Source: a virus
Direction: 5' to 3' (one strand)
IMG/VR virus record: IMGVR_UViG_3300042894_001737
Coordinates: 1-36,634 of that record
DNA length: 36,634 bases
The translations under genes and the position numbers were made by a program. The notes under the pieces are model-generated. The model searched no databases, was not told where the DNA came from, and was given only the letters and a program-made list of their open reading frames with translations. Every line of letters begins with the position of its first letter. The first letter of the stretch is position 1. Positions 1 through 36,634 of this stretch are shown here, one piece after another.

Positions 1-62
1 CCGGTCCATCCCCCCCCCCCGCCCCCCCCCCCCCATGGGGGGGGGGGGGGGGGGGGGGGGGG
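1..62. other. Homopolymer C/G window end (probable assembly boundary)
   Basis: The first 62 bases are almost only runs of C followed by runs of G, interrupted by CCATGG-like letters. The other window end (from 36613) is also a long G-run. No coding content is supported. The C-run/G-run arrangement looks like an assembler extending or folding back in a homopolymer. I infer that the genome was opened at a poly-G tract, which may itself be real but shorter. Confidence 0.8.
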
Positions 63-106
63 TACAAGATATTGATTTTTCAATACAATATCGCAAGATT
101 GCACCA

Positions 107-138
107 GCACAGCCCGCCCTGCGCGGGTTTTTTCATGC
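107..138 (+). terminator. Rho-independent terminator, + strand
   Basis: A GC stem (CCCGC at 113-117, GCGGG at 123-127) with a 5-nt loop is followed by six T (128-133). If the window is circular, this lies downstream of the repressor gene at 36091-36408 and would end that transcript before the early promoter at 229-256. A nearly identical 32-nt copy (two mismatches) occurs on the minus strand at 10138-10169. Confidence 0.8.
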
Positions 139-204
139 GCGCGGGTTGCGGGACTTGCGGCTCATACGGTTGAAGCGACTTGGCGCATGGGCCGCATCCA
201 TCAG

Positions 205-222
205 TATCCGTTTTTGCGGATA
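205..222. promoter_or_regulatory. Repressor operator O1 (left end)
   Basis: The 18-bp near-palindrome TATCCGTTTTTGCGGATA matches the pattern TATCCG[C/T]-N4-GCGGATA. Three related sites occur at 235-252, 36014-36031 and 36065-36082, flanking the repressor and Cro-like genes. It lies just upstream of the -35 box of the early rightward promoter. I infer that the XRE repressor at 36091-36408 binds it. Confidence 0.75.
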
Positions 223-228
223 TTCATG

Positions 229-256
229 TTGACTTGTCCGCGATAGCGGATATTCT
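229..256 (+). promoter_or_regulatory. Early rightward promoter
   Basis: TTGACT (229-234) and TATTCT (251-256) are separated by 16 bp and point toward the operon that starts at 290. The operator at 235-252 fills the whole spacer, so a bound repressor would block polymerase directly. Transcription would start near 263, leaving a leader of about 27 nt with a GGGAGAAG ribosome site before the first start codon. Confidence 0.7.
235..252. promoter_or_regulatory. Repressor operator O2 (left end)
   Basis: TGTCCGC-GATA-GCGGATA is the second left operator, 30 bp downstream of the first. It lies between the -35 and -10 boxes of the early promoter. The right half-site GCGGATA is identical to that of the operator at 36014-36031. 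Spacing by about three helical turns would suit side-by-side dimers. Confidence 0.75.
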
Positions 257-289
257 ACTCCCAAGCCACAACGGCAACGGGAGAAGATC

Positions 290-643
290 ATGGCAACGGA
301 ATACCTCGACCTGCACCTGAGCCTCGACGGCCACGTTGATACCTGGTGCGAAGCGAAGATCAGCTACGAATACGAGCCTGGCGCAGACGACACCCGCGAC
401 GAGCCAGGCTGGGCCGCCGAGGCGACGAACGTTTTCATCGAGTTCCGCCACCCCGCGCCCAAGGGCAAGCCCGAGTTTGCGTGGGGCGCGAACCCGCTCT
501 TGGAGCAGCTTCTGGACAACGAAAACCTGCGCGACTGGCTGGTAAAATCTTACGAAGGCGCCGCCGAAGACTACGTCAACGACCGGGGCGACCACCTTTA
601 CGAAATGGCCGCAGAGCGCCGCTATCTGAGTGCCGCCGAATGA
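290..643 (+). CDS. Early protein, unknown function
   Basis: This is the first gene of the rightward early operon, 117 residues. A strong GGGAGAAG ribosome site lies 3 nt before the ATG. The protein is acidic and rich in aromatic residues, with no motif I recognise and no membrane segment. It ends in an ATGA overlap with the next gene, so translation is probably coupled. Its place directly behind the operator-controlled promoter makes it the most strongly induced early product, possibly a host-takeover or anti-defence protein, but that is inference only. Confidence 0.75.
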   Translation: MATEYLDLHLSLDGHVDTWCEAKISYEYEPGADDTRDEPGWAAEATNVFIEFRHPAPKGKPEFAWGANPLLEQLLDNENLRDWLVKSYEGAAEDYVNDRGDHLYEMAAERRYLSAAE

Positions 644-816
644 CGCGGGGCATCATCGTGCGGTTCGACCCGCCCTGCAGCCGCAAGCGCGACTGGTTCG
701 CCATGCAGATCGGCTTCAACCCCGCGCTTGACCCGATTGGTTACGGCAGCACGCCAGACGAAGCGGTCCACCACCTGAAATCCAAGATTGAGGAGCGCGA
801 AAATGCGCAAAGCTGA
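640..816 (+). CDS. Small early protein, HicB-like fold possible
   Basis: This 58-residue protein has a start that overlaps the previous stop (ATGA). The N-terminal strand GIIVRFDP is followed by aromatic and basic residues and then by 'YGSTPDEAVHHLKSKIEE', a strand-helix layout like the small HicB/YcfA-partner fold in which 'G-T-x-x-E-A' leads the long helix. The resemblance is weak and by eye. No HicA-like toxin is next to it, so a toxin-antitoxin role is not supported. Confidence 0.6.
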   Translation: MTRGIIVRFDPPCSRKRDWFAMQIGFNPALDPIGYGSTPDEAVHHLKSKIEERENAQS

Positions 817-889
817 CTTGATCGCCGACGCCATTGGCGTTGCCGCCATCTTCGCGCTGCTGGCGCTGTTTCTCGCGGTGACGGCATGA
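803..889 (+). CDS. 28-residue single-pass membrane peptide
   Basis: A very short ORF with a basic start (MRK), one hydrophobic helix (about residues 9-27: alanine, leucine, valine, phenylalanine) and almost nothing after it. Its ATG overlaps the end of the 640 gene, and its stop overlaps the next start as ATGA. The conserved overlap style on both sides is the main reason to accept it. Function unknown; small phage membrane peptides of this sort can act on host membrane proteins. Confidence 0.55.
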   Translation: MRKADLIADAIGVAAIFALLALFLAVTA

Positions 890-1017
890 CCGCCGACGCC
901 GTCCAGCTTGCCGTGATGCAGTGCCTTGCCGAGCGCAAAGCAGATCCCGTCCTGATGGCGGCAGTGCGCCGGGCCATCCGCGATGCGCTCAAGCCGCACA
1001 CGGGTGGTCAGACATGA
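886..1017 (+). CDS. Small early protein, unknown
   Basis: This 43-residue protein begins in an ATGA overlap with the membrane peptide and ends in an ATGA overlap with the next gene. It is mostly helical with one pair of amphipathic segments (VQLAVMQCLAERK and MAAVRRAIRDALK). I see no recognisable domain. Support comes from the uninterrupted chain of coupled start and stop codons on both sides. Confidence 0.55.
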   Translation: MTADAVQLAVMQCLAERKADPVLMAAVRRAIRDALKPHTGGQT

Positions 1018-1166
1018 CCGCCCTCGCCGCAGCACTCGCCACACAGCGCGCCCGCATTGCTGCAGCGCGCAACGAACCCCGCGCGGCCCGGGTAATGTCG
1101 GCTTGGCCTCCCGCCGTGACCTCTGCCGGGGATTCGTCCTCGGCAGCTTTTTGGGGGCGGGAATGA
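1014..1166 (+). CDS. Small early protein, unknown
   Basis: This 50-residue, alanine- and arginine-rich protein starts in ATGA with the preceding gene and ends in ATGA with the methyltransferase gene. Composition is low-complexity and no motif is visible. It may be a poorly conserved connector ORF; the overlaps at both ends are its main evidence. Confidence 0.45.
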   Translation: MTALAAALATQRARIAAARNEPRAARVMSAWPPAVTSAGDSSSAAFWGRE

Positions 1167-1735
1167 GGGTTCTGGTCGCCTGCGAGTTTTCCGGCTCTGT
1201 CCGCGATGCCTTCATCCGGGGGGGGCATGACGCCATGTCTTGCGACTTGCTGCCGACCGAACGCCCCGGCCCGCACTATCAGGGCGATGTCCGCGATGTG
1301 CTGAACTACCCGTGGGATGCAATGATTGCCTTCCCTCCATGCACAGACCTCACCGTCAGCGGGGCGCGCTGGTTCGCGGAAAAGCGCATGGACGGACGCC
1401 AGCAGGCCAGCGTGTCGTTCTTCATGCTTCTGGCCCGCGCCGACATCCCGATGATTGCCATCGAAAACCCGGTCGGCATCATGTCCAGCCTGTGGCGCAA
1501 GCCCGACCAAGTCATTCAGCCTTGGCAGTACGGCCACGGCGAAACCAAGGCGACGTGCCTCTGGCTGAAGAACCTTCCGACGCTGAAGGCGACCAACATT
1601 GTCGAGGGGCGGGAGCAGCGCATTCACAAGATGCCGCCCGGTCCTAACCGCGCGAACGAACGCAGCCGAACCTTTTCCGGCATCGCAACCGCAATGGCCG
1701 ACCAGTGGCGGGCGCCGCTTTGGGTCGCAGCATGA
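1163..1735 (+). CDS. Small C5-cytosine DNA methyltransferase-like protein
   Basis: This 190-residue protein should transfer a methyl group from S-adenosylmethionine to C5 of cytosine in DNA. A motif-I-like segment ACEFSGSVRDAF (residues 6-17) is followed by an aspartate (D28). The catalytic PPC lies at 58-60 with C60 as nucleophile, and an ENP (101-103) stands in place of the usual ENV. It is only about half the length of classic C5 enzymes and lacks an obvious long target-recognition domain. No restriction partner is adjacent, so it is an orphan enzyme. A likely role is to protect phage DNA from host restriction early after infection. A bypass of methylation, such as a modified-base pathway, cannot be excluded. 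Confidence 0.8.
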   Translation: MRVLVACEFSGSVRDAFIRGGHDAMSCDLLPTERPGPHYQGDVRDVLNYPWDAMIAFPPCTDLTVSGARWFAEKRMDGRQQASVSFFMLLARADIPMIAIENPVGIMSSLWRKPDQVIQPWQYGHGETKATCLWLKNLPTLKATNIVEGREQRIHKMPPGPNRANERSRTFSGIATAMADQWRAPLWVAA

Positions 1736-1746
1736 AAGGTTCCGCC

Positions 1747-2022
1747 ATGACCATCATCCCCCTGCCCCCGCTCCACCAGGGCTACAGCACCGCCCGCTAC
1801 ATCCTGCGCAATCACAGCTTCCACGACCTGGAAGCCATCGATGCGGCCTTCGAAGTCCTTGCCCACAGCCAAGACCCCGCCGACCGCGCGCTGTGCCGGG
1901 TTGTCGAGGACGAGATGTGGATGGTGCCGTATCCGGGGGCGAAGGTTGCCGCAGTGACAGTCGCTGTGATGGCCTTCGCGTGCTTCGGGGTGGCGACGCT
2001 GCTGGCGGGGTTCGTGCAATGA
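1747..2022 (+). CDS. C-tail-anchored membrane protein, unknown
   Basis: This 91-residue protein has a soluble N-terminus and one hydrophobic helix at about residues 67-88 (VAAVTVAVMAFACFGVATLLAG), so it should sit in the inner membrane by its tail. I chose the ATG at 1747 because AAAGG lies 7 nt before it. An in-frame ATG at 1732 overlaps the methyltransferase stop and is also possible. Its end overlaps the lipoprotein gene (ATGA). The pairing of a membrane protein with a lipoprotein recalls spanins, but in spanins the anchor is N-terminal, so I do not assign that role. Confidence 0.65.
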   Translation: MTIIPLPPLHQGYSTARYILRNHSFHDLEAIDAAFEVLAHSQDPADRALCRVVEDEMWMVPYPGAKVAAVTVAVMAFACFGVATLLAGFVQ

Positions 2023-2375
2023 AGTGGCTGCTGCTCCTGCCCCTCGCCGCCTGCGCCCCGCACGCTGAGACGTGCCTGACGTTCCCGCTGCCGCCAGAAT
2101 GCTCTCAGAGCGGCGGTGGCGGCCTTGCGCTATTGGCGCGGGACAATGTGCCGTCGAGGCCCGACCCCGCCCCAGCGCCTCGCCCAGAGCCGCCGAAGCC
2201 TGACCCGCAGCCAGAGCCCGCTCCTGCGCCTGACCCAGATCCGAAACCGGACCCTAAGCCCGACTACCATGACGACGAGCATGAGGATCACGACGACCAT
2301 TACGAAGGCCCCGACTTTGACGAGGAACACGACGATGACCGGCGCGACAAGAAGCGGGACCACGACGATGACTGA
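2019..2375 (+). CDS. Putative lipoprotein with Pro-rich and Asp/His-rich tails
   Basis: This 118-residue protein begins with MKWLLLLPLAAC, a short signal with a lipobox-like LAAC, so C12 would be lipidated. After a glycine stretch (31-35) comes a proline region with repeated P-[ED]-P and K-P-D-P units (about 46-82). A very acidic tail built of D, H, E and K follows (about 83-118). The proline stretch could span periplasm or wall, and the His/Asp tail could bind metal. This design is unusual. It lies among early genes, so superinfection exclusion or lysogenic conversion is a more natural guess than lysis. Confidence 0.65.
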   Translation: MKWLLLLPLAACAPHAETCLTFPLPPECSQSGGGGLALLARDNVPSRPDPAPAPRPEPPKPDPQPEPAPAPDPDPKPDPKPDYHDDEHEDHDDHYEGPDFDEEHDDDRRDKKRDHDDD

Positions 2376-2517
2376 AGGCCCGCTGCTGAAGCACATGCGC
2401 GCCCAGAACGAGGCGCTGCGGGAGGAAATCGTGCGGGAGATTGCGAACCTGCCGCAAGCCGATTTGCGGGGCGTGCTGCGGATGATTGCGGTTTGGAAAG
2501 GGCGCGCAGATGACTGA
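2368..2517 (+). CDS. Small helical early protein
   Basis: This 49-residue protein overlaps the lipoprotein gene end by 8 bp and the next start by 8 bp. The sequence is almost all helix (an NEALREEIVREIANL segment followed by LRGVLRMIAVWKG), like small dimeric phage regulators. No family is recognised. Confidence 0.55.
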   Translation: MTEGPLLKHMRAQNEALREEIVREIANLPQADLRGVLRMIAVWKGRADD

Positions 2518-2905
2518 TGATCTGGTGACAGAAGCCCGCAAAGGCGGTCCTTGTGCCGAACTCGGCGACCGGTGTCGGGCCATTGAAGCTGCCAGCGGAT
2601 GCTTTTGTGCGGCTGTCGCCGACCGCATCGAAGCCCTGACAGCAGACTTCGCCCTCCAAGTCCAGCGCACCGACGAACAGCGTGCGGCATATGAGCAGGC
2701 CCTGTCGGTAACGGAGGCAGACAACGCGCGGCTTCGGAAAGCGCTGACGTTCTACGCAGACGAAGAAAACTACAAAAGCCGTCTCTCCACCGATCCCTGT
2801 GGCTGCTGCACGACATGGGACGAGCCAATAATCCACATTTACGGGGACGATAGCGGACATATTGCCCGCGCCGCCCTCACCGGAAGGGAACCGAGCCATG
2901 AGTGA
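2510..2905 (+). CDS. Coiled-coil phage protein, unknown
   Basis: This 131-residue protein starts at 2510, where GGAAAGG precedes the ATG. A helical heptad region spans about 40-85 (RIEALTADFALQV to NARLRKALTFY). It is followed by a cysteine cluster DPCGCC (about 98-103) and ends in a LTGREPSHE tail. The next gene ends in nearly the same nine residues (LTGKEPSHE). The 'LRKAL-FYAD' segment recurs in many phage proteins of unknown role. The stop overlaps the following start by 8 bp. Confidence 0.65.
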   Translation: MTDDLVTEARKGGPCAELGDRCRAIEAASGCFCAAVADRIEALTADFALQVQRTDEQRAAYEQALSVTEADNARLRKALTFYADEENYKSRLSTDPCGCCTTWDEPIIHIYGDDSGHIARAALTGREPSHE

Positions 2906-3095
2906 CCTGCTGCCCTGCCCATTCTGCGGTGAAGTCCCATTCCCCATGTCCGCTGGAATGGCGGGACAACCTCGCTGGCAGCATCCAAACCACGACACTT
3001 GTCCGATTGCTGGGCATTACCTTGGAGGCTGGAATATGCCTGAACAGTGGAACCGACGCACCTCCCTCACCGGAAAGGAGCCGAGCCATGAGTGA
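2898..3095 (+). CDS. Lar-like restriction-alleviation zinc protein
   Basis: This 65-residue protein begins MSDLLPCPFCG, giving the CPxCG knuckle at residues 7-11. A second Cys/His group (H40, H43, D44, C46, H51) and the W-N-x-x-x-x-x-W-N ending are typical of the Lar/phage zinc-ribbon family. Family members of this shape are annotated as restriction alleviation proteins; biochemical proof exists for few. With the methyltransferase upstream it suggests an anti-restriction function of this operon. GGAAGGG precedes the start. The junction sequence repeats at the next gene start 190 bp later. Confidence 0.65.
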   Translation: MSDLLPCPFCGEVPFPMSAGMAGQPRWQHPNHDTCPIAGHYLGGWNMPEQWNRRTSLTGKEPSHE

Positions 3096-3558
3096 CCTGC
3101 CCGAACGCATCTGGGCCTGCATGGGCGGCCCGATGGTTGGAATGTTCGTCAGCGGCGGCAATAACGGCGGCTGGCCTGAATATGTCCGCGCCGACACCCT
3201 GCCTCATGTTAACAAAACGCCGAAAAGCGAACATGACGCCGCAAACATGTTAACGCTCACCGCCGAGCGCGACCGCCTCGCAGCCGCCGTCGATGCCGTA
3301 ATGGCCGACCGCAAGCGCATCCTTGAGGAACGCGACCGCAGCTTCGTGATGGTGATGGAGCGCGCCGAGCGGGCCGAGGCGGAAGTAGCCCGGCTGACTG
3401 CTTTGCTGCCCCACCCCGGAGAAACGGCCGCCGAGGTGATGTGGCGCAACCACCAGCGCGGCGTTCGCCTGGAAGAACTTGCGAAGGCAGCGGGCGTCAC
3501 GCGAGAGCGGGCGCGGCAGATGGTGCGGAAGGCTGAGATGCGGATGGCTAAGACATGA
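3088..3558 (+). CDS. Coiled-coil protein with C-terminal sigma-region-4-like HTH
   Basis: This 156-residue protein has an N-terminal region of unknown fold (1-55). A long charged helix follows (about 57-105, ERDRLAAAVDAVMADRK onward). The C-terminal helix-turn-helix (about 124-150) carries LEELAKAAGVTRERARQM, which resembles the -35-binding helix pair of sigma factors. It could act as a DNA-binding regulator of phage or host transcription. Coupled to its neighbours by overlapping start and stop codons. Role inferred only from the motif. Confidence 0.65.
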   Translation: MSDLPERIWACMGGPMVGMFVSGGNNGGWPEYVRADTLPHVNKTPKSEHDAANMLTLTAERDRLAAAVDAVMADRKRILEERDRSFVMVMERAERAEAEVARLTALLPHPGETAAEVMWRNHQRGVRLEELAKAAGVTRERARQMVRKAEMRMAKT

Positions 3559-3716
3559 AATACGCAGTCACCGTCAGCTACACCCTTGTGCGGGTCATCA
3601 GCATCAGAAACGCACGTACCGGCAAGGAAGCAGCGCTTGAGGCCCTTGAGACTGTGCGGAAGTGGAAGGACGTCCAGGCGCCGGAAGTGGTGGATATCAA
3701 AATGGCGTTGCCATGA
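3555..3716 (+). CDS. Small early protein, unknown
   Basis: This 53-residue protein starts in an ATGA overlap with the previous gene and ends in ATGA with the HTH gene. A beta-strand-like start (KYAVTVSYTLVRVI) leads to an amphipathic helix (GKEAALEALETVRKWKD) and a short strand. This is a common small alpha/beta layout in phage early regions. No family assigned. Confidence 0.55.
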   Translation: MKYAVTVSYTLVRVISIRNARTGKEAALEALETVRKWKDVQAPEVVDIKMALP

Positions 3717-3997
3717 CCGCGCGGGCCTTGCTCACTCCGGCAGAAGCAGCCGCGCAGCTAAACATCAGCGAAAAGACCTTGCGTCGGCTGCGGGATCGCG
3801 GGTTACGCTATGTCATGCTCAGTGCTGGGTCTATCCGGTACAAACCCGACGACCTGGTAGCCTTCATCGAAGCGAGGACATTGGAATGCCGTTCCGCCCC
3901 AAAAACTCGCGCTTCTGGCACTACGACTTTCAGATCGGGGGTCGTAGATTTCATGGCACTTGCGGCACCGAAGATTTCGAGACGGCCAAGGCCGTAG
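3713..3997 (+). CDS. Helix-turn-helix protein, probable excisionase/AlpA-like
   Basis: This 94-residue protein has the MerR/excisionase-type winged HTH near the N-terminus: LTPAEAAAQLNISEKTLRRL (7-26), then a wing and 'IRYKPDDLVAFIEAR' (41-55). Such proteins bind attP and steer the integrase toward excision, or regulate transcription. Its last 112 bp overlap the integrase gene in another frame, an unusually long overlap. The basic tail beyond residue 58 is encoded there. Position directly before the integrase supports the role. Confidence 0.75.
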   Translation: MTARALLTPAEAAAQLNISEKTLRRLRDRGLRYVMLSAGSIRYKPDDLVAFIEARTLECRSAPKTRASGTTTFRSGVVDFMALAAPKISRRPRP

Positions 3998-4953
3998 AGG
4001 CGCAAGCCCGCGTCGAGGCCAAGGCCGGGCTGCACCGAACCGACGAGAAGGTGGGCATCTTCACCTTGTCCGAGGCCATCGGCACCTATTACGCCGACGT
4101 ATGCACTCAGCAGCCAAGCGCGCGCACCAGCATGTCGCAAGCGAAGGCCATTCTTGGCATCTTCAGCAAGCCCAAGCGGCTGGAGGAAATGACCGACGCG
4201 GACCTGCTGCACTATGTGGCCCGACGCCGCGCGGCTGTCGCCGATGCCACGGCAAACCGCGAGTTGCAGTTCATGGCCCGCGCCATCCGGCACATGGCCC
4301 ATTATCACAAGGCCGAGGTTCCCCGGCTGGATTGGAAGCGCCCCCAGGCCAAGGAACCGACCGAGCGCATCCGCGAATTGACATGGGCCGAGCAGGACGC
4401 GCTATACCAGCACCTTCGCGTTGACCTGCACCCCTTCGTCAAGTTCGCGCTGATGACCGGCGCCAGGCGCGCAACCATCTGCGTCCTGCGCTGGCGCGAC
4501 GTGGACATGGACAACGCCCGCATTCGTTTTGCGCTCAAGGGCGGGCTGACAATGTTCTTCCCCATCAACAACGAAATGCGGGCATTCCTGTCCACCCTGC
4601 CCCGCTCAGACATCGCCAGCGAAAAGCCGTTTGTGCTGACCTATGCCGATCAGAGGACGAAAGGGAACCCGCGCCGGCGCATCACGACGGGCGGGGGCGG
4701 CGTTCACGACGACTTTCACAAAGCCGTGATTGAGGCAGGGATTGAAGATTTTCGCTTCCACGATCTGCGGCACACCTTCGCTACGCGGATGCTGCGACAG
4801 ACCAAGAACCTGAAGCTGGTGTCCAAGCTGCTGGGGCATACGTCCGTCGAAACAACGACCCGATATGCGCATGTCATGGACGACGATCTGGCGGAGGCGA
4901 TGGACAGTTATTTTGTCGTAAAGCTCAACACCTTGGAAGGGAGAAGGAAATGA
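3886..4953 (+). CDS. int: Tyrosine-family site-specific integrase
   Basis: This 355-residue recombinase should integrate the phage at the tRNA-Gly(CCC) site whose core lies about 400 bp downstream. The N-terminal part (1-150) holds arm- and core-binding domains. The catalytic domain carries R194 in TGARRAT, K218, H292-x-x-R295 in FHDLRHTFATRM, H318 in LLGHTS and the nucleophile Y327 in TRYAHV. The start at 3886 is preceded by GAGG and fits the length of the family. It lies inside the HTH gene frame. Integrase next to attP is the classic arrangement. Confidence 0.95.
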   Translation: MPFRPKNSRFWHYDFQIGGRRFHGTCGTEDFETAKAVEAQARVEAKAGLHRTDEKVGIFTLSEAIGTYYADVCTQQPSARTSMSQAKAILGIFSKPKRLEEMTDADLLHYVARRRAAVADATANRELQFMARAIRHMAHYHKAEVPRLDWKRPQAKEPTERIRELTWAEQDALYQHLRVDLHPFVKFALMTGARRATICVLRWRDVDMDNARIRFALKGGLTMFFPINNEMRAFLSTLPRSDIASEKPFVLTYADQRTKGNPRRRITTGGGGVHDDFHKAVIEAGIEDFRFHDLRHTFATRMLRQTKNLKLVSKLLGHTSVETTTRYAHVMDDDLAEAMDSYFVVKLNTLEGRRK

Positions 4954-5204
4954 CGCCGAGTCAGGCTATCGAGAAAGCAAAGCTCACTCTACTAGAGGAC
5001 CGCTATCTTTACGCGCACCTCACCATAAATGGAAGCATTCGCATCCCGGTCATTGACCTGACGGCGCAAGCATCCCCGCCGGCTTCCGAAGGCCCGCCTC
5101 TGGCAGGCCCAAGCCACATCGTGACTTTCACGATTGAGGAGTCGGCATTGTTCGGCAGACGGCTACTCGCTGAATACAGAGGATACAAAGAATTTGCAGG
5201 CTGA
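4950..5204 (+). CDS. Small protein after the integrase, unknown
   Basis: This 84-residue protein starts in an ATGA overlap with the integrase stop. The N-terminal helix (PSQAIEKAKLTLLEDRYLYAHLT) and two strands give a small soluble protein. No motif is recognised. It is the last gene of the early operon before the attachment region, and so would lie near the prophage end after integration. Confidence 0.6.
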   Translation: MTPSQAIEKAKLTLLEDRYLYAHLTINGSIRIPVIDLTAQASPPASEGPPLAGPSHIVTFTIEESALFGRRLLAEYRGYKEFAG

Positions 5205-5294
5205 CCCACTACGATATTGAGGCTGCAATCGCGGCCAGAAAGGTGGGGGAAATCAAACCTGGCTTCCGCAAAAACCACGACTCCGAGAAGGCGA

Positions 5295-5314
5295 GTCCCG
5301 AAATAAGTCCCGAA
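5295..5314 (+). repeat. Left integrase arm-type sites, GTCCCGAA pair
   Basis: Two direct copies of GTCCCGAA lie at 5295-5302 and 5307-5314, spaced 12 bp start to start. The same pair with the same spacing occurs right of the core. Paired direct repeats flanking a core are the hallmark of arm-type integrase binding sites. I infer that the N-terminal domain of the integrase binds here. Confidence 0.7.
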
Positions 5315-5351
5315 GCGCCTCGTAAATAACTGATATATATAGTTTGCCCCT

Positions 5352-5398
5352 AGCTTCCCAAGCTGAATACGAGGGTTCGATTCCCTTCACCCGCTCCA
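5352..5398 (+). other. attP core: 3' part of tRNA-Gly(CCC)
   Basis: The sequence matches the anticodon loop (TTCCCAA), variable loop, T-arm (GAGGG-TTCGATT-CCCTT), acceptor 3' strand CACCCGC, discriminator T and encoded CCA of a tRNA-Gly with CCC anticodon. The D-arm and 5' acceptor half are missing upstream, so this is not a complete tRNA gene. Phages that integrate in tRNA genes carry exactly this 3' segment, which restores the host gene after integration. Phage genes lie on both sides, so it is attP, not attL or attR. Confidence 0.85.
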
Positions 5399-5499
5399 AA
5401 ATCCCCCACTGCAAGCGTTTGAAATGTCTAAGGTTTTCTGCTGTTTTGCGCTATTTCAGCAATGCGGCGAAAACGGCAGGAAAGGCCAGAAACGGCCAC

Positions 5500-5542
5500 T
5501 TCGGGACATAATATCCCAAAGAGTCCCGAAGTAAGTCCCGAA
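5500..5542. repeat. Right integrase arm-type sites
   Basis: One inverted copy (TTCGGGAC, 5500-5507) is followed by two direct copies of GTCCCGAA (5523-5530 and 5535-5542), again 12 bp apart. Together with the left pair this gives five copies within 250 bp around the core. The inverted extra site makes the two arms asymmetric, as needed for directional control of recombination. Confidence 0.7.
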
Positions 5543-5652
5543 GCAGTTCCGGTGTTGTTCTTTCAAGCCATCCGCTCAATCGGGTCCAGCGCGCGCAGCA
5601 CCAGCCCGTCGGCCTTATGGAACGTCAACGACTGCAGCGCCCGCCTGCGCGC

Positions 5653-5681
5653 TTGAGATAAGTTAATGGAATCGCTATAAT
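5653..5681 (+). promoter_or_regulatory. Consensus sigma-70 promoter for the HNH gene
   Basis: TTGAGA (5653-5658) and a perfect TATAAT (5676-5681) are separated by 17 bp. Transcription would start near 5688, about 60 nt before the ATG of the HNH gene. No repressor operator is visible here, so the gene could be expressed in the lysogen from the prophage edge. Confidence 0.8.
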
Positions 5682-5749
5682 AAACGAGCCGCGAGGTGTC
5701 TCACCACCAGCACGGCTCTAACCACCACAGGTCACGGAAGGACCACGTC

Positions 5750-6325
5750 ATGGCTGCTAGAGAGTTACCATCGCCTGAAACCTTGCGCCAGTTGCTCCGG
5801 TACGAACCAGACACGGGCAAGTTGTTTTGGAGAGAGGCCCCGCTTCATCTGTTTCAAGATGGAGCATATTCGGCACAACGACGCCAAGTCACATGGAACG
5901 CCGGGAACGCCGGGAAGGAAGCCCTGTCATACTATGGCGGCGGGAAGACCTACAAACATGGGTCTGTGCAGTGGGTTAAGGTCTACGCGCATCGCGCCAT
6001 TTTGGCGATGGAACTAGACAGGTGGCCGGAGGTTGTTGACCACATCAACGGTGTGAAGTCGGACAACAGGCGCGTCAACTTGCGCGAGGTGACTATTGTG
6101 CAAAATGCCTGCAATACCAAGCTTAGGTCTGACAATTCGTCAGGCCATCACGGAGTTTCGTTTCGCCAGTCTCGTGGGGTGTGGCGGGCGCGTATTCGCC
6201 TAAATGGCATCGAAACCTGCTTAGGTCATTTTGCTGAGAAAGCAGACGCAATTTCAGCCCGCCAAGCAGCCGAAGTCGCGCTGGGGTTTCACGCAAACCA
6301 CGGCAGGGTCACACCCCCACCTTAA
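5750..6325 (+). CDS. HNH endonuclease with AP2 DNA-binding domain
   Basis: This 191-residue protein has an HNH_3-type nuclease core at about 78-122: YAHR with H81, then VVDHING (D97, H98, N100) and the N-R-R-V-N-L motif (about 106-111). An AP2/ERF-like DNA-binding domain follows at 129-185 (SGHHGVSFRQSRGVWRARI to AEKADAISARQAAEVALG). This architecture is typical of free-standing homing endonucleases that spread between phages. I chose the ATG at 5750, preceded by GGAAGGA. A GTG at 5696 would add 18 residues but lies almost at the transcription start. It has its own promoter, and its 3' end converges on and overlaps the last late gene by 17 bp. Confidence 0.85.
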   Translation: MAARELPSPETLRQLLRYEPDTGKLFWREAPLHLFQDGAYSAQRRQVTWNAGNAGKEALSYYGGGKTYKHGSVQWVKVYAHRAILAMELDRWPEVVDHINGVKSDNRRVNLREVTIVQNACNTKLRSDNSSGHHGVSFRQSRGVWRARIRLNGIETCLGHFAEKADAISARQAAEVALGFHANHGRVTPPP

Positions 6326-7427
6326 CCCGCTGGACCTCGCCCTTCGTCCGATGGTAGGTGATGGCCTGCAACTGCGCCCTCGCCGAGTAGGCGTGGCTCA
6401 CCGCGTAGGCGTCCCGCTCCGTCACCGCGCGCAGTTGCTCCCATTGCACCCCGCCGATGTCGGCCGACTTGTGGTGGTGAAGGTGGCCGGTGAACAGGAA
6501 CCGATACTTGGTGCTGCCCCACATCGGCGCGTATTCGTCGGCTAGGAAGAACACCAGCCGCTCGGCCTTGGCCTTGTCGCCGTGGTGCGCCGCAATCATC
6601 ACCTCGCCGAACTGGTGCGCGAAGAACTCGCCCGGGACTTCCTGAACCGTAATGCGCGGGTTTGACCGAAACCGCTGGCTCAACGCAAACAGGATTGCCA
6701 GATAGGCATCGGGATTATGGTTCCCCGGCAAAATCCTGACGATGACGTCCCGGTGTCTGCCCGCGATGGTTTCCGCTGCGATGGCAAGCGTGAGGATGGC
6801 CGTCTGCGTCGTGAGGAAGTAACGCGAACTTGTATCAAGCTGGTGCTTGCTTTTCTGCGTCTGGTTGGTCTGGTCGTTGGCGTGCGTCAGGTCGCCTACG
6901 TCCAGCAGGATAGCCGTGCCGGATGCCGGGGAAGCCGACACGCAGCGGCCCACCCAAGACACGACACGTGCCGCCGCTATCGACAGGTCGTAATCCGCGC
7001 CGGTTTCCTTTCCCCAAGACATGGCGCCCAGGTGGACGTCAGCGAGAGGATAGACGGTCAGGAGGTCGTCATCTGCATATTCCGGGGGAGGTATTGCCGC
7101 GATGGCGGGAACGGCGTCCAGCGCCGCCCTGATGCGCTCTGCGACGTCTTCCGGCTCGGCCTGCTCGATTTTATGATAGACTGAAAAACCCGGCTCGCCG
7201 TCCTTCGGCGGCACCTTCGTCCACATTGAGTGCGGAACCAGCCCCGTGCCGACCGCATCCATCGCTGTCTGTACGGCGCGGTCCCGGTCATTATCACGCC
7301 ACCACATGACGAGCGTGTTCGGCGCGATGCCTAGTTCTTTGGCGGCGGCCCGGAAAGTCCCGCCAGCGGCGAGGTGGCGATTGACCACCTCGCGCCGACG
7401 TTCAGCCTCTCCTTCACGGAGTTGCAT
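6309..7427 (-). CDS. HTH-metallophosphoesterase phage protein
   Basis: This 372-residue protein is the last gene of the late operon. An N-terminal helix-turn-helix (about 10-45, GTFRAAAKELGIAPNTLVMW) is followed by a calcineurin-like phosphoesterase: D130-x-H132 in ADVHLG, GD at 178-179 in GDLTHAND, GNH at 235-237, HHGD at 281-284 and GHLH at 314-317. These are the residues that bind two metal ions. The family hydrolyses phosphodiesters, but phage members have no settled substrate; DNA repair or degradation of signalling nucleotides are possibilities. It overlaps the previous gene by 14 bp. Confidence 0.8.
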   Translation of the reverse strand: MQLREGEAERRREVVNRHLAAGGTFRAAAKELGIAPNTLVMWWRDNDRDRAVQTAMDAVGTGLVPHSMWTKVPPKDGEPGFSVYHKIEQAEPEDVAERIRAALDAVPAIAAIPPPEYADDDLLTVYPLADVHLGAMSWGKETGADYDLSIAAARVVSWVGRCVSASPASGTAILLDVGDLTHANDQTNQTQKSKHQLDTSSRYFLTTQTAILTLAIAAETIAGRHRDVIVRILPGNHNPDAYLAILFALSQRFRSNPRITVQEVPGEFFAHQFGEVMIAAHHGDKAKAERLVFFLADEYAPMWGSTKYRFLFTGHLHHHKSADIGGVQWEQLRAVTERDAYAVSHAYSARAQLQAITYHRTKGEVQRVKVGV

Positions 7428-7797
7428 CGGGCTGCACCGCCGTCAGCCCCATCGCCTGCAGCGCCGCCACCCCATCCATCCCGCCGATAGCCGTCAGCGT
7501 CCCCGGCAACGCCGCCACAGGCTCCACAGCGAACACCAGCGCCGCCTGCGCGCGTCCAGCAGCCGTCATGTCGATGATGCTGTCCATGTCCCATGCGGGC
7601 CTGACGAGGGGCTGTGTAGCGCCTGAGACCCATTCGTCTGAGGCTTCCCAGCTTGCGGCTGCGTACAAGTTGCCGTCAGCGTCCTGCCAGTCGAGGCCCA
7701 TAAATGTTTCGGCGTCTGCCGGGCCATATGCCAAGCACATGGCAAGCTGGTTTGCATCGGCAACAAGGGCCTCAGATGGGGCTGCTACGATCCGCAT
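7414..7797 (-). CDS. Phage protein next to the fibre gene, unknown
   Basis: This 127-residue protein starts at MRIVAAPSEAL, where the ATG overlaps the preceding stop (ATGA) and GAAAGGCGG precedes it. The layout alternates helix and strand, with a tryptophan-rich middle (LDWQDADGNLYAAASWE). No family recognised. Its position right after the receptor-binding candidate suggests a chaperone or accessory of that protein. Confidence 0.65.
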   Translation of the reverse strand: MRIVAAPSEALVADANQLAMCLAYGPADAETFMGLDWQDADGNLYAAASWEASDEWVSGATQPLVRPAWDMDSIIDMTAAGRAQAALVFAVEPVAALPGTLTAIGGMDGVAALQAMGLTAVQPDATP

Positions 7798-8864
7798 CAC
7801 GCACCGCCTTTCGCTGCCAGCCACGCTGTCAAGTCGGTTGTCTCCGTTCCCGTCAGCGCGCGGTTAATCGCCAAATACCCGGACAGCGACAATACTTTGA
7901 GCACGTCTGTAGCCCCGGACAACGACTGCCCGGTTTCGATCGTCACCGTGCCTGCCGAGTTGACATAGGCCACCGTGTATGTGCCAGCCGATGCCGTCCA
8001 GTTCAGTGTATCCAGATCGTCAAACAGATACGACACCGACTGCACCCCGGTTTGAGTAACGTCGTATTGCGTGGTGACGCGCTGGTAGTCTGTGGCGGTG
8101 GAGTTGTGTTCAAACTGCAGCTTTGCGTCAAGAAACTCTCCGCCAACCCAAGTTCGGGACGGACGGTCAGCGGTGTGCGTTGCACCAGCAAGAGCGAATT
8201 GAGGGCTGGATGTGCCGACGCTTGCGCGAGTGTGGGTGACTGAGCATTTCACCGAGCCATCTGGCAGTGTGACCACCAAAGCAGTGACTGCGGTGGCCTT
8301 GCCCACAACAGAAACAGAATCCAAATCAAAGGTTGCGGACGCAATAGGCGAAACGCTTCTGTCGGCTACCCAAGCATACCGATTCCGCCCAGCGGTTGAC
8401 GGGAACGTGGCGCTTATTGTTACCGCGCTTGCTGGCGCAGACGCAGAGGTAGTTTCAACATATGCTGCACCTGTAGCCGCGTTTGCGGTTATCCGCTGCC
8501 CGGACGCTGTGACCCCGCTTTTAGTCCAGCCGCCAGACCCAAGCGCAACGCTATAATCCTCACTCCACGTCAGCAAATTCCGCCGCCCACCCAGTGGCAC
8601 CACACCGTATGTCGGGCGGGATGCGGCTGTGGCTTGCGTGGCGTTATTCCCTCGGCCCGACTTGTCGTTCATGCGCGCCACGGTGTTGCCCGGCGTCGTC
8701 ACGGGGGTGGTGCCAGCGGTGTCGGTGAACAGCGTCGGCAAATCCGAGGGGTCGTACCAGACGCCGGGTTCGGCGAGGGCGAAGAGGGCGGAGGGGGAGA
8801 AGGCCCGCCCCCGCCGTGGCCCGAACGGGCTGCGAATGCCGTCGAGGGGGCTGATATCAAGCAT
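7797..8864 (-). CDS. Tail fibre / receptor-binding protein with lectin-like domain (probable)
   Basis: This 355-residue protein begins MLDISPLDGIRSPFG; the ATG at 8864 overlaps the preceding gene by 8 bp. The segment GVWYDPSDLPTLFTDTAGTT through 'DKSGRGNNATQ' (about 35-85) resembles a unit I know from Rhodobacterales phage tail and surface proteins. The middle is strand-rich and may form a jelly-roll carbohydrate-binding domain. It lies after the lysis genes, where late-acting host-recognition proteins are often placed. The specific receptor cannot be read from sequence. Confidence 0.7.
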   Translation of the reverse strand: MLDISPLDGIRSPFGPRRGRAFSPSALFALAEPGVWYDPSDLPTLFTDTAGTTPVTTPGNTVARMNDKSGRGNNATQATAASRPTYGVVPLGGRRNLLTWSEDYSVALGSGGWTKSGVTASGQRITANAATGAAYVETTSASAPASAVTISATFPSTAGRNRYAWVADRSVSPIASATFDLDSVSVVGKATAVTALVVTLPDGSVKCSVTHTRASVGTSSPQFALAGATHTADRPSRTWVGGEFLDAKLQFEHNSTATDYQRVTTQYDVTQTGVQSVSYLFDDLDTLNWTASAGTYTVAYVNSAGTVTIETGQSLSGATDVLKVLSLSGYLAINRALTGTETTDLTAWLAAKGGA

Positions 8865-9141
8865 TCGACACCACCACCTGCGCGCCACCGTCGGCGAACA
8901 CATAAACGCGATTGACGCCGGAAACGCCGGGAAACAGGTCCGCCAACGCGACGTTGCGCTCGCCCTGGCCCGGGTTGTAACGCAGTGCGCCGGCAAGGTG
9001 CGTCGGTGCGGTTGCGCCAACGGTGCCTTTGACGCGGACGAAGTTGCCCGAAATGTTCTGGAACGTGATGGTGGTCACGTTGCCATCCGTGATTTGCGTC
9101 CAAGTTGCGGCGGGGATATCAACTGTCGTGTTCTGGGCCAT
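8857..9141 (-). CDS. Small beta-rich virion-associated protein (probable)
   Basis: This 94-residue protein consists mostly of strands (NTTVDIPAATWTQITD, TTITFQNISGNFVRVKG, NRVYVFADGGAQVVVSN). This looks like a single beta-sandwich of the kind that decorates heads or tails. A GGAGCG ribosome site and the shared leader TGAATGGAGCG precede the start. The same leader occurs before the coiled-coil lysis gene at 10117. Function unproven. Confidence 0.65.
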   Translation of the reverse strand: MAQNTTVDIPAATWTQITDGNVTTITFQNISGNFVRVKGTVGATAPTHLAGALRYNPGQGERNVALADLFPGVSGVNRVYVFADGGAQVVVSNA

Positions 9142-9192
9142 GGGGTCGCTCCATTCATTGAGGATGCAGGAAGTTGTTCAGTCGTGGCGGGG

Positions 9193-9396
9193 CTACTTGG
9201 CCGCCCACCCCTTGCGGACGGCCAGCGCCCACGCGGTTTCAGTGCCAGCGCCAAGCGCCAGGCCGATGAGGCCGATAACCTCCGGGTCACGCGAAAGCTG
9301 CGCGCCGAGTTCGGGGGCGATGAACCCGACGGTCATCAGGGCCGACGACAGATAGCGGGCGAGAACGCGCGCCAATTGCGGGAGGAAGGGCTGCAT
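9193..9396 (-). CDS. Putative holin, two membrane segments
   Basis: This 67-residue protein has two hydrophobic stretches (about 13-31 and 40-59) separated by a short acidic turn (PELGAQLSRDPE), and a basic C-terminus (VRKGWAAK). It directly follows the endolysin gene and overlaps nothing essential. Size and topology fit a class II holin that makes holes in the inner membrane to release the endolysin. AAAGGA lies 7 nt before the ATG. Assignment rests on topology and neighbourhood. Confidence 0.7.
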   Translation of the reverse strand: MQPFLPQLARVLARYLSSALMTVGFIAPELGAQLSRDPEVIGLIGLALGAGTETAWALAVRKGWAAK

Positions 9397-9407
9397 GTCG
9401 TATCCTT

Positions 9408-9809
9408 TCAGGCGGGATATTTGCTGCGGTGAAGTTCGTAATGCGGGAAGTCCCAGCCCCAATCGCCACCCCATTCAAACGGGACGTTTTCGGCTGCGAA
9501 GGCTGCCGCGATGTGCGTGTTCAGCCGGCGCATGAGCGGGACGTTGAACATTTCAGCCGTCTCAATCTTGCCGTCCTTGTCCAAGTCCAAGAGCGGGCAG
9601 AGGTCCACGGCGTGGCCCGTCAGGTGGCGGGAGTTCATCGTCTTCGACGCCCCGGCAGCGACAAGCTGCTTCTGCCGTTCCTTGGTGCGCAGCCCTTCGA
9701 TGACAACGAAATCGATGGGGCTATCCTTCAGCGCCCTGTCGAGCGCCCGGCGCAAATCCGGGTGAATGCCCCACAAGCTGCGAAGGCTGCGCGCGGACCA
9801 GGCCCTCAT
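9408..9809 (-). CDS. Endolysin, M15 family L-Ala-D-Glu / D,D-peptidase
   Basis: This 133-residue zinc peptidase should cleave the peptide cross-links of peptidoglycan at lysis. It carries SRHLTGHAVD (60-69), supplying zinc ligands H62 and D69, and FPHYEL (121-126) with the third ligand H123. A D-x-D-x-D-G calcium-like loop (DLDKDGK, 75-81) is present. The length matches the T5-type single-domain endolysins. It has no signal peptide, so it needs the holin. The start overlaps the preceding stop as ATGA. Confidence 0.9.
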   Translation of the reverse strand: MRAWSARSLRSLWGIHPDLRRALDRALKDSPIDFVVIEGLRTKERQKQLVAAGASKTMNSRHLTGHAVDLCPLLDLDKDGKIETAEMFNVPLMRRLNTHIAAAFAAENVPFEWGGDWGWDFPHYELHRSKYPA

Positions 9810-10117
9810 GGCTTGGCCCCGATAAGGTCGCGCAGAAGCTGGTTCGTCTGCTTGGTTTCTTCTTTGAGTTCCGCGATAGCGTCCTGCACCGACTGCAGTT
9901 GCGCCCCGACAGTTGCGGCCCCGACGGCCATCCGCTGCGTCTGGCCTTCGACTTCCTTCAGCCGGGTGTCCTGCTGCTCAATCGCCCCGTTCGCCCGGTC
10001 CACGTCGGCGCGGACATTGGCGAGGAAGAAAGACACGGCAACAGTCTGCACGACGACAGTAATGCAGACGGCCAGCCATGCCGGCAAAGTCTGGTGCCAT
10101 TTCGGGGATTCCGGCAT
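9806..10117 (-). CDS. Membrane-anchored coiled-coil protein of the lysis cassette
   Basis: This 103-residue protein has one N-terminal membrane helix (about 12-34, LPAWLAVCITVVVQTVAVSF) followed by a long coiled coil (about 40-95, DRANGAIEQQDTRLKEVEG onward). This topology fits an inner-membrane spanin or an XhlA-like accessory of the holin. I prefer the ATG at 10117, 6 nt after GGAG; an ATG at 10129 in the same frame would add four residues. A terminator lies just upstream of the gene (10138-10169). Confidence 0.7.
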   Translation of the reverse strand: MPESPKWHQTLPAWLAVCITVVVQTVAVSFFLANVRADVDRANGAIEQQDTRLKEVEGQTQRMAVGAATVGAQLQSVQDAIAELKEETKQTNQLLRDLIGAKP

Positions 10118-10137
10118 GTCGCGCTCCATTCATTTGG

Positions 10138-10169
10138 GCATGAAAAAACCCGCGCGAGGCGGGCTGTGC
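10138..10169 (-). terminator. Intra-operon terminator before the lysis genes
   Basis: On the minus strand, CCCGC-CTCGC-GCGGG (10163-10149) is followed by six T (10148-10143). It sits between the tail protein gene ending at 10188 and the lysis cassette beginning at 10117. The 32-nt element is nearly identical to the one at 107-138. There is too little room for a promoter behind it, so lysis genes would depend on read-through or antitermination. Confidence 0.8.
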
Positions 10170-10187
10170 GTGGTTATGTGGGTGGCG

Positions 10188-10640
10188 TCAGGCTTCGATA
10201 AGCGCCGCAGCGAGGAACAGTTCGTCCAGCGCCTCATCGTCCAGCCCCAGCGCCGGGGCCAGCGCGTTCATCATAGGCGAGGTGCGGCGGAACACCTGGG
10301 CGTTCTGCCAGGCGATAACCGTCAGCCCGCCAGCCGCTGTGACTGCCGCTTCTGCGTCGTCCAGCTTGCCCGCCGTATAGAGCGCGGCGATGGCCTGAAA
10401 GCGCGAGACTTCCGCCGTCGCCCGCCAAGCGGCGAGGACTTCTGCTTCCGTCAGGGCGACAGGAAACACCGCCTGCGGGACGCCTTCGCTGTCGGGCGTG
10501 ATGGTTGCGCCTTGTTCCTGCGCGGCCATGAGTTCCGCGTGATATTCCGCGTCAATCTCAATCAGGTCGGTCGGCGGGTTTGCATAGACGACATCAGACG
10601 CGAAGAAGCCGCGACGGTCGGGGCTGTATGAAATGCTCAT
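10188..10640 (-). CDS. Tail fibre assembly-like protein
   Basis: This 150-residue protein starts at MSISYSPDRRGFF, 2 bp after the fibre gene. An N-terminal strand region is followed by 'IEIDAEYHAELMAAQEQGATI', a layout typical of tail-fibre assembly proteins: short strand, helix, then a hinge with 'P-D-x-E-G-x-P'. The C-terminal half is helical and alanine-rich. Such chaperones help the fibre fold or attach. The gene pair fibre plus assembly protein supports the call. Confidence 0.65.
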   Translation of the reverse strand: MSISYSPDRRGFFASDVVYANPPTDLIEIDAEYHAELMAAQEQGATITPDSEGVPQAVFPVALTEAEVLAAWRATAEVSRFQAIAALYTAGKLDDAEAAVTAAGGLTVIAWQNAQVFRRTSPMMNALAPALGLDDEALDELFLAAALIEA

Positions 10641-10642
10641 GC

Positions 10643-11236
10643 TCAGTACCCCAAGGCCAGCCAAGATGCCGCGACTGCGCCAGATGTGTTGCTGTTGTTC
10701 GTGACGTTGAAGCCACTAGTTCCTTCGCTTCGCGTTCCGACACTAAACACTGACGAGTTGTTCGCAGTCGGGCGTGGCGTTGCAAAAGCTGCAATTATGG
10801 CGTTCGGAAATGTCAGCGGGAGAGTCACAAACACGTTCCCGCTGCCTGCGATAGTAGCAGTGAACCCGCTTTGCAGAATGAGGCCGCCCGGGAATTGTTG
10901 CCAGGTTGGCGCGCCAAGCGACTTTGCGAAACCCAGCATCGTTTGCAGTTGCGCCACTGTAACGGCAGTTTCCGCCGCCGCCGACCCCGTCGGGTTCCCG
11001 CGCAGCGTGTTTGCGGCGACAGTGTCGAACGAGACGTCAACCCATGCCGTATTCGCGTTGTTGCGCCGCTTAAGAATAAGCGTTGTGGTGTCGAACCACG
11101 TCATGCCCGCAACTGTCGGGGACGGTGCCGCCGCGCCGCTGCTGTTGGACTGCAGCGCCGCAAGCGCGGCATTGACAGCCGTGCGGAAGGCCGAGCCGCC
11201 GCTGTTGGGAATCGTCCAGTTTGTAAGCTGAGCCAT
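10643..11236 (-). CDS. Tail fibre protein with gp53-like C-terminus
   Basis: This 197-residue protein has an N-terminal segment (MAQLTNWTIPNSGGSAFRT) like phage proteins that attach to the tail tip. A middle linker (to about residue 100) is followed by a strand-rich C-terminal domain with 'PGGLILQSG' (about 117-125) and 'LPLTFPNAIIAAFAT', the pattern of putative gp53-like tail fibre C-termini. Start and stop overlap by one base with the J-like gene (TAATG). Likely a side fibre or tip fibre. Confidence 0.7.
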   Translation of the reverse strand: MAQLTNWTIPNSGGSAFRTAVNAALAALQSNSSGAAAPSPTVAGMTWFDTTTLILKRRNNANTAWVDVSFDTVAANTLRGNPTGSAAAETAVTVAQLQTMLGFAKSLGAPTWQQFPGGLILQSGFTATIAGSGNVFVTLPLTFPNAIIAAFATPRPTANNSSVFSVGTRSEGTSGFNVTNNSNTSGAVAASWLALGY

Positions 11237-13818
11237 TATATAACCTCATCGGCGACAAGCCGCAGTTGTGAGACGACGGGCGTGAAGCTGGCGTCGTTTG
11301 ATGTGAGTATCGCGCGGGCTTGCACGCCCCAGGCCGAGGTTTCGGTATTCTCGACGCGGCCCCAGTCCGACCAGACGGGCGACCCGGCGGGGCTTGTCTG
11401 CGTCGTGCGGAATTCCACTTCGACGTCCACTTCGCCGCCGTCCACGCCGTCGAACGAAAGCCAGTCGTCGATGTTGCCGGTGCGGGTATCAATCTGGTCG
11501 AAGACATTGTCCGAAACCATGTCGATGACCGACCGCAGCCGCATTCGCTTCACAAGTCCGGCGTTGATGCCCGTTGCGAACGTGTAGGTGCCTGTCGGGA
11601 GTATCCCGCCTTCGAAGTCAATGTCGGCAACCGCGTCCACGTCGGCCCAGGTGTCAATCTGGCCGCTGCTGTCCAGCTTCAGCGTTGAGCCGACAAGGGT
11701 GACGCCCGACTTCGCGCCGGTAAAGGTTGCGTCTTCCTGCAGCGTGGCAATGCCGGTGTAGCCAATCGCCGTCGCGCCGCTGGTGGAGATGACGACGCTT
11801 GGCCCGTAGTTGTCGCCGCTGTCGCGGGCGCGCAGGACATATGCGCCGGGCTTAAGGGGAACGACGGCAATGGCCGTTGAGCCGGGAACTTCGTCCATGC
11901 TGACGGCATTGGCGAAGCTGGGCGAGGATGCCGCCGAATGCCGGATGATGATTGTGCCGCCATATCTGACGTCAAGATCCGGGTGCAGCGTCCATTTCAG
12001 GACTGCCAGCCCGCCCGCCGTCTGCAGCGTGAGGCCGGTAATTGCGGCAGGCAGCGCGCCCAGGCCAGACACCTCAAGCGCGCATGACGCGAAGGCCGAC
12101 GACACGCCGAGCCGCGAGATAGCCTTGACGCGGAATTCCCATTGCCCCGGCGTCCAGTCCAATAGCGTGAACGACAGGTTTTCCGTCCTGCCCTGGCGAA
12201 CCCAAGCGCCCCCGTTTACGCGGGCGTCGATGATATACTGGTCAACGTAAGGCGACGTCGAGCGCGGCCAAGTGAGGGCAACTTGCGTCTTCACCCCTGC
12301 CCCGTCGCGCGTCAGATAGAGGCTTTCGGCGGCGGTGGGGGAACCCGGTGGGGTGACTTTGAAGGCGTTCGGCAGCGTCGTGCGCGGGGCTGCGGCGTAT
12401 ATCTGGAATTCGCTTGAGGCCCAGTCATAGACCAGCGGCGAGGTTTCGCGCAGCGTCAACTGCGGCGCAATCACGGCCCCGGCCTCGCCGCTGCTGAGTT
12501 GCAGGTTCACGGCCGCGACGTCGAACGGCTTTGCTGAGAAGCCCCACCGCGCATAGTCCAGCGTCACGGTATCGCCGACCGTCGCCAGCCAGGCGCGCAG
12601 CTTGCCGTCGATTTGAACCGTCATTTGCCGGCGGTTGCGCTCAAGTTCAATCTTGGCGAGGCGCTGTGCCATTGATGCCGAAATCGTGAAGGGCAGCGTG
12701 ATGTCGCGCCAGACAACGTCACCGCCGTCTTCCGTGATGTAAGCCGCCGACTGATACGCCGGAAAATCGTCTGCTACCCAGTCGTTATCGGGCGAAACGA
12801 AAGTACCGCGTACAGCGTTGAAGTTCTGCGCCCGGCTGATGCGCGTGGCGACGGACAGGCCCGCCTCGGTGCAGTCGTCCGCCGTCAGGGCAAGCGTCGG
12901 CGTCCGGTAGGCTCCGGCATAGATGTGCCACTGCCCCGCCTGCCAGCCGCAGGTCCCGGCCATTGCCGTCAGCAGCCCTTCAATGACTTCTTGCGGCGCA
13001 ACGCTGGTGTCGATGAGGCCGTTGCAGGTATAGCGCCGCTCCGTGCCGCCGCCCACCTTGGCAACCGTTTCGTCGCAGACGTTCGCCGCCTCAATCAAAT
13101 CGGCTTCGTTTATCCCGTCGGCCGCCCCGATTTCAGCGCCCAGGCCGTAGATTGGGTCGGCCATGTAGTCCGCAAGGCACAGCGCCGGGTTGGTCTTATA
13201 GCTGCGCGAACCCGTGCGCGGGTCAAGGATGTCTTTCTTGCCTTTGACGTAGACGGATACGTTCGGGATTCCATTGGGATAGATGTCGGGATTGAAGCCG
13301 AAGTTGAGGAATATCGCCGCCCGGTTCTGCAGCTTGTGCGCGGTTGTCCAGAGTTCGGGGGACGCAGCCCGCAGCGAGGCAAACGCGCCGCCGGTTCCGG
13401 TGCCAGTGTGCTTTTCATAGGACAGCCAGCCGACGTATCGCCCAACCACGTTGCCGTCGAAGTCGATTGCCAGTTCGCCGTTCAGGTAGACCGAGCCAAT
13501 CATTTCGACCGGGTGCGCTGCGAGGGCGATGACCATGTCGAGCGCTTGGTCCGTGATGCCCCCAGCGTCGCGCGTGTTCAGGAAAACAATCGTGCCGCCG
13601 ACAACCGCTTCGCCGTAGATGATTTTGTGCGGCGCGATGGGCTGGCGCGACGTAACCGTGCGGCCCTTCATTGTCCCGGTATCGACGTTCTTCCGCGTCA
13701 GCGCTGCTGCTGCGGTGGACAGCAAAAGCGAAGCGCCGAGGTTGACGACGAAGCCGGCCAAGACGCTGGACGCGGCAAAGGTTGAAATCGCGGCGAACGC
13801 GGCGGCAAGAAACGGCAT
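11236..13818 (-). CDS. Tail tip / host-specificity protein J-like
   Basis: This 860-residue protein, the largest of the late operon, begins with a hydrophobic helix region (1-40). The conserved tip-protein start follows: a poly-Ala stretch and 'TSRQPIAPHKIIYGEAVVGG' (about 57-76), then 'TNPALCLADYM' and 'GLGAEIGAADGINEADL' typical of the central J/gpS-like hub. The C-terminal half (about 500-780) carries fibronectin-III-like repeats (PTAAESLYLTRDGAGVKTQV and 'VDQYIIDARVNGGAW'). It probably forms the central tail fibre that touches the receptor. Starts 1 bp upstream of the NlpC-like gene end. Confidence 0.85.
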   Translation of the reverse strand: MPFLAAAFAAISTFAASSVLAGFVVNLGASLLLSTAAAALTRKNVDTGTMKGRTVTSRQPIAPHKIIYGEAVVGGTIVFLNTRDAGGITDQALDMVIALAAHPVEMIGSVYLNGELAIDFDGNVVGRYVGWLSYEKHTGTGTGGAFASLRAASPELWTTAHKLQNRAAIFLNFGFNPDIYPNGIPNVSVYVKGKKDILDPRTGSRSYKTNPALCLADYMADPIYGLGAEIGAADGINEADLIEAANVCDETVAKVGGGTERRYTCNGLIDTSVAPQEVIEGLLTAMAGTCGWQAGQWHIYAGAYRTPTLALTADDCTEAGLSVATRISRAQNFNAVRGTFVSPDNDWVADDFPAYQSAAYITEDGGDVVWRDITLPFTISASMAQRLAKIELERNRRQMTVQIDGKLRAWLATVGDTVTLDYARWGFSAKPFDVAAVNLQLSSGEAGAVIAPQLTLRETSPLVYDWASSEFQIYAAAPRTTLPNAFKVTPPGSPTAAESLYLTRDGAGVKTQVALTWPRSTSPYVDQYIIDARVNGGAWVRQGRTENLSFTLLDWTPGQWEFRVKAISRLGVSSAFASCALEVSGLGALPAAITGLTLQTAGGLAVLKWTLHPDLDVRYGGTIIIRHSAASSPSFANAVSMDEVPGSTAIAVVPLKPGAYVLRARDSGDNYGPSVVISTSGATAIGYTGIATLQEDATFTGAKSGVTLVGSTLKLDSSGQIDTWADVDAVADIDFEGGILPTGTYTFATGINAGLVKRMRLRSVIDMVSDNVFDQIDTRTGNIDDWLSFDGVDGGEVDVEVEFRTTQTSPAGSPVWSDWGRVENTETSAWGVQARAILTSNDASFTPVVSQLRLVADEVI

Positions 13819-14211
13819 TCAAACCCTCCAGGCGGCGCGGCAGGACGACAATGGCCGCAGGGTGGCCCCCAGCGGCGCGAGAAACAGCCCGTGAGGGCCT
13901 ATGCAGACACCGAGCGCGTCATCGTCCCCGGCAAGCACCAGGTCGCCGCGCTGCGCTGTTTTAGGCGGTATCGGCGGCCCCATGACGCGGCAGGCCAGCC
14001 CTTCGACGGACGACACGCCGAGACGCCGCAGCATTCGCGCCGCGCCCCGTGCCGTGCTGTAGCGTCCGCGCCATTCCGCAGCCGCGTCGATGCCGGTGAG
14101 CTGGCGCCGCACGTCGAACGCCCATGTGGCGCAGTCGCGCGAACCCCATGCGAAAGGTGCAGTGTCGGCAATGGCCGCGTGCAGCACTGCCTCCCAGCCG
14201 TGCCTACGCAT
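13819..14211 (-). CDS. DUF6950 / NlpC-P60-like tail peptidase
   Basis: This 130-residue protein starts MRRHGWEAVLHAAI. It has the conserved 'FAWGSRDCATWAFD' (about 20-33) with a candidate catalytic cysteine, then 'RGDLVLAGDD' and 'ALGVCIGPHGLF', the layout of small phage-tail cysteine peptidases and of the corresponding GTA protein. Such proteins sit at the tail tip and help the phage cross peptidoglycan. It overlaps the previous gene by 8 bp. Confidence 0.75.
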   Translation of the reverse strand: MRRHGWEAVLHAAIADTAPFAWGSRDCATWAFDVRRQLTGIDAAAEWRGRYSTARGAARMLRRLGVSSVEGLACRVMGPPIPPKTAQRGDLVLAGDDDALGVCIGPHGLFLAPLGATLRPLSSCRAAWRV

Positions 14212-14764
14212 TGCCCCAAGTGATTTCCTGCTCCTGCAGGGCGGTGACGTACTCAAAGCCACGGTCGCCGGGATAAAGCGCCTTCTGGCTTTCGTCAGTG
14301 TAGCGCCACTCGCGCGGGCGGGTGAGGTCGATGAGGCGGCTTTCGTAGGTGATGGTGGCAATGGCGCTGTCCTGCCCGTCGGCGATGGTTGGCACGTCCA
14401 GGCGGCCCGCGAAGGCCAGCACCGGGTCAGCCACAACCGCGCCGCCTTCCGTCATCAGCGCCACCCAGACTTGCCCCGGCAGGCCTTGGCGTGCCGCGCT
14501 GATGCAGGCCGACACAACGTCAGGCGGGACGCCCGACAGCGTGATTGTCAGGCCAGACGCGACGATTGAGGTGGTTTCCTCGACTGCCCCGATGCCCAGC
14601 AACGTGCCGGCGCCGGTCCAGAATTTGCCGTCCCATGTAATATCCGCCGTGCCAGACCAAAGCCGCAGGAAGCCGCCGACGAACTGGCCTTCAAAGAAGA
14701 TGGCCGGGCGGATTTCCTTTGCCGCAAGCGCGGTGACAAACGCCGATGATGCGTTCCGGCTCAT
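14204..14764 (-). CDS. Tail-tip assembly protein (DUF2163-like)
   Basis: This 186-residue protein lies between a minor tail protein and the NlpC-like peptidase, the place of the distal tail / hub protein in Rhodobacterales siphophages and GTAs. Its strand-rich sequence includes 'IFFEGQFVGGFLRLWSGTAD' and 'LSGVPPDVVSACISAARQG', followed by 'YTDESQKALYPGDRGFEYV' near the end. I recognise this ending from phage tail proteins of unknown structure. ATGA overlap with the upstream gene. Confidence 0.7.
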   Translation of the reverse strand: MSRNASSAFVTALAAKEIRPAIFFEGQFVGGFLRLWSGTADITWDGKFWTGAGTLLGIGAVEETTSIVASGLTITLSGVPPDVVSACISAARQGLPGQVWVALMTEGGAVVADPVLAFAGRLDVPTIADGQDSAIATITYESRLIDLTRPREWRYTDESQKALYPGDRGFEYVTALQEQEITWGNA

Positions 14765-15345
14765 ATCGCTTCCCGCGCGGTGATGCTGAAGCGGTAGATG
14801 TCGCCAAGCCCGATTTGCGCCGGGATGGGCGATGTGGCGCGCAGCAGGACGCCGGGGCTGGTGACGTTGAGCGCCGCATTGTCAGCCGGCACCGAGCGCA
14901 GCGGCGGCACAAAGTTCAGCGTTGCGTTACCAGCCGTCGGCGGCGCGTCTGCCGTCAACTGGTACAGGCGGAAGTCGGCGCCCGTGCCGATAGAAAAGCA
15001 GTCGCCCGCGTAAAGCCCGGTTCCCGTCCAGCCGTCTGTCAGCAGCGTTGAGCCTGACTGTCCGCCGCCTTTGACGAGGGGCGTGCCGAGGCCGGTGGGG
15101 TTGTCGATGTAGGGGTCGCGCAGAACGAACGTGCCAGCAGCGCCGCCAAGGGCTGCGAAGAAGGCGGACAGCTTGCGCCCGTCGCGCGTCTGCGTTGCGG
15201 CGAACTCAATCTCATACTCCCACCAGCGTCCGCCCCAGTCCTGCACTTGCTGCGTGCCGGTGAATGGGCTGGTGGTGACGGCAACGGCGGCGCGCAGGGT
15301 GCGCGTCATGTTCGTGACCAGCGTCAGGGGAAGTTCGTCGTTCAT
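14761..15345 (-). CDS. Minor tail protein (distal tail-like)
   Basis: This 194-residue protein is mostly beta-strand. It carries 'DWGGRWWEYEIEFAATQTRD' (about 36-55) and 'AGTFVLRDPYIDNPTG' (about 70-85), which recur in phage minor tail proteins at the start of the tip complex. It directly follows the tape-measure gene, as lambda gpM/L or a Dit protein would. The start overlaps the tape-measure stop by one base. Confidence 0.7.
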   Translation of the reverse strand: MNDELPLTLVTNMTRTLRAAVAVTTSPFTGTQQVQDWGGRWWEYEIEFAATQTRDGRKLSAFFAALGGAAGTFVLRDPYIDNPTGLGTPLVKGGGQSGSTLLTDGWTGTGLYAGDCFSIGTGADFRLYQLTADAPPTAGNATLNFVPPLRSVPADNAALNVTSPGVLLRATSPIPAQIGLGDIYRFSITAREAI

Positions 15346-17309
15346 CAGTAGCCCCTCGCGCCAGCGGCCCGGTTCGCAGATACGGACTGCCGCAGAATGT
15401 CCGGCATCGCCTGGCGCAAGCGCGCGTCAATCTGCGCGGCTGTTCCTTCAACTGCGCCGCGCGCGTCGATGTTCACCACCGTGCCGCCGCCGCCCGATGA
15501 CCGCACGCCCAGCTTCCCGCCGATGCGGGTGAGCGGCATGATTGCTTCCGGCCCGGCTTCGCCCATCAGGCCCGCGCCGTTCGCCATCGGGAACACGGTG
15601 GGGCTGTTGACGACGCCGCCAGAGGCGAAGGCTGTGACGCGGCCATTTGAGAAGGCGTTGCCGTTGGCGTTGAGGTTAAACGCGCCCGCGAAGGCACCGC
15701 CGACACCGCCATCGCCGAACAAGCCCTTGCTAAAGGCAGAGAACGCTTCGTTTGCAAGGGTGTCTGCCAGCGAGGCGAGAAGGTTCGACACGGCGTCCCG
15801 CGCAGATTCGGCGCCGGTTACAAACGAGCCGAACGCGCTGCTGAAGGCGGACTCCATCGACTGGGCCGCACTGCTGGCCTCTCCAGCCTTGTCCTTCAGG
15901 TCGTCCACGGCCCGGTTAAACGTGTCCTGGCTGATTTCGCCAGCGGCAAGCAGCGTGTTCAGCTTGCCGAGTTCAATGCCGTATTTTTCCGCCTCGGTGC
16001 GCGTCTGGGCGAAGACCCGCGCCGCCTCGCGCTGCAGCTCGTTGGCTTCCTTTTGGGCTGCGCCACCGCCGGTCTTCGGGTCGGGCGGGTTCATGCGCTT
16101 ATCAAGGGCGTTCTGCGCATCAGTGCCGCCGGGCGTGCGGCCGCCATAGGCAATCGCCGCCTGTCCGCCGGGGCTGAATTCCACAGCCATTTGCGCAAGC
16201 TGTCCATCTGCCGCAAGGCGGCCCTGCGCCAGCGCCCACGCGGCTTTCGCGGCGGCAAGAAGCGTATTTGCCAGCCCTGCGGCGGCGCCATCTGCGGAGG
16301 AAAACGCCCCCGCAAGGCCAGATGCAATCGAGGAAAGCTGGCCCGCTAGGTCAACGGCGAGCGATAACGGGTTCGCCATGCCTTCCATCTTGGTCTGGAC
16401 TTCGCCCGCCTGCAGCACGATTTCCGCCATCTGCCCGTAAACGGCCTGCAGCGGCGCCGGCATCGCATCGACGCTGCGGTAGGTGTCCAGAAGGGCATCG
16501 CTGACGCTCTGAGCGGCCTCTGCCTGTTCGGTCAGTCCTTCAGCATCGTTCAGAGCCGAAAGCGCATTGCGCAGGGCGTCAACCTGGCCTTCGGTCATGC
16601 CGAAGTTGTCGTTGAGCACGCGGATTGTCTCGACAGTCCGCGAGAAGCCGTCGTCAGACATGACAACCTTGTCTTGAAGGTTGGTCATCGACGTGACGAC
16701 TGCAGCTATAACCGCGTTAGTCGCTGTCATAGCGTTGACCAAGGTTACCGCCTGCTGTGCAACAAGCGCATCCCGCGCCGCCGTGGCAAGCCCGCCGTAT
16801 TTCTCGACCAGCTGGTCTGTCGGCGCCCGCGCGGCGTCGGCTGCGGCGATGTAAGCGTTCACGGCCGAAGCAAGCTCAGTGACCGCCTCGCCAGACGTCT
16901 TCGCCTTCTCGCCAGTGGAAAAGAGTATGCCGGCAAGCGGGATAAGGATGGCCGAAGCAGTACCGGCAAGCACGCCGAACAATCCAAAGCCAGACAGAAG
17001 CTGCGGAAGCTGTTGCGCCAGCGCGCGGGTGGCGGAGGTGCCGCCCGCAATCTGCACCGCCAAATCCTGCACCTGAAAGCCGACGTTCTGCAGGCCAGCC
17101 CTAGACGCGCCTGCGCTGCGGTTCAGGTCGTTGAACGCCCGCGCACCGTCCCGCGACACCCGCTGCCCGAACTGGACAACCTGCCCGCCGGTCTTCTGCA
17201 GGCTGCCGTCCATTGCGCCAAGCTGCCGCCGGGCAGATGCCACGCCCTTGTCGAACGCGGCGCTTTCCAGCGCGAGAACGGCACGAAGGGCGCCAATTTC
17301 TTCAGCCAT
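15345..17309 (-). CDS. Tail tape-measure protein
   Basis: This 654-residue protein should fill the tail tube, set its length and be ejected with the DNA. It is nearly all helix and alanine-rich. Hydrophobic segments lie at about 105-130 (LSGFGLFGVLAGTASAILIP). The C-terminus carries 'FASGGVVNSPTVFPMANGAG' and 'MGEAGPEAIMPLTR', a signature of lambda-type tape measures. At about 1.5 Angstrom per residue (the usual helix rule) 654 residues suggest a tail near 100 nm. It follows the frameshifted assembly chaperones, as expected. Confidence 0.92.
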   Translation of the reverse strand: MAEEIGALRAVLALESAAFDKGVASARRQLGAMDGSLQKTGGQVVQFGQRVSRDGARAFNDLNRSAGASRAGLQNVGFQVQDLAVQIAGGTSATRALAQQLPQLLSGFGLFGVLAGTASAILIPLAGILFSTGEKAKTSGEAVTELASAVNAYIAAADAARAPTDQLVEKYGGLATAARDALVAQQAVTLVNAMTATNAVIAAVVTSMTNLQDKVVMSDDGFSRTVETIRVLNDNFGMTEGQVDALRNALSALNDAEGLTEQAEAAQSVSDALLDTYRSVDAMPAPLQAVYGQMAEIVLQAGEVQTKMEGMANPLSLAVDLAGQLSSIASGLAGAFSSADGAAAGLANTLLAAAKAAWALAQGRLAADGQLAQMAVEFSPGGQAAIAYGGRTPGGTDAQNALDKRMNPPDPKTGGGAAQKEANELQREAARVFAQTRTEAEKYGIELGKLNTLLAAGEISQDTFNRAVDDLKDKAGEASSAAQSMESAFSSAFGSFVTGAESARDAVSNLLASLADTLANEAFSAFSKGLFGDGGVGGAFAGAFNLNANGNAFSNGRVTAFASGGVVNSPTVFPMANGAGLMGEAGPEAIMPLTRIGGKLGVRSSGGGGTVVNIDARGAVEGTAAQIDARLRQAMPDILRQSVSANRAAGARGY

Positions 17310-17643
17310 CGCGCGCCTCCGCTGCTTGTATCATGTCGCCCCACGCCTGCATCGACGCCCAGATTTCATCCGGGTCTTGCGCGGGCTTCGGCTTCCCGTC
17401 GGGGAAAACCTTGTCGAATTTTGGCATCCGCTTGGGGTCATTCACGGCGAACGACACAAGGTAAGCCAGAGAATAGGCGCGCCCGTCTTCGACGCGCTTC
17501 AGGCGGGCCTCGCGGTCAGACGCGGCCTGCATGATGACTGCGGCTTCCCGCAGCGTGACGTCCCAGAAGTCGGACGGGGCGAGGCCAAGGCCGACCCACG
17601 CCCGCAGAAGCGCCGACCAGTCTAGGCCGTCGGCGCTTCGCCG
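17302..17643 (-). CDS. Frameshift-dependent tail assembly chaperone part (T-like, Phage_TAC_6-like)
   Basis: This frame has no start codon matching its conserved beginning: 'GLDWSALLRAWVGLGLAPSD' followed by 'FWDVTLREAAVIM', the hallmark of GTA-like small chaperones. It opens only 9 bp upstream of the slippery site. I infer that it is made as the C-terminal part of a -1 frameshift fusion with the gene at 17622-17942 (about 100 + 113 residues). An internal ATG at 17532 could also give a 76-residue product. As in lambda G/GT, the fusion would recruit the tape measure to the tail tube. It overlaps the tape-measure start by 8 bp. Confidence 0.8.
   Translation of the reverse strand, partial: RRSADGLDWSALLRAWVGLGLAPSDFWDVTLREAAVIMQAASDREARLKRVEDGRAYSLAYLVSFAVNDPKRMPKFDKVFPDGKPKPAQDPDEIWASMQAWGDMIQAAEARDG
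17607..17639 (-). promoter_or_regulatory. Frameshift-stimulating RNA hairpin
   Basis: On the minus strand GAAGCGCCGAC (17639-17629) pairs perfectly with GTCGGCGCTTC (17617-17607). This gives an 11-bp stem with an 11-nt loop that contains the zero-frame TAG stop. It begins 3 nt after the slippery heptamer; with the lowest pairs melted the spacing is 5-6 nt, the normal distance for a stimulatory structure. It would stall ribosomes on the slippery codons. Confidence 0.8.
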
Positions 17644-17942
17644 TTTCCCGGTTCAGCATCCTTCGGCGGGAACGCGAGGCGCAGCCCTTCGGCGAGGATG
17701 CGGTCAACTTCGACGGGGCCGATGTCGTCCATTATCTCGCCTGCTGTTTCCAGCGTGATGCCGCCAATCGCCGCCCAAAGAAGCAGGCGGAATGACAGGG
17801 TGCGCTTGCCAGACACGGCAGTATCGGCAAGCAAAGCCTCCAGCGACTGCCCGCTGCGCTCTTCGACCCGGCAAATCGCGTTCGTGGTGAACCGAAGTTC
17901 AAACGACTTGCCGAGTGCGTCGAACGTCACGCCGTTCCGCAT
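17622..17942 (-). CDS. Tail assembly chaperone (G-like, GTA-family Phage_TAC_11-like)
   Basis: This 106-residue protein follows the tail tube gene and precedes the tape measure, the place of lambda gpG. The sequence shows a strand pair (GVTFDALGKSFELRF), a helix NAICRVEERSGQSLEALLAD and 'LSFRLLLWAAIGGITLETAGEIMDDIG', fitting the GTA-type chaperone family. Near its end the codons CCG GGA AAC contain a slippery heptamer, so a share of ribosomes would shift into the -1 frame. The zero-frame product ends at TAG 19-21 nt later. Start overlaps the tube-gene stop by one base. Confidence 0.85.
   Translation of the reverse strand: MRNGVTFDALGKSFELRFTTNAICRVEERSGQSLEALLADTAVSGKRTLSFRLLLWAAIGGITLETAGEIMDDIGPVEVDRILAEGLRLAFPPKDAEPGNGEAPTA
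17643..17649 (-). promoter_or_regulatory. -1 ribosomal frameshift slippery site GGGAAAC
   Basis: Read in the minus-strand zero frame as G GGA AAC, this fits the X XXY YYZ rule (X=G, Y=A, Z=C). Lambda uses GGGAAAG at the same gene junction. Slipping back one base moves ribosomes into the frame of the T-like ORF, which has no start codon of its own at the conserved N-terminus. An 11-bp hairpin follows. Confidence 0.85.
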
Positions 17943-18364
17943 CAGGCGTAAACCGGCGCGCCAGTGACTTTCAGCGTGATGCTGGCGGTCATCTTGTCTT
18001 CCATCGGCGCGCTGCGCTCATAGCCTGTGAGATAGGCCAGGAACGTAATCGTGCGGGCCGGGGAATACTGCGAGAACGTAGCGCGATAGGTGCGCGGCGC
18101 CCGCTCCAGCGTGATGCCGCGCAGAAGCGCGTCGGTCGTGCCGCCGGTGTCCCACAGCATTTCGAACGACGCTTCGCCGTAGTCGATGAGGCCGGCGATG
18201 AATTCGCGCGCCATGTTGGCGGACGACGACGAGGTCACGTCGATGATGTCGCGCGTTGGATTGGGCGGCGTGAACGACATGATGGTGCCGATGGCATTCG
18301 TCGGCGTGGTCGCGGGGGAGACATCGCTGACGGCCAGCGCAATGCCATATCCAATATCGGGCAT
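17942..18364 (-). CDS. Major tail tube protein
   Basis: This 140-residue protein sits between tail-completion genes and the assembly chaperones, the position of the tube subunit. It is strand-rich with one helix (SANMAREFIAGLIDYGEASFE, about 48-67). This matches the lambda gpV / GTA tail-tube fold: beta barrel, single helix, and 'F-x-x-Y-S-P-A-R-T-I-T-F-x-A' near the C-terminus. Subunits stack as hexamers into the tail. A 55-bp gap separates it from the upstream gene. Confidence 0.85.
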   Translation of the reverse strand: MPDIGYGIALAVSDVSPATTPTNAIGTIMSFTPPNPTRDIIDVTSSSSANMAREFIAGLIDYGEASFEMLWDTGGTTDALLRGITLERAPRTYRATFSQYSPARTITFLAYLTGYERSAPMEDKMTASITLKVTGAPVYA

Positions 18365-18419
18365 GTGGAAACTCCAGATAAAGGGCCAGCAGTTGCGCCA
18401 GCCTTGTGGGGGTGAAGGG

Positions 18420-18770
18420 TCAGGTCGTCAGCAGGGTCGCCGACAGGCCAGTTCCGGTTGTGATGTCGATGACGCCCTTGAGGTAGAGCGCGATGGAATC
18501 CAGCGGGATGACGACTTGCCCCCCTGTAGCGATTGACCCCACGGCGTAGCCCGCCGAGACGGTGACAGTGCCGAGGCCCGTCACGTCGGCGGTTGTTGCG
18601 TCCGCGCCGTCGATAACTGGCGAAAGCGCACCAGCCGTCGAGTTGTGCAAGATGAGGATGTCGCCCGCGCCGGGGCGATAGGTGAAGGGGTTGCCGGTTG
18701 CGCCAAGGGTCGTGCGCGTAGAAGCACGCTGCCCGACCCCCTGAAGCGATGTTGCGACGATTGCAGGCAT
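18420..18770 (-). CDS. Small beta-rich structural protein, unknown
   Basis: This 116-residue protein is very rich in T, G, A and V with alternating strands (DILILHNSTAGALSPVIDG, TVSAGYAVGSIATGGQVVIP). It lies between the tail terminator-like gene and the tail tube gene, where a standard HK97-type order has no such gene. The sequence suggests a small beta-sandwich decorating protein. It could be a second tube or a decoration protein. Confidence 0.65.
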   Translation of the reverse strand: MPAIVATSLQGVGQRASTRTTLGATGNPFTYRPGAGDILILHNSTAGALSPVIDGADATTADVTGLGTVTVSAGYAVGSIATGGQVVIPLDSIALYLKGVIDITTGTGLSATLLTT

Positions 18771-18775
18771 CGGGG

Positions 18776-19141
18776 TTACTCCTGGTGATGAATGAAGAAG
18801 TCGAGGGAGACGCGGCCGATGGTCTGCGCGTCGGTCGTTTCGGGCGATAGGTCGCGCTCATTGCTTAGAAACGCGCCCTTGATTGCGCCGCTCCGGTAGC
18901 CAGACAGCGCCGCTTTTACCTGACGGCCCAGCAGCTTGGCGGCCCCCACGCTTGTGGCGTAGCAGTCAACTTGCACGCGGGTCTGCGTGTATCCTGTGCG
19001 CCCCGACATGGTGTAATCGTCGCCGCCGCTGATACGGTACAGCACAATGCGCGGCGGGGTCACGCCCTGCGCCGTCATGCCCCAGTCAACGGGGGTGTTC
19101 GCTATCTGTGCCTTAAGGCGGGCGCGCAGAAGTTCGTCCAT
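18776..19141 (-). CDS. Tail terminator / tail completion protein (DUF3168-like)
   Basis: This 121-residue protein starts MDELLRARLKAQIANTPVDWG, the usual beginning of DUF3168/gp17-like tail terminators. Conserved 'PPRIVLYRISG' and 'QVDCYATSVGAAKLLGRQVK' lead to the strand 'VSLDFFIHHQE'. These proteins cap the tail tube and join it to the head connector. I chose the ATG at 19141, which overlaps the upstream stop; the longer open frame upstream is shadowed by the HK97-gp10 gene. Confidence 0.8.
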   Translation of the reverse strand: MDELLRARLKAQIANTPVDWGMTAQGVTPPRIVLYRISGGDDYTMSGRTGYTQTRVQVDCYATSVGAAKLLGRQVKAALSGYRSGAIKGAFLSNERDLSPETTDAQTIGRVSLDFFIHHQE

Positions 19142-19683
19142 CAGCGCCCCCGTGGCATCTGCGGCCCAATGAAGGCGGCTTTCGTCAAGCGCCGCCCCAG
19201 CGCCTTTTCGATTTCGTCGCGGATGGCGGTTGCAAGCGTTGACAGCACTTCGGCTTTGTTCGCGTCCCAAGCGGGGCGCAGGAACGGGTCGGGCGGCATG
19301 ATGCCGGTGGACCTGCCGTTAATCTTGATGGACTTCATCTTGCCGCGATAGTTTTTGGTTCTGATGTACGCCTTCGCTAGGAAGCGTTCGACGGTGCCGA
19401 ATTCGACAAGGTGCGCGTGCGGCGCTGTTGACCCGACAAACATGACCTTGCGGCCCTTGCCCGGTTTTTCCAGTGACTGCGCCATCTGCCCCGCCTTGAT
19501 GGTCGGCGCGATGCGGATGCTTTCAGGCAAGCTGCCCGGCGCATAGCTGCGCGCAGCGGCGGCAACCGGCTGAAGGGCGCGGCGCATACCCGATGACACG
19601 CCCTGCCCCGCCAGTTGGCGCGGAATCGCCTGCAAAAGCGCGTCCATCTCCTTGAAGCCAATGACCTTCAAGCTTGCGGACAT
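19141..19683 (-). CDS. HK97 gp10-like head-tail joining protein
   Basis: This 180-residue protein has the family's start (LKVIGFKEMDALLQAIPRQL) and the conserved basic core 'AAAARSYAPG', 'MFVGSTAPHAHLVEFGT' (about 79-96) and 'MPPDPFLRPAWDANK' (about 129-143). These residues define the HK97 gp10 family, which helps join tails to heads. Start overlaps the upstream stop. Confidence 0.88.
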   Translation of the reverse strand: MSASLKVIGFKEMDALLQAIPRQLAGQGVSSGMRRALQPVAAAARSYAPGSLPESIRIAPTIKAGQMAQSLEKPGKGRKVMFVGSTAPHAHLVEFGTVERFLAKAYIRTKNYRGKMKSIKINGRSTGIMPPDPFLRPAWDANKAEVLSTLATAIRDEIEKALGRRLTKAAFIGPQMPRGR

Positions 19684-20009
19684 CAGTCGCCCCTCGCGCT
19701 TGCGGTCATCTCAAGCCCCTCGCGGCGGCCAATTTCCTTGATATTGGTGATGTCGTATTCGCGGCCCGCGCAGACCATTCGGTCGGCGGGTGTAATTGAT
19801 GCCGTAAACGGCGAATAACGCACGACAAAACGCGCGGTGACGGATGCCGAAACCTCGTTGGCGCGGTAGCGTTCGCCGTCGCTGACGTCCGTCTTGGACG
19901 CCCAGACGGGGCTGCCGAGATCCCCGAATGCCTCAACCTGGGCAAAGCCGTCGTCGGTCAGCGTGAAGCGCCGGAATTGAACGCGGCGGTCGAGGGTGCC
20001 GGCTTCCAT
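19683..20009 (-). CDS. Head closure protein (SPP1 gp16 / HK97 gp9-like)
   Basis: This 108-residue protein opens with 'AGTLDRRVQFRRFTLTDDGF' and continues with 'VWASKTDVSDGERYRANEV'. It ends in 'YDITNIKEIGRREGLEMTA', the exact layout of the phage head-tail adaptor / closure family (TIGR01563-like). It forms the stopper ring under the connector. Overlaps its neighbours by one base on each side. Confidence 0.88.
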   Translation of the reverse strand: MEAGTLDRRVQFRRFTLTDDGFAQVEAFGDLGSPVWASKTDVSDGERYRANEVSASVTARFVVRYSPFTASITPADRMVCAGREYDITNIKEIGRREGLEMTASARGD

Positions 20010-20569
20010 TAGGCGGCCATCCAGCCAAGACGCTGTGTTGACACCAGTGCGTCCACGCCCATCGGCAGTTCGCTCATGGCTTCATCAACTGCGGAACGGT
20101 GTTCAAACAGATGCCCGATGCAAAGAAGCACAGCCATCCGCAATTCGGTCGGCAGCGTCGTATAACCCGCCGTGAACGTGATGGTGATTGCGTCTTCGCG
20201 CACCGCCGTTACCGGCCAGGCCTTGTTCGGCTTCGGGCGCAGCGAAGTCAGGTCATCACTGCGGAACAGGTAGAAATCCGAGTTCGACATGGTCTGCAGC
20301 GTGTCGCCGCTGTCGTAATAAGTCACGGAAACCAGTTCCTTGACCGGGCTTTTGGGCAGCACGATGTCGCCCGCGATGGACGACCAGGACGCGGCCCAGG
20401 TTTCTTCCGCCATCACCCGGCCCGCCATTTCACCGACAAGCGCGGTGCTGGACGCGATAAGCGCGGTGATGAGCGTGTCTTCGGACGTGTCGTCCACGCG
20501 CAACTGTGCCTTTGCCTCTGTCAAGGTGACAGGCGAGGTGCCAGCGGCAGAGGTGCGGCGAAGCAGCAT
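20009..20569 (-). CDS. Head-tail connector (gp6-like)
   Basis: This 186-residue protein begins MLLRRTSAAGTSPVTLTEAK; the pattern 'PVTLTEAKAQLRVD' with 'LITALIASSTALVGEMAGR' is typical of gp6-like connectors (PhiE125 gp8 family). The C-terminal half holds 'ITFTAGYTTLPTELRMAVLL', also conserved. It forms the ring that follows the portal. I chose the ATG at 20569 because it overlaps the upstream stop. Confidence 0.85.
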   Translation of the reverse strand: MLLRRTSAAGTSPVTLTEAKAQLRVDDTSEDTLITALIASSTALVGEMAGRVMAEETWAASWSSIAGDIVLPKSPVKELVSVTYYDSGDTLQTMSNSDFYLFRSDDLTSLRPKPNKAWPVTAVREDAITITFTAGYTTLPTELRMAVLLCIGHLFEHRSAVDEAMSELPMGVDALVSTQRLGWMAA

Positions 20570-20751
20570 CAGCGCACTGCCTTCTCGGTTTTGGCCGTGC
20601 GAACGGCGCGCTCGGTCACGGCTTCCCGCGCCAGTTCGGCTTGGTCGGCGGCAATCATCCGCGCGCCTTCTTCCGGCCCGACTTCGATGATGTCGCCACG
20701 GTTCTGCACAAGGCCAGGGCCAGCGCGCGAGACGAGCAGTTTCAGTTTCAT
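20569..20751 (-). CDS. Small protein between capsid and connector genes
   Basis: This 60-residue protein starts MKLKLLVSRAGPG, a beginning seen in many siphophage small ORFs at this site. The pattern 'VQNRGDIIEVGPEEGARMIAADQAEL' forms a small KOW-like barrel followed by a helix. Unknown role, maybe a capsid accessory. A strong hairpin lies just upstream. Confidence 0.7.
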   Translation of the reverse strand: MKLKLLVSRAGPGLVQNRGDIIEVGPEEGARMIAADQAELAREAVTERAVRTAKTEKAVR

Positions 20752-20772
20752 GGCAAACCCCCAAGGCAATGC

Positions 20773-20797
20773 GGGAAGGGCGCTGGACGCCCTTCCC
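20773..20797 (-). promoter_or_regulatory. 10-bp hairpin after the capsid gene
   Basis: GGGAAGGGCG and CGCCCTTCCC form a perfect 10-bp stem with a 5-nt loop between the capsid stop (20816) and the next start (20751). No T-run follows on the minus strand, so it is not a classic terminator. It may protect the 3' end of capsid mRNA or lower downstream expression. Confidence 0.65.
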
Positions 20798-20815
20798 AGG
20801 CTTTACACGCGGCCC

Positions 20816-22069
20816 TTAGATGGCAGCGGTGATCAGGTGCTTGATGGCGCCCGTGTTGGCAGCTTCACCGTCGAAGCGGATCAGGCCGAGGATGCCGTAG
20901 TCGGGCGCGAAACGCTCACGCGCGACGAACGTGATCGGGTTGCCGACCTTGCGGACCATGTACTTGCCCAGATCGCCGAACAGGACGACTTTCTTGGCGG
21001 CCGCGATGCTGTCCATCGCCTGGTTCACATAGTAGCGGTAGCCCAGCAGGCTGCCCGGCTGGCCCTGGATGACGTTGCCCATCTGCCAAAGGTAATTTCC
21101 GTCGCCATCCTTGAGCTTGCGGATGGAGGCGAGCGTGGCGTCGTTGAACATGAACGCCGCTTTCGGAGAGGTCCGGTAAGCCGGGTCAACCGAGTGCAGC
21201 AGGTCAATGATCTCGTCAGCCGTGATGGCCGTTGCCGAAGCAGCGGTCTTGCCTGCGGTCGAGGCAGTCACGATGCCGTTGGGGGCAGACGAGCCCGTGC
21301 CGGTGGTCAGCTGCGTGTTGGCCGTGCGGCCAAGGCGCTCACCGAGGAGGGAGCCGAGCAGGGCTTCCATCGAGAAGATGGAGTCCATGTCCAGTTCCCA
21401 GGACCACTTGACCCACTCGGTGTCATACGAGAAGGCGTCCAGCGAACGCTGCGAGAACGTCGCGTCTTCGCCGCCATCGTCGGTGACTGCGCCGCCTTCG
21501 GTGTGCGCGACGGCGACTTTGGCGGTGTCGTCAACGAACGGCATCCGCATCGGGTTTCCCGACGTCGTGCGGATCTCGGTGATGACGTTGGCGTCCCACA
21601 TCGGGCCGTGGGCCTTCATGGCGACTTCAATCTGCGCCATCAGTTCGGTCGGGACGGTGAAGCCGCCGGCCGAGTTGGTGCCGGCCGTCTGCGTGCGCAG
21701 TTCGGTCGCGCCACGGCGAAGAACAGCGCGCTCCTCGGCGGACAGGTCGTCCAGCGGGCCGCAGATGGCCTTGGCGAAGACTTCGCGGTACTCGACCTTC
21801 AGACCTTCGTCCTGGCCGCGTGCTTCGACGTTCTCGCCGCGCGGGCGACGGGCGTCACCGGCATTGGCGCGGGCTTCGGCTTCTTCAAGCTTCTGCAGGC
21901 GCTCAATGCGCAGGCCGACCTTGTCGTGGTCGGACATCATGCCGTCGAACTCGCGCTCGATTTCAGCCGCGCGGGCTTCGTCGGTCGAGCCGGAGATTTC
22001 GTTGAATTTGGCGCGGGCGTTTGTGGCGATGCGCGCCTGCTGCTCACGCAGCGACTTGATGTCGGTCAT
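20816..22069 (-). CDS. HK97-family major capsid protein
   Basis: This 417-residue protein starts at MTDIKSLREQQARIA, with GGAG 6 nt before. The N-terminal 75 or so residues are a charged coiled coil, the delta domain that scaffolds assembly and is then cut off by the protease. The rest has the HK97 fold markers: 'AGTNSAGGFTVPTELMAQIE', 'SWELDMDSIFSMEALLGSLLGERLGRTANTQLTTG' region around the spine helix, and 'LFGDLGKYMVRKVGN' with 'GLIRFDGEAANTGAIKHL' at the end. Subunits form the icosahedral head. Preceded and followed by strong hairpins. Confidence 0.95.
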   Translation of the reverse strand: MTDIKSLREQQARIATNARAKFNEISGSTDEARAAEIEREFDGMMSDHDKVGLRIERLQKLEEAEARANAGDARRPRGENVEARGQDEGLKVEYREVFAKAICGPLDDLSAEERAVLRRGATELRTQTAGTNSAGGFTVPTELMAQIEVAMKAHGPMWDANVITEIRTTSGNPMRMPFVDDTAKVAVAHTEGGAVTDDGGEDATFSQRSLDAFSYDTEWVKWSWELDMDSIFSMEALLGSLLGERLGRTANTQLTTGTGSSAPNGIVTASTAGKTAASATAITADEIIDLLHSVDPAYRTSPKAAFMFNDATLASIRKLKDGDGNYLWQMGNVIQGQPGSLLGYRYYVNQAMDSIAAAKKVVLFGDLGKYMVRKVGNPITFVARERFAPDYGILGLIRFDGEAANTGAIKHLITAAI

Positions 22070-22096
22070 GGTAAACTCCATTCTGACCAAAGGAAT

Positions 22097-22112
22097 GCCG
22101 CCCGAAGGCGGC
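22097..22112 (-). promoter_or_regulatory. UUCG-tetraloop hairpin before the capsid gene
   Basis: On the minus strand GCCGCC-TTCG-GGCGGC makes a 6-bp GC stem closed by a C(UUCG)G tetraloop, one of the most stable RNA hairpins. It lies 28 nt before the capsid ATG, just after the protease stop. It may act as a 5' stabiliser or processing point for capsid mRNA. Confidence 0.65.
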
Positions 22113-22136
22113 GTTGAAGGCGTTTGGCGCGCGGCC

Positions 22137-22727
22137 TTAGCCCTCCCGCTCCATCAGAGCGAGGTTCATGTGCATCCGCGACTTGCGGACGCTGTATCCA
22201 GATTTCGCGCTTTCCTTGCGGTGAGCGTCTAGGCTGCGAAGCCCGATTTCCGTGGTCGGATAGGCACCACGCGGCACCACCGAAACCTCGAACAACTCAC
22301 CGACCCGCTGGATGGTGCGAAGCGGGGTGTCGCCCGTCTCGTCCCATTCCTGCTTGCCGCCTTCCATTGAGAAGGCGAACGACATCTGGTCGATGTTCCC
22401 CGCCTTGATGTTTTCCATCAGGTCGCGGGCGAGCTGCGTATTCGGCGGCAGGATTTCCACCCGAAGCCCGCGCTCATCTTCCGCAAGCGTCAGCGTCCCG
22501 GCTTTCTTGCGCCCGATGACGTTGCCGTAGTCGTGGTTAAACAGCGCGTGGATGTCGTCGCGGTTCAGGGCGTCGGAGAAAGCACCCCGCGCCACCCGTT
22601 CGCGGAAGTATCCGCCGATGTCTGTGGCCTGGTCAAAAACTGCGGCGTATCCAACCAGCCGCGCAGGCTCATCATCTGCACGGCTTTCCAGCCTCATATC
22701 GGCCAGCACGCGAATTTCATGCGTCAT
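22137..22727 (-). CDS. HK97-family prohead protease
   Basis: This 196-residue serine protease (U35 type) starts MTHEIRVLADMRLES. It has 'LVGYAAVFD' (24-32), H65 in 'FNHDYGNVIGRK' and S116 in 'DQMSFAFSME', the proposed catalytic residues. It cuts the delta domain of the capsid protein during head maturation. I chose 22727 because the portal gene ends at 22717 and the preceding part of the frame lies inside it. The overlap is 11 bp. Confidence 0.93.
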   Translation of the reverse strand: MTHEIRVLADMRLESRADDEPARLVGYAAVFDQATDIGGYFRERVARGAFSDALNRDDIHALFNHDYGNVIGRKKAGTLTLAEDERGLRVEILPPNTQLARDLMENIKAGNIDQMSFAFSMEGGKQEWDETGDTPLRTIQRVGELFEVSVVPRGAYPTTEIGLRSLDAHRKESAKSGYSVRKSRMHMNLALMEREG

Positions 22728-23949
22728 TCTGCAACCCCGGTTCTGTTTGCTGCCCGGTCTGTGAAATCGGGACCATCGCGCCCTGCATGTAGAGCAGGTC
22801 ATCGCCGTCAGCGCGTTCGCGGTTTTCCATTTCGCGTGCCTCGCCCGGCTTTAGAATGCCGTTCTGCACGGCGCTGGCGTAGCCTTCCATGCGGGTCTTG
22901 AAGTCGCCCCGGAGGATGCCATCCATTGAAAACTCGCAGTAAAGGTTCGAACCCTTGGGAAAGAGCTTCAGGTTCAGTTCTTGTTCGATCTGCTCAACCC
23001 ACCGCTTGACGGTGTGCTTCACAAGCTGAAGGTCTTGCTGCTCAGTGTTTGAATAGGTGCCGTGGCTCAAGTCTTGCAAGAAGACCGGCGGCAAGTTGTA
23101 GATGCGCGCGATCTGCTCAATCACGAACCGCTGCGCCTCAATCATCTGCGACTTTTGCGGGTCGGCGCCGATGCTTTTGATGTCCAGGCCCGCAGGCATT
23201 ACAAGTGCCTGGCGCTGTTCCTTTGCGGCCTTGCGCACGGCAGCAGCCAAGTCATCTGCGGCCCGGTCCATTGCCTTGCCGCTTTGAAAGTTGCCCGTGA
23301 CCGCGAAGGGCGGAACGCCGCCGTTGCGGAAATAGCTGCCGCCATACTTCGTCATCGCCTGCGCCATCGCCACCACTTCGCGGTTGGTGATGATGGGCGA
23401 ACGATGCCCGATGCGGTCAGGCTTCAGCATTGCCGCGATGTCGATGACTTCGGCGGATTCATAGCGCACAGTGCGCCTGCCGTCCTGGTAGTCGATGACC
23501 TTGCGCCCGTCGATGCGGCGAACCGTGCTGTTAAGCGGGTCCAGCGGCCACAGGGCAATGACCTTGCCCGATGCGCTGCGCTCAATGTAGGTGAGGCCGC
23601 GCCCGCCCGTCAGGGTCTGTTCCATCGTGTACTTGCGCCACTCGAACGACGATGTTGGTTCGTCGTTGACGCGCTTTTGCAGCATTTCGGCCAGCGGGTC
23701 GGTGATGCGCTTCCGCCCGTCTGCGGTCTTGCGGTAAACCAGCAGCGGCAAGCCTGCGATGGTGCCAGACAGGAAGTTGACCGCCTGCCATATTGCCGGG
23801 ACGCCAAGCGCCGTTTCGATGGTAACGACCTCGCCCGAACTGTTGGACATGCCGTCGCCGTAAAGCCAAGTCACCAGCGCCTGCGAAGATACCGGAATGC
23901 CGGGGTCTTCCACGTTGCGCGTCTCGGCCTTGCGGTTCCATCCGAACAT
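22717..23949 (-). CDS. HK97-family portal protein
   Basis: This 410-residue protein forms the 12-subunit ring through which DNA enters and leaves the head. It shows 'ALGVPAIWQAVNFLSGTIAG' (about 48-67), 'LPLLVYRK', 'IARIYNLPPVFLQDLSHGTY' (about 276-295) and 'NTEQQDLQLVKHTVKRWVEQIEQELN' region, all typical. It starts in an ATGA-type overlap with the terminase gene stop. Neighbours are terminase and protease, as in HK97. Confidence 0.95.
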   Translation of the reverse strand: MFGWNRKAETRNVEDPGIPVSSQALVTWLYGDGMSNSSGEVVTIETALGVPAIWQAVNFLSGTIAGLPLLVYRKTADGRKRITDPLAEMLQKRVNDEPTSSFEWRKYTMEQTLTGGRGLTYIERSASGKVIALWPLDPLNSTVRRIDGRKVIDYQDGRRTVRYESAEVIDIAAMLKPDRIGHRSPIITNREVVAMAQAMTKYGGSYFRNGGVPPFAVTGNFQSGKAMDRAADDLAAAVRKAAKEQRQALVMPAGLDIKSIGADPQKSQMIEAQRFVIEQIARIYNLPPVFLQDLSHGTYSNTEQQDLQLVKHTVKRWVEQIEQELNLKLFPKGSNLYCEFSMDGILRGDFKTRMEGYASAVQNGILKPGEAREMENRERADGDDLLYMQGAMVPISQTGQQTEPGLQNDA

Positions 23950-25745
23950 CAGAAAACCATCCTAAATTCGGGGTCCGCGTCCCAGGGGGTTGCTTTGGAC
24001 ACCGGCTCATCGCGCGCCGTCGCCGCGCCGACTGCCATCGCAAGAGCAACTGCCATATCAATCCTCGCCGTTGCTTTTTGCTTGGTGAAGCGGCGCAAGT
24101 CCGCCGGCGACCGCTCAAAGGCCGCAGAAGACACCGCCGAACGCAGCGCCGGGTTCACATGCACGCGGATGCGGCGCTCAAGGATCAGCGTTTCAAGCTG
24201 GTCAATGGAGCCGGGCATCCAAAGTTGAATCTCTTTGCCGTCTGGCGTCTCGCGCTTCCGCTTGCCCCACCCCTGCGGATGGTCAAGGAGCGGCAATTCA
24301 CCGCCCAACTCGTCCACCTCGCCCTCAAAGTCGGCAATCAGGAAGTTGTCGTAAGCGATGAAGTCAAAGTCGAACATTTCCGCATCGGCCAACAGGTCGC
24401 GGGCGACGAAATCAAGCCGGGTTTTGCTGCCCGGCGTGGCCGTGATGAACCCGCCCTCAACCCACTTGTCGTAGGGCGCCCCATCCTTCTCCGCACGGGG
24501 CGCGATTGTGTCTTTCGGCGTGTAACCATGCACAAAAGCGGCGAATTTCGGCTTGCCGTCTTCCGCGAACCCATCCTCAAAGACCAGCGCTTTTGCGGTC
24601 AGGTCGGCCTTTGCCGACAAATCAAGCCCCGCGTAGGCCCGCTTGCCTTCAAAGTCGGCCAGATCAAGCGTCGAATCCTCAATGGATTCCCAGGTTTCGC
24701 GCGCAATCCACGCCGACTCTGCGTCAGTCCAGATGCAGAAGTGCAGCCGTTTGATGCCGTTTGCCTTGGCCGGGATGTCTTTTGCCTGCTTTACCTGAAT
24801 TGCGAGGTAATCCGCAGTGATTGTCGTCCCGATAAGCGGGTTGGCCTTGATCCAGCATGACGGGTCGGTGAAGGGGTCGTCGCCGTCATCAAGCGCACAG
24901 ACATAACTCAGTGTCGTGTCGTCCAGCACATCGCCAGCCGCGACTGCAACTGCGTGCTTCCGTTCTGCCCAGCAGATCGACTTCCTGTCGGAGCCGCTGT
25001 TGGTAATCATCACCAGCAGCGGCTGCTCGCGGAACTTGAAGCCCCGTTCAAGGATCTCAATCACGCCACCGTCGGGGTGTTCATGAACCTCGTCGCAGAG
25101 CGCGAAGTGCGGACGCGGGCCGGAACCCGTTTTCTTCGTCTCGCGCGACACGGGCCGGAAGAATGACCCGCTTTTGAGGTGCGCCAAGTTGTATTCACGG
25201 CCAGGGCCGCCGCTTCTGCGGATCACCCGGTCAAGCGAAGGGGCCTTGTCGACCATCTTCACAGCGTCCGAAAACAGGATGCCGGCCTGCTCTTTCGTCG
25301 CTCCTGCGCTGTAGATTTGTGCGCCAGCTTCGCCATCGGCAACCATGCCGTAGAGGCCGACTGCGCCGATCATTGGCGATTTGCCGTTGCCCTTGCCTTG
25401 CTCGATGTAGGCCCGCCGGAACCTGCGCTTGCCCGTGGCGACGATCTTCCACCCGAAAAGCGAACCGCAGATGAACTTCTGCGAGGGGTCCAACTCAAAC
25501 GGCACCTGGTCGAACTGGCCTTCACTCAGCCGAAGCACTGTCCTGCAAAACCCAAAGAACCGCTCGGCGGCAGCGACATCAAACGCGAGGCCGCGCTCGT
25601 GTCCCGTTGCCAGGTCATTTATGTGCCGCGCGCAGGCGTCCCGAACATGCGGCCCCGCAACGATTTCCCCGGCGATGACCTTCTGCGCGTAATCCGTAAC
25701 CGGATCAGTTGAGATATTCGTCGCTGGGGTCGGCTTCTTCTTCAT
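23949..25745 (-). CDS. terL: Terminase large subunit
   Basis: This 598-residue motor cuts and pumps DNA into the head. The ATPase part shows a Walker A-like 'EQGKGNGKS' (115-123) and Walker B 'HFALCDEVHEH' (213-223, D218/E219). A C-motif-like 'LVMITNSGS' (244-252) follows. The nuclease domain starts near 'YAGLDLSAKADLTA' (371-384, D375). I chose the ATG at 25745 over an upstream in-frame ATG that lies within the small-subunit gene; overlap with that gene is 41 bp. The family is the HK97/P27-partner type. Confidence 0.95.
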   Translation of the reverse strand: MKKKPTPATNISTDPVTDYAQKVIAGEIVAGPHVRDACARHINDLATGHERGLAFDVAAAERFFGFCRTVLRLSEGQFDQVPFELDPSQKFICGSLFGWKIVATGKRRFRRAYIEQGKGNGKSPMIGAVGLYGMVADGEAGAQIYSAGATKEQAGILFSDAVKMVDKAPSLDRVIRRSGGPGREYNLAHLKSGSFFRPVSRETKKTGSGPRPHFALCDEVHEHPDGGVIEILERGFKFREQPLLVMITNSGSDRKSICWAERKHAVAVAAGDVLDDTTLSYVCALDDGDDPFTDPSCWIKANPLIGTTITADYLAIQVKQAKDIPAKANGIKRLHFCIWTDAESAWIARETWESIEDSTLDLADFEGKRAYAGLDLSAKADLTAKALVFEDGFAEDGKPKFAAFVHGYTPKDTIAPRAEKDGAPYDKWVEGGFITATPGSKTRLDFVARDLLADAEMFDFDFIAYDNFLIADFEGEVDELGGELPLLDHPQGWGKRKRETPDGKEIQLWMPGSIDQLETLILERRIRVHVNPALRSAVSSAAFERSPADLRRFTKQKATARIDMAVALAMAVGAATARDEPVSKATPWDADPEFRMVF

Positions 25746-26082
25746 TCGGGGCGGACACTTTCGTTCTGTCAGAAGGCGTCCCGCCCATTGACGACAGGCA
25801 CATGCGCAGCTGCGCAAAGCCGGCCATCGGGAAAAGCGGGTCAGCCGTCATTGCGGCGCGAAGGCGGGATGCCACCTCGACCACCGTGCGGTCGGATTTA
25901 CCGAGCCAGGGCAATTCATCGGCGAACTGCGCCCATGCTGCGCGCTGTTCCGGCGTGAAGCCCCGCGGTGCAGCGCCGAGCGGGTCAACCTTCGGGCTGG
26001 AGCGGCCCTTGAACCGGCCGGGGTTCTTCCCGTCAGCCCCGGTGGCCTCTGCAACCTTGGCCGGCAGTCTAGGGCGTGCCAT
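25705..26082 (-). CDS. terS: Terminase small subunit (P27-like)
   Basis: This 125-residue protein starts MARPRLPAKVAEATGADGKN after GAGGATTCCG. It has the P27-family pattern of a basic N-terminus with 'NPGRFKGR', then 'GAAPRGFTPEQRAAWAQFAD' and 'LPWLGKSDRTVVEVASRLRA' (helices), and an acidic tail (EEEADPSDEY). It recognises the packaging site and feeds DNA to the large subunit. The 83 bp upstream (26083-26165) would be a natural place for cos or pac. Confidence 0.82.
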   Translation of the reverse strand: MARPRLPAKVAEATGADGKNPGRFKGRSSPKVDPLGAAPRGFTPEQRAAWAQFADELPWLGKSDRTVVEVASRLRAAMTADPLFPMAGFAQLRMCLSSMGGTPSDRTKVSAPNEEEADPSDEYLN

Positions 26083-26165
26083 CGGAATCCTCTGAATTGT
26101 GGACGCGAGAGTTCTTGCCCAACAGTCGGTACCCAGGCCCCCTCGGCCAGAGGCGTCGGCACCCC

Positions 26166-27206
26166 CTATCCCGCCGGGAACAGGTGCAGCTGGCCGTATG
26201 TCTTCGCGCCCTTGAGGCCATTGCACTTGCGGCAGGCGCATTGCGTGTTGGCGTAGGTGTGGTCGCCGCCGTCAGCCAGCGTCACGATGTGGTCCAACTC
26301 AGGCGCGCGCGGGTGCATCTTGCCGCGCTGTGTTCGCAACGTCAGCTTGCCGCAGATGCCGCAGCGCCAGCCGTCACGCTCAAAAACCTTGAGCGGGCTG
26401 ACGCGCTCTATCCTAGAAGAGCCCTTCTTTCTTGCCCTGCGCCTGGCTTTCGCCTGCTTCTGCATTTCTCTGTACCCAGGTTGCGTCCGGGCAAGAGCGT
26501 TCTTGCAAACCTTTGAGCAAAACTTAGTTGAACTAAACTGCTCTCCGCTCATGGCCACAAACTCAGTAGAGCAAGTGGCGCAGTTCCTAGTGGTTCCTTT
26601 GACGGGAATGTAGCTGCGGTGACTGCCCAGGCTAACGCAGCTGTTGCAACGTATAGCGCCAAACCTTCCCTCTTTGCGCTGGCCGCAACCTGCGCACCGC
26701 AACCGATAGACCGAGTGCAGAACCCGTAACCCGTTAGCCCTGGCTGGCCCCTCAATCTTCCGCCAATCCTGAAAGCACTCCCTAGAGCAAAAAGATTTTC
26801 GGTCCTTAACCTTAGGCCTGTATTCAACTCCACATGCCCTGCACCTACAAAGCGGGGTGGATTTGAGGGTGGCTTGGCGCAGCCGAGGTGGCAGACCCGC
26901 GCTGCCGTTAGCCGCCCTTTTTGCCAGATGGCGCCTTATCTGCTTGTGCTCTTCCATGCAGCCCCTGCACAGGGCTTTGATGGTCTTAGGACTGAGCGCC
27001 CCGCAACCTTCGCACAACGGTTTGGGCTTAAGCTTTTTCTGCAAGCGCTCGGGTTTAGCTTTTTTCTCAGGACGGGGCTGACGCGCAGTCTCGGCCCGCG
27101 CAGCTCTGCAACTATCGCAGCTAACGGGCGGGCGCCCGCGTTGGCCAGCACGTTGATGAATGAATTGCGCGCCGCACTCGCGGCATGGTATTCCGTCAAA
27201 AGCCAT
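26166..27206 (-). CDS. Multi-zinc-ribbon HNH endonuclease
   Basis: This 346-residue protein has five Cys-x2-Cys-type zinc modules in a row: C8/C11 with C30/C33, C65/C68 with C80/C83, C122/C125 with C140/C144, C171/C174 with C187/C190, and C209/C212 with C230/C234. A basic stretch (about 250-265) precedes a C-terminal HNH domain with C282/C285, D305-H306, N320 and C325/C328. The zinc array could set DNA specificity, as in homing endonucleases. It lies between the terminase small subunit and a second HNH gene, and has its own promoter with an overlapping palindrome. It may be a mobile 'moron' or aid packaging. Confidence 0.8.
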   Translation of the reverse strand: MAFDGIPCRECGAQFIHQRAGQRGRPPVSCDSCRAARAETARQPRPEKKAKPERLQKKLKPKPLCEGCGALSPKTIKALCRGCMEEHKQIRRHLAKRAANGSAGLPPRLRQATLKSTPLCRCRACGVEYRPKVKDRKSFCSRECFQDWRKIEGPARANGLRVLHSVYRLRCAGCGQRKEGRFGAIRCNSCVSLGSHRSYIPVKGTTRNCATCSTEFVAMSGEQFSSTKFCSKVCKNALARTQPGYREMQKQAKARRRARKKGSSRIERVSPLKVFERDGWRCGICGKLTLRTQRGKMHPRAPELDHIVTLADGGDHTYANTQCACRKCNGLKGAKTYGQLHLFPAG

Positions 27207-27273
27207 AGTGAACCCATCCGTTCATTGGTGGTTAGGGCCGGGTCAGGTGTTAGCGCACCGTCTCGGCCCGATT

Positions 27274-27302
27274 ATTCTACTGCATTGGATTCACAGTGTG
27301 AA
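27274..27302 (-). promoter_or_regulatory. Promoter of the zinc-ribbon HNH gene
   Basis: On the minus strand TTCACA (27302-27297) and TAGAAT (27279-27274) are 17 bp apart, each one mismatch from consensus. Transcription would start near 27267, about 60 nt before the ATG at 27206. The -35 box lies inside the palindrome at 27288-27304. Confidence 0.7.
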
Positions 27303-27304
27303 TC
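27288..27304. promoter_or_regulatory. 17-bp perfect palindrome overlapping the -35 box
   Basis: GATTCACA-G-TGTGAATC is a perfect palindrome with one central base. It covers the -35 element of the promoter at 27274-27302 and ends just before the stop of the small HNH gene. It is a likely operator for a dimeric regulator, or a recognition site of an HNH protein. Confidence 0.6.
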
Positions 27305-27305
27305 G

Positions 27306-27623
27306 TCATCTTGTCGGCCAGCCGTCTTCCCCGATGGTGGGCCGTATCTTTCCGCCGCGCCCAGTCACCGCCTCATCCAAAGATTTTTTGAGGTGATGTT
27401 CGGGGCAAATTAATTGTAAGTTCCCCGGCTCATCCGTCCCGCCCGATGCCTTCGGAACGATGTGGTCCACTGCGAACCCGCGCCCCTTGCGGTATGGGTT
27501 CAGCCTGCCCTCGCGCTTGCATTGCTGGCACAAGCCGAAGTCGCGGGCGATAATGACTTCCCGCAGCTTCGTCCACGCCGAGCCATAGCCGCGAACGTGG
27601 CGTGACTCCTTGGACCAAGCCAT
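27306..27623 (-). CDS. HNH endonuclease (HK97 gp74-like)
   Basis: This 105-residue nuclease shows 'RGYGSAWTKLREVIIARDFG', then C32/C35 in 'LCQQCKREG', the HNH core 'AVDHIVPKASGGTDEPGNLQLIC' region (D53-H54, N68) and 'PEHHLKKS' closing the zinc site. Small HNH proteins at the start of late operons next to terminase act with it in DNA cutting and packaging in HK97-type phages. Its neighbours are the tRNA-like gene upstream and the zinc-ribbon HNH gene downstream. Confidence 0.9.
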   Translation of the reverse strand: MAWSKESRHVRGYGSAWTKLREVIIARDFGLCQQCKREGRLNPYRKGRGFAVDHIVPKASGGTDEPGNLQLICPEHHLKKSLDEAVTGRGGKIRPTIGEDGWPTR

Positions 27624-27649
27624 GCGGAACCTTATGGTTGAACGCGGAG

Positions 27650-27728
27650 GCCGACGGCGGGGGTCGAACCCGCGACACGAGGTCGGCTGGGAGGCACCGC
27701 CACTGTTCTGCCGCTGAACTACGCCGGC
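27650..27728 (-). tRNA. tRNA-like gene with atypical anticodon arm
   Basis: On the minus strand the acceptor GCCGGCG pairs with CGTCGGC (one G-U). TA spacer, D-arm GTTC-AGCGGCA-GAAC and T-arm GCGGG-TTCGACC-CCCGC are perfect. The part between D-arm and T-arm is 31 nt, not the usual 22-23. No standard 5-bp / 7-nt anticodon arm with T33 can be drawn. The best stem has an 11-nt loop GGTGCCTCCCA. The anticodon is therefore uncertain (Gly GCC or CCC are the nearest readings). No CCA is encoded. Either a degenerate, intron-like or unusual tRNA. Confidence 0.65.
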
Positions 27729-27750
27729 ACGCGCTCAGGAGGTATGCCTG

Positions 27751-27763
27751 ACGCTTAAAGCGT
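27751..27763. promoter_or_regulatory. 13-bp palindrome upstream of the tRNA-like gene
   Basis: ACGCTT-A-AAGCGT is a perfect palindrome 23 bp upstream of the tRNA-like gene, in the gap between the early terminator and the late genes. It could be an operator or part of a late promoter. I could not identify convincing -35/-10 boxes here. Confidence 0.45.
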
Positions 27764-27810
27764 TCGGTCCGTGGGAGGATAGGCACACCGCCAAAGCGCG
27801 GCGGAAACGC

Positions 27811-27843
27811 AAAACGCGCCACTAGGTTTCCCCAGGGCGCGTT
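27811..27843 (-). terminator. Terminator of the leftward early operon
   Basis: On the minus strand AACGCGCC (27843-27836) pairs with GGCGCGTT (27820-27813), an 8-bp stem with a 15-nt loop ending in TTTT. It lies 38 bp after the last early gene (27881) and before the tRNA-like gene, so it separates the replication block from the late block. The T-run is short, so termination may be partial. Confidence 0.7.
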
Positions 27844-27880
27844 CTGTGATGCTGCAACCTCGCACGAAATCGGAATCGCG

Positions 27881-28480
27881 TCAAGCGCGCCCCTTCGCCA
27901 GCCGTTCCAGCGCATCCGACAGCGCCCGCAGCCCCGCATCATGCCGCCATATCTCACCCACCACGTTGCGGAATGGGTGCAGCCCATCACGGCCCACGAC
28001 ATCGCCCGGCCCGCCACCGTCCAGCACACACGCCTGGATGATGGGAACATCCGCCCGCACGACATGGCGCATCAGCGCGTGGAACTTCGACAGCCGGTCA
28101 ATCTGGATAGTCACCGCGTGGTCAGGCTTCGGGCTGCTGTCCACCCGTTCCTGCGTCAGGTCCACGGCGCGGCCCATCTGCGTTGCGAGAAAGGCATCGC
28201 GCAGGTCGCACGCCACCGAATAGGCCGCAGCCGACAACACGCCTTTGCGGTGCCAAACGTCCAGCAAGTCCACCCGCCGCATCCGCCGCACCCCGTTCGG
28301 GTTGAACTCCTCGCCCGTGTCTGGGTCGATGGTGGGCGCGTCTTCTTCGACAAGGCCGGGCCGGTTCGCTGGCCCCATTGCGCCCTGGTCCCATGCGGGC
28401 AGCGTGACTTGCGACACGGCCAGCTTGCCCTGCCCCGGCTTGCGCTTGCGGCTGCGCTTCGTGCGGATGTGTGCGGTCAT
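27881..28480 (-). CDS. Putative late regulator (DUF6456-like)
   Basis: This 199-residue protein starts MTAHIRTKRSRKRKPGQGKL, after GAGGGGCAGACT. The N-terminus is strongly basic. 'RRVDLLDVWHRKGVLSAAAYSVACDLRDAF' in the middle and helical 'ALRALSDALERLAKG' at the end resemble DUF6456-type DNA-associated proteins of alphaproteobacteria. It is the last gene before the late operon, the usual place of a late-transcription activator. Similarity is weak and by eye. Confidence 0.6.
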   Translation of the reverse strand: MTAHIRTKRSRKRKPGQGKLAVSQVTLPAWDQGAMGPANRPGLVEEDAPTIDPDTGEEFNPNGVRRMRRVDLLDVWHRKGVLSAAAYSVACDLRDAFLATQMGRAVDLTQERVDSSPKPDHAVTIQIDRLSKFHALMRHVVRADVPIIQACVLDGGGPGDVVGRDGLHPFRNVVGEIWRHDAGLRALSDALERLAKGRA

Positions 28481-28518
28481 AGTCTGCCCCTCAAGTGAAA
28501 TGCATTCGGCCAGGCTCA

Positions 28519-28734
28519 TCAGCAGCCACCAAGCGTCACCGGCAGGAACGGCCCGCGCGCCCTTGCCGCCAGCACCTCGGCCTCCAAGTCCGCGACCCAT
28601 GCGGCAGCTTCGCTCAGTTCCGCTTCCAACGCCGCAATGCGGGCCAGCAGGGCGGATTCTACGCTTGCGGCACCGGGTGGTGGGAAAAACGGGACATGGG
28701 GCATGAGCGGCAGTTTGTGGGGCTGTGCGGTCAT
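28519..28734 (-). CDS. Small coiled-coil protein, unknown
   Basis: This 71-residue protein has a proline-rich start (LPLMPHVPFFPPP) and a regular heptad helix (ESALLARIAALEAELSEAAA, about 26-45, continuing to 60). Start overlaps the upstream stop (ATGA). Function unknown; probably a dimer. Confidence 0.6.
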   Translation of the reverse strand: MTAQPHKLPLMPHVPFFPPPGAASVESALLARIAALEAELSEAAAWVADLEAEVLAARARGPFLPVTLGGC

Positions 28735-29015
28735 TCCGTGGACCCCGTCGCAATCTCACCCGCAAGCGCCGCGTAAGCTGCCGCGTCGATGGCGCTGTCG
28801 ATGTGGCCGGGGTTGCCCGCCATGCGCGCCAGCTTGAACAGCACCATCATGCAGGCGACGTCGTAGGCGTTGTATGGGCCGGGCTTGCGGACGCCGTCCC
28901 ACCACTCCCAAGCGCCGCCTATAGCTTGGAAGTTGGCTTCAGCGTCGCCATGAACGGCCGCGCGGTCCACGTTGACGTAGCCCTTCGCCGTGTCGAGGAT
29001 TTCGGAGCGCATCAT
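28731..29015 (-). CDS. DUF6378-like phage protein
   Basis: This 94-residue protein starts MMRSEILDTAKGYVNVDRA. The pattern 'HGDAEANFQAIGGAWEWW' followed by 'YDVACMMVLFKLARMAGNPG' and 'DSAIDAAAYAALAGE' is that of DUF6378, a widespread helical phage family of unknown role, somewhat like small MazG-fold proteins. I chose the ATG at 29015 for its ATGA overlap with the previous gene. Confidence 0.78.
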   Translation of the reverse strand: MMRSEILDTAKGYVNVDRAAVHGDAEANFQAIGGAWEWWDGVRKPGPYNAYDVACMMVLFKLARMAGNPGHIDSAIDAAAYAALAGEIATGSTE

Positions 29016-29647
29016 GGCTTCACCGCGACTGAATACGTTTTGACGTTTGACACCGGGCAGCGCACCCAGACGATCAGGTTCTGCGCCCGCAGCGCCCGAA
29101 GGCACGCTTCCATTGTCGTTGACCCGACTCTGAGCGCCCGCTGCATCGCGGCGCGTGTGGCGGGCTGTGCGGACAGCAGCGCGAACACCGCGTCAACCTT
29201 CTCAGCGCTTGCCCGGTGCTTCGAGCAGTCCGTGTCCCCGGCCACGGACGCCGGCGGCGGCACGCTGATTGCGCCGGCCCCCTCGGGAGTGATGCGATAT
29301 ATGACGGCCCCTTCGCGGAAGATGCGCTCGACCTGGCCCTTGTCGCGCATGTCGCGCAGGGCGCGGTCCATCGTGCGCTTTGGCTGGCGGGTGGCCTGGA
29401 ACAGCCCGGCGCGGCTATCTTCCGAATCCGCCAGATGACGCAGAATGGCGAGGCAATTGTTCGAATGCGTCGTGCGCGGAACTACGGGGGCGCGCGGCTC
29501 TCTTGGCTCACGCGGCAGTGGCGTCTCCTTCACCGGGGCGATGGCCTTGATCATCGCCCGCCGGATGTCGTCCTGGAAGTAAACCGCCCGCCAATCCTTG
29601 AAGGCGTTCTTGATCTCAAAGGGCGGGATCTCGGTCATCATGTTCAT
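29012..29647 (-). CDS. Tandem winged-helix DNA-binding protein
   Basis: This 211-residue protein starts MNMMTEIPPFEIKNAFKDW after GAGGCCCGCCCC. Two winged-helix units are visible: about 60-115 (CLAILRHLADSEDSRAGLF, then TMDRALRDMRDKGQVERIF) and about 150-208 (AVFALLSAQPATRAAMQRAL, then TMEACLRALRAQNLIVWVR). It is likely a phage transcription regulator. Next to it lie the candidate origin and the putative late regulator. Confidence 0.7.
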   Translation of the reverse strand: MNMMTEIPPFEIKNAFKDWRAVYFQDDIRRAMIKAIAPVKETPLPREPREPRAPVVPRTTHSNNCLAILRHLADSEDSRAGLFQATRQPKRTMDRALRDMRDKGQVERIFREGAVIYRITPEGAGAISVPPPASVAGDTDCSKHRASAEKVDAVFALLSAQPATRAAMQRALRVGSTTMEACLRALRAQNLIVWVRCPVSNVKTYSVAVKP

Positions 29648-29657
29648 GGGGCGGGCC

Positions 29658-30227
29658 TCACCAGATAATTTCGTCATCGAGGTCTTGCTCGATCTTCGTG
29701 CGGGGGCGGATGGCGGTGACTTCTGCGCCGGGGAAAAGCTGCTTCACCTCGGCCACCAGTCCGAAGGACATTGGGCGCAGCGCAACGACAGCCTCGCGCA
29801 GCGTGAAGATCACGGCGTCGGGATAGGCGTGCTTGGCGCGGACGGCGAAGGCCACGTCCTGAACGAAGCCGTACCGCTTGCCGTCGATCTCGGTGAGCCA
29901 GCAGGCGGGCGGCGATGGGATGCGCCCGGCGGCCCGCGCTTCGGCGTCCATCGCCTGCAAGCCCCGGATGCAGTTCTGCGCGGCGGCGGCTGTGGCGGCG
30001 GGGTCGCTGGCCCCGATGCAGGCGTTCAGGTGCGCGATGGCGCTGCCGTACCGTTCCGCCGTGGCGGGCGAGACAAGCGTGGGCAGCACGTCCACGCCCC
30101 ACACCGAGTCCATTTCTGTGGCGACGGTGTCGAGCGGGCCGACGGCATAGTCGCAGCGGATCTCTTCGGGGGTGGCGCCGCTGTAGGTGAGGCGGTCACC
30201 CTTCTTTTGGCGATGAGGGCGGGTCAT
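29658..30227 (-). CDS. Phage protein near the origin, unknown
   Basis: This 189-residue protein has a basic start (MTRPHRQKKGDRLTYSG), a long alanine-rich helix region (about 60-110), and a C-terminal alpha/beta part with 'WLTEIDGKRYGFVQDVAFAV'. No family recognised. It ends 11 bp before the winged-helix gene start and begins in an ATGA overlap with the small ORF that crosses the origin-like region. Confidence 0.65.
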   Translation of the reverse strand: MTRPHRQKKGDRLTYSGATPEEIRCDYAVGPLDTVATEMDSVWGVDVLPTLVSPATAERYGSAIAHLNACIGASDPAATAAAAQNCIRGLQAMDAEARAAGRIPSPPACWLTEIDGKRYGFVQDVAFAVRAKHAYPDAVIFTLREAVVALRPMSFGLVAEVKQLFPGAEVTAIRPRTKIEQDLDDEIIW

Positions 30228-30433
30228 GCGGGGACTCCGGTAGACACGGTAGACGACTTTCTTAGAGACTTTTGGGGAACCGCTAAGTGAGGTAGACGCG
30301 ACGCGGTAGACATCCCCACATCTGCCATCATCAAAGCGAAATAGCGTTTATTATCATATAGATAATCTATGTCTAAAAGATTCGTAAGAATACTGTCTAC
30401 CGTGTCTACCGCTATTTCACTTTTTCCGAACAT
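30224..30433 (-). CDS. Possible small ORF across the origin-like repeats
   Basis: This 69-residue ORF has a good GAGGGG ribosome site 8 nt before the ATG and an ATGA overlap with the following gene, both in favour. Against it, the frame runs through the GGTAGAC repeats, which translate to VDTVDS and SSTVSTG, and through the AT-rich core, so composition is dictated by the repeats. The same GAGGGGCAGAC leader occurs before the gene at 28480. Uncertain; translation may serve only coupling. Confidence 0.4.
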   Translation of the reverse strand: MFGKSEIAVDTVDSILTNLLDIDYLYDNKRYFALMMADVGMSTASRLPHLAVPQKSLRKSSTVSTGVPA

Positions 30434-30482
30434 GACGTCTGCCCCTCTAAAAACCGCATGATGTCTACCGACGATGTCTACC
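30239..30482. repeat. Inverted GGTAGAC iteron array, candidate replication origin
   Basis: Four copies of GGTAGAC (30239, 30248, 30291, 30305) are mirrored by four copies of GTCTACC (30395, 30404, 30463, 30476). The inner pairs form a perfect 17-bp inverted repeat: CGGTAGACACGGTAGAC at 30238-30254 against its complement at 30394-30410. Between the two sets lies an AT-rich core (about 30339-30393) in otherwise GC-rich DNA. Iterons next to an AT-rich unwinding segment and a primase-helicase gene 1.1 kb away fit a replication origin. It could instead be a regulatory array. Confidence 0.7.
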
Positions 30483-30485
30483 GCT

Positions 30486-31613
30486 CTACCTGAGCGTCAC
30501 TTGACGACTACGCAGCGCCCAGCAATTGACGTGCAGCCGCTCTCCGTTTGGCTCTGTGATTGAAACCATCCAGTCCGCGCGCCCACATTCGGCGCAAACA
30601 GACCCAGCGGCGCGCGCCGCCACCTCAGACCGAATGGACGACAGTTCAATATCTTGAGCGCGTCCCTTAGCCGCCAAAATGGCTATTCTCTTTCTTTCCT
30701 GTTCCCAGCGCTCCGCGTTTGTCGCAGCTATTTCTTTGCGCTCCGCATCGCGCTTCTCTTCCTCTGCGCGTTGATCTTTGATGATCTTTTCGCGCGCGTA
30801 TTTCTTCTCTGACATCTCCCATATGCTCGCTGCGTCCGAGGCATCTCTGAGATGGACTGGACTAGCGACTGCGGCGACTGGCGGGGGAACGGGGCATTGC
30901 GCATTGCTCGGATTGACCGTTGCCACGTCATACATGCGAGACTTTAGGCCATAAACATTTGTGATGATTTCTGCGTTTGTAATGACGCGAAATTTCTTTG
31001 ACCTCACAAAGTCCTTGCACGCCTCCGGGATATCAAAAGCTTCGCTGCGCCATAGCTTCTGCATGTAGCTCTGCTCAAGCCCTTCGATGTTGAGAATGCC
31101 GATTAGCCTTCCTGCGGCTGAGGCCGCCTCAAGTCTCTTGTCTGTCGGCTTGCTGGAATAGACAACTTCAAGCTCCAGTATCGGTGCTCTTTCGTTGTCT
31201 GCCGGTGATACTGTCAAATCCGGCCGCCACACTTCACCGCCATAATTCGCGTTCTTTTCTACGCTACAAAAGCCAGTGGGTAAGGCGCGCGTCCCTGCAT
31301 GGCTGCAAATATCCCTCGCCTTAGTGCGCCCATTCAGCATCTGCGCGGCGGCGTCCCGCACTGCGTTGTGCAGCGTATCTCGGTGCATTTGAGCAAGGGC
31401 ATCACAATCGCTCTTGCTGGAATGTCTAAAGTGCGCCGCAGCCCGGTCAGATTCTCTAATGAACGAAACGTTTCCCCGACACAGCGGGCATTCCAGCTCC
31501 TCGCATGTCGGTCGACCGTCTTTGATTTGCAAGATATCGCCGTCAGGCGTCATCGCGTAAGGAACGCGAAACTTGTCTGGGTTGACGTCATATGTCTCTA
31601 GAGCGGCGCTCAT
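30486..31613 (-). CDS. CoiA-like nuclease
   Basis: This 375-residue protein has a zinc-binding start (C42/C45 in 'ECPLCRGNVSF', H61/H64 in 'AAAHFRHSSKSDC', C70) followed by a PD-(D/E)xK-like nuclease core: 'WRPDLTVSP' (P131-D132) and 'PILELEVVYSSKPTDKR' (E147/E149, K155). This matches the CoiA family linked to DNA processing in competence. A charged coiled coil (about 268-325) leads to a second zinc site (CAEC near 340, H and C near 360). It lies between the primase and the origin-like array, so a recombination or replication role is plausible. Confidence 0.75.
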   Translation of the reverse strand: MSAALETYDVNPDKFRVPYAMTPDGDILQIKDGRPTCEELECPLCRGNVSFIRESDRAAAHFRHSSKSDCDALAQMHRDTLHNAVRDAAAQMLNGRTKARDICSHAGTRALPTGFCSVEKNANYGGEVWRPDLTVSPADNERAPILELEVVYSSKPTDKRLEAASAAGRLIGILNIEGLEQSYMQKLWRSEAFDIPEACKDFVRSKKFRVITNAEIITNVYGLKSRMYDVATVNPSNAQCPVPPPVAAVASPVHLRDASDAASIWEMSEKKYAREKIIKDQRAEEEKRDAERKEIAATNAERWEQERKRIAILAAKGRAQDIELSSIRSEVAARAAGSVCAECGRADWMVSITEPNGERLHVNCWALRSRQVTLR

Positions 31614-33868
31614 GGCGCCACCTTCGTAAACCGGGCGCGGCCCTTGTTTTCGCCGGCAGTAAATTTGCCCGATCTGGCAAATCCATTCTGCGCCAGGATG
31701 GCCGTGATCCTGTTGACTGTGACCCGATCAATCCGGCCCACATCTATCTTCAATGCTTCCTTCGCAATGTCGGTGGGGGACGCCTCTGATTTTCCAGCAA
31801 GATATTGCATTACATCGCCGTCCCATGCGTCCTGAGAGACGCGGGCAACTTGTTCATCCTGCGCAGTTCGCACAGCGTCGCCGGTGAGCCACCAAGGCTC
31901 CCCCGCATTAAAAGCATGCAGCGCCTCCGCCCAAAGCTGATCTCTGTCCCTAAGAAGTCCGTCCGTGTCGCACAGGTCGCCGACCTTGACCGGCCAGAAC
32001 CTCCGGTTGCCGGTTTCATCGCGCAGGTAGTCGCCCTTGTTGGTTGTCCCGGCGAACACGCATTGGCGAGCATATCTGATCTCGTTGCGGCCATAGGCGG
32101 GGCGGAAGCGCTCTTCCTCTCGGCTGATGAACGCCTTGACGATCTCAACTTCTGATTTGTTGATGTTCGACAGTTCGGCCATCTCAATGATCCACTTGCC
32201 GCGCAAGTAGTCCGAGGCGTCTTTCCCACTCATGGACGGCAGGCTGTCGCCAAACCAATCATCAGAAGCCAATACCCGCAGCGCCGTGGATTTCCGCGCG
32301 CCCTGCTTGCCCTCAAGGATGAGGACGCCATCCGCCTTGCAGCCGGGGCGCATAATCCGCGCCACCGCAGAAATCATCCATCGCCGCCCGACCTCTGAAA
32401 TATAGGCCAGAACGCTATCTTCAGGCGCGTCACATGCGCAGTAGTCAAAGAGCCAATGAGATATTCTCTCGACCTTGTCCCACGGCTCAAGAGATGCAAA
32501 GTAATCTCGGACTGGGTGAAATGCGTTAGTCTCGGCTATTGCGTCAATGCCGTCGAAAACGACTCCCTTTGAAGCGTCTGGGAATGCCGTCCTGTTGAAG
32601 TAGGCCACGACCTGAGTGACATCACTGTCCTTTATTGGCCGGGGGATGAAAAGATCGTTGCGCGCTCTGCTGCCTGGCAATGGCTTTGCGACAATCTTTG
32701 TCTGGGCAAACTCGTTGAATGAGAAGCGCCCCTGCAAAAACTCATCATGCATGAGAAGCATCATCACATTTGAGGTATTGAAGATTACTCTGCCGCGACT
32801 GTTGACGACGAGGCCTTCCTTCCAATCCGCCTTGCCGCTTTCGATGTCAGCATCGGTCGCAGCCGGCTTCTTCGGCCCTTCGTCCGCAGCGCCGGCTTCC
32901 GGCTTGCGCTTATGCTTGCGTGAGATGTTAGACAGGTTCGCGCCATTCTGCTGCGCATGATGGAATATGGCGCGGTAGCTGACGCCCTTCCCGGACTCAA
33001 AGCTGCGCCACTTAGCCTCTACCTCGGCTGGGTTGTAGCGGGGGTCTACGCTGGACCACGCCTTAGCCGCCTCCAGTCCGCGAAGCGACCCGTGGAAGAA
33101 GTCGTGGATCGCCATCAGGGCTTCCAACCAGCCGCTGCCGTAGTCCATCGATGCCGGAACGTAGGACAGGGCCTCAAGGAACTCAGGCTCGGACGCGCGG
33201 TCATCGCCGATTACAATTGTCGGCTTGTAGTCGCCGATATCAAAGATGCGGGCGCTTGGCGTCTCAACGCCAGCCCACTCGCGGATCTTCTTGTTGCACC
33301 AATCGCGGAAGTCCTGCGCCTCTGCTTGGGCAATCTCTGGAATGCTGTCGCGCGGCGTCTCCCAGAGCTCTCCGCGCGTCCAGCGGTACGGCTTCCCTGT
33401 GTCCGGGTGCGGCCCGTAGACGGCCATCTGGCGGGTTGTGGTGCGGACCTCGACCTGGGCGGTAAACAACTCGCCGTCGGGGCTGACCTTTTCGTGCTTT
33501 TCTGTGTTGTGGACCTTGAACCCCGGTTCTTCCAGCCGCAGCACGATAGCTGATTTCGGGTCTTTGCCGATCCGCTCCAAGGCACCGGGAAAGCGGCGCA
33601 TGGCCTCGGCCACGATCACCGCAGACAGCACCGGGTCGGTCACATCGATGTCAAAGCAGGCCAGATTGGTGTGCAGACAGCCGATCAGCCCAGCGTCGGC
33701 GAAATACGCCGCGCACTGGTCTGCGGTCAGCCGAAGCTTATCCCACCCGATAATCGACGGACCTTTTGAGCCGAGCGGAATGGGTACTGGGTAGTATCCA
33801 AGATTGCACAGCCGCGCGGCGCAGTCAGGGATGCTCGTCGGCTTTTCAAGTTTGATCTCAGGCACCAC
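31610..33868 (-). CDS. Prim-pol / VapE-type primase-helicase
   Basis: This 752-residue protein should prime and unwind phage DNA. The N-terminal prim-pol-like domain has 'GWDKLRLTADQCAAYFADAG' and D73-x-D75 in 'CFDIDVTD'. The C-terminal VapE/VirE-type helicase has Walker A 'EGKQGARKST' (519-528) and Walker B-like 'KWIIEMAEL' (558-566), followed by 'GNRRFWPVKVG'. The start is a GTG (33868) with GGGG at 7-10 nt before. It overlaps the CoiA-like gene start (ATGA). Confidence 0.88.
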   Translation of the reverse strand: MVPEIKLEKPTSIPDCAARLCNLGYYPVPIPLGSKGPSIIGWDKLRLTADQCAAYFADAGLIGCLHTNLACFDIDVTDPVLSAVIVAEAMRRFPGALERIGKDPKSAIVLRLEEPGFKVHNTEKHEKVSPDGELFTAQVEVRTTTRQMAVYGPHPDTGKPYRWTRGELWETPRDSIPEIAQAEAQDFRDWCNKKIREWAGVETPSARIFDIGDYKPTIVIGDDRASEPEFLEALSYVPASMDYGSGWLEALMAIHDFFHGSLRGLEAAKAWSSVDPRYNPAEVEAKWRSFESGKGVSYRAIFHHAQQNGANLSNISRKHKRKPEAGAADEGPKKPAATDADIESGKADWKEGLVVNSRGRVIFNTSNVMMLLMHDEFLQGRFSFNEFAQTKIVAKPLPGSRARNDLFIPRPIKDSDVTQVVAYFNRTAFPDASKGVVFDGIDAIAETNAFHPVRDYFASLEPWDKVERISHWLFDYCACDAPEDSVLAYISEVGRRWMISAVARIMRPGCKADGVLILEGKQGARKSTALRVLASDDWFGDSLPSMSGKDASDYLRGKWIIEMAELSNINKSEVEIVKAFISREEERFRPAYGRNEIRYARQCVFAGTTNKGDYLRDETGNRRFWPVKVGDLCDTDGLLRDRDQLWAEALHAFNAGEPWWLTGDAVRTAQDEQVARVSQDAWDGDVMQYLAGKSEASPTDIAKEALKIDVGRIDRVTVNRITAILAQNGFARSGKFTAGENKGRARFTKVAP

Positions 33869-33891
33869 GTTACATCCCCGCTTAAGCTAGA

Positions 33892-33913
33892 CCGCACCCC
33901 CGAAGGGATGCGG
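33892..33913 (-). promoter_or_regulatory. UUCG hairpin between SSB-like and primase genes
   Basis: On the minus strand CCGCATCCC-TTCG-GGGGTGCGG forms a 9-bp stem (one G-U) with a C(UUCG)G loop. It lies between the stop at 33931 and the GTG at 33868. No T-run follows, so it is more likely an mRNA processing or stabilising element than a terminator. Confidence 0.6.
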
Positions 33914-33930
33914 CGTGTTTTCGGTGTGGC

Positions 33931-34629
33931 TCAGAACGCCGCGCCAGCCGGGACGCTGGCCGCCGGAGCGGGCGGGATGTAAGCGGGCTGCGGCGCGACG
34001 TAGACCGGCGCTGGCGCGGGGGCCGAGGCGATGATCGGCGCGTCTGCTTTCAGGCAATCCGGGCGCGGCACCCACTGCACGACCTGCAGCAGCGGGATGT
34101 TGGCGGCCCCGTTCGGCAGATCGAGGCGCTCGACGCCGGTCTGCTGAACCAGCGGCAGCAGCGCGCCGTTCTGCGAGTTTGCCGCCCATTCCGCCACGAT
34201 CTGGCCCTTGAGGCGGTTGAAGCCTTCGAACGCTGCAAAACTGCCCTGCTCCCAGGTTGCCGCCTGCCCGCCGCCGATGGCGCAGCGCACCGACAGCGCC
34301 TTGGACCAGGCGAAGGCGCCCGACATCTTCTTGCTCTCGTCGGGGCGCGGCATGAACGCCGCCAGCGACGGGTTCCACTTGCGCTCGGGGGCCATGCCCT
34401 TGGCGCCATCACGCTCCCAGCCGAGTTTCAGCGTGTCGAGGTCCAGCACGCAGCCGTTGACGAAAGCCGGGATCGCCGTCTCCGATTTCTGGCCGCTGTC
34501 GTCCTTGCCGCGCAGCACCCACGCGGAATGCGGGATGCCCTTCATTGCCGATCCGTTAGAGGACCAGCTGATCCACGGGCCTTGCGATGCGCCGCTGGAA
34601 CCAGTGTCGATGTCAGGTGTAAAAGCCAT
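33931..34629 (-). CDS. Possible ssDNA-binding protein
   Basis: This 232-residue protein starts MAFTPDIDTGSSGASQGPWI. It is strand-rich and aromatic (ISWSSNGSAMKGIPHSAWVL) with conserved-looking 'GCVLDLDTLKLGWE' and 'AIGGGQAATWEQGSFAAFEG'. A disordered tail of P, A and V closes it (about 200-232). A globular strand domain plus disordered tail next to primase and resolvase fits a ssDNA-binding protein, but the OB fold cannot be proven by eye. A 7-bp hairpin (34663-34682) precedes it. Confidence 0.6.
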   Translation of the reverse strand: MAFTPDIDTGSSGASQGPWISWSSNGSAMKGIPHSAWVLRGKDDSGQKSETAIPAFVNGCVLDLDTLKLGWERDGAKGMAPERKWNPSLAAFMPRPDESKKMSGAFAWSKALSVRCAIGGGQAATWEQGSFAAFEGFNRLKGQIVAEWAANSQNGALLPLVQQTGVERLDLPNGAANIPLLQVVQWVPRPDCLKADAPIIASAPAPAPVYVAPQPAYIPPAPAASVPAGAAF

Positions 34630-34662
34630 GAGAAGTCTCCGATGCAGCCGTGCTGCGATGAT

Positions 34663-34682
34663 GCCGGGGGAACCGCCCCGGC
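34663..34682 (-). promoter_or_regulatory. Intercistronic hairpin
   Basis: GCCGGGG and CCCCGGC form a perfect 7-bp GC stem with a 6-nt loop between the genes at 34687 and 34629. No T-run follows on the minus strand. It is similar in type to the hairpins at 33892 and 20773, a recurrent feature in the few non-overlapping gaps of this operon. Confidence 0.5.
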
Positions 34683-34686
34683 GCGG

Positions 34687-34989
34687 TCAGCGCAGAACCG
34701 TCGTCAGTTCGGCGTATTCGGTCAGAATCTCATCGACGCTGGCGGGCGAGGTGCGGGCCAGTTCGGCGATCAGCGGCATCAGCGCCATCAGGTGCCGGCG
34801 CACGGTGTCGAGGCGCTTGGGCGTGTGCAGATCACCCATCACCGCCAGGGCAATGGCCCCGTCGATCTGCGCCTGCGTGGCGTCTTCGGGCAGGCTGTCC
34901 ACGGCGATGGCGCGGATTTCGCCGCAGCGATCGATCTGAAGCGGGTTCCAAGCGCGCTGCGGCGTGCCGGTGTCGATAGCGAAGGTCAT
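34687..34989 (-). CDS. Small phage protein, unknown
   Basis: This 100-residue protein has a strand start (MTFAIDTGTPQRAWNPLQ) and two to three helices ('LPEDATQAQIDGAIALAV', 'TVRRHLMALMPLIAELAR'). It starts in an ATGA overlap with the RusA-like gene. No family known to me; its place suggests a replication accessory. Confidence 0.65.
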   Translation of the reverse strand: MTFAIDTGTPQRAWNPLQIDRCGEIRAIAVDSLPEDATQAQIDGAIALAVMGDLHTPKRLDTVRRHLMALMPLIAELARTSPASVDEILTEYAELTTVLR

Positions 34990-35333
34990 GTTGCACTCTC
35001 AATCTGGATATGGACGGCACCGTGCTTGACCGGATCGCCGCGCTTGATCGTCAGGGACCACTTGCTGTCATCGACGCCGACCACGTCCGAGACGCCGTCG
35101 AGACCGGCCTTCATGCGGGCCAGCAGGTTGTCGAGATCGAAGCGGCGCCGCGTTGGCGGGCTGAAGGTCAGCGTCAGGTGCAGGCTGTCCGCGGCCACCG
35201 GCTTGAGGCCCTGCGCCTTGCATTCCCACTGGCAGGCCGCCCGATAGGACGCCTTGGCCTTGGCAAGCTGCATGAAGTGCAAGCGCCCGTTGGGGCTGAG
35301 TTCCTTCGGCGGCCAAGACAGCGTGACGTTCAC
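34986..35333 (-). CDS. RusA-like Holliday junction resolvase
   Basis: This 115-residue nuclease cuts four-way DNA junctions so that DNA can be packaged. It shows 'LSWPPKELSPNGRLHF' (5-20), a helix rich in basic residues, and 'RRRFDLDNLLARMKAGLDG' (62-80) with D66, D68, K75, D79. 'VGVDDSKW' (85-92) adds D88/D89. These acidic residues are the RusA metal-binding set. ATGA overlaps on both sides. Confidence 0.85.
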   Translation of the reverse strand: MNVTLSWPPKELSPNGRLHFMQLAKAKASYRAACQWECKAQGLKPVAADSLHLTLTFSPPTRRRFDLDNLLARMKAGLDGVSDVVGVDDSKWSLTIKRGDPVKHGAVHIQIESAT

Positions 35334-35470
35334 TTCTCGTCCTTCCAGAAATCTCCAGAAACTTTTCCCAACCGGCGCAACACGCGCTCAGTCCAAAACC
35401 GTCCGGCCGCGCCCAGATGGAGCGCAGCCGTCAGTTCAATCCGGAGCAGCCAGAGGACGGCTTTCTTCAT
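35330..35470 (-). CDS. 46-residue basic peptide
   Basis: A small ORF with a hydrophobic N-terminal stretch (KKAVLWLLRIELTAALHLGA, about 2-21) and basic C-terminal half (RFWTERVLRRLGK). It could be membrane-associated. Both ends overlap neighbours by ATGA, which is strong evidence for coupled translation. Confidence 0.6.
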   Translation of the reverse strand: MKKAVLWLLRIELTAALHLGAAGRFWTERVLRRLGKVSGDFWKDEK

Positions 35471-35796
35471 TCGCCCACCAACAAAGCCAAAGCGGCGGTG
35501 CGTGTGTCGGGATCTGCTATTGCGCGGCCCACGACCCACCCGCTCGGGGCGTTGAGGCCGAGCCACCAGTTCGCGGCGGTCGTCGCATCGACTTGAAAGA
35601 CGTGCGCCGCGTGGGCGGGGCTGTCGAAGTTCTCGGTGATGAATTTCTGCCAGACGAGCGCGAAGTGCTGACGATAGGTCAGGACATCTTTTCGGCTGGA
35701 AAACTTTCCGGGGGACATGCGGATTTGCTCCACTAGATGAATTGAGGAATGGCGAGGGTAGTAAAATGATTGAAAGAGAGAGGGTGCGTGGGTCAT
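35467..35796 (-). CDS. Putative HTH regulator downstream of the Cro-like gene
   Basis: This 109-residue protein has a helix-turn-helix-like core: 'QKFITENFDSPAHAAHVFQV' (about 50-69) followed by 'DATTAANWWLGLNAPSGWVV'. This resembles regulators with a variant XRE domain. The ATG at 35796 overlaps the Cro-like stop (ATGA). An in-frame ATG at 35718 has GGAG before it and would give 83 residues starting at MSPGKFSSRK. Likely a second lysis-lysogeny or replication regulator. Confidence 0.6.
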   Translation of the reverse strand: MTHAPSLFQSFYYPRHSSIHLVEQIRMSPGKFSSRKDVLTYRQHFALVWQKFITENFDSPAHAAHVFQVDATTAANWWLGLNAPSGWVVGRAIADPDTRTAALALLVGE

Positions 35797-36002
35797 GCCT
35801 GCGCCCCGTCGTTGCTGCGTTCGGCCATGAAAGACCGAAGGGCGTTGACCGTATCCGGCCAGACCTTGCCGCCGCAGCGCAGGCGCTTGACCAGTTCGCT
35901 GTTGGAAACGGCGACCTTGCCGAAGTAGCTTTCGCCCATGCCAGTGCGGCCAAGGAAGGCTTCGATTTCGGCCAGAAGTTCGGGGTGTTTGATTTCGCTC
36001 AT
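35793..36002 (-). CDS. Cro-like small HTH regulator
   Basis: This 69-residue protein is divergent from the repressor and the first gene of the leftward operon. The sequence 'ELLAEIEAFLGRTGMGESYF' with 'GKVAVSNSELVKRLRCGGKV' reads as a small DNA-binding helix bundle. Its promoter (TTGACG 36037-36032, TACAGT 36015-36010, 16-bp spacer) puts transcription start at about 36003, next to the ATG, so the mRNA may be leaderless. An operator covers the promoter spacer. Confidence 0.7.
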   Translation of the reverse strand: MSEIKHPELLAEIEAFLGRTGMGESYFGKVAVSNSELVKRLRCGGKVWPDTVNALRSFMAERSNDGAQA

Positions 36003-36009
36003 GCCGCCA

Positions 36010-36037
36010 ACTGTATCCGCAATCGCGGATACGTCAA
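36010..36037 (-). promoter_or_regulatory. Leftward early promoter (Cro side)
   Basis: On the minus strand TTGACG (36037-36032), 16 bp, TACAGT (36015-36010). The operator at 36014-36031 fills the spacer, the same design as the rightward promoter at 229-256. Transcription would start almost at the ATG of the Cro-like gene. Confidence 0.7.
36014..36031. promoter_or_regulatory. Repressor operator O3
   Basis: TATCCGC-AATC-GCGGATA is a perfect 7-bp inverted repeat (8 bp with the flanking G and C). It is the best match to the shared 18-bp pattern and covers the spacer of the leftward promoter. Confidence 0.8.
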
Positions 36038-36064
36038 GCGTCGTTTATTGGGGACGTGCAAAAT

Positions 36065-36082
36065 CGTCCGCTATTTCGGATA
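36065..36082. promoter_or_regulatory. Repressor operator O4
   Basis: CGTCCGC-TATT-TCGGATA is a weaker copy of the operator pattern, 51 bp from the strong site and 9 bp before the repressor start. Binding here would regulate the repressor's own promoter, giving autoregulation. Confidence 0.65.
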
Positions 36083-36090
36083 AATCATAC

Positions 36091-36408
36091 ATGGAAAAGC
36101 TATCGACCGATAAATTGTGGTTGGACCGCCTGATGGCGGAAATAGAGCGCAAGGGCATGACCCAGCGCAGCGTGTCGCTGAAAGCTGGCCTCGGTGCGGG
36201 GTATGTGAACTCGCTTGTCAAGGAGGGGAAAGACCCAGCCCTGGACCATGTGATGCGAATTTGCGCAGCCCTAGATGTCAGCGCCGCTTACGTCCTGTTC
36301 GGCTTCAACGTGACGCCAGAGACGGAACGCATCATGCGCGCCGTGGAGGATAGCCCGGAGCGGCGCGCGGCGCTTGTTGCCCTGCTGGGGCTGTCGCGCG
36401 AGTCGTAG
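36091..36408 (+). CDS. XRE-family phage repressor (short, no cleavage domain)
   Basis: This 105-residue protein has an N-terminal helix-turn-helix (about 8-66): 'LMAEIERKGMTQRSVSLKAG', then 'LGAGYVNSLVKEGKDPALDH' and 'VMRICAALDVSAAYVLFG'. A short helical tail follows. It lacks the S24 self-cleavage domain of LexA-controlled repressors, so induction must work another way. No ribosome site precedes the ATG, so the message may be leaderless, like lambda cI from its maintenance promoter. Divergent from the Cro-like gene across two operators. A small gene overlaps its 3' end in antisense. Confidence 0.85.
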   Translation: MEKLSTDKLWLDRLMAEIERKGMTQRSVSLKAGLGAGYVNSLVKEGKDPALDHVMRICAALDVSAAYVLFGFNVTPETERIMRAVEDSPERRAALVALLGLSRES

Positions 36409-36487
36409 CTTCAAGAATGTCGGCCAGCGCGCGGCGCTGTTCTTCCGGCATATTGGCGATGGCTTTGATAAAGACCTCGGTCTTCAT
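36332..36487 (-). CDS. 51-residue antisense micro-gene over the repressor 3' end
   Basis: It begins MKTEVFIKAIANMPEEQRRA, a helical amphipathic segment, and ends in an arginine- and proline-rich tail. AAGGGAGA lies 5-6 nt before the ATG, an excellent ribosome site. Its last 77 bp lie opposite the repressor coding sequence. Transcription would run toward the repressor, so it could reduce repressor expression both by protein and by antisense. Supported by the ribosome site and codon pattern only. Confidence 0.55.
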   Translation of the reverse strand: MKTEVFIKAIANMPEEQRRALADILEATTRATAPAGQQAPRAAPGYPPRRA

Positions 36488-36612
36488 GGCGTCTCCCTTA
36501 GAGAGCATCCGCAGAACGGTCGAACATATAAGCGCGGGACATTAGCCCCCGGCAACCTATCATATGACAGTCAGTTGAATCTTATCCCCTATTGCCTCCA
36601 CCCACATTTCGT

Positions 36613-36634
36613 GGGGGGGGGGGGGGGGGGGGGT
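36613..36634. other. Poly-G window end
   Basis: The last bases form an uninterrupted G-run. Joined to the left end it would read through one G-tract into the terminator at 107-138 and the operators at 205-252. That order makes biological sense for the repressor transcript. 36488-36612 holds no further gene that I can support. Confidence 0.75.

Follow-up and report, generated by a model that had tools for sequence, protein, structure and literature searches.

The two short reading frames G and T of this phage are very probably joined by a -1 programmed ribosomal frameshift of the lambda G/GT type, because of the position of the junction, the -1 phase, an in-phase slippery heptamer, the missing start codon of T, a downstream hairpin and the conservation of the heptamer in divergent relatives. 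The mechanism is already well known, and the present case is ordinary in kind. The window, i.e. the whole analysed stretch of 36,634 nucleotides, carries the genes in the order tail tube, G, T and tape measure on its minus strand, with the following features.

17942 to 18364, minus strand: tail tube protein gene (PF16461, 3.7e-14; phrog_158, major tail protein)
17622 to 17942, minus strand: G, a short tail assembly chaperone, zero frame, 106 amino acids, stop TAG at 17624-17622
17653 to 17655, minus strand: T-frame stop TGA closing the -1 frame just upstream of the heptamer
17302 to 17652, minus strand: T, -1 frame, from ACC at 17652 to TGA at 17304-17302
17643 to 17649, minus strand: slippery heptamer GGGAAAC, phased G GGA AAC; an in-phase heptamer also occurs in 45 of 62 related loci
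17607 to 17639, minus strand: perfect 11-bp stem-loop, probable stimulatory element, starting 3 nt 3' of the heptamer
17622 to 17624, minus strand: zero-frame stop TAG within the hairpin loop, overlapping the T-frame codons CTA GAC
15345 to 17309, minus strand: tape measure protein gene (phrog_1716, tape measure, 1.6e-19), whose ATG overlaps the end of T

On the minus strand, the G frame ends with ...GAT GCT GAA CCG GGA AAC GGC GAA GCG CCG ACG GCC TAG, and GGGAAAC at 17649-17643 lies in phase, as an earlier note on this DNA had read it. A ribosome translating G would be expected to pause there with its P site on GGA, its A site on AAC and the 11-bp hairpin ahead, and a minority would slip back by one base, shifting from GGA to GGG and from AAC to AAA. 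The slipped ribosomes would bypass the UAG in the loop and then read T, and the outcome would be a little GT fusion next to abundant G. In tail assembly, the predicted roles are for G to cover the tape measure protein and for T to bring in tail tube subunits.

The perfect hairpin reported in the earlier note at 17639-17607, three nucleotides after the heptamer and with the zero-frame stop in its loop, is borne out by the sequence. Its arms GAAGCGCCGAC/GTCGGCGCTTC (17639-17629 and 17617-17607) begin after GGC, and the loop of 11 nt, GGCCTAGACTG, includes the TAG. The isolated hairpin has an energy of -20.7 kcal/mol and is the minimum free energy structure in 71 nt of context (z -2.9), while the 60 nt downstream alone give a z of only -1.0 and a competing fold of similar energy. 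The spacer of 3 nt is shorter than the 5-9 nt usually found between heptamer and structure, and the word "textbook" chosen in the earlier note is slightly generous in this respect. In relatives, folding predicts stems of 13-14 bp at the same place but of different sequence in three loci (L104, L004 and L115), in all of which UAGAC sits at the apex or close to it. A further hairpin (GCCGYC/GRCGGC, spacer of 6 nt) is found in 13 Rhizobium-type prophages and phages and is paired in all sequences, its covariation being no better than in shuffles of this clade. Folding over the 60 nt downstream of the heptamer gives a modest mean z of -1.4 across 45 loci. Because of these modest z-scores and the lack of excess covariation in one clade, the role of the hairpin is less certain than that of the heptamer. 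The heptamer might work without it, the hairpin being an incidental by-product of GC-rich coding in both frames, as the weak z-scores of several relatives and the covariation result would allow. We consider this unlikely, since the 36.6-kb window has no other perfect hairpin of at least 11 bp with a loop of 3-15 nt, barring a poly-C/poly-G run at the contig end, since shuffling the 60 nt that follow the heptamer produces one in 13 of 20000 cases, and since the hairpin is invariant in three relatives and has distinct strong counterparts at the same position in the three loci named above. The run at the contig start (positions 1-62) is a perfect inverted repeat of poly-C, CCCCATGGGG and poly-G, and has the appearance of an end artefact of the assembly or library.

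The T frame reads TGA ACC GGG AAA around its opening and is thus open from 3 nt 5' of the heptamer, not from 9 bp before it as had been stated. No ATG, GTG or TTG precedes the conserved core of T; the earliest is the ATG at 17532, about 39 codons in and within the conserved domain, which agrees with the claim that T has no start codon. The GC3 signal follows frame 0 up to the junction and frame -1 beyond it, and the zero-frame TAG is contained in the T-frame codons CTA GAC for Leu-Asp of the conserved [LIV]DW motif, so that xTA GAC TGG of T is read as UAG in G. Translation of T as a separate gene, started in the overlap or by re-initiation after the G stop, is known from its homologues in gene transfer agents (GTAs), where an ATG or GTG overlaps the G stop (ATGA/GTGA) in 21 of 33 GTA-type pairs from Rhodobacteraceae and 20 of 32 from Sphingomonadaceae. 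For the phage it is very improbable, as a start at 17532 would drop the conserved GLDWSALLRAW...FW core and the T frame is shut 3 nt upstream of the heptamer. T is almost certainly made only in fusion to G, as the C-terminal part of a GT protein with a predicted length of about 213 amino acids.

Relatives were gathered via T, the tail tube protein and the major capsid protein, and later by an iterated profile search. A scan of bacterial genomes by T alignment yielded no relatives, whereas the capsid protein search did find them. In the first set of relatives, GGGAAAC or GGGAAAG occurs in phase 19-46 nt before the G stop (L002, L003, L104, L010, L011, L012, L090 and L069, the Paracoccus phages Psul1 (L013) and Pben1 (L015), the Rhizobium phage RHph_Y3_1 (L111) and the plasmid-prophages of Devosia (L114) and Phaeobacter (L115)). 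Relatives with 41-95% T identity and more distant ones retain the same in-phase heptamer. L104 and L115 have no other entry point to T, as their T-frame stop sits immediately before the heptamer. For scoring, an in-phase GGGAAA[ACG] or AAAAAA[ACG] no more than 75 nt from the G stop was counted as heptamer in 62 distinct alphaproteobacterial phage-type loci (phages and prophages). It is present in 45 of them, and in 19 of the 32 clusters formed by T at 60% identity; as the loci are related to one another, these counts do not represent independent events. In the last 60 nt of G, the heptamer occupies 43 of 1302 in-phase positions, compared to 0 and 2 of 1302 in the other phases, and one of 6916 in-phase positions in the body of the G gene. 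In a comparison of the window with L002 and L003, 79 of 640 positions in G and T vary, but none within the 43 nt of heptamer and hairpin, and the longest invariant run of 51 nt extends from -3 to +47 around the heptamer. The chance of zero changes in these 43 nt is about 0.003, and any run of that length has a permutation P of 0.07. As judged mainly from its conservation, the heptamer/hairpin site exceeds chance expectation. In the comparison of homologues proposed in the earlier note, the heptamer and stem are invariant in close relatives, and its claim that a -1 frameshift joins the two chaperone frames is supported by architecture and conservation alike. Homologues that lack the heptamer and have a strong T start, which it had named as counter-evidence, turned up only in other lineages (a few Sphingomonadales or viral loci and most GTAs of Rhodobacteraceae and Sphingomonadaceae); since heptamer and T start exclude each other there, they support the frameshift rather than refute it.

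Slippage of the RNA polymerase would also give products of mixed frame and is indistinguishable from ribosomal slippage at the level of DNA. It usually needs long runs of A or T, but the runs in GGGAAAC are only three bases long, and the heptamer is fixed in a codon phase which RNA polymerase would not require, making transcriptional slippage a still more remote explanation than a separate T gene. A sequencing error or a decayed gene, as might be suspected in a metagenomic virus contig, can practically be dismissed and is refuted by the recurrence of the junction in independent contigs, isolated phages and bacterial genomes.

In eleven related phage loci, T lies in the -1 frame but lacks a start codon, and a canonical heptamer is missing as well. 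The search revealed no recognisable slip site in the Agrobacterium phage Rivra (L014, 1992-2022) or in L163, L191 and L087, all with a start-less T in the -1 phase. In the Labrenzia phage LagS-V1 (L112), the G stop (TAA or TGA) follows immediately after GGGAAAG. The T relatives of a Lactococcus, a Brochothrix and an Enterococcus phage (L016, L017, L018) have their own ATG, although TTTTTTC is present in phase at a distance of 79-91 nt upstream of the G stop. In the Rhizobium phage RHph_TM3_3_14B (L109), the -1 frame of G runs on into a T-like protein, and a minus-strand gene is annotated close to the position of the T frame (12897-13124). The public records of Psul1, Pben1 and Rivra place the T start about 60-110 nt too late and show T as a shortened gene. 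For the phage studied here, the result is mainly a correction of annotation, with T being the end of a GT fusion rather than a shortened gene.

Some of the loci without heptamer point to a possible second class of slip sites. A zero-frame CCT preceded by C is found in the last 45 nt of G in 23 of 32 phage and GTA loci that lack both T start and heptamer, compared to 9 of 126 other loci and 4 of 4624 codons in the bodies of G. Examples without T start and GGGAAA heptamer are L125, L152, L073, L184, L074 and L160 among the phage-type and L280, L290, L296, L373, L381 and L384 among the GTA-type loci. Near the end of G, the motif takes the form CGC CCT C or AAC CCT C, and only these forms upstream of the core are informative, since in some GTA cases the motif simply reflects Pro-Trp or Pro-Phe residues of T. 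Because the motif was spotted and counted in the same data, it should be regarded as a lead only. It is possible that a subset of phages and GTAs uses a C CCU slip site replacing GGGAAA; that tRNA-Pro slips from CCU to CCC at such sites is a guess.

A view on the proteins relates both frames to known chaperone families. T matches PF09550 (Phage_TAC_6) with 31.5 bits, above the curated cut-off of 23.4. G of the window matches phrog_2115 ("tail protein", 1.3e-7) and has no match to PF11836 (Phage_TAC_11 / GTA gp10), and its relatives reach 14.7-21.1 bits with this model, under the cut-off of 27.8. A profile of 12 phage G proteins matches one of 15 GTA G proteins with a probability of 98.6% (E 5.5e-16); by this profile comparison, G is a distant homologue of the GTA gp10 family. 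The profiles of phage T and GTA T match across a short L.L.P..FW.LT core. Fold searches of the PDB with models of G and T gave no significant match, with p2 ORF12 (E 2.0) as the sole phage tail protein that ranked high for G. The tape measure protein of 654 amino acids matches RcGTA_tape (1.6e-31) and remains under the cut-off of NF058675 (109.8 bits versus 220). Because of this value and the presence of genes for terminase, portal, protease, capsid and a VapE-like primase, the gene content identifies the whole window as a phage and not as an RcGTA-type gene transfer agent. A viral contig of 6.9 kb (L022, IMGVR_UViG_3300042465_002708) encodes a major capsid protein 100% identical to that of the window.

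The closest known parallel is the tail assembly chaperone frameshift of lambda G/GT, reportedly described by Xu, Hendrix and Duda in 2004, as cited in a review (PMC5009743). The lambda slip site, GGGAAAG, differs from the GGGAAAC found here only in the last base and occurs in L011, L012 and L013. Both systems share overlapping frames between the tube and tape measure genes, a -1 slip near the end of the first frame and a resulting fusion. Unlike in lambda, the heptamer ends in C, a strong downstream hairpin carries the stop in its loop, and the proteins belong to other families (a TAC_11-like G and a TAC_6 T). In lambda, G binds the tape measure protein and T the tail subunits, at a G to GT ratio of about 30:1 (PMC5009743), and chaperone genes related to those of HK97 showed 6-7% frameshifting in a reporter (PMC3711429). 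In phage Adele of the Vandenendeviridae, the first chaperone gene ends in a conserved -1 slip, and the second frame is misannotated in public records (PMC12846349); these phages differ from that of the window in using a GTTTTT motif and being myoviruses. In one study of Rhodobacter capsulatus phages, most of those described are stated by the authors to have programmed frameshift sequences in their chaperone genes (PMC8601537).

Homologous proteins in the same order before the tape measure gene are found in RcGTA, namely the pair of g10 and an rcc01693-family protein (PF11836, PF09550/TIGR02216), but in the GTAs of Rhodobacteraceae T mostly has its own start and no slip site, unlike in the window. 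PF09550 was sought in sampled genomes of Rhodobacteraceae, Hyphomicrobiales, Sphingomonadaceae and Caulobacterales and in further Hyphomicrobiales regions, and the G-T pairs were classified in 144 loci of the GTA-type comparison. None of the 33 and 32 GTA-type pairs from Rhodobacteraceae and Sphingomonadaceae contains a GGGAAA or AAAAAA heptamer. The Hyphomicrobiales contribute 28 pairs in -1 phase without T start (9 with a standard heptamer, 15 with another XXXYYYZ), and four Caulobacterales loci have GGGAAAG and no T start. The view of the earlier note that the second GTA chaperone is often a separate gene holds for Rhodobacteraceae and Sphingomonadaceae, while many RcGTA-type clusters of Hyphomicrobiales and some of Caulobacterales look frameshifted. 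Within a fixed 45-nt span, the standard heptamer is found in 12 of 34 pairs in -1 phase without T start versus 1 of 81 with one (Fisher 9e-7), and in the set without start it occurs in 12 of 34 cases in phase versus 1 of 68 in the other phases. In the GTA-type relatives, the heptamer and a start codon of T are mutually exclusive. RcGTA-type models recognise the adjacent tape measure and distal tail proteins of the loci checked, with the tape measure proteins outside Rhodobacteraceae falling below the cut-off of the RcGTA-type model. According to these patterns, the frameshift may have survived in some domesticated gene transfer agents and given way to a separate start codon in others. A joint reading, to which we would assign slightly less than an even chance, is that the chaperone frameshift is ancestral and was kept in the RcGTA-type GTAs of Hyphomicrobiales and some Caulobacterales, was replaced by a stop-start overlap in Rhodobacteraceae and Sphingomonadaceae, and uses C CCU in a subset. 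A literature search with subscription papers mostly outside its scope found no paper on a chaperone frameshift in RcGTA-type GTAs. The contrast between phage and GTA, which is computational and tentative, carries the added interest of the present case, posing the question whether a fixed G:GT ratio is necessary for the control of tail length in GTAs or whether domestication cost some of them the fusion. In four GTA-type loci (L288, L295, L300 and L377), the G stop (TAA or TGA) follows immediately after GGGAAAG, and a zero-frame ribosome would therefore reach the stop directly past the slip site.

Follow-up and report, generated by a model that had tools for sequence, protein, structure and literature searches.

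Gene content of the phage and its intergenic repeats

The DNA analysed here (the window) is the whole of record IMGVR_UViG_3300042894_001737, 36,634 bp long, and carries the gene set of a temperate tailed phage, including genes for terminase, portal, head protease, major capsid, tape measure, tail fibre, endolysin and integrase. The closest terminase, that of Paracoccus phage Shpa, is 76% identical, and the host is therefore probably a relative of Paracoccus. Shpa itself has no GGTAGAC cluster, and its replication genes differ from those of the phage. The phage also carries a tRNA-Arg with anticodon CCT (27649-27728). Close to the integrase gene, at 5293-5544, two near-identical 24-bp repeats, GAGTCCCGAA(A/G)TAAGTCCCGAAGC, together with an inverted copy, flank a stretch resembling the 3' end of a tRNA (5365-5400), an arrangement suggestive of an attP core and its arm sites.

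A primase-helicase gene lies upstream of the repeat array described below, in the same gene run, with 1.13 kb from its stop codon to the array and one ORF between them (Table 1). The sequence-only reading of this DNA had placed a primase-helicase, a resolvase and a CoiA-like nuclease upstream of the repeats, and profile matches bear out the first (VapE and PriCT_2) and the second (RusA-like). The third exists as an ORF, but its family assignment is weak, as the CoiA_N match (E = 0.0024, 17.8 bits) falls below the cut-off of 26.3.

A gene-free gap of 258 bp (30228-30485) between two leftward ORFs holds eight exact copies of GGTAGAC, four on the plus strand (starts at 30239, 30248, 30291 and 30305) and four on the minus strand (30395, 30404, 30463 and 30476), on either side of an AT-rich core, in the number and order first reported. 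Only one other copy is present in the record, at 13485. The total of nine compares with a mean of 1.35 and a maximum of 5 in shuffles of the record, while no 7-mer exceeded three copies in 1000 dinucleotide shuffles of the gap; the repeats are thus far beyond chance. The core includes the lowest-GC stretches of 40 bp and of 60 bp in the entire record, as well as a hairpin, ATTATC-ATATA-GATAAT, at 30350-30366. We also observed a second inverted repeat, which has a different centre and overlaps both the core and the right-hand 9-bp pair.

Table 1. Features of the repeat array and of the neighbouring genes (positions in the window)
Feature	Position	Strand	Remarks
Separate winged-helix protein	29012-29677		DNA-binding family
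Uncharacterised ORF, 189 aa, downstream of array	29658-30227	-	
Iteron pair 1-2 (CGGTAGACA CGGTAGACG), 9-bp pitch	30238-30255	+	left arm of 17-bp inverted repeat
Iteron pair 3-4, 14-bp pitch	30291-30312	+	
AT-rich core, candidate melting element	30312-30394		32.5% GC; genome about 62%
Second inverted repeat, AAAGCGAAATAGCG (30333-30346) / CGCTATTTCACTTT (30410-30423)	30333-30423		13 of 14 bases matching
Iteron pair 5-6, 9-bp pitch	30394-30411	-	right arm of 17-bp inverted repeat
Iteron pair 7-8, 13-bp pitch	30462-30483	-	
CoiA-like ORF, 375 aa, between helicase and array	30486-31613	-	weak family match only
Predicted C-terminal winged-helix domain of primase-helicase (residues 681-752), proposed iteron-binding domain	31613-31828	-	model
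Primase-helicase, 752 aa, PriCT_2 + VapE/SF3 helicase, proposed initiator	31610-33868	-	profile matches, model
RusA-like Holliday junction resolvase	34986-35333	-	phrog_34, E = 2.2e-22
Cro/CI-type repressor	35938-36408		DNA-binding family

Symmetry of the array

The start-to-start spacings of the iterons are, in order, 9, 43, 14, 90, 9, 59 and 13 bp. A perfect 17-bp inverted repeat, as claimed in the sequence-only reading, is real (30238-30254 and 30395-30411), but it joins the outer pair on the left with the inner pair on the right. The same reading had the pairs nearest to the core both spaced by 9 bp and the outer pairs by 14 and 13 bp; this holds on the right, whereas the left side has the 9-bp pair outside and the 14-bp pair inside. 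Even the best mirror centre pairs no more than two sites out of four to within 1 bp, a score also reached by 76% of random 4+4 layouts, so mirror symmetry of the array, and with it the notion of a two-fold order beyond that of ordinary iterons, is rejected. The only ordered trait is the split of orientations (++++ followed by ----), expected by chance in about 1 of 128 cases. Relatives that share the GGTAGAC iteron show other orders, such as --+-++ or ----+-, and two-fold symmetry is therefore not a conserved property. A bidirectional origin or a looped complex, which had been proposed from the symmetry, is accordingly unsupported. GC skew, suggested earlier as a check, shows no interpretable flip at 30.2-30.5 kb and hence no switch attributable to the array; the cumulative minimum near 33-34 kb is weak and confounded by the one-directional genes.

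Repeat arrays beside other primase-helicase genes

Scans of viral contigs with GGTAGACNNGGTAGAC, and of both genome and viral contigs with a pattern of three copies, recovered at least about two dozen clusters that are non-coding, mix orientations and hold five or more GGTAGAC copies, although many of the contigs repeat one enterobacterial element almost unchanged. Where representatives were examined, a primase-helicase gene ends within about 165 bp, and usually within 50 bp, of the array. These genes belong to several unrelated families: VapE (L057 and L084), D5_N/DUF5906 primase-helicases (L019 and L040), P4-alpha-like genes with Zn-ribbon and Toprim domains (L047, L077 and, with four copies, L078), a DUF927/PriCT_2 gene in Selenomonadaceae (L146), and PrimPol-DUF5906 genes (Methylobacterium soli, L154, and L240). 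Searches of titles and abstracts for GGTAGAC, and for GTCTACC together with primase, found nothing relevant. Same-strand runs of the motif, often inside long ORFs (L140-L143 and L171), were not counted as origins, and neither were the clusters of ambiguous nature in L150, L152, L162, L164 and L168. One further cluster (L137, 7570-7763) lies just past a Toprim_3 ORF, yet inside another ORF.

The primase gene and array of L040, used together as a query, match 555 of 5,426 complete E. coli genomes, with at least 80% of the query covered in 397. In the element of strain Nissle (L181), read directly, the 300 bp that follow the primase gene hold five GGTAGAC copies. The element of strain IHE3034 is 82% identical over 99% of the query, a likeness that refers to the query match and not to a copy-by-copy reading of its array; according to PMC6092414, this is the strain whose element is studied as a PICI.

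We also surveyed 34 VapE loci, comprising phage records, genomes, two viral contigs and the window, for arrays of at least five exact copies of one 7-mer, in both orientations and within 350 bp, inside the 1.6 kb 3' of the gene. Such an array is present at 15 of the 34 loci (14 of 33 without the window), against none of 34 in the 1.6 kb before the stop codon and 1 of 680 in shuffles. By this strict exact-match test the other 19 loci have no array, and the link between array and helicase is therefore common but not universal. The repeat units differ between loci (for instance GGGTGAC, TGTTGCATCA, GGTTGGAAC and GGTAGGAAC), and several of them fit a loose GGT..AC pattern. Two of the arrays (L212 and L224) also lie about 0.9-1.1 kb from the VapE gene. 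Among the densest arrays seen is that of a gammaproteobacterial locus (L223), where 12 mixed-orientation copies of GTTCCTA, with GGTAGGAAC as the extended unit, occur 21-284 bp past the VapE stop codon.

Helicases 78-98% identical to that of L084 keep the array at the same place while its iteron core changes, being GTCTAC in L084 and L175, GTATAC in L177, GTAAC in L178 and GTCAAC in L179. The arrays of this family contain 9 copies of GTCTAC, 9 of GTATAC, 7 of GTAACC and 11 of GTCAAC, respectively, and no cross copies within the first 260 bp. Such a switch of the central bases throughout a whole array would be expected if a neighbouring gene encoded a trans-acting reader. In L177, L178 and L179 the C-terminal block of the helicase ranks with the more divergent parts, though others diverge too, and the L084 family alone therefore does not prove which domain is the reader. 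Beyond the GTATAC array of L177, about 300 bp past the VapE stop codon, there is a tandem AAAGTAGACAAAGTAGACAAG, which could be left over from an earlier iteron. For the phage itself, no diverged close relative was found, and concerted change was observed in the L084 family. The closest helicases found in viral contigs (L003-L011, about 40% identical) are accompanied within 3 kb by short direct repeats but by no such array.

Proposed origin and initiator, and alternative readings

Taken together, these comparisons argue that the array is the replication origin of the phage, of the iteron type and opened by the phage's own VapE/SF3 primase-helicase, a reading to which we assign a probability of roughly 0.83. 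A candidate origin had already been suggested in the sequence-only reading, and it is this part, rather than the emphasis on two-fold symmetry, that the comparisons strongly support. As in origins linked to SF3 primase-helicases, iterons are arranged in two sets around an AT-rich stretch, the cognate helicase is encoded on the same element with the array on its 3' side, and the initiator has a predicted C-terminal winged helix.

Pfam finds PriCT_2 and VapE in the primase-helicase, plus DUF5906 below threshold and nothing else; the Toprim and Zn-ribbon primase domains, traits of P4 alpha, are without a match. Its sole PDB relative by sequence is 7pds, the helicase PriRep1 with double-stranded DNA, which we take to come from a SaPI. 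In the AlphaFold model, confidence is high from about residue 340 onwards and very low for residues 1-333; the best structural match is again 7pds, with a Z score of 32.2 over 390 residues (347-752). Modelled alone, the last 72 residues form a winged helix (mean pLDDT 81), whose fold matches, all of them weak, include 7pds (Z 5.8) and many winged-helix proteins; the P4 origin-binding domain 1ka8 is not among the matches listed for this very small fold. Because the pairing of helicase and array recurs, the likely binder of the iterons is this C-terminal winged helix, and not the CoiA-like protein or the separate winged-helix protein.

The primase-helicase would probably bind the GGTAGACA iterons through its C-terminal winged helix, assemble as one or more rings on the two iteron sets and melt the AT-rich core between them, after which it would unwind the DNA and prime synthesis for the host replisome. 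This scheme follows that put forward for P4 alpha, SaPI Rep and the Pri-Rep of gram-negative PICIs, and it is by analogy with SaPI Rep and SCCmec Cch2 that we infer helicase binding, core melting and actual replication in this phage.

An array of operators for the Cro/CI-type repressor or the separate winged-helix protein, controlling the leftward genes, seems very improbable. Both regulators belong to DNA-binding families, the gap is upstream of the leftward ORF at 29658-30227, and the core has one weak promoter-like site on the minus strand; however, that match is at chance level (1 found, 0.7 expected). Further iteron clusters are absent both near the repressor and elsewhere in the record, where matches to CGGTAGACA within one mismatch are isolated and occur only at 13713, 18894, 31196 and 33460. 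Moreover, elements that differ in gene content have arrays of this motif after their primase-helicase genes.

An origin of the iteron type has a close counterpart in gram-negative PICIs. According to PMC6092414, two iteron sets flank an AT-rich region 3' of the initiator gene in these elements, a layout called unique to PICIs there, and the rep-ori of EcCICFT073, an E. coli PICI, supports plasmid replication. The likeness to those origins refers to the described layout, as the iteron letters are given there only in a figure; the E. coli PICI-type elements in our own scans (Nissle and L040) have an iteron identical to that of the phage. The phage is nevertheless not a satellite lacking a full virion gene set, since it has its own terminase, portal, protease, major capsid, tape measure and tail fibre. 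It also differs from gram-negative PICIs in its initiator (VapE/PriCT_2 instead of D5_N/DUF5906), in the gene between initiator and array, and in having all four plus-strand sites on one side and all four minus-strand sites on the other. The intervening CoiA-like gene sets the phage apart from most relatives; it counts against the origin reading, as do the VapE loci that have no array, the array-less closest helicases and the GC skew with its lack of a clear signal.

SaPI Rep and PriRep1 are VapE-family helicases like that of the phage; the SaPI origin follows rep immediately, and its iterons are recognised by the C-terminal domain (PMC7581432). SaPIs differ in being satellites and in having gram-positive hosts, and the likeness concerns helicase family, fold and origin position, not iteron sequence. 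In SCCmec, the helicase Cch2 uses its C-terminal domain to bind short direct repeats located immediately 3' of its operon (PMC7581432), but the iterons there are AAGTG, the helicase is different and the polymerase-primase is separate. In phage BIP-1 a stem-loop, and not iterons, has been proposed as the origin (PMC4234260). We found that the related Bordetella phage BPP-1 (L243) has two tandem AAACGAGGC pairs, inverted around an AT-rich palindrome, at about 26607-26711, which may represent a minimal iteron layout; they lie 0.47 kb 3' of the primase gene, whereas the stem-loop proposed in BIP-1 is nearer to the gene.

The comparison with P4 bears on a second alternative, namely that the array consists of partition, incompatibility or replication-control sites, like the second cis element (crr) of P4, and is not the start site. 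The crr lies directly 3' of alpha and is annotated with 'ori type 1 repeats' reading GGTGAACA, an 8-bp iteron that shares 6 of 8 bases with GGTAGACA and has the same 9-bp pair pitch. Both arrays are 3' of a primase-helicase gene; P4 alpha has a C-terminal origin-binding domain of solved structure (1ka8) where the phage protein has its predicted winged helix, but P4 alpha is a Toprim primase (PMC4234260). Since the type 1 repeats occur in crr as well as in the annotated origin about 5 kb away, an array lying 3' of the gene is no less like crr than like ori. However, P4 has two cis regions and the phage a single cluster, which contains the lowest-GC 60 bp of the record, and the 3' array of gram-negative PICIs is described as the origin in PMC6092414. 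We therefore consider a control site very improbable. A packaging (pac/cos) or recombination site, or a functionless chance cluster, can be dismissed almost entirely: repeat clusters at such sites are known from phage genomes, but the terminase genes are 4-6 kb from the array, the attachment-like repeats are elsewhere, beside the integrase, chance is excluded by the shuffles, and the motif recurs in satellites and genomes.

The array is thus best read as the phage origin, and it would be a satellite-type origin, of the kind known from P4, SaPIs and gram-negative PICIs, inside a full phage. More tentatively, GGTAGACA might be a word in an origin code of roughly the form GGT-NN(N)-AC-A, which many SF3 primase-helicases would share and read with their C-terminal winged helix, the word being switched in concert with changes of the helicase C-terminus; this generalisation is possible but doubtful. 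If it were true, origins would be interchangeable or mutually interfering across phages, PICIs, P4-like satellites and integrated elements of different phyla.

A layout known from satellites, with the iteron of E. coli PICI-type elements, is now seen in a tailed phage that is complete, and many other phages have related layouts after their VapE genes. This suggests a simple rule, usable for unannotated phages and satellites, that an array 3' of a primase-helicase gene is a candidate origin. Two questions become testable as well: on what basis an iteron is chosen by the C-terminal part of the helicase, and whether a common iteron leads phages and satellites to compete for, or to trigger, one another's origins.
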